From: a virus
Direction: 5' to 3' (one strand)
DNA length: 56,183 bases
IMG/VR virus record: IMGVR_UViG_3300047562_000883
Span: 1 to 56,183 of that record
Shown: in pieces, positions 1-56,183 of the stretch
How positions within the stretch are numbered: position 1 is the first letter of the stretch
How the letters are laid out: each line of letters begins with the position of its first letter
Program-made: the position numbers and the translations under genes
Notes under the pieces: generated by a model
Database searches by the model: none
The model's input: only the letters and a program-made list of their open reading frames with translations
Told to the model about the DNA's origin: nothing

Positions 1-504
1 GGTGATCTCATATACTTCCCACTTTCAGGTTCTTTATTTGAAATACGATATGTAGAAGATCAGAATCCTTTCTTTCAAATCGGAAAACTTTTTGTCTTCA
101 AACTCAAGTGTTCATTATTCGAATACTCAGGCGAAGACTTTGATACAAATATTGATGCTATTGATCTAGTAGAAGATCAGAATGCATACACTATTCAAAT
201 GACAATGGCAGATGGTTCAGGCAATTATTATCCAAATGAAAACATATCGTACAACAGTTCAGTGATAGGTGAAGTTGTATCATGGGTGCCTTCAACAAGT
301 AAACTCACAATCAAAGATGTAACAAGAACATTAGAGGTGGGTGATACACTTGTGGGTGCTGGTGGTGCATCATGGAATATATCATCAATTACTGATATAC
401 TTACAATCAATGCAAATGAAGGCCTTGCAACAAACAAAGAGTTTGAAGATGCAGAAACATCTTACCTAGACTTTAGTGAAACAAATCCATTCGGTGAACC
501 ATAA
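1..504 (+). CDS. 14: Neck protein gp14-like, C-terminal part (partial)
   Basis: The frame is open from the first base of the window, so the start lies upstream. The visible 167 residues contain the stretch DLIYFPLSGSLFEI and a following ELFEYSGE-type segment that I recognise from the T4-like neck protein gp14. In T4, gp14 with gp13 forms the neck that closes the filled head and joins it to the tail. The gene sits directly before gp15 (stop overlaps the next ATG by one base), which is the expected T4-type order. Residues about 80-145 form a beta-rich module (…LTIKDV…VGDTLVGAGG…ISSI…) that recurs in gp15 and gp18 here. Assignment is by family resemblance and gene order. Confidence 0.8.
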   Translation, partial: GDLIYFPLSGSLFEIRYVEDQNPFFQIGKLFVFKLKCSLFEYSGEDFDTNIDAIDLVEDQNAYTIQMTMADGSGNYYPNENISYNSSVIGEVVSWVPSTSKLTIKDVTRTLEVGDTLVGAGGASWNISSITDILTINANEGLATNKEFEDAETSYLDFSETNPFGEP

Positions 505-1541
505 TGTTCGGCACATATTTTTACAATGAAACGATAAAGAGAAGTGTGTCTATCTTTGGTACTCTTTTCAATAATATAAAGATCAAAAAAACTAAATCAG
601 ATGGTACTGTTCTAACTGAACAGATCGTGCCTATTTCATATGGCCCAAAACAGAAATGGTTGCAAAGACTCAATCAAGATCCCAAGGCAAGAGACGCCAA
701 TATTACTGCAATGACATTGCCAAGACTTGCATTTGAAATGACTGGTTTTGAATATGATGCTACTAGACAACAAAACAAACTCATAAGACATTCAAAGTCT
801 ACAACAGAAACAGATGGTACAAATAGAAAGTATATGTATCAACCTGTACCATATAATTTAAATTTCACTCTCAGTGTTATGTGTAAAAATATGACAGATG
901 CATTACAGATTGTAGAACAAATTTTACCATATTTTCAACCAGAATATACTGTTAGCATGAAAATGATTGATGATATGTCAGATGTAAGAGATGTACCTAT
1001 AGTACTGAATAACATAACTCTGGAAGATTCATATGAGGGTAATTATGAAGAAAGAAGAGTTATAACATATAATCTAACTTTTACAATGAAAGTATACTTC
1101 TTCGGACCTGTTTACACTGGTGGAATCATCACCAATGTTATTGAAAGAGAATACATTAACGATCAGGCAGGAGTATTTACAACAAGTCAGATAGATCAAT
1201 CTGGTCTTGTCAAAGAAGTTAAACATTACGAACCTGCATTCTCAGCGATTGCAAATACAGTTTCTAACTCGACTACAATCACTTTTGATACTGCAATAAA
1301 TAGTAAGATAAGTGTTGGAGATGAAGTATTTTATACAGGAAACACACCTAATCCAACAATCAGTAGTATTGCAAATGATAAATTATCAATCATATTGAAT
1401 ACTGCTGTAACTATAACTGAACCGAAAACGATTATGTTTGTAGGATCAGTTGAACCAAATGACACATTTGTAGTTGCAGAAACAGTGACATTTTATGATG
1501 ATGGTGCCAAAGAGACATTTAGTGAAACAGATGATAGTTAA
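504..1541 (+). CDS. 15: Tail sheath stabiliser gp15
   Basis: 345 residues. The N-terminus (MFGTYFYNETIKRSVSIFGT) and the body match the T4 gp15 family, which caps the tail and stabilises the sheath at its head-proximal end. It overlaps gp14 by one base (TAATG) and is followed two bases later by gp16, the T4 order 14-15-16-17. T4 gp15 has about 272 residues. The extra length lies in a C-terminal beta-rich segment, about residues 245-345, with the pattern STTITFDTAI…VGDEVFYTG…ISSI, similar to segments in the neighbouring gp14 and gp18. The family call is firm; the role of the C-terminal extension is unknown. Confidence 0.88.
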   Translation: MFGTYFYNETIKRSVSIFGTLFNNIKIKKTKSDGTVLTEQIVPISYGPKQKWLQRLNQDPKARDANITAMTLPRLAFEMTGFEYDATRQQNKLIRHSKSTTETDGTNRKYMYQPVPYNLNFTLSVMCKNMTDALQIVEQILPYFQPEYTVSMKMIDDMSDVRDVPIVLNNITLEDSYEGNYEERRVITYNLTFTMKVYFFGPVYTGGIITNVIEREYINDQAGVFTTSQIDQSGLVKEVKHYEPAFSAIANTVSNSTTITFDTAINSKISVGDEVFYTGNTPNPTISSIANDKLSIILNTAVTITEPKTIMFVGSVEPNDTFVVAETVTFYDDGAKETFSETDDS

Positions 1542-1543
1542 TT

Positions 1544-1954
1544 ATGCCAAAAAATATAGATTCAAAATTAGATGATATCTTAGATATCTCTTCTGAAATA
1601 AAAACTCAAACAACAGAAGTAGTCAAAAAGGTTCCTGAGAAATCTCAGAATATTGAGAATGATTACAAATATGCCAGAGAGAATCTCTACAATCTCGTAG
1701 AGAGAGGACAAGATGCAATTGATGGCATACTAGATGTTTGTAAAGAAACAGAGAATCCTAGAGCATATGAAGTTGCAGGTCAATTAATTAAAACTGTAGG
1801 TGAAACTGCAGAAAAACTTTTAGATGTTCAAAAGAAACTAAAAGATTTAGAGAAAGAAGACGAACAGAAAATAGGAGTTCAACACAACCACCTTTATGTG
1901 GGGTCAACTTCAGAACTGCAAAAGTTTCTGAAGAAATCAAAAACAGATGGTTAA
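1544..1954 (+). CDS. 16: Small terminase subunit gp16
   Basis: 136 residues, highly charged and predicted mostly helical, with a central coiled-coil-like stretch (VGETAEKLLDVQKKLKDLEK). The length, the position immediately before the large terminase (its last 8 bases overlap gp17) and the pattern of an N-terminal acidic segment plus a helical core fit the T4-like small terminase, which recognises concatemeric DNA and stimulates the gp17 motor. Family-level identification rests on position plus overall character more than on a catalytic motif, because small terminases carry none. Confidence 0.85.
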   Translation: MPKNIDSKLDDILDISSEIKTQTTEVVKKVPEKSQNIENDYKYARENLYNLVERGQDAIDGILDVCKETENPRAYEVAGQLIKTVGETAEKLLDVQKKLKDLEKEDEQKIGVQHNHLYVGSTSELQKFLKKSKTDG

Positions 1955-3530
1955 TCCAAAAAACGAAGGTTATCTTGGAAATACTCTGGTCAAAAGAGCT
2001 GGAGTTGAAACCAAGTATACAGAAGAGGAAATGCAGGAATACTTAAAGTGTTCCCAAGAACCTGTTCACTTCATAGAAAATTACACTCAAATTATTTCAC
2101 TAGATGAGGGGTTAGTGCCGTTTACTCTTCGTGGATATCAAGAAGCATTAATAGATCATTACAACACTAATCGTTTTAATGTTGTTCTTGCAAGTAGACA
2201 GAGTGGTAAGTCTATAACATCTTGTGCATACCTACTGTGGTTTTTATTGTTTCATCCAGAAGTAACAGTTGCTGTTCTTGCCAACAAAGGTGCAATTGCA
2301 AGAGAGATGATCGCAAGGATCGTAACCATGTTAGAGTCTGTTCCTTTCTTTCTACAACCTGGTGTTAAGATACTTAACAAAGGAAGTATTGAATTCGCAA
2401 ACGATTCTAAAATAGTTGCAGCTGCAACATCATCTAGTTCGATTCGTGGTATGTCAATAAATTTATTATATCTCGATGAGTTTGCATTCGTTGAGGGTGC
2501 AGAAGAGTTCTATACATCAACTTATCCTGTAGTCACATCAGGTAAAGATTCAAAGGTTATTATTACATCTACTGCAAATGGTGTTGGTAATATGTTCTAC
2601 AAGATATATCAGTCTGCTGTTCATAATCAATCAGAGTACAAACATTTTACAATCAACTGGTTTGATGTGCCAGGCAGAGATGAAGAATGGAAAAAACAAA
2701 CTATTGCAAACACTTCGGAAGCACAATTTGAACAAGAATATGGTAACAGTTTCTTAGGAACAGGTAACACACTTGTGAATGCAGACACATTATTAGGAAT
2801 GAGGACAAGAGAACCAGAGTATGTTCAGAACTCATTTAAATTATATGAAAAACCACAAGAGGGTCATGTATATGTATGTACTGTTGATGTGTCAAAAGGT
2901 CGTGGTTTAGACTATTCGACATTTAGTATTTTTGATACTTCTGTACAACCTTTCAAACAAGTTGCAACATATAGAGACAATATGATCAGTCCTATGTTGT
3001 TTCCAGACATCATAAATAAGTATTGTAAACCATATAATGATGCATTAGTTTTAGTTGAAAACAATGCAGAAGGCGCTATGGTTGCTACACAATTACATTA
3101 TGATATTGAATATCCAAATGTTTTCACACAAGGACAACTGAAAGCAGAAGATATTGGTATCACAATGACTAAAAAGATAAAAAGAATTGGTTGTTCTACA
3201 CTAAAAGAACTAACAGAAGAAAATAGATTGGAGTTAGTAGATAGAGAAACTATCACAGAATTGATGACTTTTGTTTCAAAGGGAAACACCTTTGAAGCAG
3301 ATAGAGGTTTTCATGATGATTGTGTAATGAATTGTGTATTATTTTCATGGTTTGTAACCACTGAATATTTCACACATTTAACAGATAAATTAGTAAAAAA
3401 TTTATTATATTCGGAACAACAGAAACAAATTGTTGAAGATATAGTTCCAGCAGGTATTTTTGATTATCAGAGAGAAGAATCATTTGTTGATCCTAATGGT
3501 GATAGATGGTTTATTGATGTTGTTGAATAA
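1947..3530 (+). CDS. 17: Large terminase subunit gp17 (packaging ATPase/nuclease)
   Basis: 527 residues. The N-terminal ATPase shows a Walker A of the terminase type (ASRQSGKS, about residue 80) and a Walker B (LLYLDEFAF, about residue 172). The C-terminal RNase H-like nuclease shows its first acidic motif (TVDVSKGRGLD), a second (VENNAEG) and a late DD (FHDDCVMN). Together these drive DNA translocation into the prohead and cut the concatemer. The start overlaps gp16 by 8 bases. All expected motifs are present, so the enzyme appears intact. It is somewhat shorter than the 610-residue T4 protein, as is usual in marine T4-like phages. Confidence 0.97.
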   Translation: MVNPKNEGYLGNTLVKRAGVETKYTEEEMQEYLKCSQEPVHFIENYTQIISLDEGLVPFTLRGYQEALIDHYNTNRFNVVLASRQSGKSITSCAYLLWFLLFHPEVTVAVLANKGAIAREMIARIVTMLESVPFFLQPGVKILNKGSIEFANDSKIVAAATSSSSIRGMSINLLYLDEFAFVEGAEEFYTSTYPVVTSGKDSKVIITSTANGVGNMFYKIYQSAVHNQSEYKHFTINWFDVPGRDEEWKKQTIANTSEAQFEQEYGNSFLGTGNTLVNADTLLGMRTREPEYVQNSFKLYEKPQEGHVYVCTVDVSKGRGLDYSTFSIFDTSVQPFKQVATYRDNMISPMLFPDIINKYCKPYNDALVLVENNAEGAMVATQLHYDIEYPNVFTQGQLKAEDIGITMTKKIKRIGCSTLKELTEENRLELVDRETITELMTFVSKGNTFEADRGFHDDCVMNCVLFSWFVTTEYFTHLTDKLVKNLLYSEQQKQIVEDIVPAGIFDYQREESFVDPNGDRWFIDVVE

Positions 3531-3538
3531 TGATAGAT

Positions 3539-3546
3539 TATAAATA
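3539..3546 (+). promoter_or_regulatory. T4-type late promoter before gp18
   Basis: Exact TATAAATA octamer in the 57-base gap between gp17 and gp18. In T4 this octamer is the only element needed by the gp55-RNA polymerase holoenzyme, and this phage encodes gp55. A good Shine-Dalgarno (AGGAG) follows before the gp18 ATG. Confidence 0.75.
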
Positions 3547-3587
3547 AAACCGTAAAACAAAACTTTTTACATTAACAGGAGAAAAGT

Positions 3588-5582
3588 ATGGCATTTCAAG
3601 TATCACCAGGCGTACAAGTCAGCGAAATAGACTTGACAAATGTTGTGCCTGCAGTATCAAGCACTACAGGTGCTTTCGCAGGTACTTTCAAATGGGGCCC
3701 TGTTGATGAAGTAGTAACAGTTTCAGACGCTAAAGGTTTGGTAGATGAGTTCTTTTCACCTGCAAACACAAATGCTGGAGCTGAAGACTTTTATTCAGCA
3801 GAAGCATTCTTGAAATACGGTTCATCATTAAGGGTAATTAGAATTAACTCAACTGGTTTGTATAGTGCAAACCAAGGCGGAAATTCAACAACACTTCTTA
3901 AGAATGAAAGCGAATACGAATCAACATACCAAGACGGTTCACAAAATGCAACCGTTGGTACATTCGTAGCAAGATATGCAGGTGCCTTAGGAAACTCATT
4001 AAAAGTTTCAGTATGTGCTTCATCCGATGCTTATTTTAACGATAGTGTAACTGCTGTAAACAATCCTTCTAATGAAGCTGCAGGACAATCAGTCATCACA
4101 GTAGATGATGGTTCTGTGTTTACAGTAAGAGATATCATTAAGTTTGCTGGACATGATACAAAATATCGTGTTACAAACATTGATACTAACGATATCACTA
4201 TTCAAGCATTAGGCGAACCTACAGGCACTGGTCTAACAACAACAGTTAACGATAATACTAATATTGATAGATACTGGGAGTTCTACAATTTATTTGATAG
4301 AGCACCAGGAACATCTGCTTCAGCAACAGCCGCTGGCGGTTCTGCTGACGAAATACATATTGTTGTCGTAGACGAAGACGGTACAATTACTGGAACTAAA
4401 AACCAAGTTTTAGAGATTCATGGTTTTGTATCTTTAGCATCCGACGCTAAAGATTCAGTAGGTAATTCAAATTATTATAAAAAGGTTTTAGAAAGAGATT
4501 CTAAATGGATTTGGTGGACAGGTCACTCAACAAACATGATGGCTTCTGCAACTGCAGATGTAACTCACACAGATTCAGCATCTAGTGCTTTTTCAAGACC
4601 TTCAACTCCAGAAAATTCATCACTAAGTGGTGGTGCAGACGGCAGATCCCCAACTGCTGCTCAAAAATATGGAGCATGGAACACACATTTTGCAGATGCA
4701 GAAACAACAGACATATCAATTCTAATCGTTGGTTCTACAAGAACAGACAACGGTTCAGGTACAGATCAAGATGTAGTTGCAGATCACAACACAATTGTGA
4801 ATCAGGCAATACAACTTTGTGAAACTAGAAAAGATTGTATGGTGGTTGTTTCACCAAGAAGATCATCTGTAGTAAATGTAACATCTGAATCAACACAATT
4901 ATCAAATGTTCTCGCAGATTACGCTTCAGTAACTTCAAGTTCATATGCAGTGTTGGATTCAGGTTGGGTGTATCAGTACGATAGATTCAATGATCGATAT
5001 GTTTGGGTACCAGGTAACGCTCACACAGCGGGTATCATGGCAAGATCAGACTTATTAAGAGACCCATGGTTCTCACCTGCTGGTTTCTCAAGAGGTCAAT
5101 ACTTAGGTATTACTAAACTTGCTTTCAATCCAAAACAAGCAAGTAGAGATGACTTATATCGTGCAAGAGTTAACCCAATCGTTACATTCCCAGGTCAAGG
5201 AACAGTATTGTTCGGCGACAAAACAGCATTAACAACACCTTCAGCATTTGATAGAATCAATGTCAGAAGACTGTTTATTGTATTAGAGAAAGCAATTGCA
5301 ACAGCTGCTAAAGCACAACTCTTTGAATTCAACGATGCATTCACAAGAGCACAATTTAGAGCTGCAGTAGAACCTTTCCTAAGAGATGTAAAAAACAGAA
5401 GAGGTCTTGTAGATTTCTCAGTTTTATGTGATGAAACAAATAACACAGATACAGTCATTGACAGAAACGAATTTGTTTGTTCAATCTTTGTAAAACCTGC
5501 AAGATCAATCAACTATATAACTTTAAACTTTATAGCTGCAAGAAGTGGTGTAGAGTTTGAAGAAATCTACGGAGCAGTTTAA
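3588..5582 (+). CDS. 18: Contractile tail sheath protein gp18
   Basis: 664 residues, close to the T4 length. The N-terminus (MAFQVSPGVQVSEIDLTNVV) is typical of the T4-like sheath subunit. The C-terminal domain (…INVRRLFIVLEKAI…FEFNDAFTRAQFRAAVEPFL) is the conserved core of contractile sheath proteins that links adjacent subunits. Around residues 160-215 it carries a beta-rich insertion (SVITVDDGSVFTV…YRVTNI) resembling segments in gp14 and gp15. Preceded by a strong ribosome site (AGGAG) and a TATAAATA late promoter; followed 12 bases on by the tube gene. Confidence 0.97.
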   Translation: MAFQVSPGVQVSEIDLTNVVPAVSSTTGAFAGTFKWGPVDEVVTVSDAKGLVDEFFSPANTNAGAEDFYSAEAFLKYGSSLRVIRINSTGLYSANQGGNSTTLLKNESEYESTYQDGSQNATVGTFVARYAGALGNSLKVSVCASSDAYFNDSVTAVNNPSNEAAGQSVITVDDGSVFTVRDIIKFAGHDTKYRVTNIDTNDITIQALGEPTGTGLTTTVNDNTNIDRYWEFYNLFDRAPGTSASATAAGGSADEIHIVVVDEDGTITGTKNQVLEIHGFVSLASDAKDSVGNSNYYKKVLERDSKWIWWTGHSTNMMASATADVTHTDSASSAFSRPSTPENSSLSGGADGRSPTAAQKYGAWNTHFADAETTDISILIVGSTRTDNGSGTDQDVVADHNTIVNQAIQLCETRKDCMVVVSPRRSSVVNVTSESTQLSNVLADYASVTSSSYAVLDSGWVYQYDRFNDRYVWVPGNAHTAGIMARSDLLRDPWFSPAGFSRGQYLGITKLAFNPKQASRDDLYRARVNPIVTFPGQGTVLFGDKTALTTPSAFDRINVRRLFIVLEKAIATAAKAQLFEFNDAFTRAQFRAAVEPFLRDVKNRRGLVDFSVLCDETNNTDTVIDRNEFVCSIFVKPARSINYITLNFIAARSGVEFEEIYGAV

Positions 5583-5594
5583 CAGGAGTAAACA

Positions 5595-6095
5595 ATGGCA
5601 AGTATAGATCAATTTAAAGCACAACTAATCGGAGGTGGACCAAGATCCAACCGATTTAGAGTATTCATTCCTAGAACAGGAAATAGAATCGAATTCTTGT
5701 GTTCAGCTGCTCAGATTCCTGCTGCTGATATTGGCGAGGTTAAAGTTAAATGGATGGGCAATGAATTAAAAATGCCTGGTGACAGAACATTCGCAGATTG
5801 GACTGTCACAATCATTAACGACATAGAATTCTCAGCCAGAACAGCATTAGAATTGTGGCAAGGTGAAATAGTCGGTTATGGTGACTCTCAAGGTTCTACA
5901 TCTTTAGACTTTATGGTCGACAGAGCATATGTTGAACAGTTAGACAAATCAGATGCAGTATTAGCAAGATATGAATTCTTCAATATGTGGCCAAAAACTA
6001 TTGCAGCTATCTCTCTCAGTTATGAAACTGGTGCTGATGCAGTGCAAACATTTGAGGCTACATTCGCTTTCTCACATTGGGAAAGAGTACTTTAA
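5595..6095 (+). CDS. 19: Tail tube protein gp19
   Basis: 166 residues, matching the 163-residue T4 tail tube subunit. The N-terminus (MASIDQFKAQLIGGGPRSNR) and C-terminus (TFEATFAFSHWERV) are characteristic of T4-like tube proteins, which stack as hexamers inside the sheath to form the DNA channel. It sits directly after gp18 with its own AGGAG ribosome site, the universal order in this family. Confidence 0.96.
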   Translation: MASIDQFKAQLIGGGPRSNRFRVFIPRTGNRIEFLCSAAQIPAADIGEVKVKWMGNELKMPGDRTFADWTVTIINDIEFSARTALELWQGEIVGYGDSQGSTSLDFMVDRAYVEQLDKSDAVLARYEFFNMWPKTIAAISLSYETGADAVQTFEATFAFSHWERVL

Positions 6096-6105
6096 TTAGT
6101 GAGAA

Positions 6106-6127
6106 ATAACACCCTATAAGGTGTTAT
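6106..6127 (+). other. Perfect 8-bp hairpin before gp20
   Basis: ATAACACC and GGTGTTAT form a perfect 8-bp inverted repeat around a CTATAA loop, between gp19 and gp20. The right arm runs into a TATAAATA late promoter that begins inside it. No T-run follows, so it is not a classical intrinsic terminator. It may be a weak terminator, an RNA-processing site or a structured mRNA end. Confidence 0.6.
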
Positions 6128-6132
6128 AAATA
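6125..6132 (+). promoter_or_regulatory. T4-type late promoter before gp20
   Basis: Exact TATAAATA ending six bases before the gp20 ATG at 6138. No Shine-Dalgarno is visible between it and the ATG, so a late transcript from here would begin at or a base or two past the start codon. gp20 is more probably translated from upstream transcripts or as a near-leaderless message. Confidence 0.65.
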
Positions 6133-6137
6133 AAATT

Positions 6138-7673
6138 ATGGAATTATTCGGGTTTGAAATCACTCGTAAGAGGGATGAACTAAGAGCAACTGAGGTCGCT
6201 AAGGCGCCCTCATTTGTTCCACCTGTCGATGATGACGGCACTCCTGTCATACAATCGCAACCAGGCGGTTTTATTACAGGAGGTGCATATGGTTCATACA
6301 TTGACATGGAAGGTGGTATTAAGAATGAGGCAGAACTCATTCGAAGATACCGAGAAACTTCTTTAATTCCTGAAGTTGATTCAGCGATTGAAGATATTGT
6401 TAATGAGTGTATCACTTCTGATAGTTCAGATAGGATAGTATCACTCGATCTCAGAGATGTGAAACTCTCTGATAGTATCAAGTCAAAGATACAAGATGAG
6501 TTTTACCATATCCTAAACATAATGAAGTTCAATCAGAACTCTCATGAACTCTTCAGAAAATGGTACATAGATGGAAGAATTTACTTTCATAAAGTTGTTG
6601 ACAGTAAAAGACCTAAAGCAGGTATTGTCGACTTAAGAAATGTTGATCCTATAAAGATCAAAAAGGTCCGTAATATAGAAAAGGAAAGAGATCCAAAGAC
6701 TAAGGTCGAAAGGATCAAGAAAATAGAAGAGTTTTATCTCTTCAACGATAAAGGTTTTGATAAGTCTGGTTCAGGCGAGGGTAATACCGTCAAAATCGCA
6801 CCTGAGGCAGTATGTTACACTACTTCAGGTTTACTTGACTACACTAAGAATGTAGTAGTTGGGTATCTGCATAAGGCATTGAAGACTGCAAATCAGTTAT
6901 CAATGATAGAAGATGCACTTGTTATCTATAGGATTTCAAGGGCACCTGAAAGAAGAATTTTCTACATTGATGTAGGTAACCTTCCAAAGGCAAAGGCAGA
7001 ACAATATCTTGCAGATACAATGAACAGGTATAGAAATAAACTTGTTTATAATGCACAGACAGGTGAGATCAAAGATGATCGTAAACACATGTCTATGTTA
7101 GAAGATTTTTGGTTACCACGAAGAGAAGGTGGTAGAGGTACAGAGATCACTACTTTGCCAGGTGGGCAAAACTTAGATGATATCGCAGATATAGAGTACT
7201 TCAAAAAGAAACTATATCATGCATTGAATGTACCATTCTCTAGAATGGAATCAGATAACGGATTCAATATGGGTCGTACATCTGAGATTACTAGAGACGA
7301 ATTGAAGTTTAATAAATTTACTAATAGACTTCAGAAAAAATTTGCAAGAGTATTTGTTGACATTCTTAGAACTCAATTGATACTCAAAGAGATTGTAAGT
7401 GGTGAAGAATTTGATGAAGTTAAGGACTATTTACAATTTGATTTTGCAACCGACAACCATTTTACAGAGTTGAAGGATGCAGAAATACTTAGAGAAAGAG
7501 TTGATACTCTAAATTCTCTAGGTGATTTTGTCGGTAAATACTACTCACATGAATATGTAAGAAAGTATGTACTAAGACAAACAGAAGATGAAATTAAGAT
7601 CATTGACGCTCAGATCGAACAAGAAAAAGAATCAGGCGGAAATGAAAAAGAAGATGAATTTGGTGGATTTTAG
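6138..7673 (+). CDS. 20: Portal vertex protein gp20
   Basis: 511 residues, close to the 524 of T4 gp20. The start (MELFGFEITRKRDE), the segment DSAIEDIVNECI and the core LYHALNVPFSRMESD…GRTSEITRDELKF are signature stretches of the T4-like portal, widely used as a marker gene for marine myoviruses. The dodecameric portal nucleates the prohead, docks the terminase and later the neck. Position between the tube gene and the prohead core and protease genes is conserved. Confidence 0.97.
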   Translation: MELFGFEITRKRDELRATEVAKAPSFVPPVDDDGTPVIQSQPGGFITGGAYGSYIDMEGGIKNEAELIRRYRETSLIPEVDSAIEDIVNECITSDSSDRIVSLDLRDVKLSDSIKSKIQDEFYHILNIMKFNQNSHELFRKWYIDGRIYFHKVVDSKRPKAGIVDLRNVDPIKIKKVRNIEKERDPKTKVERIKKIEEFYLFNDKGFDKSGSGEGNTVKIAPEAVCYTTSGLLDYTKNVVVGYLHKALKTANQLSMIEDALVIYRISRAPERRIFYIDVGNLPKAKAEQYLADTMNRYRNKLVYNAQTGEIKDDRKHMSMLEDFWLPRREGGRGTEITTLPGGQNLDDIADIEYFKKKLYHALNVPFSRMESDNGFNMGRTSEITRDELKFNKFTNRLQKKFARVFVDILRTQLILKEIVSGEEFDEVKDYLQFDFATDNHFTELKDAEILRERVDTLNSLGDFVGKYYSHEYVRKYVLRQTEDEIKIIDAQIEQEKESGGNEKEDEFGGF

Positions 7674-7682
7674 GAGTAAACC

Positions 7683-7853
7683 ATGAGTGAAATAAGTAAA
7701 CAAATAGTAGATCAAATCGCTAATAAAGAATTTAGTGATGCAAAAGATTCAATCTTTCAAGGTCTACACAAAGCAGCTGCTGATACAGTAGACATGAAAA
7801 GAGTCGAAATGTCAACAGATTGGATGAACAAAGAAAAGGAAACTGAAAAGTAA
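7683..7853 (+). CDS. Small prohead core-like protein (gp67/68 position)
   Basis: 56 residues (MSEISKQIVDQIANKEF… to …NKEKETEK), beginning 9 bases after gp20 with an AGGAG site and ending in a TAATG overlap with the next gene. It is charged, helical and lacks a membrane segment. In T4 this position is held by the prohead core proteins gp67 and gp68. Sequence similarity to gp67 or gp68 cannot be shown by eye, so the call rests on position, size and character. Confidence 0.6.
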   Translation: MSEISKQIVDQIANKEFSDAKDSIFQGLHKAAADTVDMKRVEMSTDWMNKEKETEK

Positions 7854-8152
7854 TGAAAACTTTCCAACAAATGAGTAGAGAATTGTCTGAAGCAAAAATG
7901 AAATTGCCTTCTGGTCATAAAGAACTCAAAACAGAATTAGTTAAAGTTGGGAGTAAAACATACGAATTGGTCTTTTCACAAAAAGGCAGTAAAGTACATG
8001 TCTTTTTAGATGGTATGGATACAGGTGAAGAATATAGAGATTTAAAAACTGCAGAGAAAGAAACAAAAAATATCAAAGCAGTTTTAAAACAAATGGGAGA
8101 AGATTTCTCATTTGAAGAATTCAAGGAGATTTTCAATGAAACTAATATCTGA
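7853..8152 (+). CDS. Prohead core-like protein with capsid-targeting-type N-terminus
   Basis: 99 residues, overlapping the preceding small gene by one base and the protease gene by 17 bases. The N-terminus MKTFQQMSRELSEA resembles the capsid-targeting sequence of T4 internal proteins (MKTYQEF…), and LSE followed by A fits the gp21 cleavage rule (L/I-x-E). The rest is basic and helical with a beta hairpin (KVHVFLDGMDTGEEYRDL). In T4 the equivalent site holds gp68. A scaffold or internal head protein processed by gp21 is the best inference; no enzymatic motif is visible. Confidence 0.55.
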   Translation: MKTFQQMSRELSEAKMKLPSGHKELKTELVKVGSKTYELVFSQKGSKVHVFLDGMDTGEEYRDLKTAEKETKNIKAVLKQMGEDFSFEEFKEIFNETNI

Positions 8153-8789
8153 ATTTAACGACTACGAAGTTTCACCAGTTATTGTAGAACAAAACGAAAA
8201 GGGCGAGAAAGAATACTTTATCGAAGGCATCTTCATGCAATCTGAAATCAAAAACAGAAACGGTAGAGTTTACCCCAAAAATATCATGGAGAAAGAAGTC
8301 AATCGTTACAGAGAACAATTCATTGACAAGAAAAGGGCATTCGGAGAGTTAGGACATCCTGAAGGCCCAACAATCAATTTAGACAGAGTATCCCATTTGA
8401 TAACATCTTTAGAAGAAGATGGTAACAATTTCGTGGGAAGAGCAAAGATTTTATCAACACCCAACGGTCAGATTGTCAGAAATCTGATCAATGACGGTGC
8501 AAAACTTGGTGTATCATCTAGAGGTCTAGGTTCACTAGAACAAAAGGGTGATGCTCAATATGTAAAAGGCGATTTTCAGTTGGCAACTGCCGCTGATATC
8601 GTTGCGGATCCTTCTGCACCTGAGGCCTTCGTTGAAGGAATCATGGAAGGAGTAGAGTGGATATATGAAAATGGTATTCTAAAAGCACGAAGTGCAGAGA
8701 AAATGAGAGATGAACTCTTATCTGCAAAGAAAGTCAAATTAGAAGAAACCAAACTGAAGTTATGGAAACAGTTCGTTGAGAACTTATAA
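8136..8789 (+). CDS. 21: Prohead core protease gp21
   Basis: 217 residues using the ATG at 8136, chosen because AAGGAG stands just upstream and the product then begins MKLISEFNDYEV; an in-frame ATG 24 bases upstream lacks a site. The S77-type prohead protease signature is clear: His in ELGHPEGP (about residue 74) and Ser in GVSSRGLGS (about residue 127). It cleaves scaffold and head proteins at L/I-x-E sites during maturation. Located, as in T4, between the core genes and the scaffold gp22. Confidence 0.94.
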   Translation: MKLISEFNDYEVSPVIVEQNEKGEKEYFIEGIFMQSEIKNRNGRVYPKNIMEKEVNRYREQFIDKKRAFGELGHPEGPTINLDRVSHLITSLEEDGNNFVGRAKILSTPNGQIVRNLINDGAKLGVSSRGLGSLEQKGDAQYVKGDFQLATAADIVADPSAPEAFVEGIMEGVEWIYENGILKARSAEKMRDELLSAKKVKLEETKLKLWKQFVENL

Positions 8790-8791
8790 CA

Positions 8792-8799
8792 TATAAATA
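8792..8799 (+). promoter_or_regulatory. T4-type late promoter before gp22
   Basis: Exact TATAAATA in the 40-base gap between the protease and scaffold genes; the gp22 ribosome site (AGGAG) lies 20 bases further on. A dedicated late promoter for the abundant scaffold and major capsid protein would fit T4, where genes 22 and 23 have their own late promoters. Confidence 0.72.
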
Positions 8800-8829
8800 A
8801 ATAATAGAAAACTCAAACAGGAGAAAAGT

Positions 8830-10164
8830 ATGGCAGAGTTAGATAAAAACCTAAAAGCAATTGGAGAGGCACAACAGCCTGATTCAAATGCTGAGAAAGG
8901 TGACAAAGTAGCTCCAAAACAAGGTTCGAGTGATGCTGAATCAGTAAATGTTTCAGGTAAAGCTCCAGTCGTCAAACCTGAAGAAAATCCTGTTGACAAA
9001 GCTGTCGATGCCGTTCATAAGGCAGAAGACGAAACTAAACCTGTCAAAGATGCAGTTAACAAATTATCTGCACCTGCTGAGAAAGGTTCAAAGTTAAAAG
9101 AAGATGAAGATTCAGATGAAGTCAAACTTTCTAAAATGGAATCCATCAAGGCTGTCGTCAACACTATGAAGGATATGACTAAGGAAGAACTTCTAAAAAC
9201 TTTTGGTCAAATATCAGAAGAAGAAGTTGACGAATCCTTGACTAAAGCAGAAGTCGCCAGAAAAATCGTTGAAACTTTAAAAGGTATGGACGAAGCAGAT
9301 GTTGCTAAGTTCGCTGAAGGTTGGATGAAAAAAGGCGAAGAAGAGGAAGAAGAGGAAGAAGAACATGAATCAGTTAAAGAAGAAACTGAAAATTCTTCCG
9401 AAGTTGAATCTTCACTAGTTGAGATTGAAGTAGAAGACGACCTCAATGCAATCTCAGAAGCACTCGAATTATCAAAAGAGAATGCTGAGAAAGCAAGAAC
9501 AATCTTTAAAGCGGCTGTTCAATCTAAAGTAAAAGAAATTAAAGAATCTTTAGAATCTCAGTATTCAGAAGAATTGAAAACCTCAGTAGAAAAAGTTAAA
9601 GCTGATCTATCAGAAGCTGTAGACAAGTATCTATCTTATTGTGCAGAAGAGTGGACGAAAGAAAACGAACTCGCAATCGAAAGAGGTTTGAGATCAGAAA
9701 TGACTGAAAACTTTATCGAAGGACTAAAAACATTGTTCGTAGAACATTATGTTGATGTACCAGAAGACAAGTATGATGTTATTGATGAACTCGCAAATCG
9801 TCTCGATGAGATGGAAGCAAAACTTGACAGTGAAGTCCAAAAAAATATGGAAATAACTGAAGAGAACGACCAACTCAAAAGAGGTAACATTGTGAGACAG
9901 GCAGGTGAAGACCTAACTGAATCACAAAGAGAAAAACTAAATTCTCTATCAGAAGGAGTAGACTTCAAAGATGCAGAAGATTTCGCAGAGAAAATTTCTG
10001 AAATCAAAGAAGCTTATTTCCCTACAGAGAAAGAAACTATTGCTGAAGAAACTGTAGTAGAAGAAGGTACAGGAAGTTTTGAAGATGAAACATCTGAAAA
10101 AACTTACTCACCTGAAATGAATCAGTATCTAAAAGCGGTTTCTAAATTAAAACCACTAAGTTAA
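8830..10164 (+). CDS. 22: Prohead scaffold core protein gp22
   Basis: 444 residues, extremely acidic and helical, with long heptad-like segments (for example ESLESQYSEELKTSVEKVKA) and an uninterrupted run of glutamates near residue 172-180. The C-terminal region (GNIVRQAGEDLTESQREKL) is characteristic of T4-like gp22, the main scaffold around which gp23 assembles and which gp21 later degrades. It is longer than T4 gp22 (269 residues), as in many marine relatives, the extra being the low-complexity acidic N-terminal part. Good AGGAG site. Confidence 0.92.
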   Translation: MAELDKNLKAIGEAQQPDSNAEKGDKVAPKQGSSDAESVNVSGKAPVVKPEENPVDKAVDAVHKAEDETKPVKDAVNKLSAPAEKGSKLKEDEDSDEVKLSKMESIKAVVNTMKDMTKEELLKTFGQISEEEVDESLTKAEVARKIVETLKGMDEADVAKFAEGWMKKGEEEEEEEEEHESVKEETENSSEVESSLVEIEVEDDLNAISEALELSKENAEKARTIFKAAVQSKVKEIKESLESQYSEELKTSVEKVKADLSEAVDKYLSYCAEEWTKENELAIERGLRSEMTENFIEGLKTLFVEHYVDVPEDKYDVIDELANRLDEMEAKLDSEVQKNMEITEENDQLKRGNIVRQAGEDLTESQREKLNSLSEGVDFKDAEDFAEKISEIKEAYFPTEKETIAEETVVEEGTGSFEDETSEKTYSPEMNQYLKAVSKLKPLS

Positions 10165-10185
10165 TTTTAAAGGAGAAAATGTAAA

Positions 10186-11499
10186 ATGTTCTTATCAGAA
10201 AATTTACAACAAAAGTGGCAGCCTATTCTAGAGCACTCTGATCTTCCTGAGATCAAAGACAACTACAAGAAAGCCGTTACAGCAGTTATCCTCGAAAACC
10301 AAGAGAGAGCTTTATCAGAAGACAGAGCTACTCTTTCCGAGGCTGCACCTTTAAATGCTACTGGAAGTTCTGCAATCAATAATTGGGATCCAATTTTGAT
10401 CTCATTAGTGAGAAGAGCTATGCCAAATCTCGTTGCATACGACATTTGCGGTGTTCAACCAATGACAGGTCCTACAGGTCTTATCTTTGCTATGAAAGCA
10501 AGATATAACGACTATCCAACAGCTGGCCGTGAGAGTAAATCAGAAGCATTGTTTAACGAAGCTCGTTCAACATATTCTTCATCTGCTCAAACAACAACTG
10601 CTGGATTAGGTTCAGATCCTGTAAGTGATCCTTTTGATGCAACTGGTCCTGCCACCTATGCTGGTGATACAGGTTCAGGTATGTCAACAGCATCTGCCGA
10701 ATCACTCGGTGATGCAGCTGGCAACCACTTTGCAGAAATGTCTTTCACAATCGAGAAAGCAACTGTCACAGCAAAATCCAGAGCACTTAAAGCTGAGTAT
10801 ACACTCGAATTAGCACAAGACCTCAAAGCAATCCACGGTCTTGATGCAGAATCAGAATTAGCAAATATTCTTTCATCAGAAATTCTTGCTGAAATCAACA
10901 GAGAAGTCGTTAGAGAAGTAAACCTTCAAGCAAAAACTGGCGCTTCTGCAACATCAACACCAGGCACATTCAACTTAGATGTTGATGCAAATGGTAGATG
11001 GTCTGTTGAGAAATTCAAAGGATTGTTGTTCCAAATCGAAAGAGAATCAAATGTTATCGCTAAAGAAACAAGAAGAGGTAAAGGTAACTTTATCCTTTGT
11101 TCTTCAGATGTAGCATCTGCTCTTTCAATGGCAGGCGTACTTGACTACGCTCCTGCTCTTTCAACTAACTTGAATGTTGATGACACAGGCAATACATTTG
11201 CTGGTGTTCTTAACGGTAGAGTTAAAGTATACATCGACCCATATGCTGGTGTTGATTACTTAACAGTTGGATACAGAGGAAGCAACCCTTATGATGCAGG
11301 TCTTTTCTACTGCCCATATGTTCCATTACAAATGGTCAGAGCTGTTGGTGAAAACACTTTCCAACCAAAAATCGGTTTCAAAACAAGATATGGAATGGTT
11401 CCAAACCCATTCGTAACATCTTCACCTTTGAGCGCCGTTGCAGGTGGTCGTGGAAACAACCAATACTTCAGAAAGTTAGCTGTTTCAAACATTCTGTAA
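10186..11499 (+). CDS. 23: Major capsid protein gp23
   Basis: 437 residues. The order after gp22, the AGGAG site, and motifs such as NWDPILISLVRRAMPNLVAY, YDICGVQPMTGPTGLIFAMK and the C-terminal GVDYLTVGYRGSNPYDAGLF identify the T4-like HK97-fold capsid subunit. The N-terminal propeptide is expected to be removed by gp21; TLSE followed by AAPLNATG, about residue 53, fits the L-x-E cleavage rule. No gp24-like vertex paralogue is present next to it, as in most marine T4-like phages. A strong terminator follows. Confidence 0.98.
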   Translation: MFLSENLQQKWQPILEHSDLPEIKDNYKKAVTAVILENQERALSEDRATLSEAAPLNATGSSAINNWDPILISLVRRAMPNLVAYDICGVQPMTGPTGLIFAMKARYNDYPTAGRESKSEALFNEARSTYSSSAQTTTAGLGSDPVSDPFDATGPATYAGDTGSGMSTASAESLGDAAGNHFAEMSFTIEKATVTAKSRALKAEYTLELAQDLKAIHGLDAESELANILSSEILAEINREVVREVNLQAKTGASATSTPGTFNLDVDANGRWSVEKFKGLLFQIERESNVIAKETRRGKGNFILCSSDVASALSMAGVLDYAPALSTNLNVDDTGNTFAGVLNGRVKVYIDPYAGVDYLTVGYRGSNPYDAGLFYCPYVPLQMVRAVGENTFQPKIGFKTRYGMVPNPFVTSSPLSAVAGGRGNNQYFRKLAVSNIL

Positions 11500-11519
11500 G
11501 AATCTTACGATTCGAACTA

Positions 11520-11548
11520 AAGGGGATCTTTTTAGATCCCCTTTTTTT
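11520..11548 (+). terminator. Intrinsic terminator after gp23
   Basis: A 10-bp stem (AAGGGGATCT / AGATCCCCTT) around a TTTT loop, followed by a run of seven T residues, 20 bases after the gp23 stop. It would end the high-level late transcripts of the head module. Confidence 0.92.
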
Positions 11549-11561
11549 ATGCACTAAATAA

Positions 11562-11569
11562 TATAAATA
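11562..11569 (+). promoter_or_regulatory. T4-type late promoter after the gp23 terminator
   Basis: Exact TATAAATA, 13 bases past the terminator T-run. A very strong ribosome site (TAGGAGG) follows before the ATG at 11588, so the downstream pair of genes would be freshly transcribed late. Confidence 0.72.
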
Positions 11570-11587
11570 TCCTTAGGAGGGATTGTT

Positions 11588-11809
11588 ATGTCAGAATATG
11601 CAAAAAATGTGAAAGTGTTAGAAGGACCATGGGAGAGAAGTGCTTTTCCTGATGGTGAAGAAACTACAAATGTAGTAAGTAGAACAGTGATCACACGATA
11701 TGTTAAAGATGGTTATCTTTGTGAAGATGTTGTAACTAGAGAATACAAAAATGGTGATGATTACTTTGATTCAACTACAAGCAAGAGGTTAATAAAACTT
11801 GGCAACTAA
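11588..11809 (+). CDS. Small conserved-looking phage protein, unknown function
   Basis: 73 residues (MSEYAKNVKVLEGPWERSAF…), no membrane segment and no recognised motif. It has an excellent ribosome site (AGGAGG) and an exact late promoter, and overlaps the following virion-type gene by 11 bases. Several short beta-strand-like stretches (NVVSRTVITRYVKDGYLCED) suggest a small compact fold. Late expression and linkage to a tube-like protein suggest a virion or assembly role; I do not recognise the family. Confidence 0.6.
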   Translation: MSEYAKNVKVLEGPWERSAFPDGEETTNVVSRTVITRYVKDGYLCEDVVTREYKNGDDYFDSTTSKRLIKLGN

Positions 11810-12338
11810 TATCAATAAATCCATTTTAAATAAGAACAATTTTAAACTTCTTATTGACAAAGTTCCTACAGTAGAATACTATGTACAAACTGTTTCAATA
11901 CCAGGTATGCAATTTACTGAAACAGTTCAATCTGCAGGTATTGGTTTAGATGCTTATTTTCCAGGCGATAAAATTTCATTTGAAACATTATCTGTAAAGT
12001 TTTTAATAGATGAAGATTTGGAAAACTATAAAGAGATTTATGATTGGATAAATTCTATAGTTCCTATTTCTAATCCTGCTGATTATAAAAATTATACTGA
12101 TACTGTTACTACTGATAGTGGTAAGTTCAGTTCTATAGAAAATGCACTCAATCAATATTCAGATATTACACTTGTATTAAACACAAACAAAAATATACCT
12201 AACAGATACTTTAGATTCTACGATTGTTTCCCACTTTCATTAGGTGGTTTAGAGTTACAATCTGGTGGAGAGAATGAACCAGTATCTTGTGAAGTGACTT
12301 TTAGATTCTCATATTACGACATAAATACCTCTAGTTAA
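11799..12338 (+). CDS. Tail-tube-fold virion protein (gp19/gp54-like)
   Basis: 179 residues. The N-terminal pattern (NKNNFKLLIDKVPTVEYYVQ…SIPGM) and the C-terminal RFYDCFPLSLGGLELQS…VTFRFSYYDI match a protein common in T4-like marine phages that resembles the tail tube family, in which gp19 and the tube initiator gp54 share a fold. It follows the capsid gene under a late promoter. Whether it corresponds to T4 gp3, gp54 or an additional tube-like component cannot be decided by eye. A virion structural role is likely. Confidence 0.65.
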   Translation: MATNINKSILNKNNFKLLIDKVPTVEYYVQTVSIPGMQFTETVQSAGIGLDAYFPGDKISFETLSVKFLIDEDLENYKEIYDWINSIVPISNPADYKNYTDTVTTDSGKFSSIENALNQYSDITLVLNTNKNIPNRYFRFYDCFPLSLGGLELQSGGENEPVSCEVTFRFSYYDINTSS

Positions 12339-12354
12339 AAACACATTTTCGTGT

Positions 12355-12360
12355 TATAAT
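12355..12360 (+). promoter_or_regulatory. -10 box six bases before the uvsY ATG
   Basis: Consensus TATAAT followed by six bases and then the uvsY start codon, with no Shine-Dalgarno in between. The -35 region is poor. An AACAC/GTGTT inverted repeat lies just upstream (12340-12355). The geometry is the same as at gp43 and the CobT-like gene, suggesting a leaderless message. Confidence 0.5.
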
Positions 12361-12366
12361 TATAGT

Positions 12367-12810
12367 ATGAACTTGGATCAAATCAAAGAAATGTGGAAAG
12401 AAGATTGTGAGATAGATGATATCGAACTTGATAAATCTTCTTTAGAAATACCCAAACTACATGCAAAGTACTCAGAACTATTAACTGATAAAACTGTAGC
12501 ATTAAAAAATCTACAGTTTAAATACAACATATTATTAAGAGATAAGTGGTTGTGGTATAATGCTAAGTTAGATGAAGATACCATTAAGAAATATGGTTGG
12601 AAAGATGATCCCTTTGATGGTGTTAAAGTGATGAAGAATGATATGAACTATTTCTTTAATTCAGATGAAGATTTACAAAAGATTTCTGCACAAGTTGAAT
12701 ATCATAAAATCACCATAGACTTTCTCAAAGAATGTATGCAGAACATTACTTGGAGACATCAAACAATTAAGAACACAATAGATTGGCGTAAATTTATGTC
12801 AGGTGCATAA
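12367..12810 (+). CDS. uvsY: Recombination mediator UvsY
   Basis: 147 residues (T4: 137). The N-terminus (MNLDQIKEMWKEDCEIDD), the block LRDKWLWYNAKLDEDTIKKY and the C-terminal ITWRHQTIKNTIDWRKFMSG are typical of UvsY, which loads UvsX recombinase on gp32-covered single-stranded DNA. There is no ribosome site upstream; a TATAAT box six bases before the ATG suggests a leaderless transcript. The stop overlaps the next ATG by one base, and uvsW follows one gene later, as in T4 where uvsY and uvsW are neighbours. Confidence 0.93.
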   Translation: MNLDQIKEMWKEDCEIDDIELDKSSLEIPKLHAKYSELLTDKTVALKNLQFKYNILLRDKWLWYNAKLDEDTIKKYGWKDDPFDGVKVMKNDMNYFFNSDEDLQKISAQVEYHKITIDFLKECMQNITWRHQTIKNTIDWRKFMSGA

Positions 12811-13472
12811 TGATATTAAACAAGTATATTTGGGCATTACCGAACGCCTTTAGTGAAATTGAAGTGCAAGAGATCGAAAGACTTGCCTTACAAAATGAAA
12901 TACAAGATGCATTAGTTGGTGACAATCAACTTTCAGAACACGGAGAAAAACAAGAAGGAAAGTCAGTTAGTGAAATTCGTACTTCTTCTCTTAGATGGAT
13001 AGAAAATCTATCGCAACCTTTAGAAGATAAAGTAGCTGATCTTGTCAATCAATGTTATTCTGATACAGGTTGGTATTGGAATATACTACATCATCAAACA
13101 TGGCAATATACAGTTTATAACGAACAACCCAATCGAAAGAAAGGTGACTTCTATACATGGCATACAGATGCTGGTCCAAACACATATGCTGATGGTACAA
13201 TTAGGAAATTGAGTTGTACTATTCAATTATCTAACCCTAATGAGTATGAGGGTGGACACTTTCAGTGGTTAGATGCGACTGCGGAATTTGATAGAATGCA
13301 AGATTCTCCTATCATTAATATGACAAATTCAATACAAACTATACCTTTTAGTATGAAACAAAAAGGTACTATCATATTTTTTCCGTCCTTTTTACATCAT
13401 CAAGTAACACCAGTATTGAGGGGTCAAAGAAAATCATTAGTAGGATGGTTTGTAGGTCCTCCTTATGCCTAA
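12810..13472 (+). CDS. 2OG-Fe(II) oxygenase (PKHD hydroxylase type)
   Basis: 220 residues. The iron-binding triad of the double-stranded beta-helix is visible: H-x-D in TWHTDAGP (about residue 111) and a distal His in FLHHQVTP, with the 2-oxoglutarate-binding Arg in VLRGQRKSLVGWF. Such prolyl-4-hydroxylase-like enzymes are frequent in T4-like marine phages, where the substrate is unknown (protein or DNA modification). It lies between uvsY and uvsW with one-base and eight-base overlaps, so it is co-transcribed with recombination genes. All active-site residues are present. Confidence 0.88.
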   Translation: MILNKYIWALPNAFSEIEVQEIERLALQNEIQDALVGDNQLSEHGEKQEGKSVSEIRTSSLRWIENLSQPLEDKVADLVNQCYSDTGWYWNILHHQTWQYTVYNEQPNRKKGDFYTWHTDAGPNTYADGTIRKLSCTIQLSNPNEYEGGHFQWLDATAEFDRMQDSPIINMTNSIQTIPFSMKQKGTIIFFPSFLHHQVTPVLRGQRKSLVGWFVGPPYA

Positions 13473-14904
13473 TTCTATTAAAATCACACCTGTAGATGAA
13501 GTCTTTTTGACAGTAGAGTGTGATGATGGTCTCGCAAGAGACTTATATGAATTCTTCTCTTTCACTGTACCCAATGCAAAATTCATGCCGTCTTATAGAA
13601 ATAAGTTTTGGGATGGTAAAGTTAGACTTTTTTCATTGAAAACTAAAAAGATTTACATAGGTTTATTGCCTTATGTAGATGAATTCTGCAAAGAGAGGGG
13701 CTTTAAACTTGAGGGTATCAATACAGTTTTAGGTGACAAAACCAAACTTTCAGATGAAGATATAGACTACTTTGTCAAGTCACTTGACTTGCCATTTGAA
13801 CCAAGAGATTATCAACTGGAAGCATTCAAATCCGTAGCGCAATATGGAAGACAACTACTTTTATCGCCAACTGCAAGTGGTAAATCTCTGATTATATATC
13901 TTATTCTTAGATGGTTTGAGGGTGAAATGAGATTTACAAATAGTTGCAAGTCTATTGTTATTGTACCCACAACTTCACTTGTAGAACAAATGGCGAAAGA
14001 TTTTTCAGATTATGGTTATAAAGATAAGGTCTGTAAGATATATCACGGTCAAGAAGTCTTTGATGCACCTATTACAATCACTACATGGCAATCATTCAGT
14101 AAAGCACCAAAAGAAGTACTTCAATCATTTGATGTTGTGATTGGTGACGAAGCACACTTATTCAAAGCACAAACACTGAAAGGCATCTTAGAGAAGATGA
14201 AACATACTTCTGTAAGAGTGGGTACGACAGGTACACTAGATGGTACAGAAGTACATAGACTACAACTTGAAGGTTTATTTGGGCCTGTTAAAAGAGTTAC
14301 AACCTCTGCACAACTTATAGAAGAAGGCACAATAGCTGCGATTGATATACAATGTATCATACTTCGTCATACTAAACAGTCTAAGATGAGTTACCAAGAA
14401 GAAATGGACTATCTTGTTTCTAATGAGAAACGAAATCAGTTTATAGTCAATCTTGTATCGTCTCTAAAAGGCAATACCCTAGTGTTATTTCAGTATGTAG
14501 AGAAACATGGTGAAGTTCTGTACCCTATGTTAAATGGTAGAGTAAAAGATTTACATTATGTTTACGGTGGTACTGATACAGATGATAGAGAAAAGGTCAG
14601 AGAGATCGTAGAGAAGTCTAAAGAAAGTGTCATATTAGCGTCATACGGTACATTCTCTACAGGTGTTAATATCAAACGAATCAATAACATTGTCTTTGCA
14701 TCACCATCAAAGTCTCGTATAAGAAATCTACAGTCTATTGGGAGAGGTCTTAGGAAGTCAGAAGACAAAGATAATATGAGACTGTTTGATATAGCTGATG
14801 ATCTACAAACAGATAACTATACTTTAAGTCACTTAAAAGAAAGAATAAATACTTATAACGGAGAGAATTTTCCCTATGAGATTATTCAGTTTGATTTAAA
14901 GTAA
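13465..14904 (+). CDS. uvsW: DNA/RNA helicase UvsW
   Basis: 479 residues (T4: 503). Superfamily 2 motifs are in order: Q-type segment FEPRDYQLEA, Walker A SPTASGKS, motif II GDEAH, motif III GTTGTL, and the C-terminal motif VI QSIGRGLRKS. The N-terminal domain (…YRNKFWDGKVRLFSL) is the small UvsW-specific DNA-binding domain. The enzyme unwinds R-loops and branched DNA and helps switch from origin- to recombination-dependent replication. It overlaps its neighbours at both ends. Confidence 0.96.
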   Translation: MPNSIKITPVDEVFLTVECDDGLARDLYEFFSFTVPNAKFMPSYRNKFWDGKVRLFSLKTKKIYIGLLPYVDEFCKERGFKLEGINTVLGDKTKLSDEDIDYFVKSLDLPFEPRDYQLEAFKSVAQYGRQLLLSPTASGKSLIIYLILRWFEGEMRFTNSCKSIVIVPTTSLVEQMAKDFSDYGYKDKVCKIYHGQEVFDAPITITTWQSFSKAPKEVLQSFDVVIGDEAHLFKAQTLKGILEKMKHTSVRVGTTGTLDGTEVHRLQLEGLFGPVKRVTTSAQLIEEGTIAAIDIQCIILRHTKQSKMSYQEEMDYLVSNEKRNQFIVNLVSSLKGNTLVLFQYVEKHGEVLYPMLNGRVKDLHYVYGGTDTDDREKVREIVEKSKESVILASYGTFSTGVNIKRINNIVFASPSKSRIRNLQSIGRGLRKSEDKDNMRLFDIADDLQTDNYTLSHLKERINTYNGENFPYEIIQFDLK

Positions 14905-15398
14905 TGGCAACACCAAGAGATTTACTACCAACAAAATACGAAGTTCTAAGATTACGAAACGGAATTGAAATCTGTGGTATGACTAGAGACACAGGTGCAA
15001 AAATTGTAATTACTTTACCTATGATCTGTAGACTTTCTGCACCATCTAGAAAAGAAACTCTAGCAACTTTCTATCCATATGCACCTTTAACTTCTGATTA
15101 TAATATAGAGTTTCCTTATGATTACATTGTTCATAGAAACAATATGAACACACAATACATTCCTTTTTATGATGAAGCATCTTCTCAATGGATGTCAATG
15201 ATTGAAAATAATAGTATACCATTAATTGATCCAAAAGAATTCACAAAAGCAAAAGATTATATGGATGATGTTTTACAAACAGTCATTGACGATATGAGAA
15301 AAAATCGTTTAGAAGATGAAGATCATCTTTACTATGAAGATCATTATGAAGAGTTTGAAAGATTAAAAACTCCTAAAGATAAGAAAAAGATTCATTAG
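14904..15398 (+). CDS. Conserved phage protein, possible Sm-like fold
   Basis: 164 residues, starting on the last base of the uvsW stop. The N-terminal half has the strand pattern LRLRNGIEICGMTRDTGAKI…TLPMICRL… then FYPYAPL…NIEFPYDYIVH. The same layout (residue-G-x-I-x-G, a Pro-rich loop, a PFAKEY-type motif) occurs in the product at 40077-40412, so the two may be distant relatives. Short barrels of this type in marine T4-like phages resemble Sm/LSm folds, but this is only an inference. The C-terminal half is acidic and helical. Confidence 0.5.
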   Translation: MATPRDLLPTKYEVLRLRNGIEICGMTRDTGAKIVITLPMICRLSAPSRKETLATFYPYAPLTSDYNIEFPYDYIVHRNNMNTQYIPFYDEASSQWMSMIENNSIPLIDPKEFTKAKDYMDDVLQTVIDDMRKNRLEDEDHLYYEDHYEEFERLKTPKDKKKIH

Positions 15399-15410
15399 GA
15401 TTATTTTCTT

Positions 15411-15418
15411 TATAAATA
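15411..15418 (+). promoter_or_regulatory. T4-type late promoter before the small membrane-protein cluster
   Basis: Exact TATAAATA 13 bases after the preceding stop. A TATAAC/GTTATA inverted repeat (15426-15442) follows. Transcripts from here would cover three very small membrane-protein genes. Confidence 0.7.
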
Positions 15419-15473
15419 ATCGCCGTATAACAAGGTGTTATATCAAATTATTAATGGAGTTTATAATACTAAA

Positions 15474-15617
15474 ATGACTGAATTGGTCGCAAAATTATCA
15501 AAGTTAAATAGAAAAAGAAAACAAGTCTCTCAAGCAGATGTGATTGAGGGATTAGAAGTAATGTTATTACTTTCAATATTCGTAACATGCACATACGCTG
15601 TTGCACCCATAATATAA
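15474..15617 (+). CDS. Small single-pass membrane protein
   Basis: 47 residues. A GTG at 15435 could extend it, but the ATG at 15474 is preferred; a GGAG lies 14 bases upstream, so the ribosome site is weak. A basic N-terminal half (LSKLNRKRKQVSQ) precedes one hydrophobic segment (VMLLLSIFVTCTYAVAP) ending close to the C-terminus. Its stop overlaps the next ATG. Function unknown; with the two genes after it, it forms a cassette of tiny membrane proteins, candidates for membrane or lysis functions. Confidence 0.5.
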   Translation: MTELVAKLSKLNRKRKQVSQADVIEGLEVMLLLSIFVTCTYAVAPII

Positions 15618-15727
15618 TGAGAAAGTTAGAAACATGGGAAAAGGAAAATCTCCTTATGGCAGCTACTCTACTTGTATTGATGAACACATTCTTAGTAGGG
15701 TTCTTTCATTTTGCTAACATAGCATGA
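15617..15727 (+). CDS. Tiny membrane protein (36 residues)
   Basis: 36 residues starting on the last base of the preceding stop and ending in an ATGA overlap with the next gene. After a charged start (MRKLETWEKEN) it is almost entirely one membrane segment (LLMAATLLVLMNTFLVGFFH). Tight start/stop coupling on both sides argues that it is translated. No family recognised. Confidence 0.5.
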   Translation: MRKLETWEKENLLMAATLLVLMNTFLVGFFHFANIA

Positions 15728-15912
15728 GTGATCTAAATACTAATAAAGTATTGCAAGCAATCAATTTGTCTCCTCCTCTAAACGAAAACTTTTTTGATAA
15801 GTTAGAGAAGATGCATCCGATGAGACAGATTGTATATGCTACTATACTGCAGATTGTTGTATTTGGGTCTATGATGTTGATATTTTATCTACTACATCTA
15901 TTATTAGGATAG
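15724..15912 (+). CDS. Small C-terminally anchored membrane protein
   Basis: 62 residues overlapping the previous gene by four bases (ATGA). The first 40 residues are soluble (INLSPPLNENFFDKLEKMHP), then one hydrophobic segment (ATILQIVVFGSMMLIFYLLH) closes the protein. Third member of a run of tiny membrane proteins behind a late promoter. Function unknown. Confidence 0.55.
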   Translation: MSDLNTNKVLQAINLSPPLNENFFDKLEKMHPMRQIVYATILQIVVFGSMMLIFYLLHLLLG

Positions 15913-16000
15913 CTTCTTAACCGCAACATAGTTATGTTAACATATGGATCTTAATCCGTAAACCTATTTTTTACAAAAAAGTTAAATCAATAAATACCTA

Positions 16001-16027
16001 AAAACCCCTTGTAGAAATAAGGGTTTT
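16001..16027 (+). terminator. Possible terminator before gp55
   Basis: AAAACCCCTT and AAGGGTTTT form an imperfect inverted repeat with a short loop (TGTAGAAAT) in the 131-base gap before gp55. The right arm ends in four T residues, but there is no long T-run, so it is a weak candidate. The rest of the gap (15913-16000) shows no gene. Confidence 0.45.
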
Positions 16028-16037
16028 GGTGTATTAT
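16010..16037 (+). promoter_or_regulatory. Candidate sigma70-like promoter for gp55
   Basis: TATTAT (16032-16037) is followed by exactly six bases and the gp55 ATG at 16044. A partial -35 (TTGTAG, 16010-16015) lies 16 bases upstream. No Shine-Dalgarno precedes the ATG, matching the leaderless geometry seen at gp43. Confidence 0.45.
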
Positions 16038-16043
16038 CCATAC

Positions 16044-16601
16044 ATGACTACAAAAAAACAAAATGAACATTATGTAAACAACAAAGAGTTTACAGAAGCA
16101 GTCGCTGAGTATTCTGAAGCAGTCCGTCTTGCAGAGACTAAAGGTAAAGATTTACCAAGAATGTCTGAGTACATAGGAGAGTGTATCTATAAGATCGCAA
16201 CAAGACTATCTACTCGCCCTAATTTTATCAATTACACTTACCGAGACGAAATGATTTGTGATGCAATTGAAAACTGCATTCAATATATCGGTAACTTCAA
16301 TAGAGAAAAGTCAGATAATGCATTCGCATATATTACTCAGATTTGTTATTACGCCTTTCTAAGACGAATTCAAAAAGAAAAGAAACAAGTTTATATTAAA
16401 CAGAAATCTATAGAAGAGTCAGGCATTACAATGGATGCCTTCGATACCTTTGATGGAACTCATGATCCAAATCTTATCAATACCAATATTGAATGGATGC
16501 AAGATAACATGACTCGTGTTGAGTATGAACCTAGAAAGTCAAAAAGACAAAAAAAACAATCAAAACATAATTTAGAAAACTTTACAGACGAAGAATGTTA
16601 A
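16044..16601 (+). CDS. 55: Late-transcription sigma factor gp55
   Basis: 185 residues from the ATG at 16044, the same length as T4 gp55; a GTG 18 bases upstream would add six residues but has no ribosome site. The N-terminal YVNNKEFTEAVAEYS and the sigma region 2-like block NFINYTYRDEMICDAIENCI…NAFAYITQICYYAFLRRI are characteristic. gp55 directs host RNA polymerase to TATAAATA late promoters, of which many occur in this window. A TATTAT box six bases before the ATG suggests a leaderless mRNA. Followed by 47 and 46, the T4 order. Confidence 0.94.
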   Translation: MTTKKQNEHYVNNKEFTEAVAEYSEAVRLAETKGKDLPRMSEYIGECIYKIATRLSTRPNFINYTYRDEMICDAIENCIQYIGNFNREKSDNAFAYITQICYYAFLRRIQKEKKQVYIKQKSIEESGITMDAFDTFDGTHDPNLINTNIEWMQDNMTRVEYEPRKSKRQKKQSKHNLENFTDEEC

Positions 16602-17662
16602 TAGCCATATTGAACGACACACATTGTGGAGTTCGTGGAGATATGATAGAAATGGCCAGATATCAAGGCCGATTCTATAACGAAATTTTCTTTCCATATC
16701 TAGACGAACACAACATCAAACACATTATTCATCTAGGTGATTACTTTGATCGTAGAAAGTTTATCAACTTTGCTTCTATGAAAGCGAACATCAAACACTT
16801 CATAGAACCTATGACAGAAAGAGGCATTACTATGGACCTCATCATAGGAAATCACGACACTTATTATAAGAACACTAATGATGTGAATGCACCTGAGTTG
16901 TTATTGTACAATCAACCTAATGTAAATGTTATCGCAGAATGTAAAGTCAAAGAGTATGATGGATTTAATATCGCACTTGTACCTTGGATTAATAATGAGA
17001 ACTATGCAGACTCAGTTGAGTTTTTACAATCTGCAAATGCATCATGGTGTATGGGACACTTTGAGTTTGAAGGTGCGGTTATGCAACCTGGTATGACCTG
17101 TCAACATGGTTTAGATCACTCATATGTGAAGAGATTCGATAAAGTACTCAGTGGACATTTTCATCATAAGTCAGAGTTTGCAAATGTTAGATATCTAGGA
17201 TCACAAATGCAGTTCACTTGGTCAGACTTTGGTGATAACAAATACTTTCATATATTCAATACAGAGACACAAGAGATTACACCTGTAATTAATCCACTTA
17301 CAATGTTTGAAAAGGTGTTCTATGATGATACAAACGAAACTTTTGAAACTATTAGTAATAAAGATTATTCAAATGTAACAGGAAAGTTTACTAAGATTAT
17401 TGTAGTTAATAAAGATAATCCATACTGGTTTGATACATTCTTAGATAAAGTGCATGGTAATACTCCACTTCATGTATCAGTGGTAGATGATAATAAACAC
17501 ATGGACTGGTTGAATGACGAAGACATGGGTGAAGTTGAAGACACGCTCACCATTTTAACCAAGTATATTGATGGTTTAGATATACAAGGAAAGAAAAAAC
17601 CACTTTCAGAATTAATGACCTCATTATACCATGAAGCACTTGATGAACATAATTACTTATGA
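16595..17662 (+). CDS. 47: Recombination endonuclease subunit gp47 (Mre11/SbcD-like)
   Basis: 355 residues (T4: 339). The calcineurin-like phosphoesterase motifs are visible: NDTHCG at residue 7, GDYFDRR about residue 48, GNHD about residue 86 and a late SGHFHHKSEF. With gp46 it forms the Mre11/Rad50-like complex that resects DNA ends for recombination-dependent replication. It overlaps gp55 by 7 bases and gp46 by 4 bases. Confidence 0.96.
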   Translation: MLIAILNDTHCGVRGDMIEMARYQGRFYNEIFFPYLDEHNIKHIIHLGDYFDRRKFINFASMKANIKHFIEPMTERGITMDLIIGNHDTYYKNTNDVNAPELLLYNQPNVNVIAECKVKEYDGFNIALVPWINNENYADSVEFLQSANASWCMGHFEFEGAVMQPGMTCQHGLDHSYVKRFDKVLSGHFHHKSEFANVRYLGSQMQFTWSDFGDNKYFHIFNTETQEITPVINPLTMFEKVFYDDTNETFETISNKDYSNVTGKFTKIIVVNKDNPYWFDTFLDKVHGNTPLHVSVVDDNKHMDWLNDEDMGEVEDTLTILTKYIDGLDIQGKKKPLSELMTSLYHEALDEHNYL

Positions 17663-19377
17663 TAGTATTTAAAAAAGTTAGATATAAAAACTTATTGTCT
17701 TCTGGCAATAAGTTTACAGAAATACAATTAGACAAACATCAAACAACCTTAATTCTAGGTGAAAATGGTGCAGGTAAGTCTACATTACTTGATGCAATGT
17801 GTTTCGCACTTTATGGCAAAGGTTTTCGTAATCTTAAAAAAGAACTACTTATTAATTCAATTAATCAAAAAGAACTTCTAGTAGAACTAGAGTTTTCTAT
17901 TGGCAAAAAAACTTATAAAGTTATTCGTGGTGCAAAACCAAATAGATTTGAGTTGTACTTGAATAATACTTTAATCAACCAAGATGCAACTATGAGAGAC
18001 TATCAGGAACATTTAGAGAAGAACATTCTCAAAATGAGTTATAGATCGTTTACTCAGATTGCTATTTTGGGTTCTGCAAACTTCACACCTTTCATGCAAC
18101 TTCGTGCTGTAGAAAGAAGAAGACTTGTAGAAGACCTACTAGATATCTCAATCTTTAGTACAATGGGAGACATTCTAAAGAAAAGGATTTCTAGTCACAA
18201 CATTGAAGTGAAAGAAACTAATCATGAAATCGATATTCTGGAAGAAAGAATCAGCGGTCTTAATGAACAACTTAATGCACTCCGTGAGAATCGTGAACAG
18301 AAACTTAAAAAGTTTGAAGGGACTGTTGATGAAACAAATAAAAACATTGACTCACTCATGGAGAGAATAAATGAAAAGACGAAAGATGTGGTGGAGAAAA
18401 AATCCACTATCAAGGATATCGATCCTCAAAAAGATCGACTTAAACAAGCAGTGGAGTTGGAGAGAAAGCTCTCGGAAAATTATTCTAAAGCACGGAAGCA
18501 AATAGAATTCTACGAATCAAATGATGAATGTCCAACATGTAAACAAGGTTTAGATGAAGAACATAAGAAATCTCATATCAAAGAGATTAACGATAAAGCA
18601 ATTGAGTTTCAACATGCCATGGAACAAATATCAGAAACGATAAATGAGGCAAAAAATAGACTAGAAGAAATTCAACAAGTACAGGATGAAATTGATACAA
18701 TACAAAAGAAGATTGGTATACTTCAAACTGAGATTATATCCAATCAAAAGTTCATTCAAAAGATTCAGAAAGAAATAGAAGACTTGAAGAATGAACAAAG
18801 TGGCAATTCTAATGTACAAGAGAGAATAGATGATAGTGAAGATAAGTTGGATATCTTACATAAAAAGAAAAAAAACTTAGTTGAACAAGGACATTATTTC
18901 GAAATAGGTCAGATGTTACTAAGAGATCAAGGCGTCAAACAGAAGATCATCAAACAGTATGTTCCTATTATGAACAAGTTGATCAATAAGTACCTTGCAT
19001 CTTTAGAGTTCTATGTTGGGTTTGAATTAAATGAGGCATTCGAAGAGACTATCAAGTCCAGATTCAGAGACGAATTCAAGTATGATAACTTCTCACAAGG
19101 TGAAAAGATGAGAATCGACCTTGCACTTCTATTCACATGGAGAGCAGTTGCAAGAATGAAGAACTCAGTAAACACCAATCTATTGATATTAGACGAAGTA
19201 TTTGATTCATCACTTGACACACAAGGAACAGACGACTTCTTAAAATTATTAAACACCTTGACAGAAAAGACAAATGCATTTATTATAAGTCATAAAGGAG
19301 ATGCTCTGTATGACAAATTCAATGATACCATTAGATTTGAGAAGTATAAAAATTTCTCTAGGGTTGCAGAGACATAA
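17659..19377 (+). CDS. 46: Recombination endonuclease subunit gp46 (Rad50/SbcC-like)
   Basis: 572 residues (T4: 560). Walker A is GENGAGKST near residue 35; long coiled coils flank a zinc hook CPTCKQ near residue 292; the ABC signature FSQGEKMRIDLALLF and Walker B LLILDEVFDSS lie near the C-terminus. It is the ATPase partner of gp47 and completes the end-resection machine. The start overlaps the gp47 stop by 4 bases. Confidence 0.96.
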   Translation: MIVFKKVRYKNLLSSGNKFTEIQLDKHQTTLILGENGAGKSTLLDAMCFALYGKGFRNLKKELLINSINQKELLVELEFSIGKKTYKVIRGAKPNRFELYLNNTLINQDATMRDYQEHLEKNILKMSYRSFTQIAILGSANFTPFMQLRAVERRRLVEDLLDISIFSTMGDILKKRISSHNIEVKETNHEIDILEERISGLNEQLNALRENREQKLKKFEGTVDETNKNIDSLMERINEKTKDVVEKKSTIKDIDPQKDRLKQAVELERKLSENYSKARKQIEFYESNDECPTCKQGLDEEHKKSHIKEINDKAIEFQHAMEQISETINEAKNRLEEIQQVQDEIDTIQKKIGILQTEIISNQKFIQKIQKEIEDLKNEQSGNSNVQERIDDSEDKLDILHKKKKNLVEQGHYFEIGQMLLRDQGVKQKIIKQYVPIMNKLINKYLASLEFYVGFELNEAFEETIKSRFRDEFKYDNFSQGEKMRIDLALLFTWRAVARMKNSVNTNLLILDEVFDSSLDTQGTDDFLKLLNTLTEKTNAFIISHKGDALYDKFNDTIRFEKYKNFSRVAET

Positions 19378-19380
19378 ATA
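19373..19380 (+). promoter_or_regulatory. Late promoter variant CATAAATA
   Basis: CATAAATA (one mismatch to TATAAATA) overlapping the gp46 stop, ending five bases before the ATG at 19386. The same octamer with the same five-base gap precedes the gene at 51755, so late messages of both genes would be essentially leaderless. Confidence 0.55.
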
Positions 19381-19385
19381 GTAGT

Positions 19386-20771
19386 ATGAAAAGTTTTTCA
19401 GAGTTCAATAATATACCAACCAAGTTAGACTTACCGAAAGTTCAACTTCGTGAGTTAACAGTTTCTCCATACTACACACAAAGAGGTCAAGCGAACCCAT
19501 ACTACGACCTAGACATTAAATTAGATGTAGTACAACAAACAGTAGGCAAAGGTGAGATTAAATTTAGAAATGTTGAGAACCCTAGTGGTCAAGAACTATT
19601 ATCAATCGGTAATGGAAAGTATTTCTTTCAAATAGAACTAGACGGAAAAGAAACACCTTACTATGTCAGAACAACCAAGTCTGCAGTTAAAAGTCATTTT
19701 GGTATGAAACAAAGAAAAAATTCTACTGCTTCTTCAAATGTCAATGAATTATTAACTGTATATTTTCTTTTGCACACAAATGAATTAAAAATGGATGCTA
19801 AAGAATGGGAGTTAACAGTTACCAAAAAGAGTGGCGCTACAGGTGTTTTACTTGGTGATGGTGGCAAACTTACTTACGATCAATTGATATCTTTATTAGA
19901 TGAAGATGAAACTGCTGAAAGAGACATAAAAATTGGTATGTCAAATGCAGTTGCTGTGTTAAATGATCTTGCAGGTAGTTCTATAAAGAATGTCTACTGG
20001 ACACCTAGAGCAAAACCAGGTGGTATAAGTAAGAATAATCCTTCAGATGTAATAGTAGAAACTGATGCAGGTTTCATAGGATATTCAAACAAGATATCTG
20101 CTGGAAAAGATATGACTCCTAAAATGAATGCATCTATTGTTGCTCAGTTTGAAAAACTAGGAGATAGTAGACAAATCAAAACAATTCAGAATTTTATAGA
20201 CAACTCCTTGGACTTTGCTATATCTAACATTAAAGATAAGACAGTTAAAAAAGAAGTTGTTGTAAAATTTCAATCAGCTTTACATAGAGACAAATACACT
20301 GAAAGCGGTTCTAAGAAAAACTTTCATGCATTAGGAGTATTATTTACTACAAACAATCTTAATTTTTATGCAGACGATTTTTACTATCCTTTCAGAAACA
20401 ATCTTATTTCTCTAGTATCTAAACATTTTAGTAATTCTACAAACTTATTGTACATGTTGAACACAATGGGATACTACACATATCCAGATGCGAACTCTAC
20501 TCCATGTCCATACAAATTATTAATAGGTTCAGAAAGTAAATCAACAATCAAAGATGTTGGTTCAAACGAAGAACTGAGAGCATTATTTTTAAACAAAGAC
20601 GCCAGAAAATTGACAGGTATTAAAGTTGACTATACACAAGGTCAACAATCGTTTAGAGTTTCTTTTACATTCAATAGAAAAAGTTATACATTGCCCATAA
20701 CACTAAGAACAAGAAGTGCTGGTGGTTGGGCAGGAAAAGCACTATACATGTCATCATCAGGAATAATATAA
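19386..20771 (+). CDS. Unknown protein with capsid-targeting-like N-terminus; possible nuclease
   Basis: 461 residues, not recognised as a named family. The N-terminus MKSFSEFNN resembles the T4 capsid-targeting tag MKTYQEF, suggesting packaging into the head and delivery with the DNA; L-R-E near residue 23 could be a gp21 site. The middle contains SSNVNELLTVYFLLH (about residue 117) and NPSDVIVETDAGFIGYSNKISAGKD (split here as NPSDVIVETD and GFIGYSNKISAGKD, about residues 218-242), which have the spacing of a PD-(D/E)xK-like nuclease core with an atypical S-x-K. It sits after 46/47 and ends in a one-base overlap with the deformylase gene. Confidence 0.5.
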   Translation: MKSFSEFNNIPTKLDLPKVQLRELTVSPYYTQRGQANPYYDLDIKLDVVQQTVGKGEIKFRNVENPSGQELLSIGNGKYFFQIELDGKETPYYVRTTKSAVKSHFGMKQRKNSTASSNVNELLTVYFLLHTNELKMDAKEWELTVTKKSGATGVLLGDGGKLTYDQLISLLDEDETAERDIKIGMSNAVAVLNDLAGSSIKNVYWTPRAKPGGISKNNPSDVIVETDAGFIGYSNKISAGKDMTPKMNASIVAQFEKLGDSRQIKTIQNFIDNSLDFAISNIKDKTVKKEVVVKFQSALHRDKYTESGSKKNFHALGVLFTTNNLNFYADDFYYPFRNNLISLVSKHFSNSTNLLYMLNTMGYYTYPDANSTPCPYKLLIGSESKSTIKDVGSNEELRALFLNKDARKLTGIKVDYTQGQQSFRVSFTFNRKSYTLPITLRTRSAGGWAGKALYMSSSGII

Positions 20772-21400
20772 TGTATCAATTAGTAGAAGAAGCAAGTAAA
20801 GTATTACGAACACCACCAGAGTTATTTGACTTTGAGAAAGACGGAGATAAGGCACAAGAGATTGCCGATAAGATGTCTGAAGCAATGATCAAGTTTGGTG
20901 GTATAGGATTGTCTGCAAATCAGGTAGGTTTGAATTATAGAATGTTTGTGATGAAAACAGAAGATAAGGGCATCGTACCTTTCTTCAATCCAGAACTCAC
21001 AAGAGTATCACAAGATACTGATATGATGAAAGAGGGTTGTTTATCATTTCCAGATATCTATTTAATGATTACTAGATCAAAAGTGATTGAACTTAAGTAT
21101 CAAGATGTAAAGGGCGAAGAACATACACTTATGTTGAATGGACTTGCAGCTAGATGTGTACAACATGAAATAGATCACTTAAACGGAATACTGTTTTTAC
21201 AAAGAGCCTCTAGATTGAAACTTGAGAGAGCATTGAAAGCAAGACCAAAAGAACAAAAGAAAAGAATTGAATTTGAAAAAAGAATGGCAATTGCCAAATA
21301 TCTTAAAAAGATAGAAGATGAAAAGGCACAAAAGAATGAATCAAAAAGTGAAGTTCCAGATCCTGTCAGTGAAACAATCACTGAGTCTACAGGAAGCTAA
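20771..21400 (+). CDS. def: Peptide deformylase
   Basis: 209 residues from the ATG at 20771, which overlaps the preceding stop by one base; an upstream in-frame start would run through the neighbouring gene. All three deformylase motifs are present: GIGLSANQVG, EGCLSFP with the metal-binding Cys, and QHEIDHLNG with the HExxH pair. The enzyme removes the formyl group from nascent proteins and is a known auxiliary gene in marine T4-like phages, where it may favour turnover of photosystem or phage proteins. The C-terminus has an extra charged helical tail of about 55 residues. Confidence 0.95.
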   Translation: MYQLVEEASKVLRTPPELFDFEKDGDKAQEIADKMSEAMIKFGGIGLSANQVGLNYRMFVMKTEDKGIVPFFNPELTRVSQDTDMMKEGCLSFPDIYLMITRSKVIELKYQDVKGEEHTLMLNGLAARCVQHEIDHLNGILFLQRASRLKLERALKARPKEQKKRIEFEKRMAIAKYLKKIEDEKAQKNESKSEVPDPVSETITESTGS

Positions 21401-21965
21401 ATCTGTAATAGATTACCATATTGCAAATAAACATCTTAGATCGATAGGTGACGGTTCGGATTATCGTGCAATCAACAAAATTCATATAAAGAAACTTCAC
21501 ATTAGAGACATACTTAACCGATTGGAACAGATTGCAATCGGCGAAATTAAAAAACATACAGACGATACAGTATTCACCGAAATGTGTAATATAACTGAAT
21601 GGTCTATCGGTGGTGTTCAAGAACCACATACAGATTTATATTCATCACATGAACTAAGAAATGAGGTCGAAAATGACGGTTCTCGTGCATGGACAGCAAT
21701 CATATATCTAAATACTAATTATCGTGGTGGTAGAACATACTTTCCAAAATCTCAATACAATCCAGTAGAATACATACATAATCCACAACCACAGGAGATG
21801 ATTCTCTTTGAAGGCATACATCATTTACACGGTGTAGAAAAAGTTCGTGGCAACAGTCGTCATACTATTGCAATCTGGTTCACCAAAAATCCTAAAAAGA
21901 TAATGACTGATTTGATCACAGAGGATTTAAGTTTAGATCAAATTTCATTGAGATATCCTAAATGA
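21336..21965 (+). CDS. 2OG-Fe(II) oxygenase (P4H type), second
   Basis: About 209 residues; the start is uncertain because the gene overlaps the deformylase end. The ATG at 21336 has AAAAGG nine bases upstream; a GTG at 21369 is an alternative. H-x-D is seen in QEPHTDLYSS, the distal His in HHLHGVEKVRG and the 2OG-binding Arg in NSRHTIAIWFT. Strands such as AWTAIIYLNT and GGRTYFPK are typical of prolyl-hydroxylase-like domains. Substrate unknown. It overlaps the following short oxygenase-like gene by four bases. Confidence 0.85.
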   Translation: MNQKVKFQILSVKQSLSLQEAKSVIDYHIANKHLRSIGDGSDYRAINKIHIKKLHIRDILNRLEQIAIGEIKKHTDDTVFTEMCNITEWSIGGVQEPHTDLYSSHELRNEVENDGSRAWTAIIYLNTNYRGGRTYFPKSQYNPVEYIHNPQPQEMILFEGIHHLHGVEKVRGNSRHTIAIWFTKNPKKIMTDLITEDLSLDQISLRYPK

Positions 21966-22396
21966 TAGATTTTTATGATGGCAATATCAACTCATTACTC
22001 GAATGGATAAAAACAGGCAAATACGAAACAGAAAATGCACCTGAACCATATTGGTCTTGGGTCTATGAAAGGTTGCCTGTAAAGTCAAACATTACACATG
22101 GTGTAGGGAAAATGAATGAACAATCTCCATATTTTGGTGATTGGTCTATACCATATCCACATGTACATACACGAAGTATGAAGTGGGATTCAAGAGTCTT
22201 CACCATTCTCACATATCTTGTTGCACCAGAAAAGGGTGGTGAGTTTGCATTAGGCGGTTTAAGTCCTAATGATCCATATCAAGATATCACAATCAAACCT
22301 GGACTTACCATAGGTTCTTATGCAAATGTATGGCATGGGGTAAGACCAGTTCTTAAAGGCGAAAGAATCGTACTATTTACGATAGGTCATCCCTAA
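21962..22396 (+). CDS. Short 2OG-oxygenase/cupin-like protein
   Basis: 144 residues. A double-stranded beta-helix pattern is visible: PYPHVHTRSM, RVFTILTYLVAPEKGGEFAL, then a distal His in ANVWHGVRPVLKGERIVLFT, the last resembling the His/Arg end of 2OG-Fe(II) oxygenases. The first metal motif reads H-x-H rather than the usual H-x-D, so it may be a diverged oxygenase or a cupin. Overlaps the preceding oxygenase gene by ATGA, which suggests linked function. Confidence 0.6.
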   Translation: MIDFYDGNINSLLEWIKTGKYETENAPEPYWSWVYERLPVKSNITHGVGKMNEQSPYFGDWSIPYPHVHTRSMKWDSRVFTILTYLVAPEKGGEFALGGLSPNDPYQDITIKPGLTIGSYANVWHGVRPVLKGERIVLFTIGHP

Positions 22397-22425
22397 ACCA
22401 TTGATCCTATAAGGTTTTTTAGGGG

Positions 22426-22455
22426 TTGACAATAGACCTCTTTTTTTGTTATCCT
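22426..22455 (+). promoter_or_regulatory. Sigma70-like promoter P1 (TTGACA-18-TATCCT)
   Basis: TTGACA at 22426-22431, an 18-base spacer with a T-rich tract, and TATCCT at 22450-22455. It belongs to a set of three near-identical promoters (with 22700 and 25344). Six bases after the -10 lies ATGATGAGAAATAA, so the transcript would begin with an AUG; the true downstream gene has its own ribosome site. Confidence 0.72.
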
Positions 22456-22489
22456 ATTCACATGATGAGAAATAAAAAAGGAGATATAA

Positions 22490-22693
22490 ATGTCACATCC
22501 AAATAATCAAGCACTTGCAGACAGAGCTGTAGATGATGCAGTAGAACTGGTTGCAAGTTTCAGTGATAATAAAGTAAAACAAGTTCTTCACCTTAACTAT
22601 GGAGTTAGGGATGGTGATAGAGACGACCTAATAGAATTCATTGCAAATGATTTCTTCTACGACTACATGAATGCCCCTACACCAGTTGGTTGA
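22490..22693 (+). CDS. Small acidic protein, unknown function
   Basis: 67 residues with a strong ribosome site (AAGGAG). No membrane segment or known motif; acidic and helical (RAVDDAVELVASFSDNKVKQ; DRDDLIEFIANDFFYDYM). It has its own sigma70-like promoter upstream and a second copy of the same promoter directly after its stop, driving the CobT-like gene, which suggests early or middle expression. No family recognised. Confidence 0.6.
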   Translation: MSHPNNQALADRAVDDAVELVASFSDNKVKQVLHLNYGVRDGDRDDLIEFIANDFFYDYMNAPTPVG

Positions 22694-22699
22694 TAGGGG

Positions 22700-22729
22700 T
22701 TGACAATAGACCACATTTTTTGATACCAT
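22700..22729 (+). promoter_or_regulatory. Sigma70-like promoter P2 for the CobT-like gene
   Basis: TTGACA (22700-22705), 18-base spacer almost identical to that of P1, and a weak -10 TACCAT (22724-22729). The CobT-like ATG lies exactly six bases further and has no Shine-Dalgarno, so the mRNA should be leaderless. Confidence 0.65.
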
Positions 22730-22735
22730 TATATT

Positions 22736-25066
22736 ATGAATGAGAATCTAAGAACACAAAAAGACAATCTTGCCAAATTAATGGCAACTGAAAATTTAAC
22801 AATCGTGCATAGGAAAGTTCCTACTGCATACTTTGATATTAAGAATAGGGTACTTTGTTGTCCAATCCTCAAAGATGACCTTTCTCCTTATCTCTATGAC
22901 TTATTCATGGGTCATGAGGTTGGACACGCCCTACACACTCCATTAGAAGGACTTCACTCCACTATTAAAGAAAACAGAACACTTAAAGGTTATCTTAATG
23001 TTATAGAAGATGTTAGAATTGAAAGAAAGATTAGAGACAAATTTTCAGGTCTTAGAAAGTCTTTCTTTAAGGCATACAATGAACTTATGGATATTGACTT
23101 CTTTGGAATTAAAAACAGAAACATACAAGAACTGTCTCTTATCGATAAGATTAACCTGATCACAAAAGTTGGTTCTAGAGTTAACATCAAATTAACAGAC
23201 GAAGAACAAGTCTTCTTAGATAAGGCACTTGCTGTTGATACATGGGAAGATGTAGTATCAGTTGCACAAGAAATTTATGAGTGGTCAAAAGAGAATGAGA
23301 CCAGAGACGAAAATGATGAATCAATCAAAACTTTGATGGACAATTTAGAGATCGAAGAAGATGATGAAGTTGATCTAGGTGAAGAAGATTATCCTTTTGA
23401 ACCATACACTGGTGAAGAAGATGAAGATTACGAAGATGATGAAGATGTAGAAGACTACTTTAACGATCCTGATGATACTCTTCCAGATTTAGATGAAGAA
23501 TTAAAAGAAACTGGTTCAATTCAAAACGATAGAAGTGGCGGTAAATATGACGATAAAGATGGCGCTAGAGAGTCATTAACAGAACATAATGCTCATAACA
23601 ATGAAGATATGTTCCAATCAGAAGACAATCACATTAGAGTTCAAAAAGATTTAAAAGAATTTTTCAACTCAGACTTCATGAAAAATAATGAATTTGTTGT
23701 CTCATATAAAACTCTTTTAAAAGACCTTGATGAGTGGTTTGCGGAAAAAGAAAACAGAACTTACAATTCCTCTTACGACATGAAAGACATTCAGAGATTA
23801 GCGCTTGTTACTGCCAAAAAATTAGAAAACAGAAACAAAAAGTTAGTCATGCATATGGCAAAAGAATTTGAAATGAGACAGACTGCCTTGAGAAGTGTCA
23901 AGGCACTTACTGGTAAAACTGGTCAACTTGATATGAATAGACTTGCCAAGTATCAGATTGTTGATGATGTATTTAAAAGGGTTACTTATCTTCCAGATGG
24001 TAAGAATCATGGTGTCAATGTTTTAGTTGATTGGTCTGGTTCAATATCAAGGGAAGTTTGTGATCTCTTAGAACAAGCTATCATTCTTACAATGTTCTGT
24101 AGAAAAACAAATATACCACACAGAGTTTATCTTTTCTCAGATCAGTATTTAAAAGGTTTTGATGATTATTCGGGAAGAGGTTTAGAGTGTTTAGTAGAAT
24201 TGTTCTCAGATAAACAATCAAACAAAGACTTCTACAGTGTGTTAAAACTTGTTTCTCATATCTGGAACAATTTTAGATTCGACAATGCTTCTTGGAGAGG
24301 CATTGATAAATTCTTAGATCAATGGAAAACTTGGTACAACGAAGACTTCAAAGGTTATACAGACGATAGATGGTTACAAATTCCATTTAATTATACTTTG
24401 CCTAATAGTTTAAGTCTTGGTGGTACACCTCTTAACGGCGCTTTGATCTACATGAGAAAACTTCTTCCAGAGTTCAACAAAAACTACAGCATTGAGAAGT
24501 CAATTTTGACAGTGATTACTGATGGTGAAAGTCATGAATCTCCAATACTGAAAAATACAGACGAAGAAACTAAACAAATTAACGAACAAATAGATCCAAA
24601 TGATCAGTATTCTTATAGAACTAGACAGAAAAGCGAACTTATTGATCCATATAACAGAAGAGTTTATCTAGTATCTAGTAATGGGTATTACAATTTTGCA
24701 AGAACACAAAACCTATTAGAGTGGGTTTCTGACTCATGTAATACAATCAATACAGGTTATTTCATAATTAGTAAAAAAAATGAAGCAATAGACATACTAG
24801 AAAAATCAGGTGTGCCTGGTGGTTATAGAACTCATGAGAACGATTGGACAGATATTAGAAAGTTTGGTAAAGTTTACTCAGTCAAGGGTTACAACAAACT
24901 GTTTATCACTACTTCAAATAATTTATCAGTGCAAGGTGATGACGAACTGGACAACGATCTAATTGATGCCACAAAGGCAAAAATAAGAGGCGCTTTTCTG
25001 AAAAATCAGAGAGGCAAAGTAACTTCAAGATTTTTAACTAATGAGTTTATTAAGGAGATAGCATAA
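22736..25066 (+). CDS. CobT-like metallopeptidase/von Willebrand A protein
   Basis: 776 residues. Near residue 60 there is a clear zinc-peptidase motif HEVGH (in MGHEVGHALHTP). A long acidic low-complexity linker follows (about residues 195-285), then a von Willebrand A-type domain whose MIDAS-like segment VLVDWSGSIS is near residue 430 and whose later threonine/aspartate motif is VITDGESH. Proteins of this type in T4-like cyanophages are annotated CobT-like and pair with a CobS-like AAA+ ATPase, found here two genes downstream. By analogy with cobaltochelatase or MoxR/VWA pairs, they may remodel a metal-dependent or large host complex; the phage substrate is unknown. No ribosome site; see promoter P2. 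Confidence 0.82.
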   Translation: MNENLRTQKDNLAKLMATENLTIVHRKVPTAYFDIKNRVLCCPILKDDLSPYLYDLFMGHEVGHALHTPLEGLHSTIKENRTLKGYLNVIEDVRIERKIRDKFSGLRKSFFKAYNELMDIDFFGIKNRNIQELSLIDKINLITKVGSRVNIKLTDEEQVFLDKALAVDTWEDVVSVAQEIYEWSKENETRDENDESIKTLMDNLEIEEDDEVDLGEEDYPFEPYTGEEDEDYEDDEDVEDYFNDPDDTLPDLDEELKETGSIQNDRSGGKYDDKDGARESLTEHNAHNNEDMFQSEDNHIRVQKDLKEFFNSDFMKNNEFVVSYKTLLKDLDEWFAEKENRTYNSSYDMKDIQRLALVTAKKLENRNKKLVMHMAKEFEMRQTALRSVKALTGKTGQLDMNRLAKYQIVDDVFKRVTYLPDGKNHGVNVLVDWSGSISREVCDLLEQAIILTMFCRKTNIPHRVYLFSDQYLKGFDDYSGRGLECLVELFSDKQSNKDFYSVLKLVSHIWNNFRFDNASWRGIDKFLDQWKTWYNEDFKGYTDDRWLQIPFNYTLPNSLSLGGTPLNGALIYMRKLLPEFNKNYSIEKSILTVITDGESHESPILKNTDEETKQINEQIDPNDQYSYRTRQKSELIDPYNRRVYLVSSNGYYNFARTQNLLEWVSDSCNTINTGYFIISKKNEAIDILEKSGVPGGYRTHENDWTDIRKFGKVYSVKGYNKLFITTSNNLSVQGDDELDNDLIDATKAKIRGAFLKNQRGKVTSRFLTNEFIKEIA

Positions 25067-25338
25067 TGGAAACATTAAAAGTAGATATGGATTATCATTG
25101 GGGAGGACCAAATGAGTACAGTAAATTTGCAGATGCAATTGCTGAAATAGGTCCAAGTCCGTGTATGAAGTTCGATTGTGAAAGAAAAAAAGCATGTGCG
25201 GAAGAAGGAGTTGAATGCAAGGCATTCAGATTTTGGGTCAATAATGGTTCATTGTCAACGATAAGAAAGGTCAATGGCAAGAAAACCGAAGTATCCATTG
25301 AAGAGGATTGCACAAGAATTTTAAGAATTTGTGAATAA
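25066..25338 (+). CDS. Small cysteine-rich protein, unknown function
   Basis: 90 residues, starting on the last base of the CobT-like stop. Cysteines at CMKFDC, KACAEEGVEC and the C-terminal DCTRILRIC suggest a metal site or disulfides; the cytoplasmic context favours metal binding. It sits between the CobT-like and CobS-like genes, so it may belong to the same machine. No family recognised. Confidence 0.55.
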   Translation: METLKVDMDYHWGGPNEYSKFADAIAEIGPSPCMKFDCERKKACAEEGVECKAFRFWVNNGSLSTIRKVNGKKTEVSIEEDCTRILRICE

Positions 25339-25343
25339 AAAGG

Positions 25344-25373
25344 TTGACAGTAGGTACACTTTTTTGATAGGAT
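25344..25373 (+). promoter_or_regulatory. Sigma70-like promoter P3 for the CobS-like gene
   Basis: TTGACA (25344-25349), 18-base spacer with a T tract, and TAGGAT (25368-25373). Six bases later comes ATGATGAGAAATAAG, the same initial transcribed sequence as P1. The CobS-like gene has its own AGGAGG site further on. Confidence 0.72.
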
Positions 25374-25414
25374 GGACACATGATGAGAAATAAGAAAAAC
25401 AAAGGAGGCTGCTT

Positions 25415-26659
25415 ATGACTTTATCCGTAGGTGATACTGTGACCATTAATGGTCAGAATATCAAACTTCAAGCCAACAAGATTGAGTTCTTACAAGAACT
25501 ATCTAAGGCATATCCAGACCAAACGGTCTTTTCAAAGGAAGAACTAGATAATTTTGGTTCTACTCCTTATTGGGTTTACTCTAAAAAATATCCTTTTAGG
25601 GCAGACAAAGATGCAACCATTTTTGATTTAACGCCACTCATGTCTAGTGGTTATAAATCAGTGCCAGTTCCAAAGGCAAAGATGTCTGTTGTAATTCCTG
25701 CAAAAAAACCCTCAAATATGCCAGTCGCTGCTCAGACTGAAACACTTAATGTCTTAGAAGACAATGTTAAAATTGTTCCAGAAAAGATGTCTAACTATGT
25801 TCCATTTGGTCACTTCAAAGATGTAGAGAATATCATCAACTCTAAGATATTCTTTCCAGTTTTTGTAACTGGTCTTTCAGGCAATGGTAAGACACTTATG
25901 ATCGAACAAGTATGTGCTAAGTTGAAGAGAGAACTCTATAGAGTTAATATCACTATTGAAACAGATGAAGACGATCTAATGGGTGGTCATACTCTGGTCA
26001 ATGGCAATATTGAGTTTAGAGAAGGTCCTGTTATCAAGGCAATGAGAAAAGGCGCTGTACTTCTCTTAGACGAAGTTGATCTTGGTTCTAACAAACTTAT
26101 GTGTCTACAGTCAGTTCTTGAAGGTAAAGGATATCTGATTAAGAAAACTGGTGAGTGGGTAACTCCTAAAGAAGGTTTCACTATTCTTGCTACTGCAAAC
26201 ACTAAAGGTCAAGGTTCAGAAGATGGTAAGTTCATTGGAACTCAGATCATGAACGAAGCGATGTTAGAAAGGTTTGCGATCACTATGCAACAAGAATATC
26301 CACCAGTCAACATTGAGAGAAAAATTCTCTCTAAAGAAATGGAGTTGACTGGCGATGTTGATTCAGATTTCGTTGAGAAACTTGTCGATTGGGCAGACAT
26401 TATCAGAAAGACCTACTACGAGGGTGCGATTGATGATGTTATCACAACAAGAAGACTTGTTCACATTGTCAATGCATTCAGAATGTTTGGCGACAAACTT
26501 AAGTCTATTCAAATGTGTATCTCAAGGTTTGATGAAGAAACCAGAAATGCAGTTCTAGACCTCTATTCTAAAATAGATTCTGGAGTTGATCTGAATTCAG
26601 AAAACCCTGTTGACGAAAAATCTAATTCAGATTATAATGATCAAGATGAGTATATTTAA
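25415..26659 (+). CDS. CobS/MoxR-like AAA+ ATPase
   Basis: 414 residues. Walker A GLSGNGKT lies near residue 154, Walker B VLLLDEVDLG near residue 212 and sensor 1 FTILATANTKGQG near residue 250; the arginine-rich MLERF segment follows. Such CobS-like proteins are standard in T4-like cyanophages and marine relatives and accompany the CobT-like VWA protein, encoded just upstream. Together they resemble the chelatase or MoxR ATPase/VWA pairs that insert metals or remodel protein complexes. Strong ribosome site (AAAGGAGG); its own promoter P3 begins inside the intergenic gap. Confidence 0.9.
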   Translation: MTLSVGDTVTINGQNIKLQANKIEFLQELSKAYPDQTVFSKEELDNFGSTPYWVYSKKYPFRADKDATIFDLTPLMSSGYKSVPVPKAKMSVVIPAKKPSNMPVAAQTETLNVLEDNVKIVPEKMSNYVPFGHFKDVENIINSKIFFPVFVTGLSGNGKTLMIEQVCAKLKRELYRVNITIETDEDDLMGGHTLVNGNIEFREGPVIKAMRKGAVLLLDEVDLGSNKLMCLQSVLEGKGYLIKKTGEWVTPKEGFTILATANTKGQGSEDGKFIGTQIMNEAMLERFAITMQQEYPPVNIERKILSKEMELTGDVDSDFVEKLVDWADIIRKTYYEGAIDDVITTRRLVHIVNAFRMFGDKLKSIQMCISRFDEETRNAVLDLYSKIDSGVDLNSENPVDEKSNSDYNDQDEYI

Positions 26660-26939
26660 GAAAAAAATTGATTACAAATATAATGAGGACAATCTCTTAA
26701 AAGAATTGGCCTCTTATATTGACCGAACTTATGATCAACATTACTCACTAAACAAATACCAGTCCACTGAATTTATTATTGACAGTGGACATGGCGAGGG
26801 TTTTTGTATCGGCAATATTATGAAATATGCACAACGATACGGAAAGAAAGGTGGAAAGAATAGAGCAGACTTACTAAAAGTTCTGCACTATGCTTTGTTT
26901 ATGTTACATGTACACGATAAACAGGAGGCTGAAAAGTGA
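26646..26939 (+). CDS. DUF3310 family protein
   Basis: 97 residues from the ATG at 26646, which overlaps the end of the CobS-like gene. The signature of DUF3310 is clear: YQSTEFIIDSG, then EGFCIGNIMKYAQRYGKKGGKNRADLLK (read as two parts, FCIGNIMKYAQRYGKKGG and KNRADLLK) and HYALFML. The family is widespread in phages, often near nucleotide metabolism or replication genes; its biochemical role is not established. It precedes the sliding clamp with a TGATG-type overlap. Confidence 0.8.
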   Translation: MSIFKKKIDYKYNEDNLLKELASYIDRTYDQHYSLNKYQSTEFIIDSGHGEGFCIGNIMKYAQRYGKKGGKNRADLLKVLHYALFMLHVHDKQEAEK

Positions 26940-27604
26940 TGAAAATTAGTAACGACACACGGAATATCCTAAAGAACTTTTCTACTATCAATAGTGGAAT
27001 CAAAGTGAAAGAGGGTAACAAGTTAGAGACAATCTCTAATATGAAAAATATACTTGCAGTTGCAACTGTAAGTGAAGACTTCCCAAAAGAGTTTTCAATC
27101 TATAATCTAAATGAATTCTTAGGTGCAACATCTTTGATGCAAGATCCAGAATTTCAATTTGGTGATGTAAGTTTGACTATTGCAGATAGCAATTCTGCTA
27201 TGTCTTACTTCTATGCAAGTGATGGAATGGTAACTTCACCTGAGAAGATGGTAACAATGCCAGACTCAGAAGTCAAAATTGATATCTCATCACAACTGCT
27301 ATCTGATCTAAATAAAGCAGCTAGTGTTCTAGGTGTAAACGATTTAGTCTTAGAAAGTGATGGTACTAAAATGACACTCACCGTAAAAGATAAGAAGAAT
27401 GCTACATCTAATACATTCTCTAGGATTGTAGGTGAAGGAAATGGTGTGAAGTTCACATTTAATTTCAAAATTGAAAATCTAAAAATCTTAGATGGTAACT
27501 ATGAAGTGTTTGTTTCTTCAAAAGGAATCTCAAACTTCAAAAACAAAGATGTAGATTTAGAGTATTTTATTGCACTGGAACCAGATTCAAAATACAATGT
27601 GTAA
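26939..27604 (+). CDS. 45: Sliding clamp gp45
   Basis: 221 residues (T4: 228). The ATG at 26939 follows an AGGAGG site and overlaps the upstream stop; a GTG three bases earlier is less likely. The clamp fold is suggested by alternating strands and by typical segments such as VRNI-like start ISNDTRNILKNFSTINSGI, QDPEFQFGD and the C-terminal KDVDLEYFIALEPDS. gp45 tethers the polymerase and, in T4, also activates late transcription together with gp55 and gp33. It stands before 44, 62 and regA, the T4 order. Confidence 0.93.
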   Translation: MKISNDTRNILKNFSTINSGIKVKEGNKLETISNMKNILAVATVSEDFPKEFSIYNLNEFLGATSLMQDPEFQFGDVSLTIADSNSAMSYFYASDGMVTSPEKMVTMPDSEVKIDISSQLLSDLNKAASVLGVNDLVLESDGTKMTLTVKDKKNATSNTFSRIVGEGNGVKFTFNFKIENLKILDGNYEVFVSSKGISNFKNKDVDLEYFIALEPDSKYNV

Positions 27605-27718
27605 CATATATATTAAGTGTGTGAGTAAAGTTCCAGTCTCTGCTCTACTCTCGGGAGTGACTCAATCTCATCATCTTAGGGTGAGTCACACTCAGAACTC
27701 GGTGGGGAGTTCTGTCTT
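27605..27718 (+). promoter_or_regulatory. Structured leader of gene 44 with sequestered ribosome site
   Basis: A 114-base gap inside the otherwise overlapping 45-44-62-regA array. It contains a perfect 8-bp hairpin (GTGACTCA 27657-27664 / TGAGTCAC 27682-27689) and a perfect 7-bp hairpin (AGAACTC 27694-27700 / GAGTTCT 27707-27713). The gene 44 ribosome site (GGGGAG, 27704-27709) lies in the loop and right arm of the second hairpin. An upstream AGTGTG (27616-27621) could pair with CACACT (27687-27692), competing with the first hairpin. This looks like a translational control region; RegA, encoded two genes downstream, is the obvious candidate regulator. Confidence 0.65.
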
Positions 27719-28666
27719 ATGAAAAACGAATTTTTATTCGTAGAAAAGTATCGTCCTCAAACAATTGAGGACACGATACTTCCTAAATCAATCAAAGACA
27801 CTTTCAAAGAATTTGTAAAACAAAATGAGATTCCTAATCTCATGTTGTGTGGTTCTGCAGGTGTCGGTAAAACAACAATCGCAAAGGCACTTTGTAATGA
27901 GTTAGGTGCAGACTTCATTGTGATCAATGGTTCAGATGAAGGCAGACTTATAGATACACTCAGAACAAAGATCAAAAACTTTGCATCAACTGTTTCTCTT
28001 AGTGGTGGTCCGAAAGTAGTTATACTTGACGAAGCAGATTACATATCTGCTGACTCAGTACAACCTGCTCTTCGAGGATTTATCGAAGAGTTTAGTTCTA
28101 ACTGTAGATTTTTCTTTACTTGTAATTACAAGAACAGAATTATTGAACCTCTACATTCTCGAACAACCGTTATTGACTTTTCTCTAACACCTAAAGACAA
28201 ACAATTACTTGCAGGACAGTTTCTTACAAGACTCATATACATCTGTAAAGAAGAGAACATTAAGTATGATCATAAAGTTCTTGCAGAACTTATACTCAAG
28301 TTCTTTCCAGATTTTCGTAGGTGTTTAAATGAAGTTCAAAGATATGGTGTAAGTGGTGTAATTGATAGTGGTTTATTATCAACTCTATCAGAAGAAAAAC
28401 TAACACCACTTATCGATATGATAAAAGATAAAAATTGGTCAGGTATGAGAAAGTGGGTTGCACAAAACTCAGACAATGATTTCAATACATTGTTTAGAAA
28501 AATATTTGATGCACTTGAGAGTAGATTAGAACCTTCAAGTATACCTGCTTGTGTTTTACTGATTGCAGACTATCAACACAAGGCTGCATTCGCAATGGAT
28601 TCTGAGATAAACTTTGTTGCTTGTTTGACAGAGATTATGTCTGAATGTAAATTTAAAGGAGACTGA
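27719..28666 (+). CDS. 44: Clamp loader large subunit gp44
   Basis: 315 residues (T4: 319). Walker A GSAGVGKTT near residue 45, Walker B VVILDEADY near residue 102, and sensor/arginine-finger segments FFTCNYKNRI and EPLHSRTTVIDF identify the AAA+ clamp loader ATPase. With gp62 it opens and loads gp45 onto primer-template junctions. The gene is separated from 45 by a structured leader that hides its ribosome site. Confidence 0.96.
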   Translation: MKNEFLFVEKYRPQTIEDTILPKSIKDTFKEFVKQNEIPNLMLCGSAGVGKTTIAKALCNELGADFIVINGSDEGRLIDTLRTKIKNFASTVSLSGGPKVVILDEADYISADSVQPALRGFIEEFSSNCRFFFTCNYKNRIIEPLHSRTTVIDFSLTPKDKQLLAGQFLTRLIYICKEENIKYDHKVLAELILKFFPDFRRCLNEVQRYGVSGVIDSGLLSTLSEEKLTPLIDMIKDKNWSGMRKWVAQNSDNDFNTLFRKIFDALESRLEPSSIPACVLLIADYQHKAAFAMDSEINFVACLTEIMSECKFKGD

Positions 28667-28667
28667 T

Positions 28668-28967
28668 ATGGGACAATATGATGATAGAGTAAACAGACAA
28701 CGACTTCTTTTAGAAGCAGAAAAGTGGGCAAAAGAAGTTGATGGTATACATGCACATTCAATCAGCAGTATGTGGTACGATACAAGACCACAAGATACCG
28801 AAGATGGTAAAGGTGTTATTGATGTACAGTATAACAGTGGTCTCATCAAAAGAACTTGTGATGATGGTGCAGTCGTTTACTTTGGGGAAGAACTCAAAGG
28901 TGATGATCTTGTTGCAGAATATACAAGAAGAAAAGTACCGTCTGAAGCAATGAAAATAATTAGATAA
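28668..28967 (+). CDS. Small protein between clamp-loader genes, unknown function
   Basis: 99 residues with a good ribosome site (AAGGAG). N-terminal half helical and charged (NRQRLLLEAEKWAKEVDGI), C-terminal half beta-like (GVIDVQYNSGLIKRTCDDGA). No known motif recognised. It is inserted between gp44 and gp62, genes that are adjacent in T4, and is translationally coupled to gp62 by a one-base overlap. A DNA-replication-associated function is only an inference from location. Confidence 0.6.
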   Translation: MGQYDDRVNRQRLLLEAEKWAKEVDGIHAHSISSMWYDTRPQDTEDGKGVIDVQYNSGLIKRTCDDGAVVYFGEELKGDDLVAEYTRRKVPSEAMKIIR

Positions 28968-29356
28968 TGACTAAACGAAATCCTTTTGATTTTGTAAAGT
29001 CAGTCTCTTATGACAAAAAAGATATCATGGTTGATGATATCGAAGAGAAATCATATCAACCATTTTTAACTAACAAAGCATTATCTTATCACCAAGATTC
29101 AATCTTTTTCACAAATGAAATGAATGTTAGGCATAGTCTGGATAATCGTCTTCAATACTCTTTTTATCTAAATACCCTTAGAAAAAGGCAAAGATTTTCT
29201 ACATGGAATAAACCATATATTAGTAAAAAACTTGATGCCATACGAGAGTATTATCAGATAAGCACCAGAGAAGCTAAAGATTATGAAAATTTATTATCTG
29301 ATAAACAGTATCGTGAATTGAAAAAGAGAATGAATACTGGTGGAAGTAATGAATGA
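28967..29356 (+). CDS. 62: Clamp loader small subunit gp62
   Basis: 129 residues (T4: 187; marine relatives are shorter). The N-terminus KRNPFDFVKSVSYDKKDIMV, the block YQPFLTNKALSYHQDSIFFT and RQRFSTWNKP fit the marine T4-like gp62, which joins four gp44 subunits to form the clamp loader. It overlaps regA by eight bases, as in the T4 order 45-44-62-regA. Confidence 0.9.
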   Translation: MTKRNPFDFVKSVSYDKKDIMVDDIEEKSYQPFLTNKALSYHQDSIFFTNEMNVRHSLDNRLQYSFYLNTLRKRQRFSTWNKPYISKKLDAIREYYQISTREAKDYENLLSDKQYRELKKRMNTGGSNE

Positions 29357-29759
29357 AATAGAATCACAAGTTGCAGATTTAGTAGAAATCACCTTTGAAA
29401 AGGAAGATGATTTTTTAAAGATCAGAGAAACCCTATCCAGAATAGGCGTCGCTTCAAGAAAAGAACAAGAATTATATCAATCATGTCACATATTGCACAA
29501 GCGTGGAAGATACTACATTGTGCATTTCAAAGAACTCTTTAGGTTGGATGGTAAACCCACCAACATAGATGAAAACGATATTGCAAGAAGAAATACGATA
29601 GTATCTCTTTTAGAGCAATGGAGTTTAGTTAAAGTGGTAGATTCTTCTAAGATAGTGGAACCAAAAGCACCATTATCTCAGATTAAAATTATACCACATA
29701 AAGAGAAGAATCAATGGAATTTAATTACTAAATACTCCATTGGTACCAATAAATCATAA
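29349..29759 (+). CDS. regA: Translational repressor RegA
   Basis: 136 residues from the ATG at 29349. The protein aligns well with T4 RegA: EITFEKEDDFLKIRETLSRI, ELYQSCHILHKRGRYYIVHF and KELFRLDG. RegA binds the start regions of early phage mRNAs and blocks their translation, including its own and gene 44 in T4. Here the structured leader before gene 44 is a plausible target. About 12 residues precede the T4-like start, so a slightly later start is possible. Confidence 0.95.
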   Translation: MNEIESQVADLVEITFEKEDDFLKIRETLSRIGVASRKEQELYQSCHILHKRGRYYIVHFKELFRLDGKPTNIDENDIARRNTIVSLLEQWSLVKVVDSSKIVEPKAPLSQIKIIPHKEKNQWNLITKYSIGTNKS

Positions 29760-29788
29760 TTATTTGATTTTAAAAAAGGAGGAAAATT

Positions 29789-29995
29789 ATGTTTCAAGGC
29801 ATAATCGACTTCGTTATGGGAATCTGGAATTTATTAATGATAGTTCCAGTTGTTATATCAATTTGTAGTGTTATTGTCGCTATGACTCCAACACCACATG
29901 ATGATAAACTATGGGCGAAAGTCTATAAGTGGTTAGAAGTTCTAGCCCTTGCTATTGGTAAAGCAAAAGACAAGAACCCAATGTTAGATAAATAA
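29789..29995 (+). CDS. Small membrane protein, holin-like candidate
   Basis: 68 residues with a very strong ribosome site (AAAGGAGG). One long hydrophobic region (MGIWNLLMIVPVVISICSVI) is followed by a second amphipathic helix (KVYKWLEVLALAIGKAKDK). Size and layout resemble phage holins, but no family can be named. It stands between regA and the curli region. Confidence 0.55.
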   Translation: MFQGIIDFVMGIWNLLMIVPVVISICSVIVAMTPTPHDDKLWAKVYKWLEVLALAIGKAKDKNPMLDK

Positions 29996-30020
29996 CTTAA
30001 TATAAAGTTAGGAGTAAAAT

Positions 30021-30269
30021 ATGGACTTTGTAATATTTGTTGTTATTGTTGCTGTGATCGCCTTCTTTGTTTATAAAAAAGACAAAGGACCAAAGAGTAC
30101 TGTTACTGTATCAGTTGATAGAGATAGTGACTCTGTAGTTTCAAAGGCTGAACTTAAGAAATTAACTAAAGTTCAGTTAATAGAAATGGCGGATAAAAAG
30201 AATCTGAATGTTAAAAAATCAGGTTCAAAAGCAGATGTGATTAACGAAATCCATTCTCAACTTAAGTAA
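30021..30269 (+). CDS. Membrane-anchored SAP/Rho-N-like protein
   Basis: 82 residues. An N-terminal membrane anchor (MDFVIFVVIVAVIAFFVYKK) is followed by a linker and a helix-extended-helix segment (LKKLTKVQLIEMADKKNLNV…GSKADVINEIHSQL) that resembles SAP, LEM or Rho-N type nucleic-acid-binding motifs. Such a protein could tether DNA or RNA to the membrane; this is an inference from the motif. Ribosome site AGGAG; a strong terminator follows 20 bases later. Confidence 0.6.
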   Translation: MDFVIFVVIVAVIAFFVYKKDKGPKSTVTVSVDRDSDSVVSKAELKKLTKVQLIEMADKKNLNVKKSGSKADVINEIHSQLK

Positions 30270-30288
30270 CTAACAACTAACTTGACCT

Positions 30289-30317
30289 AAAAAGGGGAAC
30301 TCTGTTCCCCTTTTTTT
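30289..30317 (+). terminator. Intrinsic terminator upstream of the curli locus
   Basis: AAAGGGGAAC / GTTCCCCTTT, a 10-bp stem with a TCT loop, followed by seven T residues. The last T is the first base of a TATAAATA late promoter, so this hairpin insulates the curli locus from upstream transcription while the promoter restarts it. Confidence 0.93.
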
Positions 30318-30324
30318 ATAAATA
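30317..30324 (+). promoter_or_regulatory. Late promoter of the curli/cyclase operon
   Basis: Exact TATAAATA fused to the end of a terminator T-run. The first ATG (30332) lies seven bases later with no Shine-Dalgarno, so the first message would be near-leaderless. Most genes from 30332 to 37168 are linked by overlaps and could be read from this promoter. Confidence 0.78.
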
Positions 30325-30331
30325 GAAGAGT

Positions 30332-30628
30332 ATGGAATTTGTATTTGAATTAATAACTGAATTGGGATTTCCTGTTGCTATAGGTATAACAATGGGAGTT
30401 TTTATATTTGTTATTATTAAACAAATCCTACAAGGTATAGTTGATAGCATCGAGACACTTACCATGTTCTGTAAGTCACTAGAGAATCGTGCAAGAACCA
30501 TGTCAAACGAAATGATAAAGATTGACATGTTGGTATCGTCTGCATTGGAACTAAGACCTGATATTGAGAGAGTTGCTCGTGCAGAGAACTTTATCGAAGA
30601 TGGTAAACTAGATGTGAGAAGAGATTGA
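30332..30628 (+). CDS. Membrane protein of a paralogous pair, first gene of the curli operon
   Basis: 98 residues. N-terminal membrane segment (LGFPVAIGITMGVFIFVIIK) then an amphipathic helical region. The motif L…GFPVAIGI parallels YGFPIVMAVGLGYFI in the next gene, so the two are probably paralogues that arose by duplication and may act together in the membrane. Similar small proteins in other phages are sometimes called holin-like. Ends in a TGATG overlap. Confidence 0.6.
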   Translation: MEFVFELITELGFPVAIGITMGVFIFVIIKQILQGIVDSIETLTMFCKSLENRARTMSNEMIKIDMLVSSALELRPDIERVARAENFIEDGKLDVRRD

Positions 30629-30912
30629 TGGAAGAATTGAATATTATTGATCTAGTTTCACAATATGGATTTCCAATTGTTATGGCAGTTGGTCTAGGAT
30701 ACTTTATATACTATGTGTGGTGGTTCATTGGTGAACACATAGAGCCTCAAATTGAAAAGATGCACTTTGCATTGATAAGAGTTATAGATCAAACACGAAT
30801 GTTAGACCAAGACCTTATCCGTTTACAACAGAAAGTTGATGTTGTATTAGAATACAGAGAGAACGAGAAGAAGAGGGCTACAAAAACCAATGAAGAAAAT
30901 AATACTTCTTAG
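30628..30912 (+). CDS. Membrane protein of a paralogous pair, second
   Basis: 95 residues from the ATG at 30628. One membrane segment (YGFPIVMAVGLGYFIYYVWW) followed by a long charged helix (IRVIDQTRMLDQDLIRLQQK), the pattern of several small phage membrane proteins and of some holins. Paralogue of the preceding product. It overlaps csgF by 23 bases, so it is translationally linked to the curli export genes. Confidence 0.6.
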   Translation: MEELNIIDLVSQYGFPIVMAVGLGYFIYYVWWFIGEHIEPQIEKMHFALIRVIDQTRMLDQDLIRLQQKVDVVLEYRENEKKRATKTNEENNTS

Positions 30913-31372
30913 TCTACTAACACTACCAGTTTTAGCAGACGAGATAAAATTTGGATTTAAGAATCCATCGTTTAGTGGTGTCGGTACAGGCGCACATTAT
31001 CTTACAATCGAAAACCAAGAACACTCTCGGAAGAAAGCAATCGAAGATGCTCTAGAGTCTGCAAGAAAGGCTGCTGAAAGAGAAGCCGAGAATACAACCC
31101 TTTCAAAATTTATACGAAACTTAGAGAGTAGAATCTACGCTCAGTTTGCAAAACAACTTGTAGAGTCAATGTTTGCAAATGATAATCCTGCTGGGTTCGG
31201 TTCGTTTGTTTTAGAAGGTAACACCATTACATGGGAAGTTATAACAGATGAAAGTGGTACAGAATTTATTCGTCTGATTGTTGTTGCAGAAGATGGCACA
31301 ACAACAGAAGTTGTAATACCAGTTGGCACTGGTAACTTTGCACAAGATCCTGATACGCCAGGAGACGGATAA
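30890..31372 (+). CDS. csgF: Curli assembly factor CsgF-like protein
   Basis: 160 residues. A signal peptide (MKKIILLSLLTLPVLA, cleavage about residue 16) is followed by DEIKFGFKNPSFSG, which matches the mature N-terminus of bacterial CsgF (FQFRNPNFGG in E. coli), the segment that inserts into the CsgG pore constriction. The C-terminal part (TITWEVITDE…IRLIVVAEDGTTTEVVIPVG) matches the beta-hairpin domain that ends CsgF. In bacteria CsgF sits on the outer face of CsgG and couples export to fibre nucleation. It overlaps the preceding gene and abuts csgG with a one-base overlap, the gene order expected for a CsgF-CsgG pair. Confidence 0.88.
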   Translation: MKKIILLSLLTLPVLADEIKFGFKNPSFSGVGTGAHYLTIENQEHSRKKAIEDALESARKAAEREAENTTLSKFIRNLESRIYAQFAKQLVESMFANDNPAGFGSFVLEGNTITWEVITDESGTEFIRLIVVAEDGTTTEVVIPVGTGNFAQDPDTPGDG

Positions 31373-32283
31373 TGCTTAGAGTTCTACTTGCACTCACACT
31401 TATGATTAGTGGTTGTGCATCAATTCCAAGATACTCAGATGATCCTCAGGAGTGTAATCCTGCAACATGGGGTCCAGAGTATGACCATGATCTATGGAAT
31501 TATGCAAAGGCAGCAGGCAGAACTTTTGAAAGAGCAATACCATTCATATGTAAAGATGAAGCAGAAGTAGTAAGACTTCCATCTTATGTTCAACTTTTAG
31601 AACTGCCACCTGCAGAAGAACAACCTGTAGTTGCAGTTTATAATTTCTTAGATAAAACAGGTCAAAGAAAATCTGTAGATAACATTGCATCATTCTCAAC
31701 AGCAGTTACACAAGGTGGTGTTGAAATGGTAATTGATGCATTAAAAACGGCAGGTCAAGGTAAATGGTTTAGAGTTGTAGAAAGAAATGGTATTGATGCT
31801 CTGATTAGAGAAAGACAGATCATTCGTTCTGCAAGACAAGAATATGCAGCTGCTACGAATACAGAGGCAGAGGGCATACAACCACTTCTATTCGCAGGTA
31901 TTATAATAGAAGGTGGTATTATAGGTTATGACACCAACCTATTGACAGGAGGTCGAGGCGCAAGATATCTTGGCATAGGTGGTGCAAGACAGTATCGTAA
32001 AGATGCTGTTACAATCTCCATGAGAGCAATATCTGTTCTCACTGGAGAAGTTTTATTGAATGTACAAACTCGAAAGACTGTACTAAGTTATGGTTCTTCT
32101 GGAGATGTTTTCAGATTCATTGAAGAAGGAACAGAGTTAGTAGAGTATGAAAGTGGAGTTGGAAATAATGAGTCAGTGACTTACGCCACACGAACAGCGA
32201 TTGAAGCTGCCGTGTTGGAATTAATATACCAAGGACACCATAGGGGTTTTTGGAAAATAGAGGGGTATAACGAAAATGAATAA
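31372..32283 (+). CDS. csgG: Curli export pore CsgG-like lipoprotein
   Basis: 303 residues (E. coli: 277). A lipoprotein signal ends at LMISGC, and mature CsgG landmarks follow: VAVYNFLDKTGQ, FSTAVTQGG, KWFRVVERNGIDALIRERQI, IIIEGGIIGYDTN, GARYLGIGG, and VLTGEVLLNVQTRKTVLSY. Bacterial CsgG is a nonameric outer-membrane channel. In the constriction loop the E. coli Tyr and Asn (PYPASNF) are not conserved (SVDNIASF), while the Phe is. No CsgE is encoded nearby. The gene is flanked by csgF and a curlin-like gene, so a functional export unit is likely. Confidence 0.93.
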   Translation: MLRVLLALTLMISGCASIPRYSDDPQECNPATWGPEYDHDLWNYAKAAGRTFERAIPFICKDEAEVVRLPSYVQLLELPPAEEQPVVAVYNFLDKTGQRKSVDNIASFSTAVTQGGVEMVIDALKTAGQGKWFRVVERNGIDALIRERQIIRSARQEYAAATNTEAEGIQPLLFAGIIIEGGIIGYDTNLLTGGRGARYLGIGGARQYRKDAVTISMRAISVLTGEVLLNVQTRKTVLSYGSSGDVFRFIEEGTELVEYESGVGNNESVTYATRTAIEAAVLELIYQGHHRGFWKIEGYNENE

Positions 32284-33010
32284 ACTAATTAGTTTAATTA
32301 TATTATTGTCGACATCATTCGTTTTCGCACAGGCCACTGATGACAACGAAATTAAGATCACACAAACAGGTGATACTCTAAAACTATACATCGATCAAAT
32401 CGGTTTTGGAAACAAAGTCGGTGGGGACGATGCAAGTGGTGGAACTTTAAGTTCAATGTCTATAACTGGTGCAACACTTGATTTCAACTTAGATTTCACT
32501 GGAGACCAAAACATTTTATTTGGGCCAGTTGTTGCAGACAGTTCATATTACATAATCGATATAACAGGAGACTCTAACGAGATAGACTGGAACATCGGAT
32601 ATGTCGGTAGCGCTGATAGTTCAAACATAAACTTTGATATCACAGGTGATTCAAACACCTTTGATTTAGATCAAGGTTATGTTTACAGTGCAGAAAGACT
32701 TGATGCCGATCTCATATTAATTGGAAGTTCTAATGTTTTTGACATTGATTGGGAAGCAGATGACCTTATATGGACATTTGATGTAACAGGCAGTTCTAAT
32801 AATATCAATACACTACAGAATGACGGTGCAGGTAAAATTGATTTTACCTTAGACGGAGACAGTGCTGATGTAGATATCACTCAGATATCTGGTACTTGTT
32901 CACCATCTAATGCAGCTTGTTCATCACCTAATGGTGTTATTGTTTTAGATGTAACTAGTGATAATGCAATCATTCAACTTACACAAAAAGATTCGACTAC
33001 CGATTCTTAA
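32276..33010 (+). CDS. Secreted curlin-like repeat protein A
   Basis: 244 residues with a clear signal peptide (LISLIILLSTSFVFA, cleavage about residue 19). The mature start DDNEIKITQTGDTLKLYIDQ followed by IGFGNKV has the curlin spacing I-x-Q-x-G-…-x-Q-x-G-x-x-N. The rest contains about five repeats of a variant motif: FTGDQNILF, ITGDSNEIDW, ITGDSNTFDL, LIGSSNVFDI, VTGSSNNINT, suggesting a beta-solenoid rather than a canonical CsgA. It overlaps csgG by 8 bases, so it is the likely export substrate. Related to the product at 34265-35002 through the shared DDNEI start. Confidence 0.75.
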   Translation: MNKLISLIILLSTSFVFAQATDDNEIKITQTGDTLKLYIDQIGFGNKVGGDDASGGTLSSMSITGATLDFNLDFTGDQNILFGPVVADSSYYIIDITGDSNEIDWNIGYVGSADSSNINFDITGDSNTFDLDQGYVYSAERLDADLILIGSSNVFDIDWEADDLIWTFDVTGSSNNINTLQNDGAGKIDFTLDGDSADVDITQISGTCSPSNAACSSPNGVIVLDVTSDNAIIQLTQKDSTTDS

Positions 33011-34109
33011 TTTTTTATTACTCAGTGGGGTTGCTTTCGGCAACCCCATTGGTGATATCGTAGAGTCAACAGGTATTGGCTCAATCACTCGAAATTCAGA
33101 AGATGTGGGCAACAATGTTGGTTTAGAAATTCTACTGAAAGACGAAGCAAGAACTCAACAAGGTCGTATGAAGATTGTCTTCTTAGACAACGAAGTATTA
33201 GATATGACCGAAGGAACATACGCTTACATAGATGAGGCGTATTATGATCCAGACCCAAATTTATCCAAGATGTCAATACGAATGGTGCAAGGTACAGCAC
33301 GATTCACATCAGGTGCAGGTTTACGAATCAACAAAGCAAATGTAGATGTATCAACACCTACAGCACAAATCACAATCAAAGGTACAGACTTCACAACCTC
33401 TATTGATGAGATTGGAAGATCACTCATCATTCTTTTACCAGACGAAGATGGTAATGCATCTGGCATTATAGAAGTATCAAACAATATGGGAACAATTACA
33501 CTAGATGAAGCATATCAAGCAACAATGGTATCATCTTTAGATGCATCACCCACATCACCTGTGACGATTGCAAACATAACACCAGGTATGATTGACAATA
33601 TGTTCATTGTAAATCCACCTTCAGAGATCAAGCGGGCAATGGATGATCAGAGAGCAAACGAACAGAATGGTGATCAAGGCATACTTGATGTTGACTTCTT
33701 AGCATTCAACGAACTCGAACAAGATGCACTAAAAGATTCAGAAGAAGATTTAGAGTTCTCAGAGTTAGACATAGATATGTTAGGTGTAGACTTTCTTACT
33801 GATCTCTTAGATGTTGTAGAAGAACTTACAAAGACTACAGTAACACTTGCAGATGCACAAGCAGACACAGGTGGTGGAACAGTTACACTCAAAGGTGCCG
33901 CTATAGGTTTCAACAGTGATTCACAATACAACATCTTTGTACAAGACGGAGACTTATACTTCTATCGTAATGTGAATGGTGTTATTGAAATTATAGTTGC
34001 AAATGGTAATTCTGGTTATATAAACACGACAGTAGAAGGCTACTCAGGTAGAATAGACTTCGGTACAGGTGACCCAACAATAGAGATTATAATCAATCAA
34101 TCTAACTAA
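32964..34109 (+). CDS. Exported FecR-domain protein
   Basis: 381 residues from the ATG at 32964, overlapping the curlin-like gene by 47 bases; a GTG six bases upstream is possible, and there is no strong ribosome site. Signal peptide RLPILNFLLLSGVAFG, then a FecR-like domain: RNSEDVGNNVGL, GRMKIVFLDNEVLDMTEGTY, MVQGTARFTSGAG, VSTPTAQITIKGTDF. This fold occurs in periplasmic regulators of iron uptake and in proteins exported with outer-membrane structures. The C-terminal half is acidic. Position between two curlin-like genes suggests a periplasmic or surface role in fibre assembly, sensing or anchoring. Confidence 0.75.
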   Translation: MQSFNLHKKIRLPILNFLLLSGVAFGNPIGDIVESTGIGSITRNSEDVGNNVGLEILLKDEARTQQGRMKIVFLDNEVLDMTEGTYAYIDEAYYDPDPNLSKMSIRMVQGTARFTSGAGLRINKANVDVSTPTAQITIKGTDFTTSIDEIGRSLIILLPDEDGNASGIIEVSNNMGTITLDEAYQATMVSSLDASPTSPVTIANITPGMIDNMFIVNPPSEIKRAMDDQRANEQNGDQGILDVDFLAFNELEQDALKDSEEDLEFSELDIDMLGVDFLTDLLDVVEELTKTTVTLADAQADTGGGTVTLKGAAIGFNSDSQYNIFVQDGDLYFYRNVNGVIEIIVANGNSGYINTTVEGYSGRIDFGTGDPTIEIIINQSN

Positions 34110-34130
34110 ATACCAACAGGAGGTAATTTT

Positions 34131-34277
34131 ATGGAATTACTATCAAAACTTGTTGATTGGCACAAGGGTAAAACACACCACTTTCAATCAGCACTTAGAT
34201 TAGATGATTATCACATGATGTGGATATCTTTTATGAAAGGAGTTATTTTAGTATTATTACTTCAATGGATATTTTAG
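34131..34277 (+). CDS. Small tail-anchored membrane protein
   Basis: 48 residues with the best ribosome site in the region (AGGAGGT). N-terminal soluble part (MELLSKLVDWHKGKTHHFQS) and a C-terminal membrane segment (MKGVILVLLLQWIF). It overlaps the second curlin-like gene by 13 bases. Unknown function; its coupling suggests that it may help translation or membrane targeting of that product. Confidence 0.55.
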   Translation: MELLSKLVDWHKGKTHHFQSALRLDDYHMMWISFMKGVILVLLLQWIF

Positions 34278-35002
34278 AAAAAACTAAAAAATCAAACGAC
34301 AAGCCACTCTTATGGATAGGGTGGCTTGTTTTACTATCTTATTGTTCGTTTGCTTTTGCAGACGACAATGAAATCACCATTCTACAAGAGGGTGATAACT
34401 TTTCTTTATCTGTTGTTCAGACAGGTTATAGCAATATCATTAAACAATGGTCATCAACAGAAGGAATAGATGGTGCAGACAATACTATTTCTATTGCACA
34501 AAATAAAAACTATGGTAGTTCTACCGATAAAAACATCATAGAAATTCGCAGAGTATGGGGAACAGGTAACGACCTAAAACTTGCTCAAGGATATATCATC
34601 AATGCAGACGGAAGTTTTTCTGTTGATAATGATGAGTATGGTGATACCTTTGTTCATGTAAATGTCACTGGTGATTACAACGATATAGAAATGACTCAAC
34701 GAACAAATAGTACTTCTTCAGGTCATTGGTATGGGTTACATCTCGAAGGTGATTACAATGATATAACTACCAATCAAAGAGAAGGTGGTGCTCATACATT
34801 AGATTTAGATATTTTCAATGATTATAATATTGTTGATGTTGTTCAAAAAAATAGTGGAAGTCATTATGCATGGATAAGACTTGACGGAACATACGGAACT
34901 GATATAACACTTGAGCAAAATTCTACAACTGGTCAAACATATTCAATTCAACAAAACTGTTACACAGTCGGTGGTTGTTCAGTCTCAGTAACACAAAACT
35001 AA
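34265..35002 (+). CDS. Secreted curlin-like repeat protein B
   Basis: 245 residues from the ATG at 34265. An unusually long N-terminus precedes the signal peptide (WIGWLVLLSYCSFAFA). The mature start DDNEITILQEGDNFSLSVVQ continued by TGYSNIIKQ has near-perfect curlin repeats (I-x-Q-x-G-x-N and V-x-Q-x-G-x-x-N). Further repeats read ISIAQNKN, DLKLAQGYI, VTGDYNDIEMTQ, LEGDYNDITTNQ, NDYNIVDVVQ, ITLEQN, and SIQQN, with a C-terminal cysteine pair. Paralogue of the product at 32276-33010. This is the better candidate for an amyloid-type fibre subunit or nucleator exported through CsgG. Confidence 0.8.
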   Translation: MDILEKTKKSNDKPLLWIGWLVLLSYCSFAFADDNEITILQEGDNFSLSVVQTGYSNIIKQWSSTEGIDGADNTISIAQNKNYGSSTDKNIIEIRRVWGTGNDLKLAQGYIINADGSFSVDNDEYGDTFVHVNVTGDYNDIEMTQRTNSTSSGHWYGLHLEGDYNDITTNQREGGAHTLDLDIFNDYNIVDVVQKNSGSHYAWIRLDGTYGTDITLEQNSTTGQTYSIQQNCYTVGGCSVSVTQN

Positions 35003-36840
35003 TGTACTCTTGGAAAACAGTATTAGTAACTATTGGTCTTCTAGTCGGTCTCAAAATATGGTCACCCTATATTGTTGAGAACATTCAATGGTCATGGTTT
35101 GACTTTCTTCATCAACAAAAAGAAAAGGTATTAGTAGATAATATTGTTCTTGTAGACATAGATGAAAAGTCATTACAGAAATACGGACAATACCCATGGC
35201 CGAGAAACATCTACAGAGACATACTCTTACAAACAGATCCTACAAACACACATGTATTCAATATGGTGTTCAGTGAACCAGATAGATTTGGTGGCGACTT
35301 AGCATTTGCAGAAGGACTTATCAATCGTCTAACGATCATAGGTTCTGCACCCACAACACAACTTGATACAGGTTCGGCACCTTATGTACCCACATCTGTA
35401 TTCGGTGGTGGTTCGATTGAAGATTCTATTTGGAAGTTTCCAGGCATTTCATCACCCATACCTATACTCAGAGACAACACATATGGTGTAGGCGTAACAG
35501 TTTCTACACCTGCACAAAAGGGTACTGCAAACTTTGATGGTACAATTCGTTCTGCACCACTACTTGTGATGGCAAATGATCAAGTGTATCCGTCAATTGC
35601 ACTAGAGACATTGAGAGCATACTTTGATCAACCTAGTTATCAGACAAGAGTTGTACCTGAATTAGGCATAGAATGGATACGAATGGGTAGACAACCACCC
35701 ATCAACACAACACCAACAAGTGATATAATGATCTCTTATTGGAATGAATTTGACTCTATTTCCGCCTCTGAACTTGCAGACTCAGATATCAATAATAAGA
35801 TTCTGATATGGGGTCTAACGGCAGAGGGTCTGAATAATCCAGTTTCAACCCCAATGGGTGTAATGTATCCTCACGAAGTGCAAGCCTCAATTCTCCAAAC
35901 CGTTTTGCAAGAAGTTCAAATACAACAATCCTACTATCTTGAATTACTTGAAGTTGTTCTTCTTGTGATAGTTCTTTTAGGTATACTTCTTGTGGTCTAC
36001 AAAACTCCCACAACTCTATCGGCGATAGGGAGTCTAGGTGTTGTTGCAGGTCAGGTGGGATTGGGTTACTATATTTGGAATGAGCATCTAATTCTTTTCG
36101 ATACTTTTTATTCATCAATTAGTTCCTTGATTGTTTTTGGTCATGCTTCTTTCAACAAATACTATGTAACATATCAACTCAAAGAACAAATCAAGAAGCA
36201 GTTTCAAAAATATTTATCTCCTGACATGGTTGAAGAACTGCAGAAAGATCCAAGTAAACTCAGACTTGGTGGTGATCGTAAAGAAATGACATTCATGTTT
36301 ATGGACATTTGTGGGTTTACACCAGTCTCAGAATATTATAAGAACAATAATGATCCTGAGGGACTTGTAAATCTTATCAATAAGTACCTTGACACAATGA
36401 CCAAAATCGTACTAAAATACAATGGTACAATCGATAAATATATGGGTGATTGCATTATGGCATTCTGGAATGCACCACTCGATTGTGAAGACCATGCCGA
36501 CAAAGCAGTAGAGGCTGCAATAGAGATATCAAAGAAAGCTGATGAACTTATTGAAGAGCTTGAGAAAGAAGGCCTGCCTAGGATTGATATTGGTATCGGC
36601 ATCAATACAGGCGAATGTATCGTTGGAAACATGGGTTCAGAACTTCGATTCGACTATTCAGTCATTGGAGATGCAGTCAACCTTGCCTCTCGACTCGAAG
36701 GCCAGACTCGCAATTACAATGGGGTTAGAGTGCTGTTATCGGAGTTCACTTATCGAAAGTGTAAAGATAGAGAACTCAAACGAGTTGATTCTATCCAAGT
36801 TAAAGGAAAGTCAGAGTCAGTTACCGTCTATACAATTTAA
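35002..36840 (+). CDS. CHASE2-class III adenylate cyclase, membrane-bound
   Basis: 612 residues. An N-terminal membrane segment (about 7-22) precedes an extracytoplasmic CHASE2 domain (NIVLVDIDEKSLQKYGQYPW…, about 45-300). Three membrane segments (about 312-335, 337-358, 362-383) follow, then a class III cyclase domain. Catalytic residues are intact: metal-binding Asp435 (FMDICGFT) and Asp483, Lys479 and Asp557 at the purine-recognition positions (DKYMGDC; VIGDAVN), and Asn560/Arg564 (NLASRLEG). The Lys/Asp pair predicts ATP as substrate and cAMP as product. It overlaps the curlin-like gene by one base, so it belongs to the same operon. A membrane-signalling enzyme in a lytic phage is unusual. 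Confidence 0.93.
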   Translation: MYSWKTVLVTIGLLVGLKIWSPYIVENIQWSWFDFLHQQKEKVLVDNIVLVDIDEKSLQKYGQYPWPRNIYRDILLQTDPTNTHVFNMVFSEPDRFGGDLAFAEGLINRLTIIGSAPTTQLDTGSAPYVPTSVFGGGSIEDSIWKFPGISSPIPILRDNTYGVGVTVSTPAQKGTANFDGTIRSAPLLVMANDQVYPSIALETLRAYFDQPSYQTRVVPELGIEWIRMGRQPPINTTPTSDIMISYWNEFDSISASELADSDINNKILIWGLTAEGLNNPVSTPMGVMYPHEVQASILQTVLQEVQIQQSYYLELLEVVLLVIVLLGILLVVYKTPTTLSAIGSLGVVAGQVGLGYYIWNEHLILFDTFYSSISSLIVFGHASFNKYYVTYQLKEQIKKQFQKYLSPDMVEELQKDPSKLRLGGDRKEMTFMFMDICGFTPVSEYYKNNNDPEGLVNLINKYLDTMTKIVLKYNGTIDKYMGDCIMAFWNAPLDCEDHADKAVEAAIEISKKADELIEELEKEGLPRIDIGIGINTGECIVGNMGSELRFDYSVIGDAVNLASRLEGQTRNYNGVRVLLSEFTYRKCKDRELKRVDSIQVKGKSESVTVYTI

Positions 36841-37168
36841 AGAACCGTCTCTACTTTCACCACAAGAACTTTTTTGGACACTACAAGTCTTAGACATTTG
36901 GACTACCTATGAGGGTATGAAATACGAATGTGTCTATGAAACTAATCCTCTTCTACCTAGAAGACCTGATTTGAATGATCTAGTTATTCACAAAACAAAA
37001 TGGTTAGCATGGGTGCCAGTAATATTACAGAATAACACAACATTGACAGATGAAGAGAAACAAGATGTATTCAGACCAGGCAATCGTATGATGATTGCAG
37101 TGGTGTTTAATAATCTTTTAGTTTTAGAAAGAGTAAAAAAGAGAGAAAATTGTAAAAAAATAGGTTGA
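36719..37168 (+). CDS. DUF5658-like membrane protein (start uncertain)
   Basis: About 149 residues if the ATG at 36719 is used; that start overlaps the cyclase gene by 122 bases in another frame, and a later start is possible. After the cyclase stop the protein reads LFWTLQVLDIWTTYEGMKYE, then ETNPLLPRRPDLNDLVIHKT, which fits DUF5658-type small membrane proteins (a D-x-x-TTY motif and E-x-NPL). Two or three hydrophobic segments follow. Role unknown; last gene of the curli/cyclase array. Confidence 0.55.
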   Translation: MGLECCYRSSLIESVKIENSNELILSKLKESQSQLPSIQFKEPSLLSPQELFWTLQVLDIWTTYEGMKYECVYETNPLLPRRPDLNDLVIHKTKWLAWVPVILQNNTTLTDEEKQDVFRPGNRMMIAVVFNNLLVLERVKKRENCKKIG

Positions 37169-37194
37169 AAAAACCAGATTAGTCATTATATAAT
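37165..37194 (+). promoter_or_regulatory. Sigma70-like promoter before hsp20
   Basis: TTGAAA (37165-37170), 18-base spacer and consensus TATAAT (37189-37194). The late octamer TATAAATA begins on the last base of the -10, so the gene could be read both early and late. Confidence 0.68.
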
Positions 37195-37201
37195 ATAAAT
37201 A
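37194..37201 (+). promoter_or_regulatory. T4-type late promoter overlapping the hsp20 -10 box
   Basis: Exact TATAAATA, sharing one base with an upstream TATAAT. Transcripts would begin just before the hairpin at 37207-37229. Confidence 0.68.
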
Positions 37202-37206
37202 TAAGA

Positions 37207-37229
37207 GTAGATGCTCGGGTGAGGTCTAC
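37207..37229 (+). other. Hairpin in the hsp20 mRNA leader
   Basis: GTAGA / TCTAC outer stem with an inner CTC / GAG stem and GGGT loop, about 30 bases before the hsp20 ATG. It sits at the 5' end of transcripts from both candidate promoters. It may stabilise the message or act as a thermosensor; there is no T-run, so it is not a terminator. Confidence 0.5.
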
Positions 37230-37260
37230 GAAATTAACTTGCTTAATAAAGGAGAAAACT

Positions 37261-37677
37261 ATGTCAATTTATGACGATATCTTTGGGCGAACATTTCCGT
37301 TCGCAATTGGGTTCGACAGAACCTTTTCACTACTAGAAAGAGCTGCAGAAGCACCTTCTATCAACTATCCACCTTACAACATTATCAAGGAAGATGACGA
37401 ACATTTTCGCATTGAACTTGCTGTTGCTGGGTTTGATAGATCAGAACTCAAAGTCTCAAAAGAGAAAAATGTTCTAACTATCGAAGGTAAAAAAGAAAGT
37501 GGTGAAGATGAGTCGTATCTTCATAAGGGACTAGCCTCTAGGTCTTTCAAAAGATCATTCACACTTGCTGATGATGTACAAGTCGTTGGCGGTGATCTAA
37601 AGAATGGTATTTTGATTATCAACTTAGAGAGAGTAGTACCAGAAGAAGATAAACCACAACTTATCGAAATCAAGTAA
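37261..37677 (+). CDS. Small heat-shock protein Hsp20
   Basis: 138 residues from the ATG at 37261, which has AAGGAG upstream. The alpha-crystallin domain is clear: NIIKEDDEHFRIELAVAGFD, LKVSKEKNVLTIEGKK, and RSFKRSFTLADDVQV followed by the C-terminal GILIINLERVVPEE. It is a holdase chaperone; Hsp20 genes are a common core-like feature of T4-like cyanophages and marine relatives. It has its own leader and dual promoters. Confidence 0.95.
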   Translation: MSIYDDIFGRTFPFAIGFDRTFSLLERAAEAPSINYPPYNIIKEDDEHFRIELAVAGFDRSELKVSKEKNVLTIEGKKESGEDESYLHKGLASRSFKRSFTLADDVQVVGGDLKNGILIINLERVVPEEDKPQLIEIK

Positions 37678-37684
37678 AACCCTA

Positions 37685-37720
37685 TTGACTGGTAGCATCA
37701 CTTGTGATATAGTGGTGCTA
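37685..37720 (+). promoter_or_regulatory. Peroxiredoxin promoter with overlapping palindrome
   Basis: TTGACT (37685-37690), 17-base spacer, TATAGT (37708-37713). A 9-base inverted repeat, TAGCATCAC (37693-37701) and GTGGTGCTA (37712-37720), with one mismatch, flanks and covers the -10 box. This is the geometry of an operator, so a repressor or redox regulator may control it. The leader contains an AGGAG ribosome site. Confidence 0.65.
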
Positions 37721-37742
37721 CTATAATATTATAGGAGTTATT

Positions 37743-38240
37743 ATGTTAAATGTAGGTGATACAATACCAAATGTTGTTATGCCAGTTAGGGCAGACGGCG
37801 CTTGGAAACATTTGAATACCCATGAACAGTTTGCAGGAAAAAGAGTGATCATCTTTGCACTGCCAGGCGCATTTACACCAACTTGTTCATCATTTCAACT
37901 TCCTGGTTTTGAAACAAATTTTTCAAAGTTTCAGGAGAAAGGAATAGATGAGATTTATTGCTTGTCTGTAAATGATTCTTTTGTTATGAACTCATGGTTT
38001 GAAGCACAAGGTGTTCAAAATGTTAGACCATTGCCTGATGGCAACGGCGAATTTACCGAACTTATGGGAGCATCTGTAAAGAAAGCAAATTTAGGTTTTG
38101 GTTTTAGATCATGGAGATATGCAATGGTTGTCAATGACAATGTAATTGAATCAGTCTTTGCAGAAGAAGGATTTGGTGATAACATTGAAACTGATCCTTA
38201 TGAAGTATCTTCACCAGAAAATGTCTTAGCAAATTTATGA
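37743..38240 (+). CDS. Peroxiredoxin (Prx5/AhpE-like)
   Basis: 165 residues. The peroxidatic motif PGAFTPTCS (Cys48) is exactly that of the Prx5 subfamily, and DGNGEFTELMGASV and GFGFRSWRYAMVVNDN match its conserved core. A second Cys is present in IYCLSV. The enzyme reduces hydrogen peroxide and organic peroxides. A phage-encoded copy could protect the infected cell from oxidative damage. It has its own sigma70-like promoter with a palindrome. Confidence 0.93.
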   Translation: MLNVGDTIPNVVMPVRADGAWKHLNTHEQFAGKRVIIFALPGAFTPTCSSFQLPGFETNFSKFQEKGIDEIYCLSVNDSFVMNSWFEAQGVQNVRPLPDGNGEFTELMGASVKKANLGFGFRSWRYAMVVNDNVIESVFAEEGFGDNIETDPYEVSSPENVLANL

Positions 38241-39355
38241 TCTTAGAGCATAAAGATGCTGAATATGCAGCCAGAGTCTTTATAGATTACTATAAGGACT
38301 TTGGTCGCATTGATGATTATCTCAGAAAAGTCAAACTAGAACGAATTGCAGAAATGCCTGTGTCTTTGCCTGGCATGGGACCAGAAGATGATATGTTTTC
38401 TGATTTCACCATGCACCCACAAGACATGCAGTTTGAATGTAGAATCATGGACAATGATCTATGGAATAATTACATTGAGATAGTTACTTCACATGCACTA
38501 GAGAAATCAATACCTGGTAAATCTTTGAAATGGGTAGTGTATGAGAAGAACACAAACAAGATAGTTGGTTTCATTCGCTTTGGTTCTCCAACTATAAACT
38601 CAAAACCAAGAAATGATTTCTTAGGCAAACCACTAGATACACAAGACATGACTGTTATGAAACGATTCAATGATTCAGCAATCATGGGTTTCACAATAGT
38701 TCCCACACAACCTTTTGGTTTTAATTATCTTGGTGGTAAACTTTTGGCAGGCATTTGTTGTTCGCATCTTGCCAGAAGAACTCTTAACGAAAAATATGGT
38801 GGCCCTTTTTGCATGTTTGAAACTACATCTTTGTATGGTAGTTCCAAGTCTTCATCAATGTATGATGGCATGAAACCTTTTCTCCGTTTTACAGGACTTA
38901 CAGTATCAGACTTTGTACCATCAATTAATGATCAAAAGTATAGAGACTTAAAGGCATGGTTTGAAGATAGAAACGGAGAACCTTTAATTGATCCACAAGC
39001 ATCAAGTCTCAAACTAAAAACACAAACAAAGATGATATCTATCATAAAGAAATCTTTACAAGGTGAATTACTAACTCAATTCAATAAAGTTTTTGAAGAT
39101 GCCAAACAACTTACAGAACAGAAAAGACAATTCTTATCTACTTATGGTTATAAAAATGTAAAAGAATATCTTACATTTGAAACTGATACATTAGAGAAAT
39201 CAGAGAACTATGATAGATATGAGTTCGATTCTATCGTAGAATGGTGGAAGAAACTTGCATCTAAGAGATATGATAAACTTAATAGTGAAAATAAATTGAG
39301 AACAGAACTAGAAGTTTGGAATCTAAATCCTGATAAGATAGATATTATAAGATGA
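38237..39355 (+). CDS. DUF4338 (DruA)-like protein, copy 1
   Basis: 372 residues. The central region (WVVYEKNTNKIVGFIRFGSP, DFLGKPLDTQ, GFTIVPTQPFGFNYLGGKLL, KYGGPFCMFETTSLYGSSKS) has the layout of DUF4338 proteins, the DruA family of Druantia defence loci. It is clearly paralogous to the product at 47313-48599 (shared IVPTQPFGFNY/IVPTQPLGFNY, GGKL and TTSLYG). Enzymatic activity of this family is not established. No other Druantia component is present, so the phage proteins probably do something else, or interfere with that system. Overlaps the peroxiredoxin gene by four bases. Confidence 0.6.
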   Translation: MILEHKDAEYAARVFIDYYKDFGRIDDYLRKVKLERIAEMPVSLPGMGPEDDMFSDFTMHPQDMQFECRIMDNDLWNNYIEIVTSHALEKSIPGKSLKWVVYEKNTNKIVGFIRFGSPTINSKPRNDFLGKPLDTQDMTVMKRFNDSAIMGFTIVPTQPFGFNYLGGKLLAGICCSHLARRTLNEKYGGPFCMFETTSLYGSSKSSSMYDGMKPFLRFTGLTVSDFVPSINDQKYRDLKAWFEDRNGEPLIDPQASSLKLKTQTKMISIIKKSLQGELLTQFNKVFEDAKQLTEQKRQFLSTYGYKNVKEYLTFETDTLEKSENYDRYEFDSIVEWWKKLASKRYDKLNSENKLRTELEVWNLNPDKIDIIR

Positions 39356-39675
39356 TCGGTTACAGAGTTGTTGAAAATCCATACGAAGATGATGCCGCTA
39401 TAGAAATTACTGAGGGTGAGTTTAAGGGGTTAGTTTATCAATATGGTAAAGTACAATTCATAGATGGTAAACCAGAAATTAATTTTCAAAGAACGCTTCG
39501 AAGACTTCCTGATGATATTGAAAAGACAGAGGAAGAGGTTGAGAAACTACTAAATAATGGTGCATTAAATACTATTATGGGTGATATACTTGTAGAGTTA
39601 TTACAAAACCAAATCGAAAAGGAAAAAAATGAACAAAGAGATTCTAAAAGAACAAATAAAAAGACACGAGGGTGA
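39352..39675 (+). CDS. Conserved-looking phage protein, unknown function
   Basis: 107 residues overlapping the upstream gene by four bases and the endolysin by 47 bases. N-terminal beta-rich half (YRVVENPYEDDAAIEITEGE, GLVYQYGKVQFID) and a charged helical C-terminus. No family recognised. Its coupling to the lysozyme gene could matter for timing of lysis, but no membrane segment is present, so it is not a holin. Confidence 0.55.
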   Translation: MIGYRVVENPYEDDAAIEITEGEFKGLVYQYGKVQFIDGKPEINFQRTLRRLPDDIEKTEEEVEKLLNNGALNTIMGDILVELLQNQIEKEKNEQRDSKRTNKKTRG

Positions 39676-40084
39676 AGTCTTAGAAATATATAAAGACTCA
39701 CTTGGTTACTTAACCTTTGGCGTAGGCCATTTAGTCAGAGAAGATGATCCTGAGTTTGGTGAACCAGAGGGCACACCTGTTTCACAAGAGAGAGTAGATT
39801 CAGTTTATGATGTGGACTTTGATAAACATGTAGATGAAACTTATCATGTATGTGAAGAACATAACATTGATTTTATGGAGTTACCTGAGAACATTCAACA
39901 TGTATTAGTCAATATGTGTTTCAATCTAGGTGCAAACAGACTAGGTAAGTTTAGAAACATGTTGAAAGCATGTTCAGAATCTAACTGGAAAGAAATGGCT
40001 GCTCAGATGCAAGACAGTAAATGGTTCGGTCAAGTTGGTCGTAGATCAGTAGAACTACAACAGATGGTTTTAGATTGTGAGTAA
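39629..40084 (+). CDS. T4-type lysozyme (endolysin)
   Basis: 151 residues, glycoside hydrolase family 24. The catalytic triad of T4 lysozyme is intact: Glu14 (RHEGE), Asp23 (YKDSLG) and Thr29 (YLTFGVGH). The later LVNMCFNLGANRLGKF block is also typical. It has no signal peptide, so it needs a holin to reach the cell wall. Small membrane proteins at 29789, 30332, 30628, 43400 and 43554 are candidates for that function. Confidence 0.93.
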   Translation: MNKEILKEQIKRHEGEVLEIYKDSLGYLTFGVGHLVREDDPEFGEPEGTPVSQERVDSVYDVDFDKHVDETYHVCEEHNIDFMELPENIQHVLVNMCFNLGANRLGKFRNMLKACSESNWKEMAAQMQDSKWFGQVGRRSVELQQMVLDCE

Positions 40085-40412
40085 TCCTTTACCAGTTGTA
40101 AAGTGTGTCATTCTAAATTCAGGTGACATACTTATGGGGTTCTATGAGTTTAATGTAAAAACTCAGATGCATACTTTATATGATTGCAAACAATGTGTCA
40201 GTGAAATATCTGAAGGCAAAATGGAAGTTCTACTTGCAGATTTTATACCTTTTGCAAAAGAGTACAACTTCTCTTTCCATGAAAGTAAAGTGATCACTAT
40301 CTTTGATGCAAAACCTCAGTTAGAAATGAACTATAAATCATCAACAGGAAATACAGATTCGACATTAGAAAGTAATGCTCTTAGAGGTGGTAAAGTGAGA
40401 GGACAAAAATGA
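40077..40412 (+). CDS. Conserved phage protein, possible Sm-like fold
   Basis: 111 residues overlapping the lysozyme gene by 8 bases. The strand pattern VVKCVILNSGDILMGFYEFN followed by FIPFAKEYNFSFHESKVITI resembles the N-terminal half of the product at 14904-15398 (LRNGIEICGM…FYPYAPL). Short barrels of this type occur in T4-like marine phages and recall Sm/LSm folds, but the link is only an inference. Confidence 0.5.
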   Translation: MSNPLPVVKCVILNSGDILMGFYEFNVKTQMHTLYDCKQCVSEISEGKMEVLLADFIPFAKEYNFSFHESKVITIFDAKPQLEMNYKSSTGNTDSTLESNALRGGKVRGQK

Positions 40413-40639
40413 GAAATGAAATAGTAAAGTCATTGATAGCACATGCAGATGCACATATTCAAAAACATAAGTTGAATGTAGAGATTCATCTTTCAAATCC
40501 AGTGGGTGTTGCAGAACATCCAGATCATTTAGAAACAGTTGAGAAAGAACTAGAAAATATCGCTCATTACGAAGATATTAAAGATGTTCTTCTCAAACAT
40601 TTCACACAACCACAACAAACCACATTGACAGAATCTTAG
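40409..40639 (+). CDS. Small helical phage protein, unknown function
   Basis: 76 residues, overlapping the previous gene by four bases. It reads IVKSLIAHADAHIQKHKLNV and DHLETVEKELENIAHYEDIK, a pattern seen in small conserved proteins of T4-like cyanophages. It contains no membrane segment. The -35 box of the gp43 promoter lies inside its last codons. Confidence 0.6.
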   Translation: MRNEIVKSLIAHADAHIQKHKLNVEIHLSNPVGVAEHPDHLETVEKELENIAHYEDIKDVLLKHFTQPQQTTLTES

Positions 40640-40660
40640 TACTGTAGTATTATTACAGTA
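40625..40660 (+). promoter_or_regulatory. gp43 promoter and palindrome over the start site
   Basis: TTGACA (40625-40630), 17-base spacer, TATTAT (40648-40653), then six bases and the gp43 ATG, with no Shine-Dalgarno. A perfect 7-base inverted repeat (TACTGTA 40640-40646 / TACAGTA 40654-40660) brackets the -10 box and ends on the A of the ATG. It may be a transcriptional operator or, if transcription starts upstream, an RNA hairpin masking the start. T4 gp43 is known to repress its own translation through a hairpin at this place. Confidence 0.7.
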
Positions 40661-43173
40661 TGGATTTCTACACGAATGTCACTCGATCACGAGACAAAAT
40701 ACTTGCAATAGGATATCAAGGCAACAAGAAACAAAAGTTGTCTATATCTTATCGTCCTAAACACTTCATTCCATCAAAGAAAGGCATCACACCCTATCGT
40801 GCATTAGACGGCAGACCACTTGAACTTGTTGAACTCAACTCAATGGGTGGGGCAAGAAAGTTCAGAGAGAAGTATGCAGGTGTAGAAGGATTTGAGATAC
40901 ATGGTTACGATAGATATGTTTATACATGGTTATCAGATAGATTTCAAGGTGACATAAAATTCGATCTTAAAAAAATTAGAATCGCAACACTCGATATAGA
41001 ATGTGAATGCGAAGATGGTTTTCCAGAACCAATACTTGCCAATGAAAGAGTGAATGCAATCACAATAAAACCATTCGGCAAAGAAGCACATGTCTTTGGT
41101 ATTGGTGAATGGAATCATCAACACAATATTGTTTATCATAATTGTAAAAATGAAATGGACTTACTTGTTGAGTTCATTAAGTATTGGCGAACAGAACAAT
41201 TTGATGTGATAACAGGTTGGAATGTTGACGCCTTTGATATCACATATCTTTGCAATCGTATCGACAGAATTCTTGGTGAAGATGAACACAAAAAACTATC
41301 GCCATGGGGAATGTCAGATGTAAGAGAATGGATTGCTTTTGGTCATCAAAAGAATATGTCTTATACATTGCACGGTATTAATGTTGTTGATTACCTTGAT
41401 CTATACAAAAAGAATACATTCACAAACCAAGAATCATATAAATTAGATCACATTTCACAAATAGAACTTGGTACTGGTAAATTAGATTACTCAGAGTATG
41501 GTTCACTTCACACACTTTACAAACAAGACTATGGTAAGTTCTTAGAGTATAATCTAAAAGATGTTGTTTTAATTGAACAACTAGAAGAGAAACTTGGATT
41601 CTTAGAGTTGATTATTGTTATGGCATATTCTGCCAAGTGTAACTACTTAGATACATTTGGTATGGTGAAGTATTGGGAAACTATCATCTATAACTTCTTA
41701 AAAGATCAAGGTATACAAACGCCACCACAAAGGTTGAAGACTGGTAATGATAAAAACAAACCTATTGTTGGTGCATATGTAAAAGAACCACTGGTAGGTA
41801 AACACGATTGGGTTATGTCTTTTGACTTGAACTCACTGTATCCACACTTGATCATGCAGTTCAACATTTCACCTGAGAAGATGATAAAAGGTAATCGACA
41901 AGATGTTAATGTAGACAGATTACTCAACAAACAATGTGACTTATCTTATCTCAAACAAAAGAATCTAACGGTTGCACCAAACGGTGTTATGTTCAAAAGA
42001 GATAAACAAGGCATGTTTCCTGAACTCATGGAAAAATTCTATGAAGAAAGAAAAGAGTGGAAGAAAAGAATGATTGAGTATCAGAAAGAATTGCAGACTT
42101 GTTCTGATTCAAAGAGAAAGAAAGAACTTAACACTCTTATTAAAAGATCATACAATAATCAACAAGTAAGAAAGATTGCATTGAATTCTGCTTATGGTGC
42201 CATGGCGAATCAATACTTTGCATTCTTCTCTACTGATCTTGCAGAGGCGATTACACTTTCAGGTCAGTTAGTTATCAAGTGGGCAGAAAAAACTGTAAAC
42301 GATTACTTGAATGATCTTCTTAAGACAGAAAACGAAGATTATGTTGTTGCAATGGACACTGATTCTGTTTATATTACAATGGATAAATTTGTTAAACAGA
42401 TATTTCCAGAAGACACACCAAAAGATAAAGTTATAGAGTTTCTATCTAAGGCAGAAGCAAAGATTGAAGAGGCACTTGATAAAGGTTTTGAAGACTTAAA
42501 AGAATACACAAATGCATTTCAACAAAAGATGCAAATGGGTAGAGAAGTGATTGCAGATCGTGGCATATGGACTGCCAAGAAAAGATATATTCTCAATGTA
42601 CACGACAACGAAGGCGTAAGACTTGCAGAACCAAAACTCAAAATGATGGGCATTGAAACTGCCAAGTCTTCAACTCCACAATGGGTCAGAAAGAAACTAG
42701 AACAAGCACTCAAAGTTGTGATGCAAGGCACAGAACAGGAACTATGGGAGTTCGTAGAGACAGCACGAAAAGAATTTAGAAATCTTCCAGTAGAAGATGT
42801 CGCATCACCAAGAGGTTGTAACAATCTTCAACAGTATGCAGACTCCACAACAATTTATTCTAAAGGCACACCAATTCATGTCAGAGGATCTTTATTGTAT
42901 AATCATATGTTGAAACAAAAGAACTTAGATATGAGATACGAGGTGATTAAGAACGGTGAAAAGATTCACTTTACATATCTTACTATGCCTAATCCTATCA
43001 ATGAGAATGTTATATCTTTTATCAATGTTTTGCCTGCAGAGTTTGATCTAAAACGATATATTGATTATGATCTACAGTTTGAAAAATCATTTATAGAACC
43101 ATTAAAGGCAATTGTTAACTTGATCAACTGGAATGTAGAACCAGTTGCATCACTTAATTCATTTTTCGCATGA
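40660..43173 (+). CDS. 43: DNA polymerase gp43 (family B)
   Basis: 837 residues (T4: 898). Proofreading exonuclease motifs are seen at ATLDIECE, VITGWNVDAFDITYL and YNLKDVVL. Polymerase motifs follow: A SFDLNSLYPHLI, B KIALNSAYGAM, and C VAMDTDSVYI. All catalytic acids are present, so it should be a complete replicative polymerase. The gene has its own TTGACA promoter and a start-site palindrome; no ribosome site is visible. In T4, gene 43 follows closely after regA; here 11 kb lie between. Confidence 0.98.
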   Translation: MDFYTNVTRSRDKILAIGYQGNKKQKLSISYRPKHFIPSKKGITPYRALDGRPLELVELNSMGGARKFREKYAGVEGFEIHGYDRYVYTWLSDRFQGDIKFDLKKIRIATLDIECECEDGFPEPILANERVNAITIKPFGKEAHVFGIGEWNHQHNIVYHNCKNEMDLLVEFIKYWRTEQFDVITGWNVDAFDITYLCNRIDRILGEDEHKKLSPWGMSDVREWIAFGHQKNMSYTLHGINVVDYLDLYKKNTFTNQESYKLDHISQIELGTGKLDYSEYGSLHTLYKQDYGKFLEYNLKDVVLIEQLEEKLGFLELIIVMAYSAKCNYLDTFGMVKYWETIIYNFLKDQGIQTPPQRLKTGNDKNKPIVGAYVKEPLVGKHDWVMSFDLNSLYPHLIMQFNISPEKMIKGNRQDVNVDRLLNKQCDLSYLKQKNLTVAPNGVMFKRDKQGMFPELMEKFYEERKEWKKRMIEYQKELQTCSDSKRKKELNTLIKRSYNNQQVRKIALNSAYGAMANQYFAFFSTDLAEAITLSGQLVIKWAEKTVNDYLNDLLKTENEDYVVAMDTDSVYITMDKFVKQIFPEDTPKDKVIEFLSKAEAKIEEALDKGFEDLKEYTNAFQQKMQMGREVIADRGIWTAKKRYILNVHDNEGVRLAEPKLKMMGIETAKSSTPQWVRKKLEQALKVVMQGTEQELWEFVETARKEFRNLPVEDVASPRGCNNLQQYADSTTIYSKGTPIHVRGSLLYNHMLKQKNLDMRYEVIKNGEKIHFTYLTMPNPINENVISFINVLPAEFDLKRYIDYDLQFEKSFIEPLKAIVNLINWNVEPVASLNSFFA

Positions 43174-43403
43174 CAAAAGAAGAACTAATTGAACTAATAA
43201 TCAATCTTCATCCTGAAGATACAAAAGGAGAACTAAGTGGAATTTTTATCGGAAGACATGGGGAAGTTATTACTACTGACTCTATTCGCATCGATATGGA
43301 CGGTGGGAGAGTTATACTTGCACAAAAAGGTTCTGGAGAAGCGGAGACGAATAAGAGGAACTGGCAAAAAGAACTAGAGTTCATAAGGAACAGAAATAAA
43401 TGA
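43170..43403 (+). CDS. Small beta-rich phage protein, unknown function
   Basis: 77 residues overlapping gp43 by four bases. The middle (GELSGIFIGRHGEVITTDSI) and GGRVILAQKGSGEAET are strand-rich; the C-terminus is basic. No family recognised. Ends in an overlap with the next small membrane protein. Confidence 0.55.
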   Translation: MTKEELIELIINLHPEDTKGELSGIFIGRHGEVITTDSIRIDMDGGRVILAQKGSGEAETNKRNWQKELEFIRNRNK

Positions 43404-43573
43404 AACACTTGATACGATGGATGAAGATCAATGCCTTCATCAACTTATACCTAGGAATCATACTCACAATGGTATTGATTGCACTTGTCGTTGACATTAC
43501 ACTAGACAGTTATTGGCACACAAACGATTTCAAAGAACTACTACTTGGTAAAGATGTGGCATCTACTGATTAG
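43400..43573 (+). CDS. Small single-pass membrane protein
   Basis: 57 residues, overlapping the previous gene by four bases. A basic N-terminus (MKHLIRWMKINAF) precedes one membrane segment (LYLGIILTMVLIALVVDITL), then a short polar tail. It overlaps the next membrane-protein gene by 20 bases. The pair is a candidate holin/antiholin or another membrane function; no family recognised. Confidence 0.52.
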   Translation: MKHLIRWMKINAFINLYLGIILTMVLIALVVDITLDSYWHTNDFKELLLGKDVASTD

Positions 43574-43790
43574 TATCAAGTTCTATGTGTATAGTGTGTT
43601 GGTTGCTCACATACTTGCACTCTTCTATCTATTTCCTATACCAATGTTATATCTCACAGGACACTTAGCTGCATGTTCTGTTATTGCAACATACATATCA
43701 CTCAAAGTTCAAATGGATGAAGTTATGGATTACTACATGCACAACGAGATTGACCTCAAACTGAAGGCTTCGGGTTATTATCTCACATAA
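43554..43790 (+). CDS. Small two-pass membrane protein
   Basis: 78 residues from the ATG at 43554; an in-frame TTG at 43545 is less likely. Two membrane segments (FYVYSVLVAHILALFYLFPI and LYLTGHLAACSVIATYISLK) are followed by a charged helical tail (VQMDEVMDYYMHNEIDLKLK). The topology is like small class II holins. It lies close to a lipoprotein gene, and the endolysin is 3.5 kb upstream. Confidence 0.55.
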   Translation: MWHLLISIKFYVYSVLVAHILALFYLFPIPMLYLTGHLAACSVIATYISLKVQMDEVMDYYMHNEIDLKLKASGYYLT

Positions 43791-43793
43791 ATA
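43786..43793 (+). promoter_or_regulatory. Late promoter variant CATAAATA
   Basis: CATAAATA overlapping the stop of the preceding gene, upstream of a hairpin leader and the lipoprotein gene at 43853. Confidence 0.5.
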
Positions 43794-43801
43794 AATGTGG
43801 G

Positions 43802-43827
43802 GTTAGACTTGCAGTTGGCAGTCTAAC
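43802..43827 (+). other. Perfect 8-bp hairpin in the lipoprotein leader
   Basis: GTTAGACT and AGTCTAAC form a perfect stem with a 10-base loop, just after a late promoter variant and 26 bases before the lipoprotein ATG. No T-run follows, so it is more likely a 5' mRNA stabiliser or a regulatory hairpin than a terminator. Confidence 0.6.
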
Positions 43828-43852
43828 GAAATACACCAATATTGGAGTAATT

Positions 43853-44128
43853 ATGAGAATAGTAATGTATATGTTACTATTTTCTGTGGTATTTCTTCCT
43901 TCATGTGCCTCAGTTGGAGCAGTAATCGAAGGTGGAAAAGAGTTTACAACTGGTGTTGTCGATGGTGCAGTCAAAGGGACTAGAACCGTTGTCAATGCAG
44001 TTGCTGATGATGTAGTTTCAGTCGGTACATTGGCTGTCGATACTGCAACAGGTATCGTTGATAATGTTGCTGAAGAAGTCGATAGACAGACAGACGAACT
44101 ACAGAAAGAGCAACCTGAAAAAAAGTAG
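43853..44128 (+). CDS. Small lipoprotein, possible spanin-like, with -1 extension frame
   Basis: 91 residues. The signal peptide ends in a lipobox-like FLPSC (Cys at about residue 20). The mature part is valine/threonine-rich (GGKEFTTGVVDGAVKGTRTV) and ends in a charged helix. A lipid-anchored small protein could be the outer subunit of a two-component spanin, with a nearby small membrane protein as partner, but no motif proves it. The last sense codons form A AAA AAG directly before the TAG stop, a classical -1 slippery heptamer; shifting would add 31 residues. Confidence 0.65.
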   Translation: MRIVMYMLLFSVVFLPSCASVGAVIEGGKEFTTGVVDGAVKGTRTVVNAVADDVVSVGTLAVDTATGIVDNVAEEVDRQTDELQKEQPEKK

Positions 44129-44220
44129 AGGATGTCATTCCAACAGCAATGTTGCTTGAGGCAATGATGCTCTATTGTTCAGAGTTCCCACAGAAATGTA
44201 GAACTGTAAAGGGGAACTAA
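44119..44220 (+). other. Candidate -1 frameshift site and extension frame
   Basis: The heptamer A AAA AAG (44119-44125) abuts the lipoprotein stop TAG (44126-44128). In the -1 frame the reading continues for 31 codons (from VEDVIPTAMLLEA to a C-terminal QKCRTVKGN) and stops at 44218-44220, inside the terminator stem. The extension has two cysteines. A small stem CAACA/TGTTG with a GCAA tetraloop lies 15 bases downstream of the slippery site. A sequencing or real indel in the A7 run is an alternative. Confidence 0.45.
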
Positions 44221-44236
44221 TAGTTCCCCTTTTTTT
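44208..44236 (+). terminator. Intrinsic terminator after the lipoprotein gene
   Basis: AAAGGGGAACTA / TAGTTCCCCTTT, a long perfect stem with a minimal loop, followed by a T-run whose last T starts a TATAAATA late promoter. Its stem sequence (AAAGGGGAAC…GTTCCCCTTT) closely resembles the terminator at 30289-30317. Confidence 0.93.
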
Positions 44237-44243
44237 ATAAATA
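44236..44243 (+). promoter_or_regulatory. Late promoter before the thermonuclease gene
   Basis: Exact TATAAATA fused to the end of a terminator T-run, eight bases before the ATG at 44252, with no ribosome site between. The arrangement duplicates that at 30289-30332. Confidence 0.72.
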
Positions 44244-44251
44244 AAACTATT

Positions 44252-44695
44252 ATGTATGAATATCATGTAACAGTAACGAAAGTGGTTGATGGCGACACAA
44301 TAGATGTCGATATCGATCTAGGGTTTGATGTTGTTCTAAAAAAACAACGAGTCCGTCTTATGGGTATTGATACTCCAGAATCTCGCACAAAAGATTTAGA
44401 AGAGAAAAAATTCGGTAAGGCTTCAAAGGCGTATTTAAAAACTTTACTTGATTCAGGAAAAGTTTCTCTCATTTCCCATGACAAAGGTAAGTTCGGTAGA
44501 ATACTAGGTGAACTATGGGTTCATTCTATAGATAACGAAGGACATCCAGTATTTGAAAATAGAACAAAATTTTGTGTCAATGCAAAGATGATATCAGATC
44601 ATCATGCAGTTGCATACAGTGGTGAGAACAAAGATGATGTACAAGATCAACACATGGAGAACAGAAAATTTCTGATTGAAAACGGTTTAGTGTAA
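44252..44695 (+). CDS. Thermonuclease-like (SNase) protein
   Basis: 147 residues. The staphylococcal nuclease fold is recognised by VTKVVDGDTIDVDI, VRLMGIDTPESR and KGKFGRILGELWV, which hold the calcium-binding acids and the catalytic arginines. No signal peptide is present, so it should act in the cytoplasm, perhaps degrading host DNA or RNA. It is driven by its own late promoter with almost no leader. Confidence 0.9.
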   Translation: MYEYHVTVTKVVDGDTIDVDIDLGFDVVLKKQRVRLMGIDTPESRTKDLEEKKFGKASKAYLKTLLDSGKVSLISHDKGKFGRILGELWVHSIDNEGHPVFENRTKFCVNAKMISDHHAVAYSGENKDDVQDQHMENRKFLIENGLV

Positions 44696-44696
44696 T

Positions 44697-44849
44697 ATGA
44701 CTGGTATAGAATGTCTTTTTTTATTACTATTTGCTGTTGTGTTTGCTGTACTATTGGTCATTGAAACACAACTCAGTTCTATAAAAGTCATGATGGAAGA
44801 ACACACTCGATATGATGAACCACTGAAAAATGGTCACAAAAAGAAGTAA
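44697..44849 (+). CDS. Small membrane protein (50 residues)
   Basis: 50 residues starting two bases after the nuclease stop. One membrane segment (IECLFLLLFAVVFAVLLVIE) is followed by a charged cytoplasmic-type tail ending in GHKKK. No good ribosome site. Possible inner-membrane spanin or anchor; unknown function. Confidence 0.5.
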   Translation: MTGIECLFLLLFAVVFAVLLVIETQLSSIKVMMEEHTRYDEPLKNGHKKK

Positions 44850-44857
44850 AAACCATC

Positions 44858-44886
44858 TTTACACAGCACAATAAATAGTTTATAAT
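44858..44886 (+). promoter_or_regulatory. Sigma70-like promoter of uvsX
   Basis: TTTACA (44858-44863), 17-base spacer, consensus TATAAT (44881-44886), 30 bases before the uvsX ATG. A leader with a GAGAGG ribosome site follows, so this message is not leaderless. Confidence 0.7.
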
Positions 44887-44915
44887 GAGTACATTATACA
44901 TTATGAGAGGTGCAT

Positions 44916-45971
44916 ATGTCGTTTATTAAAGACTTAATAAAATCATCTGGCAACGAATACGCTAGTGTTGTTGCTGACGGTGTTGCAGCTGGTGATGTTG
45001 ACTCCTTTGTTGATACAGGATCATACATCTTCAATGCATTATTATCAGGTTCACTACACGGTGGACTTCCTTCAAATAAGATTACAGCAATAGCAGGTGA
45101 GTCTGCAACAGGTAAAACATTCTTTGCATTAGGAATGTGTAAACAGTTCTTAGAAGACAATCCAGATGCCGCTGTAATTTACTTCGAGTCTGAATCTGCA
45201 ATCACAAAAGAAATGATCGAAGAGAGAGGAGTTGATTCTTCTCGCTTCGTTATTGTTCCTGTGGTGACTGTACAAGAATTCAGAACTCAATCAATCAATA
45301 TCTTAGACAAATATTTGGAGACTCCTGAAGACAAGAGACCTCCAATGATGTTTGTTTTAGATTCACTTGGTATGTTATCTACTACTAAAGAGATTGAAGA
45401 CACAGCAGAAGGCAAAGAAACGAGAGATATGACGAGAGCACAAGTTGTCAAAGGTGCATTCAGAGTATTGACTCTAAAACTTGGTCGTGCAAAAGTGCCA
45501 ATGATAGTTACTAATCACACTTATGATGTGATCGGTTCTATGTTCCCACAAAAAGAAATGGGTGGGGGTTCAGGATTGAAATATGCTGCCTCATCTATCA
45601 TTTATCTTTCTAAGAAGAAAGAGAAAGATGGTACAGAAGTTGTTGGTAATATTATTCATTGTAAGAATGCAAAGAGCAGATTGACTGTAGAAAACAGAGT
45701 CGTAGATGTAAGATTATCATACGATAAAGGTTTAGACAGATATTATGGTCTACTTGATCTTGCACTTTCAAGTGGTGTTTTCAAAAAATCTTCTACAAGG
45801 GTTGAGTTGCCTGATGGCAAAACAGAGTTTGCAAAAACTATCAACAACAATCCAGAGAAGTACTTCACAACAGAAGTCATGGAACAATTAGAAGAAGTAG
45901 TAAAAGGATATTTTAAATATGGATCAAGTGAGACTAGAACAGACGATACTGAAAAATCTGATTCAGAGTGA
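44916..45971 (+). CDS. uvsX: RecA-like recombinase UvsX
   Basis: 351 residues from the ATG at 44916 (GAGAGG upstream; a GTG six bases earlier is less likely). Walker A GESATGKT near residue 66, Walker [12 protein letters not shown] near residue 148 and the RecA-type loop [20 protein letters not shown] identify the T4-like recombinase. It forms filaments on single-stranded DNA with UvsY help and drives strand exchange and recombination-dependent replication. It overlaps gp41 by 53 bases. Confidence 0.96.
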
Positions 45972-47310
45972 TTCTTTTTGTAGAAAAGTAACACCTTATC
46001 TTAAATCGGAGTATTTCACCGAAAGTGATGAGCGAACCGTATTTCAAGAAGTACAAAAGTATTTCGACAAATACAAGAAACCACCAACAGTAGAAGCACT
46101 TCTCATAAATCTTGATAATAACACTGGACTCAGTGATAATATTATCAAGTCTACAAAAACTATTGTTGAGAAATTCAAGATAAACGAAAATACGCCACAA
46201 GATTGGTTAGTCGAACAGACTGAACAATGGTGTAAAGATCGTGCTATCTATATCGCCGTCATGGACTCTATTGATGTTCTCGATAAGAAATCGCAGAGAT
46301 CAACTGGTGAAATACCCGAGCTTCTTAAGGGTGCCTTGTCTGTATCATTCGACACACACATTGGTCATGATGTGTTAGAAGATGCAGAGGCAAGACATGA
46401 CTTCTATACAACAGAAGAAGAGAAGATACCTTTTGACTTGGAATATTTCAACAAGATTACTAAAGGTGGTTTACCTAACAAGACACTCAACATTGTTCTT
46501 GCAGGAACAGGTGTTGGTAAATCATTGTTCATGTGTCATATGGCATCAAACTGTTTGATGATGAATAAGAATGTTCTTTACATCACTATGGAAATGGCAG
46601 AAGAAAGAATTGCAGAAAGAATTGATGCAAACATTCTAAACATTCCGATCAAAGAGCTACCTGATCTAAACAAAAAGATGTACTCTAAGAAGATTGAAAA
46701 ACTTAAAGAGAAAACAAAAGGTAAACTTATCATCAAAGAATATCCAACGGCAGCTGCTCATGTTGGTCATTTCAGACATCTACTACAAGAACTGAACATC
46801 AAAAAAGATTTCAGACCTGACATCATATTTGTTGACTATCTAAACATTTGTGCATCACATAGAATCAGACCAGGTTCTGGTGCAAACTCTTACACTCTAG
46901 TTAAAAGTATTGCAGAAGAACTTAGAGGTCTTGCTGTAGAGTTTGATGTACCACTTGTATCTGCAACACAAACTACAAGATCAGGTTATGGTTCAACAGA
47001 CATAGGTCTTGAAGATACTTCCGAGTCCTTTGGTCTACCTGCAACTGCTGACTTCATGTTTGCACTGATCACTAGTGATGAACTAGAAGAGTTAGATCAA
47101 ATGGTTGTCAAACAGTTGAAGAATCGTTACAACGATCCAACTATCTTCAAACGATTTGTAATCGGTGTTGATAGAAGTCGTATGAAGTTCTATGATTGTG
47201 AACAAGAAGCACAAGAAGAACTGATTGATTCTGCAGAAAAGATTAATGATGATGTGCCTGTCTTTGACAGAGGTAGAGGCAATCAAAAATTTAGTGATTT
47301 TAAGGTATAA
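45919..47310 (+). CDS. 41: Replicative DNA helicase gp41 (DnaB-like)
   Basis: 463 residues (T4: 475). The N-terminus [15 protein letters not shown] matches other T4-like helicases, supporting this start although it lies inside uvsX. Walker [10 protein letters not shown] near residue 197, Walker [10 protein letters not shown] and the DnaB-type motif [13 protein letters not shown] are present. It unwinds the fork as a hexamer, with primase gp61 and loader gp59 encoded elsewhere. Confidence 0.96.
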
Positions 47311-47312
47311 TT

Positions 47313-48599
47313 ATGTTCGATGATCCAAGAATACAAAAACAATTTGAAGAATACAAAGAATCTTATGTAGAACCTGAAACGGTTTCTAAAGAAGAACTTG
47401 TAGAAATGATTACAAAAGATTTGACATTTGCATCAAGTATGCCTGTGGAAGAATATACATTATACCTGAAATGGCAAGAATGTCAACGAAGATTTCCTGT
47501 ACAAGAAGTTGCTACACTTTTTGGTGAAGAAAAACAAATGGTAGATCAGGATAAACAAAAATTACTAGATGAATGTAGAAATAACATTTGGTTTCCAGAA
47601 GACCCTATGGATTTTGAGAAACTAGAACCAGAAATGATCTATACAAGTAAAACAGATATGACCAATCATTCTGCAGGCACATGGGAAAACATTTGGAATG
47701 TTTTTGCAACTATGTTGTCATCTATGAGAAACAGTTCAAACATTGGTCGTAATTTACATTATGTTATCAGAGACAGAGTAACCAAGAAGTATCTTGGTAT
47801 TACTTGTCTAACAGGTGACTTTATTGATCTCACACCAAGAGACGAATACATTGGTTGGGAAAGAGAGTACAAAACTAACAGTGGTAAATTAAACAATTCT
47901 TGTATTGGTTCTACAATAGTACCAACACAACCTCTTGGTTTTAATTATACAGGTGGTAAATTGATATCACTTCTTTGTCTATCGGATCAAGTTCAGAACG
48001 ATTGGGAAAATAACTATGGTGATAAACTTGTAAGTGTCACTACTACTTCATTGTATGGTAAATCTAAAGAACATGGTATATCTCAGTATGACAATCTAAA
48101 ATATTGGAAGAAAATGGGTTATAGTTCTGGTTCTCTAACATTTGAGTTGACAAAGGCAACAGAGAAAGAACTTCTTAAATATGGTGAAAAACATTTCAAT
48201 GAAAAGTTCTTCTCACTGTATGTTGCTACAAGAGAAAATGGTCAACCTTGGAAAAGAGATCATAGAAATAGATTCAGATCATTTATATTTTCAAAACTAG
48301 GCATACCTAAAGATATTCAGAAGACTGATCATGGTCGTGGCATCTATTACTCAATCTTATATGATAACACAAGAGAGTTTCTAAGAGGTGAAATTGAAGA
48401 AAGTCAATTAATTAAAAGATTTGATTCATCTGTAGATGCACTATCAGAACTATGGCGTGAAAAATATGCAAGAAAAAGAATTAATTCATTGTTGAGAGAC
48501 AATCGTACCATGTTAGATGAAACATTATTCTATGGCGATGTATGTTTTATGACATGGGAAGAAACCAAAGAAAAATATCTAGGTGATGTAGGCAGGTGA
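47313..48599 (+). CDS. DUF4338 (DruA)-like protein, copy 2
   Basis: 428 residues. DUF4338-type features are clearer than in copy 1: LGITCLTGDFIDLTPRDEYIGW (read as LGITCLTGDF and TPRDEYIGW), NNSCIGSTIVPTQPLGFNYT, GGKLISLLCLSD, QNDWENNYGD, VTTTSLYG and YWKKMGYSSGS. It is paralogous to 38237-39355, about 8 kb upstream. In bacteria the family is known from Druantia defence loci (DruA) and from orphan genes; its activity is not known. It follows gp41 by two bases in the same transcription unit. Confidence 0.6.
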   Translation: MFDDPRIQKQFEEYKESYVEPETVSKEELVEMITKDLTFASSMPVEEYTLYLKWQECQRRFPVQEVATLFGEEKQMVDQDKQKLLDECRNNIWFPEDPMDFEKLEPEMIYTSKTDMTNHSAGTWENIWNVFATMLSSMRNSSNIGRNLHYVIRDRVTKKYLGITCLTGDFIDLTPRDEYIGWEREYKTNSGKLNNSCIGSTIVPTQPLGFNYTGGKLISLLCLSDQVQNDWENNYGDKLVSVTTTSLYGKSKEHGISQYDNLKYWKKMGYSSGSLTFELTKATEKELLKYGEKHFNEKFFSLYVATRENGQPWKRDHRNRFRSFIFSKLGIPKDIQKTDHGRGIYYSILYDNTREFLRGEIEESQLIKRFDSSVDALSELWREKYARKRINSLLRDNRTMLDETLFYGDVCFMTWEETKEKYLGDVGR

Positions 48600-48607
48600 T
48601 ATAAATA
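48600..48607 (+). promoter_or_regulatory. Late promoter before the 48631 gene
   Basis: Exact TATAAATA overlapping the stop region of the DUF4338-like gene. An ACCAT/ATGGT inverted repeat (48610-48624) lies between it and the next ATG. Confidence 0.68.
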
Positions 48608-48630
48608 GTACCATATAACATGGTTTCATA

Positions 48631-48807
48631 ATGCAAAGAAGTTTAAGGTCAAAAGAAGTTATCGATATGATTTCAAAGAAGATATCTTTGAAGAAAAGGA
48701 TTCGTGCAGCTAAAGAAGAAAATGATTTGCAGGCTGTAGAATCTCTTACTGAAAAACTCTCTACTGTTGAGAATAAACTACAGTCACGACCACTTCAAAA
48801 ATCATAA
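48631..48807 (+). CDS. Small basic helical protein
   Basis: 58 residues, strongly basic and helical (EVIDMISKKISLKKRIRAAK) with no membrane segment. No Shine-Dalgarno is visible; a late promoter lies 24 bases upstream. It could bind DNA or be a small virion component. No family recognised. Confidence 0.5.
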   Translation: MQRSLRSKEVIDMISKKISLKKRIRAAKEENDLQAVESLTEKLSTVENKLQSRPLQKS

Positions 48808-48810
48808 ATA
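48803..48810 (+). promoter_or_regulatory. Late promoter variant CATAAATA
   Basis: CATAAATA overlapping the stop of the preceding small gene, upstream of an AGGAG ribosome site and the ATG at 48834. Confidence 0.52.
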
Positions 48811-48833
48811 AGATAAAAATCTAGGAGAAAATT

Positions 48834-49190
48834 ATGTCTTGGCAAGACGATATCGATAACACTTATCAACCAATGGTTGACACTCTAATAACAAATATTG
48901 CATCTATAACAGAATATCAAACATGGTTGAATGGTCTTGGTGGATCATGTACTGCACCAGATTTGAGAACTGCAATAGATAGTTCAACATTTGTGCAAAA
49001 TAGTATAGGTTTGAATAATTCACTAGTGAGTGAAACCGCTCCAGATGAAGACATTCAAACATGGATAACAAATGAAAAATCTTGGTGTACTACTGTATTA
49101 ACAAAAATGAACACATCAAAGACATCAATTGAATCCACTATAATAGATTTAGAAACAAAGATTGCAGCTGGAACCCCATATCCAGCCTAA
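48834..49190 (+). CDS. Unknown late protein, probably virion-associated
   Basis: 118 residues with a strong ribosome site (AGGAG) and an upstream late promoter variant. Helical, polar, threonine/serine-rich (TLITNIASITEYQTWLNGLG, TVLTKMNTSKTSIESTIIDL), two cysteines, no signal peptide. Late expression and amino-acid make-up suggest a structural protein. No family recognised. Confidence 0.55.
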   Translation: MSWQDDIDNTYQPMVDTLITNIASITEYQTWLNGLGGSCTAPDLRTAIDSSTFVQNSIGLNNSLVSETAPDEDIQTWITNEKSWCTTVLTKMNTSKTSIESTIIDLETKIAAGTPYPA

Positions 49191-49201
49191 TATAAAAAAC
49201 A

Positions 49202-49209
49202 TATAAATA
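49202..49209 (+). promoter_or_regulatory. Late promoter before the KxDG protein gene
   Basis: Exact TATAAATA overlapping the left arm of the hairpin at 49207-49244. Confidence 0.7.
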
Positions 49210-49244
49210 GTAGTATTCCACCAAAAAAGGTGATATACTACTAT
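49207..49244 (+). other. Long hairpin covering the start region of the KxDG gene
   Basis: ATAGTAGTAT (49207-49216) and ATACTACTAT (49235-49244) form a perfect 10-bp stem; inside it CACC / GGTG form a second stem around an A6 loop. The right arm ends one base before the ATG at 49246, and the only ribosome-site-like bases (AGGTG) lie inside the structure. It should strongly affect translation; a RegA- or gp43-type repressor or RNase processing could be involved. Confidence 0.65.
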
Positions 49245-49245
49245 T

Positions 49246-50448
49246 ATGGCAGTCAAAAATACACATTTAGAACATTTAGAAGACGAAATTATCAATAATG
49301 GTATTGATGGTGGTCGTGCCGCTATAAACTTTTTACAAGGTTTACGAGACATGATGAAAGGTAATTCCAATTCATCTGTCAATATGACTGTCAAATGGGA
49401 TGGTGCACCTGCAATCTTTTGTGGGAAACATCCTGAAACAGGTAATTTTTTTGTTGCAAAGAAATCTCTTTTCAATAAAGAACCGAAATTTTACACATCT
49501 GAACACGAAATCAATCAGGCATCTGAACTCTCTGGTCAATTAAAAGAGAAGTTTTTAACTGCATTTAAATATCTTTCAAGGTTGTCTTGGAATACCATAC
49601 TTCAAGGTGATCTAATGTACACCAACGATAAGAAAATGCAGAAAATAGATGGCAAATCTTATATTACTTTTCAACCTAATACTATACTATATGCAGTTGA
49701 TATAGAATCAGAGTTGGGTGGTCAAATTGCAAATTCACAAATGGGTATTGTGTTTCATACTACATACTCAGGTAGTACAATAGATTCTCTTTCTGCTTCA
49801 TTCGGTGCGAATATAAGTTCTTTAGGTCACAGTAAAGACATTTGGATAGATGATGCAACATACAGAGATGTTTCTGGAAGTTCTACATTAACTGCAAGAG
49901 ACACACTTGCACTTACACAAGAATTGACTGAAACGGGTAAAGCATTTCATGGTATTAAGAGACCAGATTTAGATAAGTTTCAAAAAATACAATCAGAGAT
50001 CGCAAAGAAAGGTATAGGTGCATCTTACAAAACTTATGTCAATTCACTTATTCGAGGTGGTGCCTACAAACCTACATTTGATGGTTATTTAAAACACTTT
50101 GAAAACTATTGGAGAGATATGGTAGTTGGCAAAGTAAAAACAGAAAAGACAAAACAAATTAAACAAGAGGTAGGTGAACAACTATATAATGAATTAAGAT
50201 CACTTAAAGTATTAATCACCAATCTTACAAAATTTATGGAACACTTAGTTATTGCAAAAGGTATTATTGTCAAAGGACTAAATCGTGTCAAATCAGTGGG
50301 TCATTTTGTTAAGACTGATACAGGTTTTAGAGTAACAAATCCAGAAGGATATGTTGCAATAGATACAAGTGGTAGAGCAGTTAAATTAGTAGATAGATTA
50401 GAGTTCAGTCAGGCAAACTTTAATGCCTCTAAGAATTGGGATAAGTAA
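49246..50448 (+). CDS. KxDG nucleotidyltransferase-like protein (DUF6267-like)
   Basis: 400 residues. Near residue 50 the segment TVKWDGAPAIFCG contains the K-x-D-G motif I of covalent nucleotidyltransferases (DNA/RNA ligases, capping enzymes), and FFVAKKSLFN and TILQGDLMYT resemble further motifs of that fold. Proteins of this kind are common but uncharacterised in T4-like cyanophages. It overlaps by one base a NadR-like nucleotidyltransferase/kinase, so the two may act in one pathway of nucleic-acid end repair or cofactor chemistry. Ligase activity is not proven by motifs alone. Confidence 0.65.
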   Translation: MAVKNTHLEHLEDEIINNGIDGGRAAINFLQGLRDMMKGNSNSSVNMTVKWDGAPAIFCGKHPETGNFFVAKKSLFNKEPKFYTSEHEINQASELSGQLKEKFLTAFKYLSRLSWNTILQGDLMYTNDKKMQKIDGKSYITFQPNTILYAVDIESELGGQIANSQMGIVFHTTYSGSTIDSLSASFGANISSLGHSKDIWIDDATYRDVSGSSTLTARDTLALTQELTETGKAFHGIKRPDLDKFQKIQSEIAKKGIGASYKTYVNSLIRGGAYKPTFDGYLKHFENYWRDMVVGKVKTEKTKQIKQEVGEQLYNELRSLKVLITNLTKFMEHLVIAKGIIVKGLNRVKSVGHFVKTDTGFRVTNPEGYVAIDTSGRAVKLVDRLEFSQANFNASKNWDK

Positions 50449-51746
50449 TGAAAAATTTAAAAGACTTTTTAAAAGAACAGAAACTAAAGGGTGCAGTCTT
50501 CACATTTGGTAGATTTAATCCTCCAACTATTGGGCATGAGAAACTTGTTGACAAACTAAACAGTGTCGCAGGATCATTTGGTGGTGACCCAATTCTATTT
50601 GCATCACACTCAAACGATAAGATGAAGAATCCATTAGCACATAGAGATAAGATCAAGTATCTCAAAGCATTCTTTGGTCGTAAAGTCAAGGTGATGGATG
50701 TAGATGCAAGACAAGTATTTCAGATTCTAGTATTCTTATACGATCAAGGTTATAGAAGACTAGGTATGGTTGTAGGTTCTGATAGAGTCAGAGAATTTGA
50801 TACCATTATCAAAAAGTATAACTCAGTAAAAGGTCGTCATGGTTTTTATAAGTTCGAAGATATACAAGTAGTATCTGCTGGTGAAAGAGATCCAGATGCA
50901 GATGATGTATCAGGAATGTCAGCATCTAAGATGAGAGAATATGCTGAGAAAGGCGATTTCGAGTCATTCAAAAAAGGTGTACCTTCTCAAGGCAAAAATC
51001 AAGCAGAAAAACTTTATAAAGACATTCGTAGGGGTATGGGTATCATGGAAAATACTCTACCTGATTACATGATAAAAGATTTGATTACTGAGGGCGTATA
51101 CGATCCAGGTATTTTCAAAGCAGTTTTCCTAATGGGTGGGCCAGGCAGTGGTAAATCAGCAGTTGTAAAACAGTTGAACTTCAATGCATTAGGATTGAAA
51201 TTAGTCAACAGTGATAGTGCATTTGAAAGAGGACTAAAGAAGGCAGGACTATCATTAGACCTACGAACATTAGATGCAAATGTAAGAGATAAAATTCGTA
51301 ATAGAGCAAAACAAACCACACTTGCAGGTCTAGAAGGATACATTCAGGGTAGACTAGGATTGGTATTTGACACAACATCTGCAAAGGCAAGTAAGATATT
51401 AGACTATAAGAAGATGTTGGACAATCTTGGTTACGAATACAAGATGGTGTATGTAAACACATCACTTGAGTTTGCACAACAGAGAAATGCAGAACGAGCT
51501 CGTAAACTACCTGATGTAGTTGTAAAGTCAGACCATGAAAAAGTACAACAAAATGTAGAAATGTTTAGAAGAGTTTTTGGTAATGATTTTATAGAAATCA
51601 AAAATAATGATACATTTCAAGCATTACAGAAGAAGGCATCATCATTATACAGTGGTATGATGACTTGGGTGTCTAGATTTCCTAGTAACAAACTTGCAAC
51701 TCAGTGGAGAGAGATCGAGTTGCTGAAGAAACAACAAAACACATAA
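50448..51746 (+). CDS. NadR-like nucleotidyltransferase/P-loop kinase fusion
   Basis: 432 residues. The N-terminal half is an HxGH-superfamily nucleotidyltransferase: FTFGRFNPPTIGHEKL (residues 18-33), GMVVGSDRVREF, and SGMSASKMREYAEKGD (residues 155-170) as the ISSTxxR-like motif. The C-terminal half is a P-loop kinase: FLMGGPGSGKSAVV (residues 227-240) and a later VFDTTSAKASK. The domain order recalls NadR, which joins NMN adenylyltransferase to ribosylnicotinamide kinase, and also phage polynucleotide-repair enzymes. The start MKNLKDFLKE is capsid-targeting-like. It overlaps the KxDG protein gene by one base. Confidence 0.75.
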   Translation: MKNLKDFLKEQKLKGAVFTFGRFNPPTIGHEKLVDKLNSVAGSFGGDPILFASHSNDKMKNPLAHRDKIKYLKAFFGRKVKVMDVDARQVFQILVFLYDQGYRRLGMVVGSDRVREFDTIIKKYNSVKGRHGFYKFEDIQVVSAGERDPDADDVSGMSASKMREYAEKGDFESFKKGVPSQGKNQAEKLYKDIRRGMGIMENTLPDYMIKDLITEGVYDPGIFKAVFLMGGPGSGKSAVVKQLNFNALGLKLVNSDSAFERGLKKAGLSLDLRTLDANVRDKIRNRAKQTTLAGLEGYIQGRLGLVFDTTSAKASKILDYKKMLDNLGYEYKMVYVNTSLEFAQQRNAERARKLPDVVVKSDHEKVQQNVEMFRRVFGNDFIEIKNNDTFQALQKKASSLYSGMMTWVSRFPSNKLATQWREIELLKKQQNT

Positions 51747-51749
51747 ATA
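51742..51749 (+). promoter_or_regulatory. Late promoter variant CATAAATA
   Basis: CATAAATA overlapping the stop of the NadR-like gene, five bases before the ATG at 51755; the same octamer and gap are found before the gene at 19386. Confidence 0.58.
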
Positions 51750-51754
51750 GTATT

Positions 51755-53290
51755 ATGGACTTTATAGAACAACTAAAAATAGAAAGATTGCTTGAAAAGA
51801 AAGTCAATCAAGACAAAGAAATCAAAGACCGAGACGGTACTCAACCTGCGAAATACTATGCAAAAGATGCCGAAGGTGATGATATGGCAAAGTCCACTAA
51901 ACAGGATCGTGCTAGACACTTTGAGAAAGGCGCAGAGAAAGACGATAACGATCCTTCTGCATACAAACCAGCACCAGGCGATGCTCAGGCAAAAACAAAA
52001 CCCTCACAACATACTAAGAAATTCAAAAAGATGTTTGGTGAAGATGCAGTTGCAGCTGCCAAACTAAAGGCAAAACAAGCAGATGAAGCTGAAAGACTCA
52101 AACTAAAACAAGAGAGAGAAGCAGAAGCACTAAAAGATCGCCACGATAGAGAAAACGAAAGACAAAAAAAGAGAGACGAGTCAGAAAAAGAAAAAGAGGC
52201 AATCGAAAAACAAAGACAGTCACAATCAGAAGATACATTACCTGATATAGATGTAGATGCAATCTTAGAAAAGGCAGAGTCAGAAGCACAACAAAAACTC
52301 ATGGGCATGGCACTTGCATATAAAAGAGGTGAAATGAAAGATGCACCTGAGAAAGTCAAAGAACTTGCAAAGTCTATGTCAGAGAAAGACTTAGAAGATT
52401 TTGCAAAGACAAAACATAGTGAAGTGCCTGCAAAGAAAGAAGAGATAGAAGAAGAATCTGCCGCTGATGCTTCACTAAAGAAAAAGGCAGACAAAACAGG
52501 TATTGATTTTGGCATATTGAAACAAGTTTACAACAGAGGTGTTGCAGCTTGGAGAACTGGTCATAGACCAGGTACCACACCAGAGCAGTGGGGACATGCA
52601 AGAGTAAATTCTTTTGTAACTAAGTCTTCAGGCACATGGGGTAAAGCAGATGCTGACCTTGCCAGAAAAGTACAAGGCAAGAAAGAACAAGTCGAAGAAG
52701 GCATGATGGTTGCCAGAACACATGAAATTATTGATACAGTTCTAAACAGAGTAAGAGAGAAACTTACTAAAGAATATAGATCAAATCCTGAAAAAGGTAT
52801 CAATCTTCTACAATCATTTGCAAAAATGATGAACTTTACTGTATCAAATAAAGCACAGAAAGATGGCTATCTGTTTCTAAAAATGGGTGATGAACTTACT
52901 GAAGGTAAAATGGGAGACATCTTCTACCATTTACAAAACGGTGACAGTGCAGAGACTATCGCTAAGTCTTGTAAGATATCAGTTCAAGTTGCAAAGGGTT
53001 TCATAGATGATTTCAAAAAACATTATCCAAGAGAATACAAACAAGTCTATGAAACATTTACTGAAGGTGCAAGAGAAAGAATTCTAAATCGTTTCTATGA
53101 TAAACTAGGCATTGATCAACAAACACACGACTTCATTCTACAGAAAGACAAAGAATGGGGAGAAAAAAGACTCAAAGCAATCAAATCACCTGACGGTCTT
53201 GAAGCACTTATGAAAGTAGACCAAGAGATCGAAAGAGAAAAGTCAGCACTTATCAGACAAGGTAAGTATGTCAAATATTGGGAAAAGTAG
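51755..53290 (+). CDS. Large charged coiled-coil protein with DUF5824-like domain
   Basis: 511 residues from the ATG at 51755; an upstream frame start at 51704 would lie inside the previous gene. The N-terminal third is highly charged and helical, with heptad-like runs (RLKLKQEREAEALKDRHDRE). Around residues 260-315 lies GIDFGILKQVYNRGVAAWRT followed by GHRPGTTPEQWGHARVNSFV, a domain common in T4-like cyanophages and marine phages (DUF5824-like). The start MDFIEQLKIERLLE has L-x-E sites suitable for gp21. Probably an internal head or injected protein; not proven. Confidence 0.62.
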   Translation: MDFIEQLKIERLLEKKVNQDKEIKDRDGTQPAKYYAKDAEGDDMAKSTKQDRARHFEKGAEKDDNDPSAYKPAPGDAQAKTKPSQHTKKFKKMFGEDAVAAAKLKAKQADEAERLKLKQEREAEALKDRHDRENERQKKRDESEKEKEAIEKQRQSQSEDTLPDIDVDAILEKAESEAQQKLMGMALAYKRGEMKDAPEKVKELAKSMSEKDLEDFAKTKHSEVPAKKEEIEEESAADASLKKKADKTGIDFGILKQVYNRGVAAWRTGHRPGTTPEQWGHARVNSFVTKSSGTWGKADADLARKVQGKKEQVEEGMMVARTHEIIDTVLNRVREKLTKEYRSNPEKGINLLQSFAKMMNFTVSNKAQKDGYLFLKMGDELTEGKMGDIFYHLQNGDSAETIAKSCKISVQVAKGFIDDFKKHYPREYKQVYETFTEGARERILNRFYDKLGIDQQTHDFILQKDKEWGEKRLKAIKSPDGLEALMKVDQEIEREKSALIRQGKYVKYWEK

Positions 53291-53293
53291 ATT

Positions 53294-53533
53294 ATGAATA
53301 AACTAGGAAAAGGAAACTTTACAGACAACGGAGTACACGAACAAGGTACAGACGAAACACGAATTGCATATCAGAACGATACACCAGGTCAAGCAGTTGA
53401 TCAATTTATCAAAGAAAGAGAAAAGGCATTCCACGAACAGAAAGAACAAAAGAAGAAGCATTTTTCTCAAATCTTTCAGAATCCTCTCAAAGGTTTTCCA
53501 TACAACGAAGAGATCGAAGTAAAAGAACTATAA
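53294..53533 (+). CDS. Small charged phage protein, unknown function
   Basis: 79 residues three bases after the previous stop, no ribosome site. Polar N-terminus (NKLGKGNFTDNGVHEQGTDE) and a basic helical part (QFIKEREKAFHEQKEQKKKH), then QNPLKGFPYNEE. Similar small proteins occur next to structural genes in marine T4-like phages. No known domain. Confidence 0.58.
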   Translation: MNKLGKGNFTDNGVHEQGTDETRIAYQNDTPGQAVDQFIKEREKAFHEQKEQKKKHFSQIFQNPLKGFPYNEEIEVKEL

Positions 53534-53536
53534 AAA

Positions 53537-54346
53537 ATGGCACAGTGGAATAAGGACAGTCAGAGTTATCTGAATAATAACAAGACACTATTTGAGATAG
53601 TTGGTCTTGCAGATAAAGACGGAAACATCATCAATACATTTGGTGCTGCTTCTAATGTGCCTCTTTCCAATGGTGATATTGCAGGTTATTCTCATGTACA
53701 TAAGTTTGGTAAGAATCCTGATCTTGCAAATGGTACTGTAGAGACTATATGGGATGGATCAGTTATCTATCCATGGGCAACATGGGATGCAGGTGCATCA
53801 CTTGTATATCTAAAATCAACCACATCAGATACACAGAATGTATTTGTGCAAGGTCTAAACCAAGATTGGGAACTCACCTCAGAAACAGTAACACTTACAG
53901 GAACAACTGCTGTTGCAACTCAGAATACTTATAGAAGAGTATTCAGAATGTATAATCAAGGAACAACAAACTTTGCAGGAGATATTACTGCACACTACGG
54001 TTCAGGAACAGGAACAGTCGTTGCAAAAATGTTGAATGGATATAATCAGACACTTATGTGTGTCTATACAGTTCCAGCAGGTTATACTGCATTTCTAACA
54101 GATATGGAATTTTCATCACCAAAGAATGCAGAACTTAGATTAGAATTATTTGTTAGACCATTCAATAATGTGTTCAGAATTCAACATGCTGGTTCTGCAT
54201 ACGGTAGTCAATACGAGAAGAACATGGATGTACCTCTGAAAATAACAGAGAAGTCAGATATTGATCTAAGAGCATTGGCAGGAACAGGTGGTGTTGATGC
54301 ATCTGCATCATTCAATCTTATTTTAGTAGACAATACATACTTGTAA
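53537..54346 (+). CDS. Virion structural protein, conserved in marine phages
   Basis: 269 residues, beta-rich, no signal peptide. The segment HVHKFGKNPDLANGTVETIW followed by DGSVIYPWATWDAGASLVYL matches a structural protein found in many marine podo- and myoviruses (V-x-KFG-x-N-x-D-…-ETIW). The rest consists of short strands (TVTLTGTTAVATQNTYRRVF; LRLELFVRPFNNVFRIQHAG). Likely a tail- or head-surface component. It overlaps the next gene by one base. Confidence 0.7.
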   Translation: MAQWNKDSQSYLNNNKTLFEIVGLADKDGNIINTFGAASNVPLSNGDIAGYSHVHKFGKNPDLANGTVETIWDGSVIYPWATWDAGASLVYLKSTTSDTQNVFVQGLNQDWELTSETVTLTGTTAVATQNTYRRVFRMYNQGTTNFAGDITAHYGSGTGTVVAKMLNGYNQTLMCVYTVPAGYTAFLTDMEFSSPKNAELRLELFVRPFNNVFRIQHAGSAYGSQYEKNMDVPLKITEKSDIDLRALAGTGGVDASASFNLILVDNTYL

Positions 54347-54705
54347 TGAATTTATGTTTGTCATGTGGTTTATGTTGCAACGGATTTCTATTTGGAAGTT
54401 TTCCAGTAACAAAAGAAGAGTTTATACCTTTTATTGAACTAAACCCAAAGACAAAAGAAACAGAAAATGGGTTGAATGTTTCACAACCTTGTGTACAATG
54501 GATAAGAGATAAAGGTTGCAATATATATGATAAAAGACCTAGTGTTTGTAGAAAATATAAATGTGAAGTCCTACTGAAATATGAAAACAAAGACATTACA
54601 TACGAAGAGGCACTAGAAAAAATAAACCATGTAAAGAGAGAAAAACTCTTACACTTTAGAAATAAAGAAAAATTATCAAAACTATTAGAAGATTTTCTAG
54701 AATGA
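54346..54705 (+). CDS. YkgJ-like CxxCxxCC metal-binding protein
   Basis: 119 residues. The N-terminus MNLCLSCGLCCNG has the Cys cluster of YkgJ-type proteins, thought to bind zinc or an iron-sulfur centre; further Cys residues follow in QPCVQW, KGCNIYDKRPSVCRKYKC. The C-terminal 50 residues are charged helix. Function of the family is unclear; phage copies are often seen near virion and modification genes. Overlaps both neighbours. Confidence 0.8.
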   Translation: MNLCLSCGLCCNGFLFGSFPVTKEEFIPFIELNPKTKETENGLNVSQPCVQWIRDKGCNIYDKRPSVCRKYKCEVLLKYENKDITYEEALEKINHVKREKLLHFRNKEKLSKLLEDFLE

Positions 54706-55232
54706 AGACACTAAAAGAAATAACTATAGACGAAACTATTGCACAATTGCAAGAGTCTAATACCAATATCTTAGACAATCCTTTTCGTCTAGGTTCTCTA
54801 ATGTACTTTGAGATCATCAAAGAAGCACGCCGACTTGTATCTGAGGGTCGGTACACACTCACAGAAGTTGACAAACAAATACTTGAAACTGATATAGGAG
54901 AATTCGAAATCTATGAGGGAGAAATTGTTCCTTTGGATTGCCCTTTCGCAATCTATGAAGAAGATGATGTGGAACTTAACACACCAAAGAGAGGTGGTCC
55001 TAAGAAGTATTATGTCTATGTCAAAGACGGAGATAAAATCAAAAAAGTCACATGGGGAGACACAACAGGTCTCAAAGTGAAAATTGACGATCCAGAGGCA
55101 AGAAAATCATTTGCCGCTAGACACAAATGTGATCAAGCAAAAGACAAAACAAAGGCAAGTTATTGGGCGTGTAGACTCCCATATTACGCCAAGCAGTTAG
55201 GACTAAGTGGCGGAGGATCATTTTTTTGGTAA
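54702..55232 (+). CDS. Conserved marine phage protein with capsid-targeting-like start
   Basis: 176 residues. The C-terminus, AARHKCDQAKDKTKASYWAC followed by RLPYYAKQLGLSGGGSFFW, is a conserved ending seen in marine T4-like phages (DUF5872-like), with two Cys and a terminal aromatic tail. The N-terminus MKTLKEITIDE resembles the capsid-targeting tag, with I-D-E as possible gp21 site. The middle has KKYYVYVKDGDKIKKVTWGD. A virion-internal protein is the best inference. Confidence 0.6.
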   Translation: MKTLKEITIDETIAQLQESNTNILDNPFRLGSLMYFEIIKEARRLVSEGRYTLTEVDKQILETDIGEFEIYEGEIVPLDCPFAIYEEDDVELNTPKRGGPKKYYVYVKDGDKIKKVTWGDTTGLKVKIDDPEARKSFAARHKCDQAKDKTKASYWACRLPYYAKQLGLSGGGSFFW

Positions 55233-55235
55233 AGT

Positions 55236-55257
55236 TCTTTTGGTAAGCACCAAAAGA
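55236..55257 (+). other. Perfect 9-bp hairpin before the NUMOD3 gene
   Basis: TCTTTTGGT and ACCAAAAGA form a perfect stem with an AAGC loop, immediately followed by a late promoter variant and the NUMOD3 gene. There is no T-run after it. In T4, hairpins of this kind near homing endonuclease genes hide early ribosome sites; here the gene start lies 14 bases downstream. Confidence 0.6.
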
Positions 55258-55258
55258 A

Positions 55259-55266
55259 ACTAAATA
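55259..55266 (+). promoter_or_regulatory. Late promoter variant ACTAAATA
   Basis: ACTAAATA (two mismatches to TATAAATA) five bases before the ATG at 55272, the same five-base gap seen at 19386 and 51755. Confidence 0.42.
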
Positions 55267-55271
55267 CCAAT

Positions 55272-55724
55272 ATGGACAATTTATATAAGTATATAATAGA
55301 TGATGAAATAACTACAAGTATTTCAGAGTTCTGTAAAGATAGACCAAGTACTGAACTAACAGGTTTTAATTATAGATCAGTACAGAGTAACATGATGAAA
55401 GGTGATAATAACCCAATGGCAAATCCAAAGGTTAGAGAAACACATAGACAAGTGGTGAAGTCCAAAGAATATAGAAAGAAATTAAGTGAAGCATTGATGG
55501 GTCATAAAAAAAGTAATACTGAAAACATGAAAGGACCTAAAAGTGAATCTCACAAAAGTAGTATGAGTAGGGCAGCACTAAATAGACCTAGAACAACTTG
55601 TGATAAATGTGGTCAAGATTATACAAAAGCGAATTTTAAGAAACATTATAACTCTTGTAAAGGTTACAAACAAGCACAATACAAGAAGTGTGATGATGGT
55701 ATTGTTAGGAGAGTAATATTATGA
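55272..55724 (+). CDS. NUMOD3-type homing-endonuclease-like DNA-binding protein
   Basis: 150 residues. NUMOD3-type motifs recur: KGDNNPMANPKVRETHRQ, KKLSEALMGHKKS and NMKGPKSESHKSSMSRAA. A C-terminal zinc finger reads TCDKCGQDY…FKKHYNSCKG. These are the DNA-binding parts of phage GIY-YIG and HNH homing endonucleases, but no GIY-YIG or HNH catalytic core is visible, so it may be a truncated or repurposed element. It is bounded by a hairpin and overlaps the next gene by four bases. Confidence 0.72.
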   Translation: MDNLYKYIIDDEITTSISEFCKDRPSTELTGFNYRSVQSNMMKGDNNPMANPKVRETHRQVVKSKEYRKKLSEALMGHKKSNTENMKGPKSESHKSSMSRAALNRPRTTCDKCGQDYTKANFKKHYNSCKGYKQAQYKKCDDGIVRRVIL

Positions 55725-55990
55725 GAAAAGTGATACATGAATATTGGAGTAGGAAACTAAATCGTTCTGCTGTTGTTATTGATACAGCAAAAGGATTTGA
55801 AGTTGAGTTATACGAAAATGGCGCTATAGCAGAAATAAGAAGACTGCATGAACACTCTGAATCATATGCAGAGTCTTGTGCTGAGAATTTTTGTGATGGT
55901 ATGTTTAATGCAGTTCCCAATCCAAATGATGTTGGTTATTATGGTTACAACGAGAAAACAGATAACTTTTATCCAGAATTAGATGACTAG
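55721..55990 (+). CDS. Conserved phage protein, unknown function
   Basis: 89 residues overlapping the NUMOD3 gene by four bases. Beta strands at the start (RSAVVIDTAKGFEVELYENG) and an acidic C-terminus with aromatic residues (DVGYYGYNEKTDNFYPELDD). Similar short proteins are found in T4-like cyanophages. No known domain. Confidence 0.58.
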   Translation: MRKVIHEYWSRKLNRSAVVIDTAKGFEVELYENGAIAEIRRLHEHSESYAESCAENFCDGMFNAVPNPNDVGYYGYNEKTDNFYPELDD

Positions 55991-56183
55991 ACCGTATACA
56001 GAAAGGTATTATAACCAAGAGGGTACAGATAGACCTTACATAGTAAGAGAGTTTGATATCAATGTAGCAGATGATGAATTGATCTGGCACAAAGACAAAA
56101 ACTTTCGTAGTGTAACTGTACTATCAGGAACAGGGTGGAAACTTCAAATGGATGATGAGTTACCAGAAGAATTAGTTGTTGGA
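55983..56183 (+). CDS. Cupin-like small protein (partial, runs off the window)
   Basis: 67 codons are visible before the window ends; no stop is reached. The ATG at 55983 overlaps the previous gene by 8 bases. DDELIWHKDKNFRSVTVLSG followed by TGWKLQMDDELPEELVVG has the strand and loop pattern of a small cupin-type barrel seen in T4-like cyanophages, including the W-H-x-D segment. The distal half with the other metal ligands is missing from the window. Confidence 0.6.
   Translation, partial: MTRPYTERYYNQEGTDRPYIVREFDINVADDELIWHKDKNFRSVTVLSGTGWKLQMDDELPEELVVG

Follow-up and report, generated by a model that had tools for sequence, protein, structure and literature searches.

A putative late-expressed curli-type secretion module with a FecR protein, a CHASE2 cyclase and an overprinted gene in a viral genome fragment

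Why would a virus carry genes resembling the bacterial machinery for curli export, interleaved with a FecR-domain protein and followed by a cyclase? This question is raised by the window analyzed here, the whole 56,183-nucleotide stretch of IMG/VR record IMGVR_UViG_3300047562_000883, which is a fragment. An initial annotation had read the locus as a self-contained export system and had offered three functions for it: fibres on infected cells, an egress pore at lysis, or signaling from the envelope.

Organization of the transcription unit

Positions 30317-37168 of the plus strand form a single late transcription unit of nine genes, with the following elements and borders:

30287-30316, plus strand: intrinsic terminator, GGGGAACtctGTTCCCC followed by a T-run, splitting the module from the upstream genes
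30317-30324, plus strand: T4-type late promoter TATAAATA, ending 8 nt 5' of the first start codon
30332-30628, plus strand: S1, 98 aa, phrog_18771, one N-terminal membrane segment followed by a coiled coil
30628-30912, plus strand: S2, paralogue of S1 with the same layout
30890-31372, plus strand: CsgF (Pfam CsgF, E 9e-11, profile positions 6-132 of 132), with a conserved mature N-terminal FKNPSFSG peptide
31372-32283, plus strand: CsgG outer-membrane pore lipoprotein (Pfam CsgG, E 1.6e-51), Cys15 invariant
32276-33010, plus strand: curlin-repeat protein 1 (Pfam Curlin_rpt, E 4.8e-5, over the cut-off), conserved among relatives
32964-34109, plus strand: secreted FecR-domain protein (Pfam FecR, E 1.9e-7), ending in a curlin-like strand
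34265-35002, plus strand: curlin-repeat protein 2, fast evolving, with a weak Curlin_rpt match of its own (E 0.15)
35002-36840, plus strand: CHASE2 class III adenylate cyclase (Pfam CHASE2, E 1.3e-33; Guanylate_cyc, E 1.4e-21)
36542-37168, plus strand: DUF5658 protein with signal peptide, its first ~99 codons in the +1 frame of the cyclase gene
37194-37201, plus strand: next late promoter TATAAATA, preceding an Hsp20 gene and marking the end of the unit

Both the insulating terminator and the late promoter of the initial annotation are found at these positions, and its CsgF, CsgG, curlin, FecR, CHASE2 and cyclase calls are supported by Pfam profile matches. Start and stop codons overlap between most module genes, but not throughout as had been claimed, with about 155 nt between FecR and curlin 2. 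Reading of the sequence gave better starts for S2 (30628), FecR (32964), curlin 2 (34265) and the cyclase (35002); before this revision, FecR had been called at 32958-34109, curlin 2 at 34220-35002 and the cyclase at 34975-36840. The promoter motif occurs 10 times in the window, always on the plus strand, with 4.9 occurrences expected over both strands and 5 of 100 shuffles reaching 10. Among related loci, an exact copy lies near the module start in 61 of 108, compared to 3.1% of background windows. The module genes are under purifying selection: dN/dS is 0.06-0.26 for S1, CsgF, CsgG, curlin 1, FecR and the cyclase, and 0.32-0.58 for curlin 2.

The genes for S1 and S2 belong to the conserved block and had been left out of the initial annotation. 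The 'histidine kinase' labeled upstream of csgF by Wittmers et al. (PMC9599517) corresponds in T4-like phages to this pair of ~95-aa membrane proteins. A kinase identity, which calls for a DHp His box and an HATPase domain, was rejected, as 219 S1/S2 proteins span at most 136 codons from stop to stop and have no conserved His column, and a kinase domain was found in none of 22 members.

Export machinery and curlin-repeat substrates

CsgG aligns over its core with the solved E. coli CsgG (phmmer, E 3e-48, residues 67-300). At the positions that we take to form the constriction, its residues are unlike those of E. coli in the alignment. For CsgF, phmmer against solved chains gave no match and the assignment rests on Pfam; its N-terminal segment, F..P.F.G, of the FxNPxFxG type that would bind CsgG, is conserved in 13 sequences. 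CsgE, the adaptor of curli secretion, is present in E. coli and is not universal. The initial annotation had not seen csgE in the window, and a CsgE profile (PF10627) that found the E. coli control likewise had no match in the Hyphomonas genome or in HTVC008M and Melnitz, whose genomes are complete. Of the parts of a type VIII (curli) secretion system, the module has the CsgG pore, CsgF and the curlin-repeat substrates, with CsgE missing from its complete relatives.

The two secreted curlin-repeat proteins of the initial annotation are borne out, the second via family matches and a predicted solenoid. A profile of curlin 1 matches solved curlin structures, namely 8C50 (E 1.7e-7) and the CsgA fibril 8ENQ (E 5e-4). 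In the curlin 2 family, 16 of 27 aligned members match Curlin_rpt, the best with E 3.4e-9, and the window protein is predicted to fold as a strand-turn-strand beta-solenoid (pLDDT 81.5). Foldseek alone gave no significant match for this model, and its class rests on a second-look structure alignment, in which the CsgA fibril 8ENQ scores Z 11.2, but over 109 residues at rmsd 8.9 and ranked below other solenoids. E. coli CsgA has an N-terminal leader region that the phage curlin substrates lack; these open directly with a repeat-like segment. All three exported proteins, curlin 1, FecR and curlin 2, share one curlin-like terminal strand, with an hxhxQ motif at the C-terminus of 88/89 curlin 1, 65/73 curlin 2 and 94/95 viral FecR proteins, compared to 0/6 cellular FecR proteins.

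These components bear directly on an alternative published by Buchholz et al. (2022; PMC9004378), in which CsgG would act as a pinholin- or secretin-like pore that depolarizes the envelope at lysis; S1 and S2 could then be holin-like partners. The late promoter at the module fits such a device, as does a weak match of S2 to a holin PHROG (E 5e-4), yet none of the 22 S1/S2 members matches a Pfam holin family. Moreover, CsgG is an outer-membrane lipoprotein pore, not an inner-membrane one, CsgF retains its N-terminal peptide along with a full-length profile match, and the proposal presumed that curlin substrates are absent, whereas the module has two, both conserved and subject to purifying selection. 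The presence and conservation of CsgF and the curlin substrates weaken the egress pore among the three initial options, and we regard a lysis device as unlikely.

Among the exported proteins, curlin 2 evolves fastest: its identity is 40-43% in comparisons in which FecR and curlin 1 reach 63-93%. Such a rate is expected of a surface-exposed protein in conflict and would suit superinfection exclusion or surface masking, one option proposed by Wittmers et al. (PMC9599517), in which exported curlin proteins coat the cell and block receptors, fibres being secondary. Late expression, however, is late for exclusion, and this explanation also appears improbable to us.

The signaling pair and the overprinted gene

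The FecR domain is the sole Pfam match common to all 29 members of its family, and its model matches the cell-surface signaling domain of PupR (Z 15.5). For the predicted C-terminal domain (residues 304-367), a structure search gave no identity, the match list being filled by the FecR domain. The protein is predicted to be secreted via a signal peptide. A role as FecR anti-sigma regulator in iron signaling was rejected, as there is no cytoplasmic anti-sigma part beside the FecR domain. This weighs against a further explanation, suggested in PMC7029224 and PMC9599517, according to which the module would take up large nutrients or iron complexes through its pore, FecR acting as iron regulator. 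A CsgG pore lacking CsgE would indeed be open, but neither FecI nor a TonB receptor is found within the module block, and import leaves the conserved curlin proteins and CsgF unexplained; we hold it to be very improbable.

FecR and CHASE2 cyclases form an alphaproteobacterial pair, lying within 5 kb of each other in 19 alphaproteobacterial genomes. A Burkholderia biofilm operon (BiofilmReg; PMC5192318) similarly combines a secreted FecR-domain protein with a CHASE2 sensor, but the latter is a histidine kinase and curli genes are absent, whereas the output of the phage module is a cyclase. In the window cyclase, D444, K488, D492, D560, N569 and R573 are all present, each conserved in 59-63 of 63 sequences. 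With two metal Asp, the adenine Lys and Asp, and the transition-state Asn and Arg, the active site is intact and its adenine-specifying residues complete. Two active-site residues are lost in the cyclase of phage Melnitz and two relatives, Melnitz lacking the adenine Asp and the transition-state Asn. Class III cyclases were found in none of 41 SAR11-like genomes. A cNMP-binding domain was found neither in 38 of these 41 nor in the phages searched, and a cAMP receptor is therefore not evident.

The DUF5658 open reading frame overlaps the cyclase gene by 299 nt in another frame, an overlap that the initial annotation had left out. The alternate frame is open beyond chance, with P<0.01 in a codon-shuffle test in 34/34 loci and in 0/18 controls, and synonymous sites of the cyclase gene are constrained only in the overprinted stretch. 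The reading of start 36542 as a spurious out-of-frame ORF was overturned by this test and a bimodal open-frame result. The DUF5658 gene is real and the last of the unit, with its ~100 first codons overprinted on the cyclase gene. Its dN/dS of ~0.65 was set aside because half the gene is double-coded. A search of 50,697 phage records with the DUF5658 half found nothing. About seven losses of the overlap are inferred, which together with its ~300-nt out-of-frame extent provide a natural experiment in which a second protein is written over a catalytic domain.

Known relatives and proposed function

The gene order of the module is invariant in about 110 viral loci, and the block is conserved among related phages, whose lack of it was to have told against the initial reading. 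Counted as viral are MAG contigs L031-L036, L038, L039, L043, L049 and L080, which resemble binned phage contigs. In T4-like genomes the module is found at several sites, usually behind a late promoter. The novelty implied for the whole set does not hold: the module is already in the pelagiphage literature (Zaragoza-Solas 2020; Buchholz 2022; above all Wittmers 2022), and Wittmers et al. (PMC9599517) had described it in full in 2022, with FecR, both curlin-type proteins and the cyclase included. HTVC008M carries csgF and csgG, as the initial annotation stated for pelagiphages of its type; its gp011-gp019 (NC_020484; PMC9599517, PMC7029224) present the same genes in the same order, from two small genes to the cyclase. 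Compared to that module, the one in the window has the overprinted DUF5658 gene in addition and is flanked by regA and gp43 where the former lies between gp32 and tail genes; its small upstream genes, labeled histidine kinases in PMC9599517, are not kinases. The curli operon of Methylophilales phage Melnitz (MZ577097; PMC9004378) also has the order of the window, but lacks the overprinted gene and has a degraded cyclase site, whereas the window has both the overprint and the intact site. Curlin subunit genes were stated to be lacking in Melnitz (PMC9004378), yet its GenBank record lists two curlin-repeat proteins. In 023Pt_psg01 (MW574966), a genome of Wittmers et al., no curli-annotated gene occurs in the first 50 kb. 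Some published gene labels in this module need correcting.

Among cellular relatives, alphaproteobacterial curli operons (for example in Sphingomonas and Roseovarius; among L040-L110) place curlin-repeat genes after csgF-csgG, as in phages, but lack S1/S2 and, with one exception, a recognizable FecR or cyclase beside csgG. The exception is a 705-kb contig of Hyphomonas sp. TMED17 (L037), a Hyphomonas-like chromosome carrying csgF-csgG-curlin-FecR-cyclase in phage order, although without S1/S2 and with a FecR lacking the C-terminal curlin strand. E. coli curli (csgBAC, csgDEFG) has the CsgG pore, CsgF and curlin-repeat substrates in common with the phage module, which adds FecR and cyclase and has no CsgE in its complete relatives.

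We consider it probable that this marine T4-like phage has captured a type VIII (curli) secretion module from bacteria and uses it as a late cassette that exports fibres while the cyclase reports on assembly, in line with the self-contained system proposed initially. Its putative role is most likely to build curlin fibres on the infected cell at a late stage, the best supported of the initial options; envelope signaling is plausible as part of such a system, not as an alternative to it. Late in infection, CsgG and CsgF would form an outer-membrane pore exporting both curlin-repeat proteins, curlin 1 as the constant and fast-evolving curlin 2 as the exposed part of the fibre, with S1 and S2 as possible inner-membrane partners. 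The FecR protein, placed either in the periplasm or on the fibre itself, would contact the CHASE2 domain, and the cyclase would thereby use cAMP to report on the state of export or of fibre assembly. We infer this contact from fibre to FecR to CHASE2 only from motif and neighbourhood. The fibres may remain attached to the infected cell or to the ghost that it leaves, where they would most likely help progeny encounter new hosts ('sibling capture') or shut out competing phages. The missing CsgE, the substrates' lack of a CsgA-type leader region, the lack of an evident cAMP receptor, the cyclase losses in Melnitz and two relatives and the differences in constriction residues count against this explanation, as does the report that Melnitz-infected cells showed no clumping (Buchholz et al.; PMC9004378).

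A more specific fibre-sensing circuit is offered tentatively, at low probability. Here, the C-terminal strand of FecR would bind curlin subunits that have been exported or have stalled, and FecR would switch the cyclase, giving a private cAMP signal in hosts without class III cyclases and mostly without a cAMP receptor domain, and DUF5658 would be an added envelope component with its output locked to that of the cyclase.

As the central claim has already been published, the value of this analysis lies in making the curli module testable: the substrates are identified, the signaling pair is named, a mislabeled gene pair is corrected and an overprinted gene is added. Should these phages produce functional amyloid, this would constitute a new viral trait, found in phages that infect some of the ocean's most abundant bacteria.

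Conservation of the curli-type late module

The curli module of the window is of a kind already known and its core has been published; what is new is a number of testable details. The genes csgF and csgG were found in pelagimyophages by Zaragoza-Solas et al. (2020; PMC7029224), who proposed 'sibling capture'. Buchholz et al. (2022; PMC9004378) described the locus of phage Melnitz, proposed a pinholin or secretin role and stated that the curlin genes were missing, while the full set, including two curlin genes, FecR and an adenylate cyclase, was reported in podo- and myophages by Wittmers et al. (2022; PMC9599517).

The 56,183 bases of the window (35% G+C) carry a T4-like myophage gene set, with portal, capsid, sheath, clamp loader, DNA polymerase gp43 and others. 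The capsid shares 65-66% identity with those of Melnitz and HTVC008M, whereas the polymerase reaches its best identity, 48%, with cyanophages. All curli-module profile matches lie within one block at 30332-37168, flanked by two promoters:

30317: TATAAATA late promoter, directly after an intrinsic terminator, opening the module
37194: TATAAATA late promoter, next copy downstream of the module

The terminator and this pair of promoters define a self-contained late unit, as the initial annotation had proposed. Just 8 bases separate the promoter motif from the first start codon (30317-30332), with similar spacing in relatives; at such a distance the late transcript would carry almost no leader. 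Behind the second promoter, Hsp20-like and peroxiredoxin-like genes (37219-38240) follow the module and adjoin it in several relatives too. Two members of phrog_19197, a family without assigned function, are located at 38237-39355 and 47313-48599.

Of two IMG/VR scans for CsgG relatives, the first yielded 27 loci and the second at least 587 contigs. The expectation that the block would be conserved in related phages was borne out: about 110 viral loci show S1-S2-CsgF-CsgG-curlin-FecR-curlin-cyclase without variation in order, and the complete phages HTVC008M and Melnitz share this order with the window. Shorter gene strings come mostly from contig ends. Most loci have the cassette between regA and hsp20...gp43, HTVC008M and Melnitz have it between gp32 and tail genes, L135 and L150 next to nol and gp59-gp32, and others downstream of phoH, indicating that it moved as a unit. 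Exact TATAAATA directly precedes the cassette in 61 of 108 loci, compared to 3.1% of background windows, and a close variant does so in 21 further loci. The main module parts have a low dN/dS. Curlin 2 is only 40-43% identical between phages in which curlin 1 and FecR share 63-93%.

Small membrane proteins and predicted exported proteins

S1 and S2, the small proteins encoded ahead of csgF, are parts of the module, and their matches among 50,697 phage records are confined to the six records with these curli genes. Both consist of a single membrane segment, in which Gly12 and Phe24 are invariant, and a charged coiled coil behind it. Wittmers et al. (2022; PMC9599517) termed these upstream genes histidine kinases. 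At least for T4-like phages this is ruled out, since no histidine is conserved across 219 sequences, the longest open frame spans 136 codons and no kinase domain was found.

The curlin 1 profile matches solved curlin structures. For curlin 2 the curlin repeat is matched by 16 of 27 relatives, and the predicted structure, a solenoid built from strand-turn-strand units each about 23 residues long, aligns with a CsgA fibril, among other solenoids. The FecR domain matches the PupR cell-surface signalling domain. A C-terminal hydrophobic-x-hydrophobic-x-Gln strand occurs in curlin 1 (88/89), curlin 2 (65/73) and the FecR protein (94/95 viral loci versus 0/6 different cellular FecR proteins); as the sequences are related, these counts are not independent.

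A putative gene overprinted on the cyclase

A further open frame overlaps the end of the cyclase gene:

36542-37168, + strand: overprinted ORF in the +1 frame, with its start 299 nt ahead of the cyclase stop

A predicted secreted DUF5658 protein thereby shares the coding sequence of the cyclase catalytic domain over roughly 100 codons (36542-36840), with 36542 as the predicted start. Among 52 distinct relatives, 33 keep the +1 frame inside the cyclase open for 96-137 codons, nearly always with about 84-110 more codons downstream of it; loci without the downstream part have just 1-40 open codons, and L163 (96 codons up, 9 down) is the sole exception. Both parts are present in 34 loci, the window included. 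A shuffle of the synonymous codons of each cyclase gene gave P<0.01 in all 34, versus 0 of 18 controls, and each of the 34 has a +1-frame ATG at a distance of 88-115 codons before the end of the cyclase. Synonymous codon differences among them fall from about 0.46-0.52 to 0.32-0.33 within the overlap; in the same region of the controls they still amount to 0.55-0.60. On a tree of cyclase residues 1-520, a stretch that leaves out most of the overlap, eight changes are required to explain the trait. The best reading is a single gain with seven losses, and the +1 frame is closed in loci that have lost the gene. The product begins with a signal-peptide-like segment, and 22 of 25 family members match DUF5658, of which no mention was found in the literature searched.

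Signalling, origin and role of the module

The window and nearly every relative have the complete set of adenylate cyclase residues. In a related group comprising Melnitz, L038 and L080, the equivalents of Asp560 (adenine-specifying) and Asn569 (transition-state) have both been replaced by Ser. Cyclases of this kind occur in 173 of 385 alphaproteobacterial genomes, and 19 genomes have a related FecR domain no more than 5 kb from one; a single case among these is the Hyphomonas curli operon described below. FecR and CHASE2 thus look like a receptor pair older than the module. In Burkholderia, biofilm is controlled by a FecR-CHASE2 kinase operon (PMC5192318). In Alphaproteobacteria, FecR domains related to that of the phage are often part of giant surface proteins, encoded by open frames 1,000 to 6,900 codons long. 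Some of these domains lie near CHASE2 cyclases, and the two are possibly a general envelope sensor pair. If the host is SAR11-like, regulation through CRP, which takes part in curli control in E. coli, would be unlikely, because 41 SAR11-like genomes contain no class III cyclase and a cNMP-binding domain occurs in just three of them; the seven phage records searched contained no such domain.

Among the 80 bacterial loci with the nearest CsgG, only one is a clearly chromosomal csgF-csgG-curlin-FecR-CHASE2 cyclase operon, that of Hyphomonas sp. TMED17 (L037:8291-14383), which sits among ordinary cellular genes on a contig of 705 kb. Its gene order equals that of the phages, but S1 and S2 are lacking. 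A quick CsgG tree places this locus beside the phage sequences as a whole (support 88, long branch). This fits the origin in Alphaproteobacteria that Wittmers et al. proposed, and suggests that FecR and cyclase were acquired along with the curli genes. Passage in the reverse direction, from phage to the Hyphomonas cell, is possible.

The module probably works like curli secretion, displaying the testable features of such a system apart from CsgE, for which the search of complete relatives was negative. Of the options in the initial annotation, an egress pore at lysis, akin to the pinholin or secretin role proposed for Melnitz, loses weight because conserved substrates are present. Fibres on infected cells, displayed late in infection, would be the most likely role, with FecR and the cyclase acting as a sensor of export.

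Follow-up and report, generated by a model that had tools for sequence, protein, structure and literature searches.

Gene content of the locus

The stretch of DNA analysed here, which comes from a marine bacteriophage and is hereafter the window, comprises 56,183 nt (positions 1 to 56,183 of IMG/VR record IMGVR_UViG_3300047562_000883) and contains a cassette of nine genes in the order sm1, sm2, CsgF, CsgG, curlin, FecR, curlin 2, cyclase and DUF5658 protein (Table 1). The cyclase gene is the next-to-last of these, and the cassette is bounded by copies of the motif TATAAATA, which we take to be a T4-type late promoter. Within the window this motif occurs 10 times, always on the + strand and 5-59 bp 5' of an ORF, against 4.9 expected from shuffles (a count of 10 was reached in 5 of 100 shuffles). 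Since the curli cassette lies behind such a motif, expression of the cyclase late in infection, the setting envisaged by the first-pass annotation, is plausible. An Rfam search gave 0 matches. A phage lysozyme is encoded nearby, at 39629-40084.

Table 1 Features of the cassette and its flanks (window coordinates)
Feature	Position	Strand	Evidence or remark
Terminator-like hairpin and T-run ahead of cassette	30294-30309	+	
TATAAATA, presumed T4-type late promoter motif	30317-30324	+	7 bp 5' of first cassette gene
sm1, small membrane protein	30332-30628	+	upstream of cyclase in 74/107 viral loci
sm2, small membrane protein	30625-30912	+	
CsgF	30890-31372	+	Pfam 9e-11
CsgG outer-membrane pore	31372-32283	+	Pfam 1.6e-51
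Curlin-like subunit 1 (cur1)	32276-33010	+	Curlin_rpt 4.8e-05
FecR-domain protein	32958-34109	+	Pfam FecR 1.9e-07
Curlin-like terminal FecR strand (TIEIIINQSN)	34077-34106	+	motif
Curlin-like subunit 2 (cur2)	34220-35002	+	position; phmmer to HTVC008M and Melnitz; no match in Pfam
Predicted CHASE2-class III cyclase	35002-36840	+	ORF, Pfam, phrog family, alignments to solved cyclases
CHASE2 sensor, residues 14-330	35041-35991	+	Pfam E 1.2e-33
Cyclase catalytic domain, residues 427-609	36280-36828	+	Pfam Guanylate_cyc E 1.4e-21
Predicted +1-frame gene, 208 aa	36542-37168	+	signal-peptide-like start, CC-motif segment, probable DUF5658 domain
Predicted dual-coding stretch, 299 nt	36542-36840	+	cyclase residues 514-612 / +1-frame residues 1-99
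TATAAATA directly behind cassette	37194-37201	+	ahead of Hsp20

In the 107 viral loci where 6.5 kb or more of sequence precedes the cyclase, CsgF and CsgG each lie ahead of it in 104, a curlin and FecR each in 105, and curlin 2 in 98. The window holds CsgF, CsgG, a curlin repeat gene, FecR and the adenylate cyclase in the order of a phage T8SS cassette, and that the cyclase belongs to this cassette is, in our view, hardly open to doubt. One relative (C48C1) possesses a regA-like gene and Hsp20 with no cassette between them, which we count as support for insertion of the cassette. To judge from their position, sm1 and sm2 probably correspond to what Wittmers terms HK; we nevertheless reject a histidine kinase for them, as neither matches a Pfam kinase at E<=1. 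The cyclase had been described as overlapping a curlin-like gene, and indeed the cur2 stop and the cyclase ATG share one base at 35002 (TAATG), so that the two genes abut.

The cyclase and its base site

The 612-residue product (a TTG at 34975 is a possible alternative start) is almost certainly a CHASE2-class III cyclase, as the first-pass annotation had read it: both domains exceed their Pfam cut-offs, and the full-length protein matches the phage family phrog_35576 (E 3.1e-179). CHASE2 receptors have a single membrane pass at the N-terminus and three at the C-terminus; simple hydropathy picks out two clear segments in the window protein (7-25 and 315-333) and, in the cyclase of HTVC008M, an N-terminal one followed by a C-terminal trio at 308-326, 333-351 and 364-382.

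Class IIIa adenylate cyclases are defined by a Lys/Asp pair at the base site, and class IIIb enzymes by Thr or Ser there and by cAMP production that bicarbonate stimulates. Direct reading of the window cyclase recovers the two metal Asp (D435 and D483), the Lys (K479), the transition-state Asn (N560) and the Arg (R564), five of the six catalytic residues originally listed. The sixth, Asp557, is ruled out as the purine residue, as alignments to solved cyclases identify it as the Asp of an IGD motif and place Ser553 in the base-site column, opposite Thr in CyaB (3r5g) and OaPAC (5x4t). The window cyclase thus has no Asp at the base site, the pair is Lys/Ser and the enzyme class IIIb-like rather than Lys/Asp, and the earlier argument from a Lys/Asp pair to cAMP finds no support. 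Our best guess at the product, from the predicted protein, is cAMP, which we consider probable. A base-site threonine in class IIIb is mentioned in the available text of PMC3383692. Across 234 proteins, all 151 that retain the transition-state Asn have Ser or Thr at the base site; a separate phage type (79/234) has Asp there and has lost the Asn.

Between the window and HTVC008M, CHASE2 is less alike than the catalytic domain (32% vs 63%), and catalytic cassettes are swapped between sensors. Several candidate relatives were set aside. Two Acinetobacter phage hits were rejected as phage cyclases; the one inspected lies among isc/hsc/mfd genes and is therefore bacterial DNA. Five MAG contigs were discarded as bacterial relatives: the phage cassette is present in L085, L087 and L089, L090 has the sm1/sm2 genes, and L086, with the cyclase alone in the stretch examined, was judged phage-like by its 44% identity.

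A probable second gene across the active site

A larger overlap, absent from the first-pass annotation, lies at the 3' end of the cyclase, where a +1-frame ORF shares 299 nt with it. Dual coding would thereby extend over the final 99 codons of the cyclase, including three of the six catalytic residues, and patterns of stops and substitutions make it very probable that this stretch truly is. Within it the +1 frame of the window has 0 stops vs 6.9 expected from synonymous shuffles. Carriers have 0.84 vs 7.3 expected, with no such depletion in the +2 frame (10.05 vs 9.98) or outside carriers, and open +1 length is bimodal over 221 loci, being at least 95 codons in 54 and at most 46 in the rest, except for one (L139) at 91.

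It is extremely improbable that the +1 ORF is no gene and owes its open frame to the codons chosen in the cyclase or to recent shared ancestry. Cyclase motifs alone may yield hydrophobic +1 stretches, and in two control groups +1 identity is a little higher than in shuffles (0.436 vs 0.390 and 0.422 vs 0.367), the carriers' figure being 0.566 vs 0.340. However, stop depletion by frame and by carrier status speaks against this reading, as does the finding that the same genes have diverged to a fourfold-site identity of 0.445 before the overlap, yet stand at 0.632 inside it; the control groups give 0.439/0.502 and 0.396/0.480 (overlap/before), and synonymous-site constraint in the overlap is confined to carriers. 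Moreover, five Hsp20-side relatives without the downstream gene show 3 to 12 stops in the +1 frame, and HTVC008M and Melnitz, which lack the overlap, show 7 and 9. The frame also continues into a probable DUF5658 domain, matched in 29 of 34 family members at E<=0.1 (best 1.7e-06); one member (L016) reaches 25.4 bits vs a Pfam cut-off of 25.2, and the window member, at 16.8 bits (E 0.012), falls under it. SD-like 4-mers precede 15/34 of the +1 starts vs 45/559 background ATGs, the window's own start having no clear Shine-Dalgarno.

We also regard as very improbable the suggestion that the +1 part is a frameshifted extension of the cyclase without a start of its own. Strand and register of the overlap do not vary among the carriers, as would suit such an extension, but in the listed carriers an ATG (TTG in L020) lies 92-105 codons before the cyclase stop, often directly after an in-frame stop, and is followed by a signal-peptide-like stretch. 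Standalone homologs carrying their own signal peptide exist, with no trace of the cyclase frame.

Relatives of the +1 protein are encoded in 318 viral stretches, and the cyclase frame is kept in 80/80 of the best 80 relatives; there is no match among isolate phages, and therefore no cultured carrier is known. In the protein model the signal-peptide part is of low confidence, the best PDB match has E 1.2, and BFVD returns an unnamed viral protein alone (E 7e-06). Literature searches on DUF5658 and on overlapping genes in pelagiphage found nothing. An overlap across catalytic residues is demanding for a tailed phage, and where annotation permits just a single gene per stretch, the +1 gene may be overlooked or its start clipped.

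FecR and its proposed pairing with CHASE2

The FecR protein has a signal-peptide-like start and neither anti-sigma part nor membrane anchor; the N-terminal cytoplasmic sigma-binding part is absent, a leading helix of ~21 residues alone preceding the domain. The signalling domain itself is identified by its Pfam match and by the model, which matches the PupR signalling domain (6ovk; Z 16.1, 135 residues, rmsd 2.3). In the available text of Wittmers 2022 (PMC9599517), FecR is suggested as a link to iron; with the anti-sigma part missing, we reject an iron-dependent FecR regulator for the cassette.

At its C-terminus the protein ends in a curlin-like strand, found in 161/170 phage FecR ORFs vs 4/1617 other phage ORFs, and in 0/25 bacterial FecR ORFs; tail residue Q380 is invariant in A5. 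Profile comparison of the tail with curlin by hhalign is weak, at probabilities of 2.7% (P 0.017) and 10.5% (P 0.003), the Curlin_rpt profile matched 1/62 tails (E 0.028), and among the matches listed for the FecR model, which barely cover the C-terminal domain, there is no curlin or amyloid chain. The strand might be an anchoring or secretion signal common to curlins rather than a docking strand for sensing: cur1 and cur2 often share the ending (107/169 and 118/175), and a cell-surface anchoring domain (5ix9) is among the matches of the FecR model, with Z 7.1. We consider this a real, if not the favoured, possibility, and one partly compatible with the relay proposed below.

A FecR domain lies within 4 kb of CHASE2 at 23/40 alphaproteobacterial loci vs 1/20 control regions, being upstream and on the same strand in just 7/40. 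In 240 alphaproteobacterial genomes no strong CsgG locus lies beside the listed CHASE2 places, and the bacterial pairing of FecR with CHASE2 occurs without curli. On balance we favour, with some reserve, a FecR-CHASE2 partnership.

A possible relay and its alternatives

As a potential explanation for these observations, curli parts would be secreted via CsgG/CsgF, and periplasmic FecR, its C-terminal strand resembling a curlin repeat, would report curlin or envelope state to CHASE2. The sensor would set the cyclase through its membrane helices, and cAMP made from ATP may act on a host cNMP-binding protein. Such a relay would monitor the state of the curli or the envelope in late infection, and the overlap would couple the DUF5658 protein with the cyclase, both when expressed and when inherited. 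As to the rewiring of host cAMP suggested by the first-pass annotation, a cNMP-binding domain was found in 0/11 large phage records, and a literature search on Pelagibacter cAMP found nothing. Judged from sequence, the explanation as a whole (a curli-cassette cyclase with a FecR-CHASE2 relay and an overlapping DUF5658 gene) seems to us evenly balanced, and its component of curli-state sensing is tentative and rather unlikely. Similarly doubtful is a fuller version in which frame 0 of the overlap encodes the base-site and transition-state half of the active site and frame +1 the conserved CC segment and signal peptide of a DUF5658 envelope protein serving one device with the cyclase, the standalone gene lying directly upstream in phages with a catalytic part swapped for the other type would be emancipated or re-encoded, and the cyclase would read curli assembly via the curlin-tailed FecR.

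Alternatively, the cyclase may sense a general envelope or nutrient signal (close to the first-pass annotation, or iron via FecR as Wittmers suggests), unlinked to curli state, with the cassette merely co-inherited. The lower conservation of CHASE2 relative to the catalytic domain, as if signals differed, and the CHASE2-FecR pairs of curli-free bacteria are consistent with this; however, linkage to CsgF/CsgG/curlin is near-constant, FecR is missing the anti-sigma part required of an iron regulator, and the curlin-like tail is seen in the phage cassette only, so that we rate this alternative as possible but not preferred. It appears improbable that the curli pore, together with the cyclase, acts in timing lysis and not in fibres or signalling. 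A role of the pore in lysis is an idea put forward in the available text of Buchholz 2022 (PMC9004378), and the late promoter motif, the nearby lysozyme and weak matches of the +1 protein to folds with holin names would suit it, yet those matches are not significant (E 1.7 and 2.8), and most cassettes hold the full set with two curlin-like genes.

The fibre cassette gains a concrete signalling hypothesis (curlin-tailed FecR, CHASE2, cyclase) in place of an 'iron regulator', and the sensor/output swaps offer a natural series for studying CHASE2 control of a cyclase.

Comparison with known systems

In these very common ocean phages the cyclase has been published before and is not new, because HTVC008M and Melnitz are annotated with it and the available text of Wittmers 2022 (PMC9599517) describes a phage curli (T8SS) cassette with FecR and adenylate cyclase. 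That text does not mention CHASE2, and its accessible parts contain nothing on the cyclase residues, FecR tail, domain swapping or +1 gene. The gene order CsgF-CsgG-curlin-FecR-curlin-cyclase of HTVC008M and Melnitz is that of the window, but they lack the overlap. What is new here is the dual-coding overlap, with a second selected protein predicted across three of six catalytic residues, together with the curlin-like FecR tail, the proximity of FecR to bacterial CHASE2 loci, and the sensor swaps.

The BiofilmReg operon of Burkholderia, as far as described in the available text of PMC5192318, likewise pairs a periplasmic FecR protein (LysM-FecR) with a CHASE2 membrane sensor and is linked to biofilm; its output, however, is a histidine kinase with a response regulator, and curli genes are not described there. 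FecR/PupR cell-surface signalling regulators share the signalling-domain fold of the modelled cassette FecR (6ovk), which differs in lacking both the membrane anchor and the anti-sigma part in the cytoplasm. P. aeruginosa CyaB and other class IIIb cyclases share with the window enzyme a Lys and a hydroxyl base-site residue (E 9.8e-35), but the window cyclase has CHASE2 membrane input, and Ser rather than Thr. Finally, the Rz/Rz1 genes of lambda are embedded, an envelope protein being begun in the +1 frame within another phage gene. The window resembles them in an envelope protein with a predicted +1-frame start inside a phage gene, but differs in that the outer gene encodes an enzyme's catalytic domain, the +1 product is no lipoprotein, and the overlap is partial.

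Curli-associated cyclase and its cassette

The cyclase with a CHASE2 sensor proposed by the first-pass annotation is real: the ORF is intact, phrog_35576 matches the 612-aa protein over its full length, and both CHASE2 (residues 14-330) and the class III cyclase domain (427-609) exceed Pfam cut-offs, with membrane topology predicted from these families. The window, a 56,183-base virus record, contains T4-like structural and replication genes, and its terminase is nearest to that of phage C48C1 (56.6%), followed by cyanophages (46%); relatives of the cyclase occur in SAR11 phage HTVC008M (42%) and OM43 phage Melnitz (34%). The finding as originally titled is already known, since passages of Wittmers et al. 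2022 (PMC9599517) describe pelagiphage cassettes with curli, FecR and AC, report transcripts, and argue for an alphaproteobacterial origin. A text search for the word CHASE2 found no occurrence in three papers on these phages.

Features of the window and of related loci
Feature	Position	Strand	Remarks
regA-like gene	29340-29759		match to C48C1
Terminator-like hairpin with TATAAATA motif	30294-30324		5' border of cassette
Two small membrane proteins	30332-30912		5' of CsgF
CHASE2-class III cyclase	35002-36840	+	Pfam, phrog_35576
+1-frame ORF starting within cyclase gene	36542-37168	+	299 nt in common with cyclase
Next TATAAATA	37194		3' border of cassette
Hsp20, then redoxin	37219-38240		after cassette; Hsp20 (37219-37677) matches C48C1
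Phage protein related to defence component	38237-39355		DruA (Druantia) domain match, Pfam 1.1e-09; full-length phrog_19197, 5.3e-162
Small CxxCxxCC metal-chelating-domain protein	54346-54705		Pfam 1.5e-08
Standalone DUF5658 genes	L168, L173, L176-L178, L188-L190		just upstream of Melnitz-type cyclases

Linkage to the cassette is near-universal: in 107 viral loci with 6.5 kb or more of sequence before the cyclase gene, CsgF and CsgG (104 each), curlin and FecR (105 each), curlin 2 (98) and both small membrane proteins (74) precede it. Three scans supplied the loci, the best 80 hits being taken from each, and a single scan gave at least 551 relatives. The curlins are predicted, from their families, to be secreted. 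The small membrane proteins are probably the 'histidine kinases' of Wittmers et al., and a Pfam search found no kinase domain in them.

In C48C1 the same site has no cassette: about 900 bp separate the regA-like gene from Hsp20, and this interval contains two small hypothetical genes. In many carriers Hsp20 marks the side of insertion. The border motif is modestly enriched in the window (10 copies against 4.9 expected, a count reached by 5 of 100 shuffles), and all 10 lie on the + strand, 5-59 bp 5' of an ORF. Whole or partial curli-cyclase cassettes also occur on phage-like contigs within bacterial MAGs (L085, L087, L089, L090), a contamination trap for trees of origin.

A gene overprinted on the catalytic domain

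What is chiefly new here is a gene under selection that is overprinted on the catalytic domain of the cyclase. The overlap covers cyclase residues 514-612, including Ser553, Asn560 and Arg564, and is dual coding. Within the last 96 cyclase codons of the window there are no frame +1 stops; 300 synonymous shuffles predict 6.9, and not one of them left the frame open. The 58 loci that have a homolog of the downstream part of the gene average 0.84 stops against 7.3 expected, and 49 (84%) are fully open; among the other nine, eight have a standalone homolog upstream of the cyclase and one, L038, has a broken cyclase frame. The 172 loci without this homolog average 7.54 stops against 8.76 expected, and in carriers frame +2 is not depleted of stops (10.05 against 9.98). 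The distribution of open length is bimodal, with at least 95 codons in 54 of 221 loci and at most 46 in the rest, with the exception of L139 (91 codons, without continuation). Twelve loci with listed stop counts comprise five Hsp20-adjacent relatives without the gene (3 to 12 stops), four other non-carriers (6 or 7), the window and L016 (none), and L041, where the frame is open and the downstream part lost.

Fourfold-site identity across 35 dereplicated carriers is 0.632 in the overlap, compared with 0.445 in the preceding catalytic part and 0.448 in CHASE2. In each of two control groups, of 65 and 50 sequences, identity in the overlap falls below that in the preceding part (0.439/0.502 and 0.396/0.480). 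Identity of the +1 protein is 0.566 among carriers against 0.340 when shuffled; the corresponding control values are 0.436/0.390 and 0.422/0.367.

Carriers' proteins have in common a signal-peptide-like start and W31, D36, T38, L50, D51, G61 and CC64-65 (alignment A8, 65 sequences; window numbering). A probable C-terminal DUF5658 domain is detected in 29 of 34 members (best 1.7e-06), the window member by itself scoring below cut-off. The structural model has pLDDT mostly 85-96 in this domain and ~78 in two helices of the overprinted part, with low confidence at residues 19-46. An ATG lies in the expected zone in 34 of 35 representatives, and an SD-like 4-mer precedes 15 of 34 starts compared with 45 of 559 background +1 ATGs; no clear 4-mer was found before the window's own start. 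Relatives are encoded by 318 stretches of viral contigs, and the cyclase frame is intact across all of the best 80, partly by construction, as the search patterns were taken from the overlapped part. Isolate phages searched included no carrier.

At eight loci with Melnitz-type catalysts, the cyclase is directly preceded by a DUF5658 gene that has a signal-peptide-like start of its own. A profile of the overlapped part only matches four of five distinct standalone homologs over ~30 residues around G..CCY..e.i..V (listed matches E 0.001-0.005, search of all ORFs), and does not match that of L176. A CCY motif resembling that of the overprinted version occurs in four of the five, and no remnant of the cyclase frame was found in the standalone homologs.

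Catalytic types and domain exchange

D435, K479, D483, N560 and R564 all lie where the first-pass annotation placed them, yet its residue-based argument needs correction. Asp557, read there as a purine residue, is ruled out from the base site by alignment to solved cyclases: the column holds Ser553, facing Thr of CyaB (3r5g) and OaPAC (5x4t). The Lys and hydroxyl residue, as in CyaB, would suggest ATP as substrate. Among 234 phage and viral proteins, 151 have Ser or Thr at 553 with Asn at 560, 79 have Asp at 553 with Ser at 560, and four more are incomplete. The second, Melnitz type keeps the Arg and lacks the transition-state Asn; in these putative cyclases (L003:8938-10989 and 78 others) the change from Asn to Ser accompanies a base-site Asp.

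Catalytic parts have been exchanged between sensors. CHASE2 identity is 58% between HTVC008M and Melnitz, and 32% and 31% respectively between these and the window; catalytic-part identity is 63% between the window and HTVC008M, and 37% for both pairs involving Melnitz. HTVC008M thus has its sensor in common with Melnitz and its catalyst in common with the window. In L051 a window-like sensor (62%) is joined to a catalyst of the Melnitz type (80%), and in trees Melnitz-type catalysts form one group with scattered sensors.

FecR, CHASE2 and known systems

A curlin-like C-terminal strand, [IVL]x[IVL]xQ, ends 161 of 170 phage FecR ORFs (70 of 77 dereplicated), compared with 4 of 1617 other ORFs (at least 150 aa) and none of 25 bacterial FecR ORFs, five of which run past their fetched region. 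Across the 60 sequences of alignment A5, Q380 does not vary, and conservation of I376 and I378 reaches at least 90%; profile comparison of the tail with curlin is weak, which counts against curlin likeness. Of 40 CHASE2 loci picked by hand from alphaproteobacteria, 23 have a FecR domain no more than 4 kb away (same strand and upstream in 7); among 20 control stretches from the same genomes, each 11.5 kb long, 1 contains such a domain.

We hypothesise that FecR bridges curlin and CHASE2: it may read curlin or envelope state and then gate CHASE2, and the resulting cAMP may act on a host regulator. We place this target in the host because no cNMP-binding domain was found in 11 large phage records, which include two complete genomes.

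In the cassette FecR protein a signal-peptide-like start is followed by the FecR domain and, as a separate unit, a C-terminal beta domain (pLDDT ~87). As modelled, the FecR domain matches the cell-surface signalling domain of PupR (Z 16.1, rmsd 2.3, 135 residues). The cytoplasmic anti-sigma part is missing, and an 'iron regulator' reading is therefore unsupported. A CHASE2 kinase together with a LysM-FecR protein is described, in a passage on a Burkholderia biofilm operon (PMC5192318).
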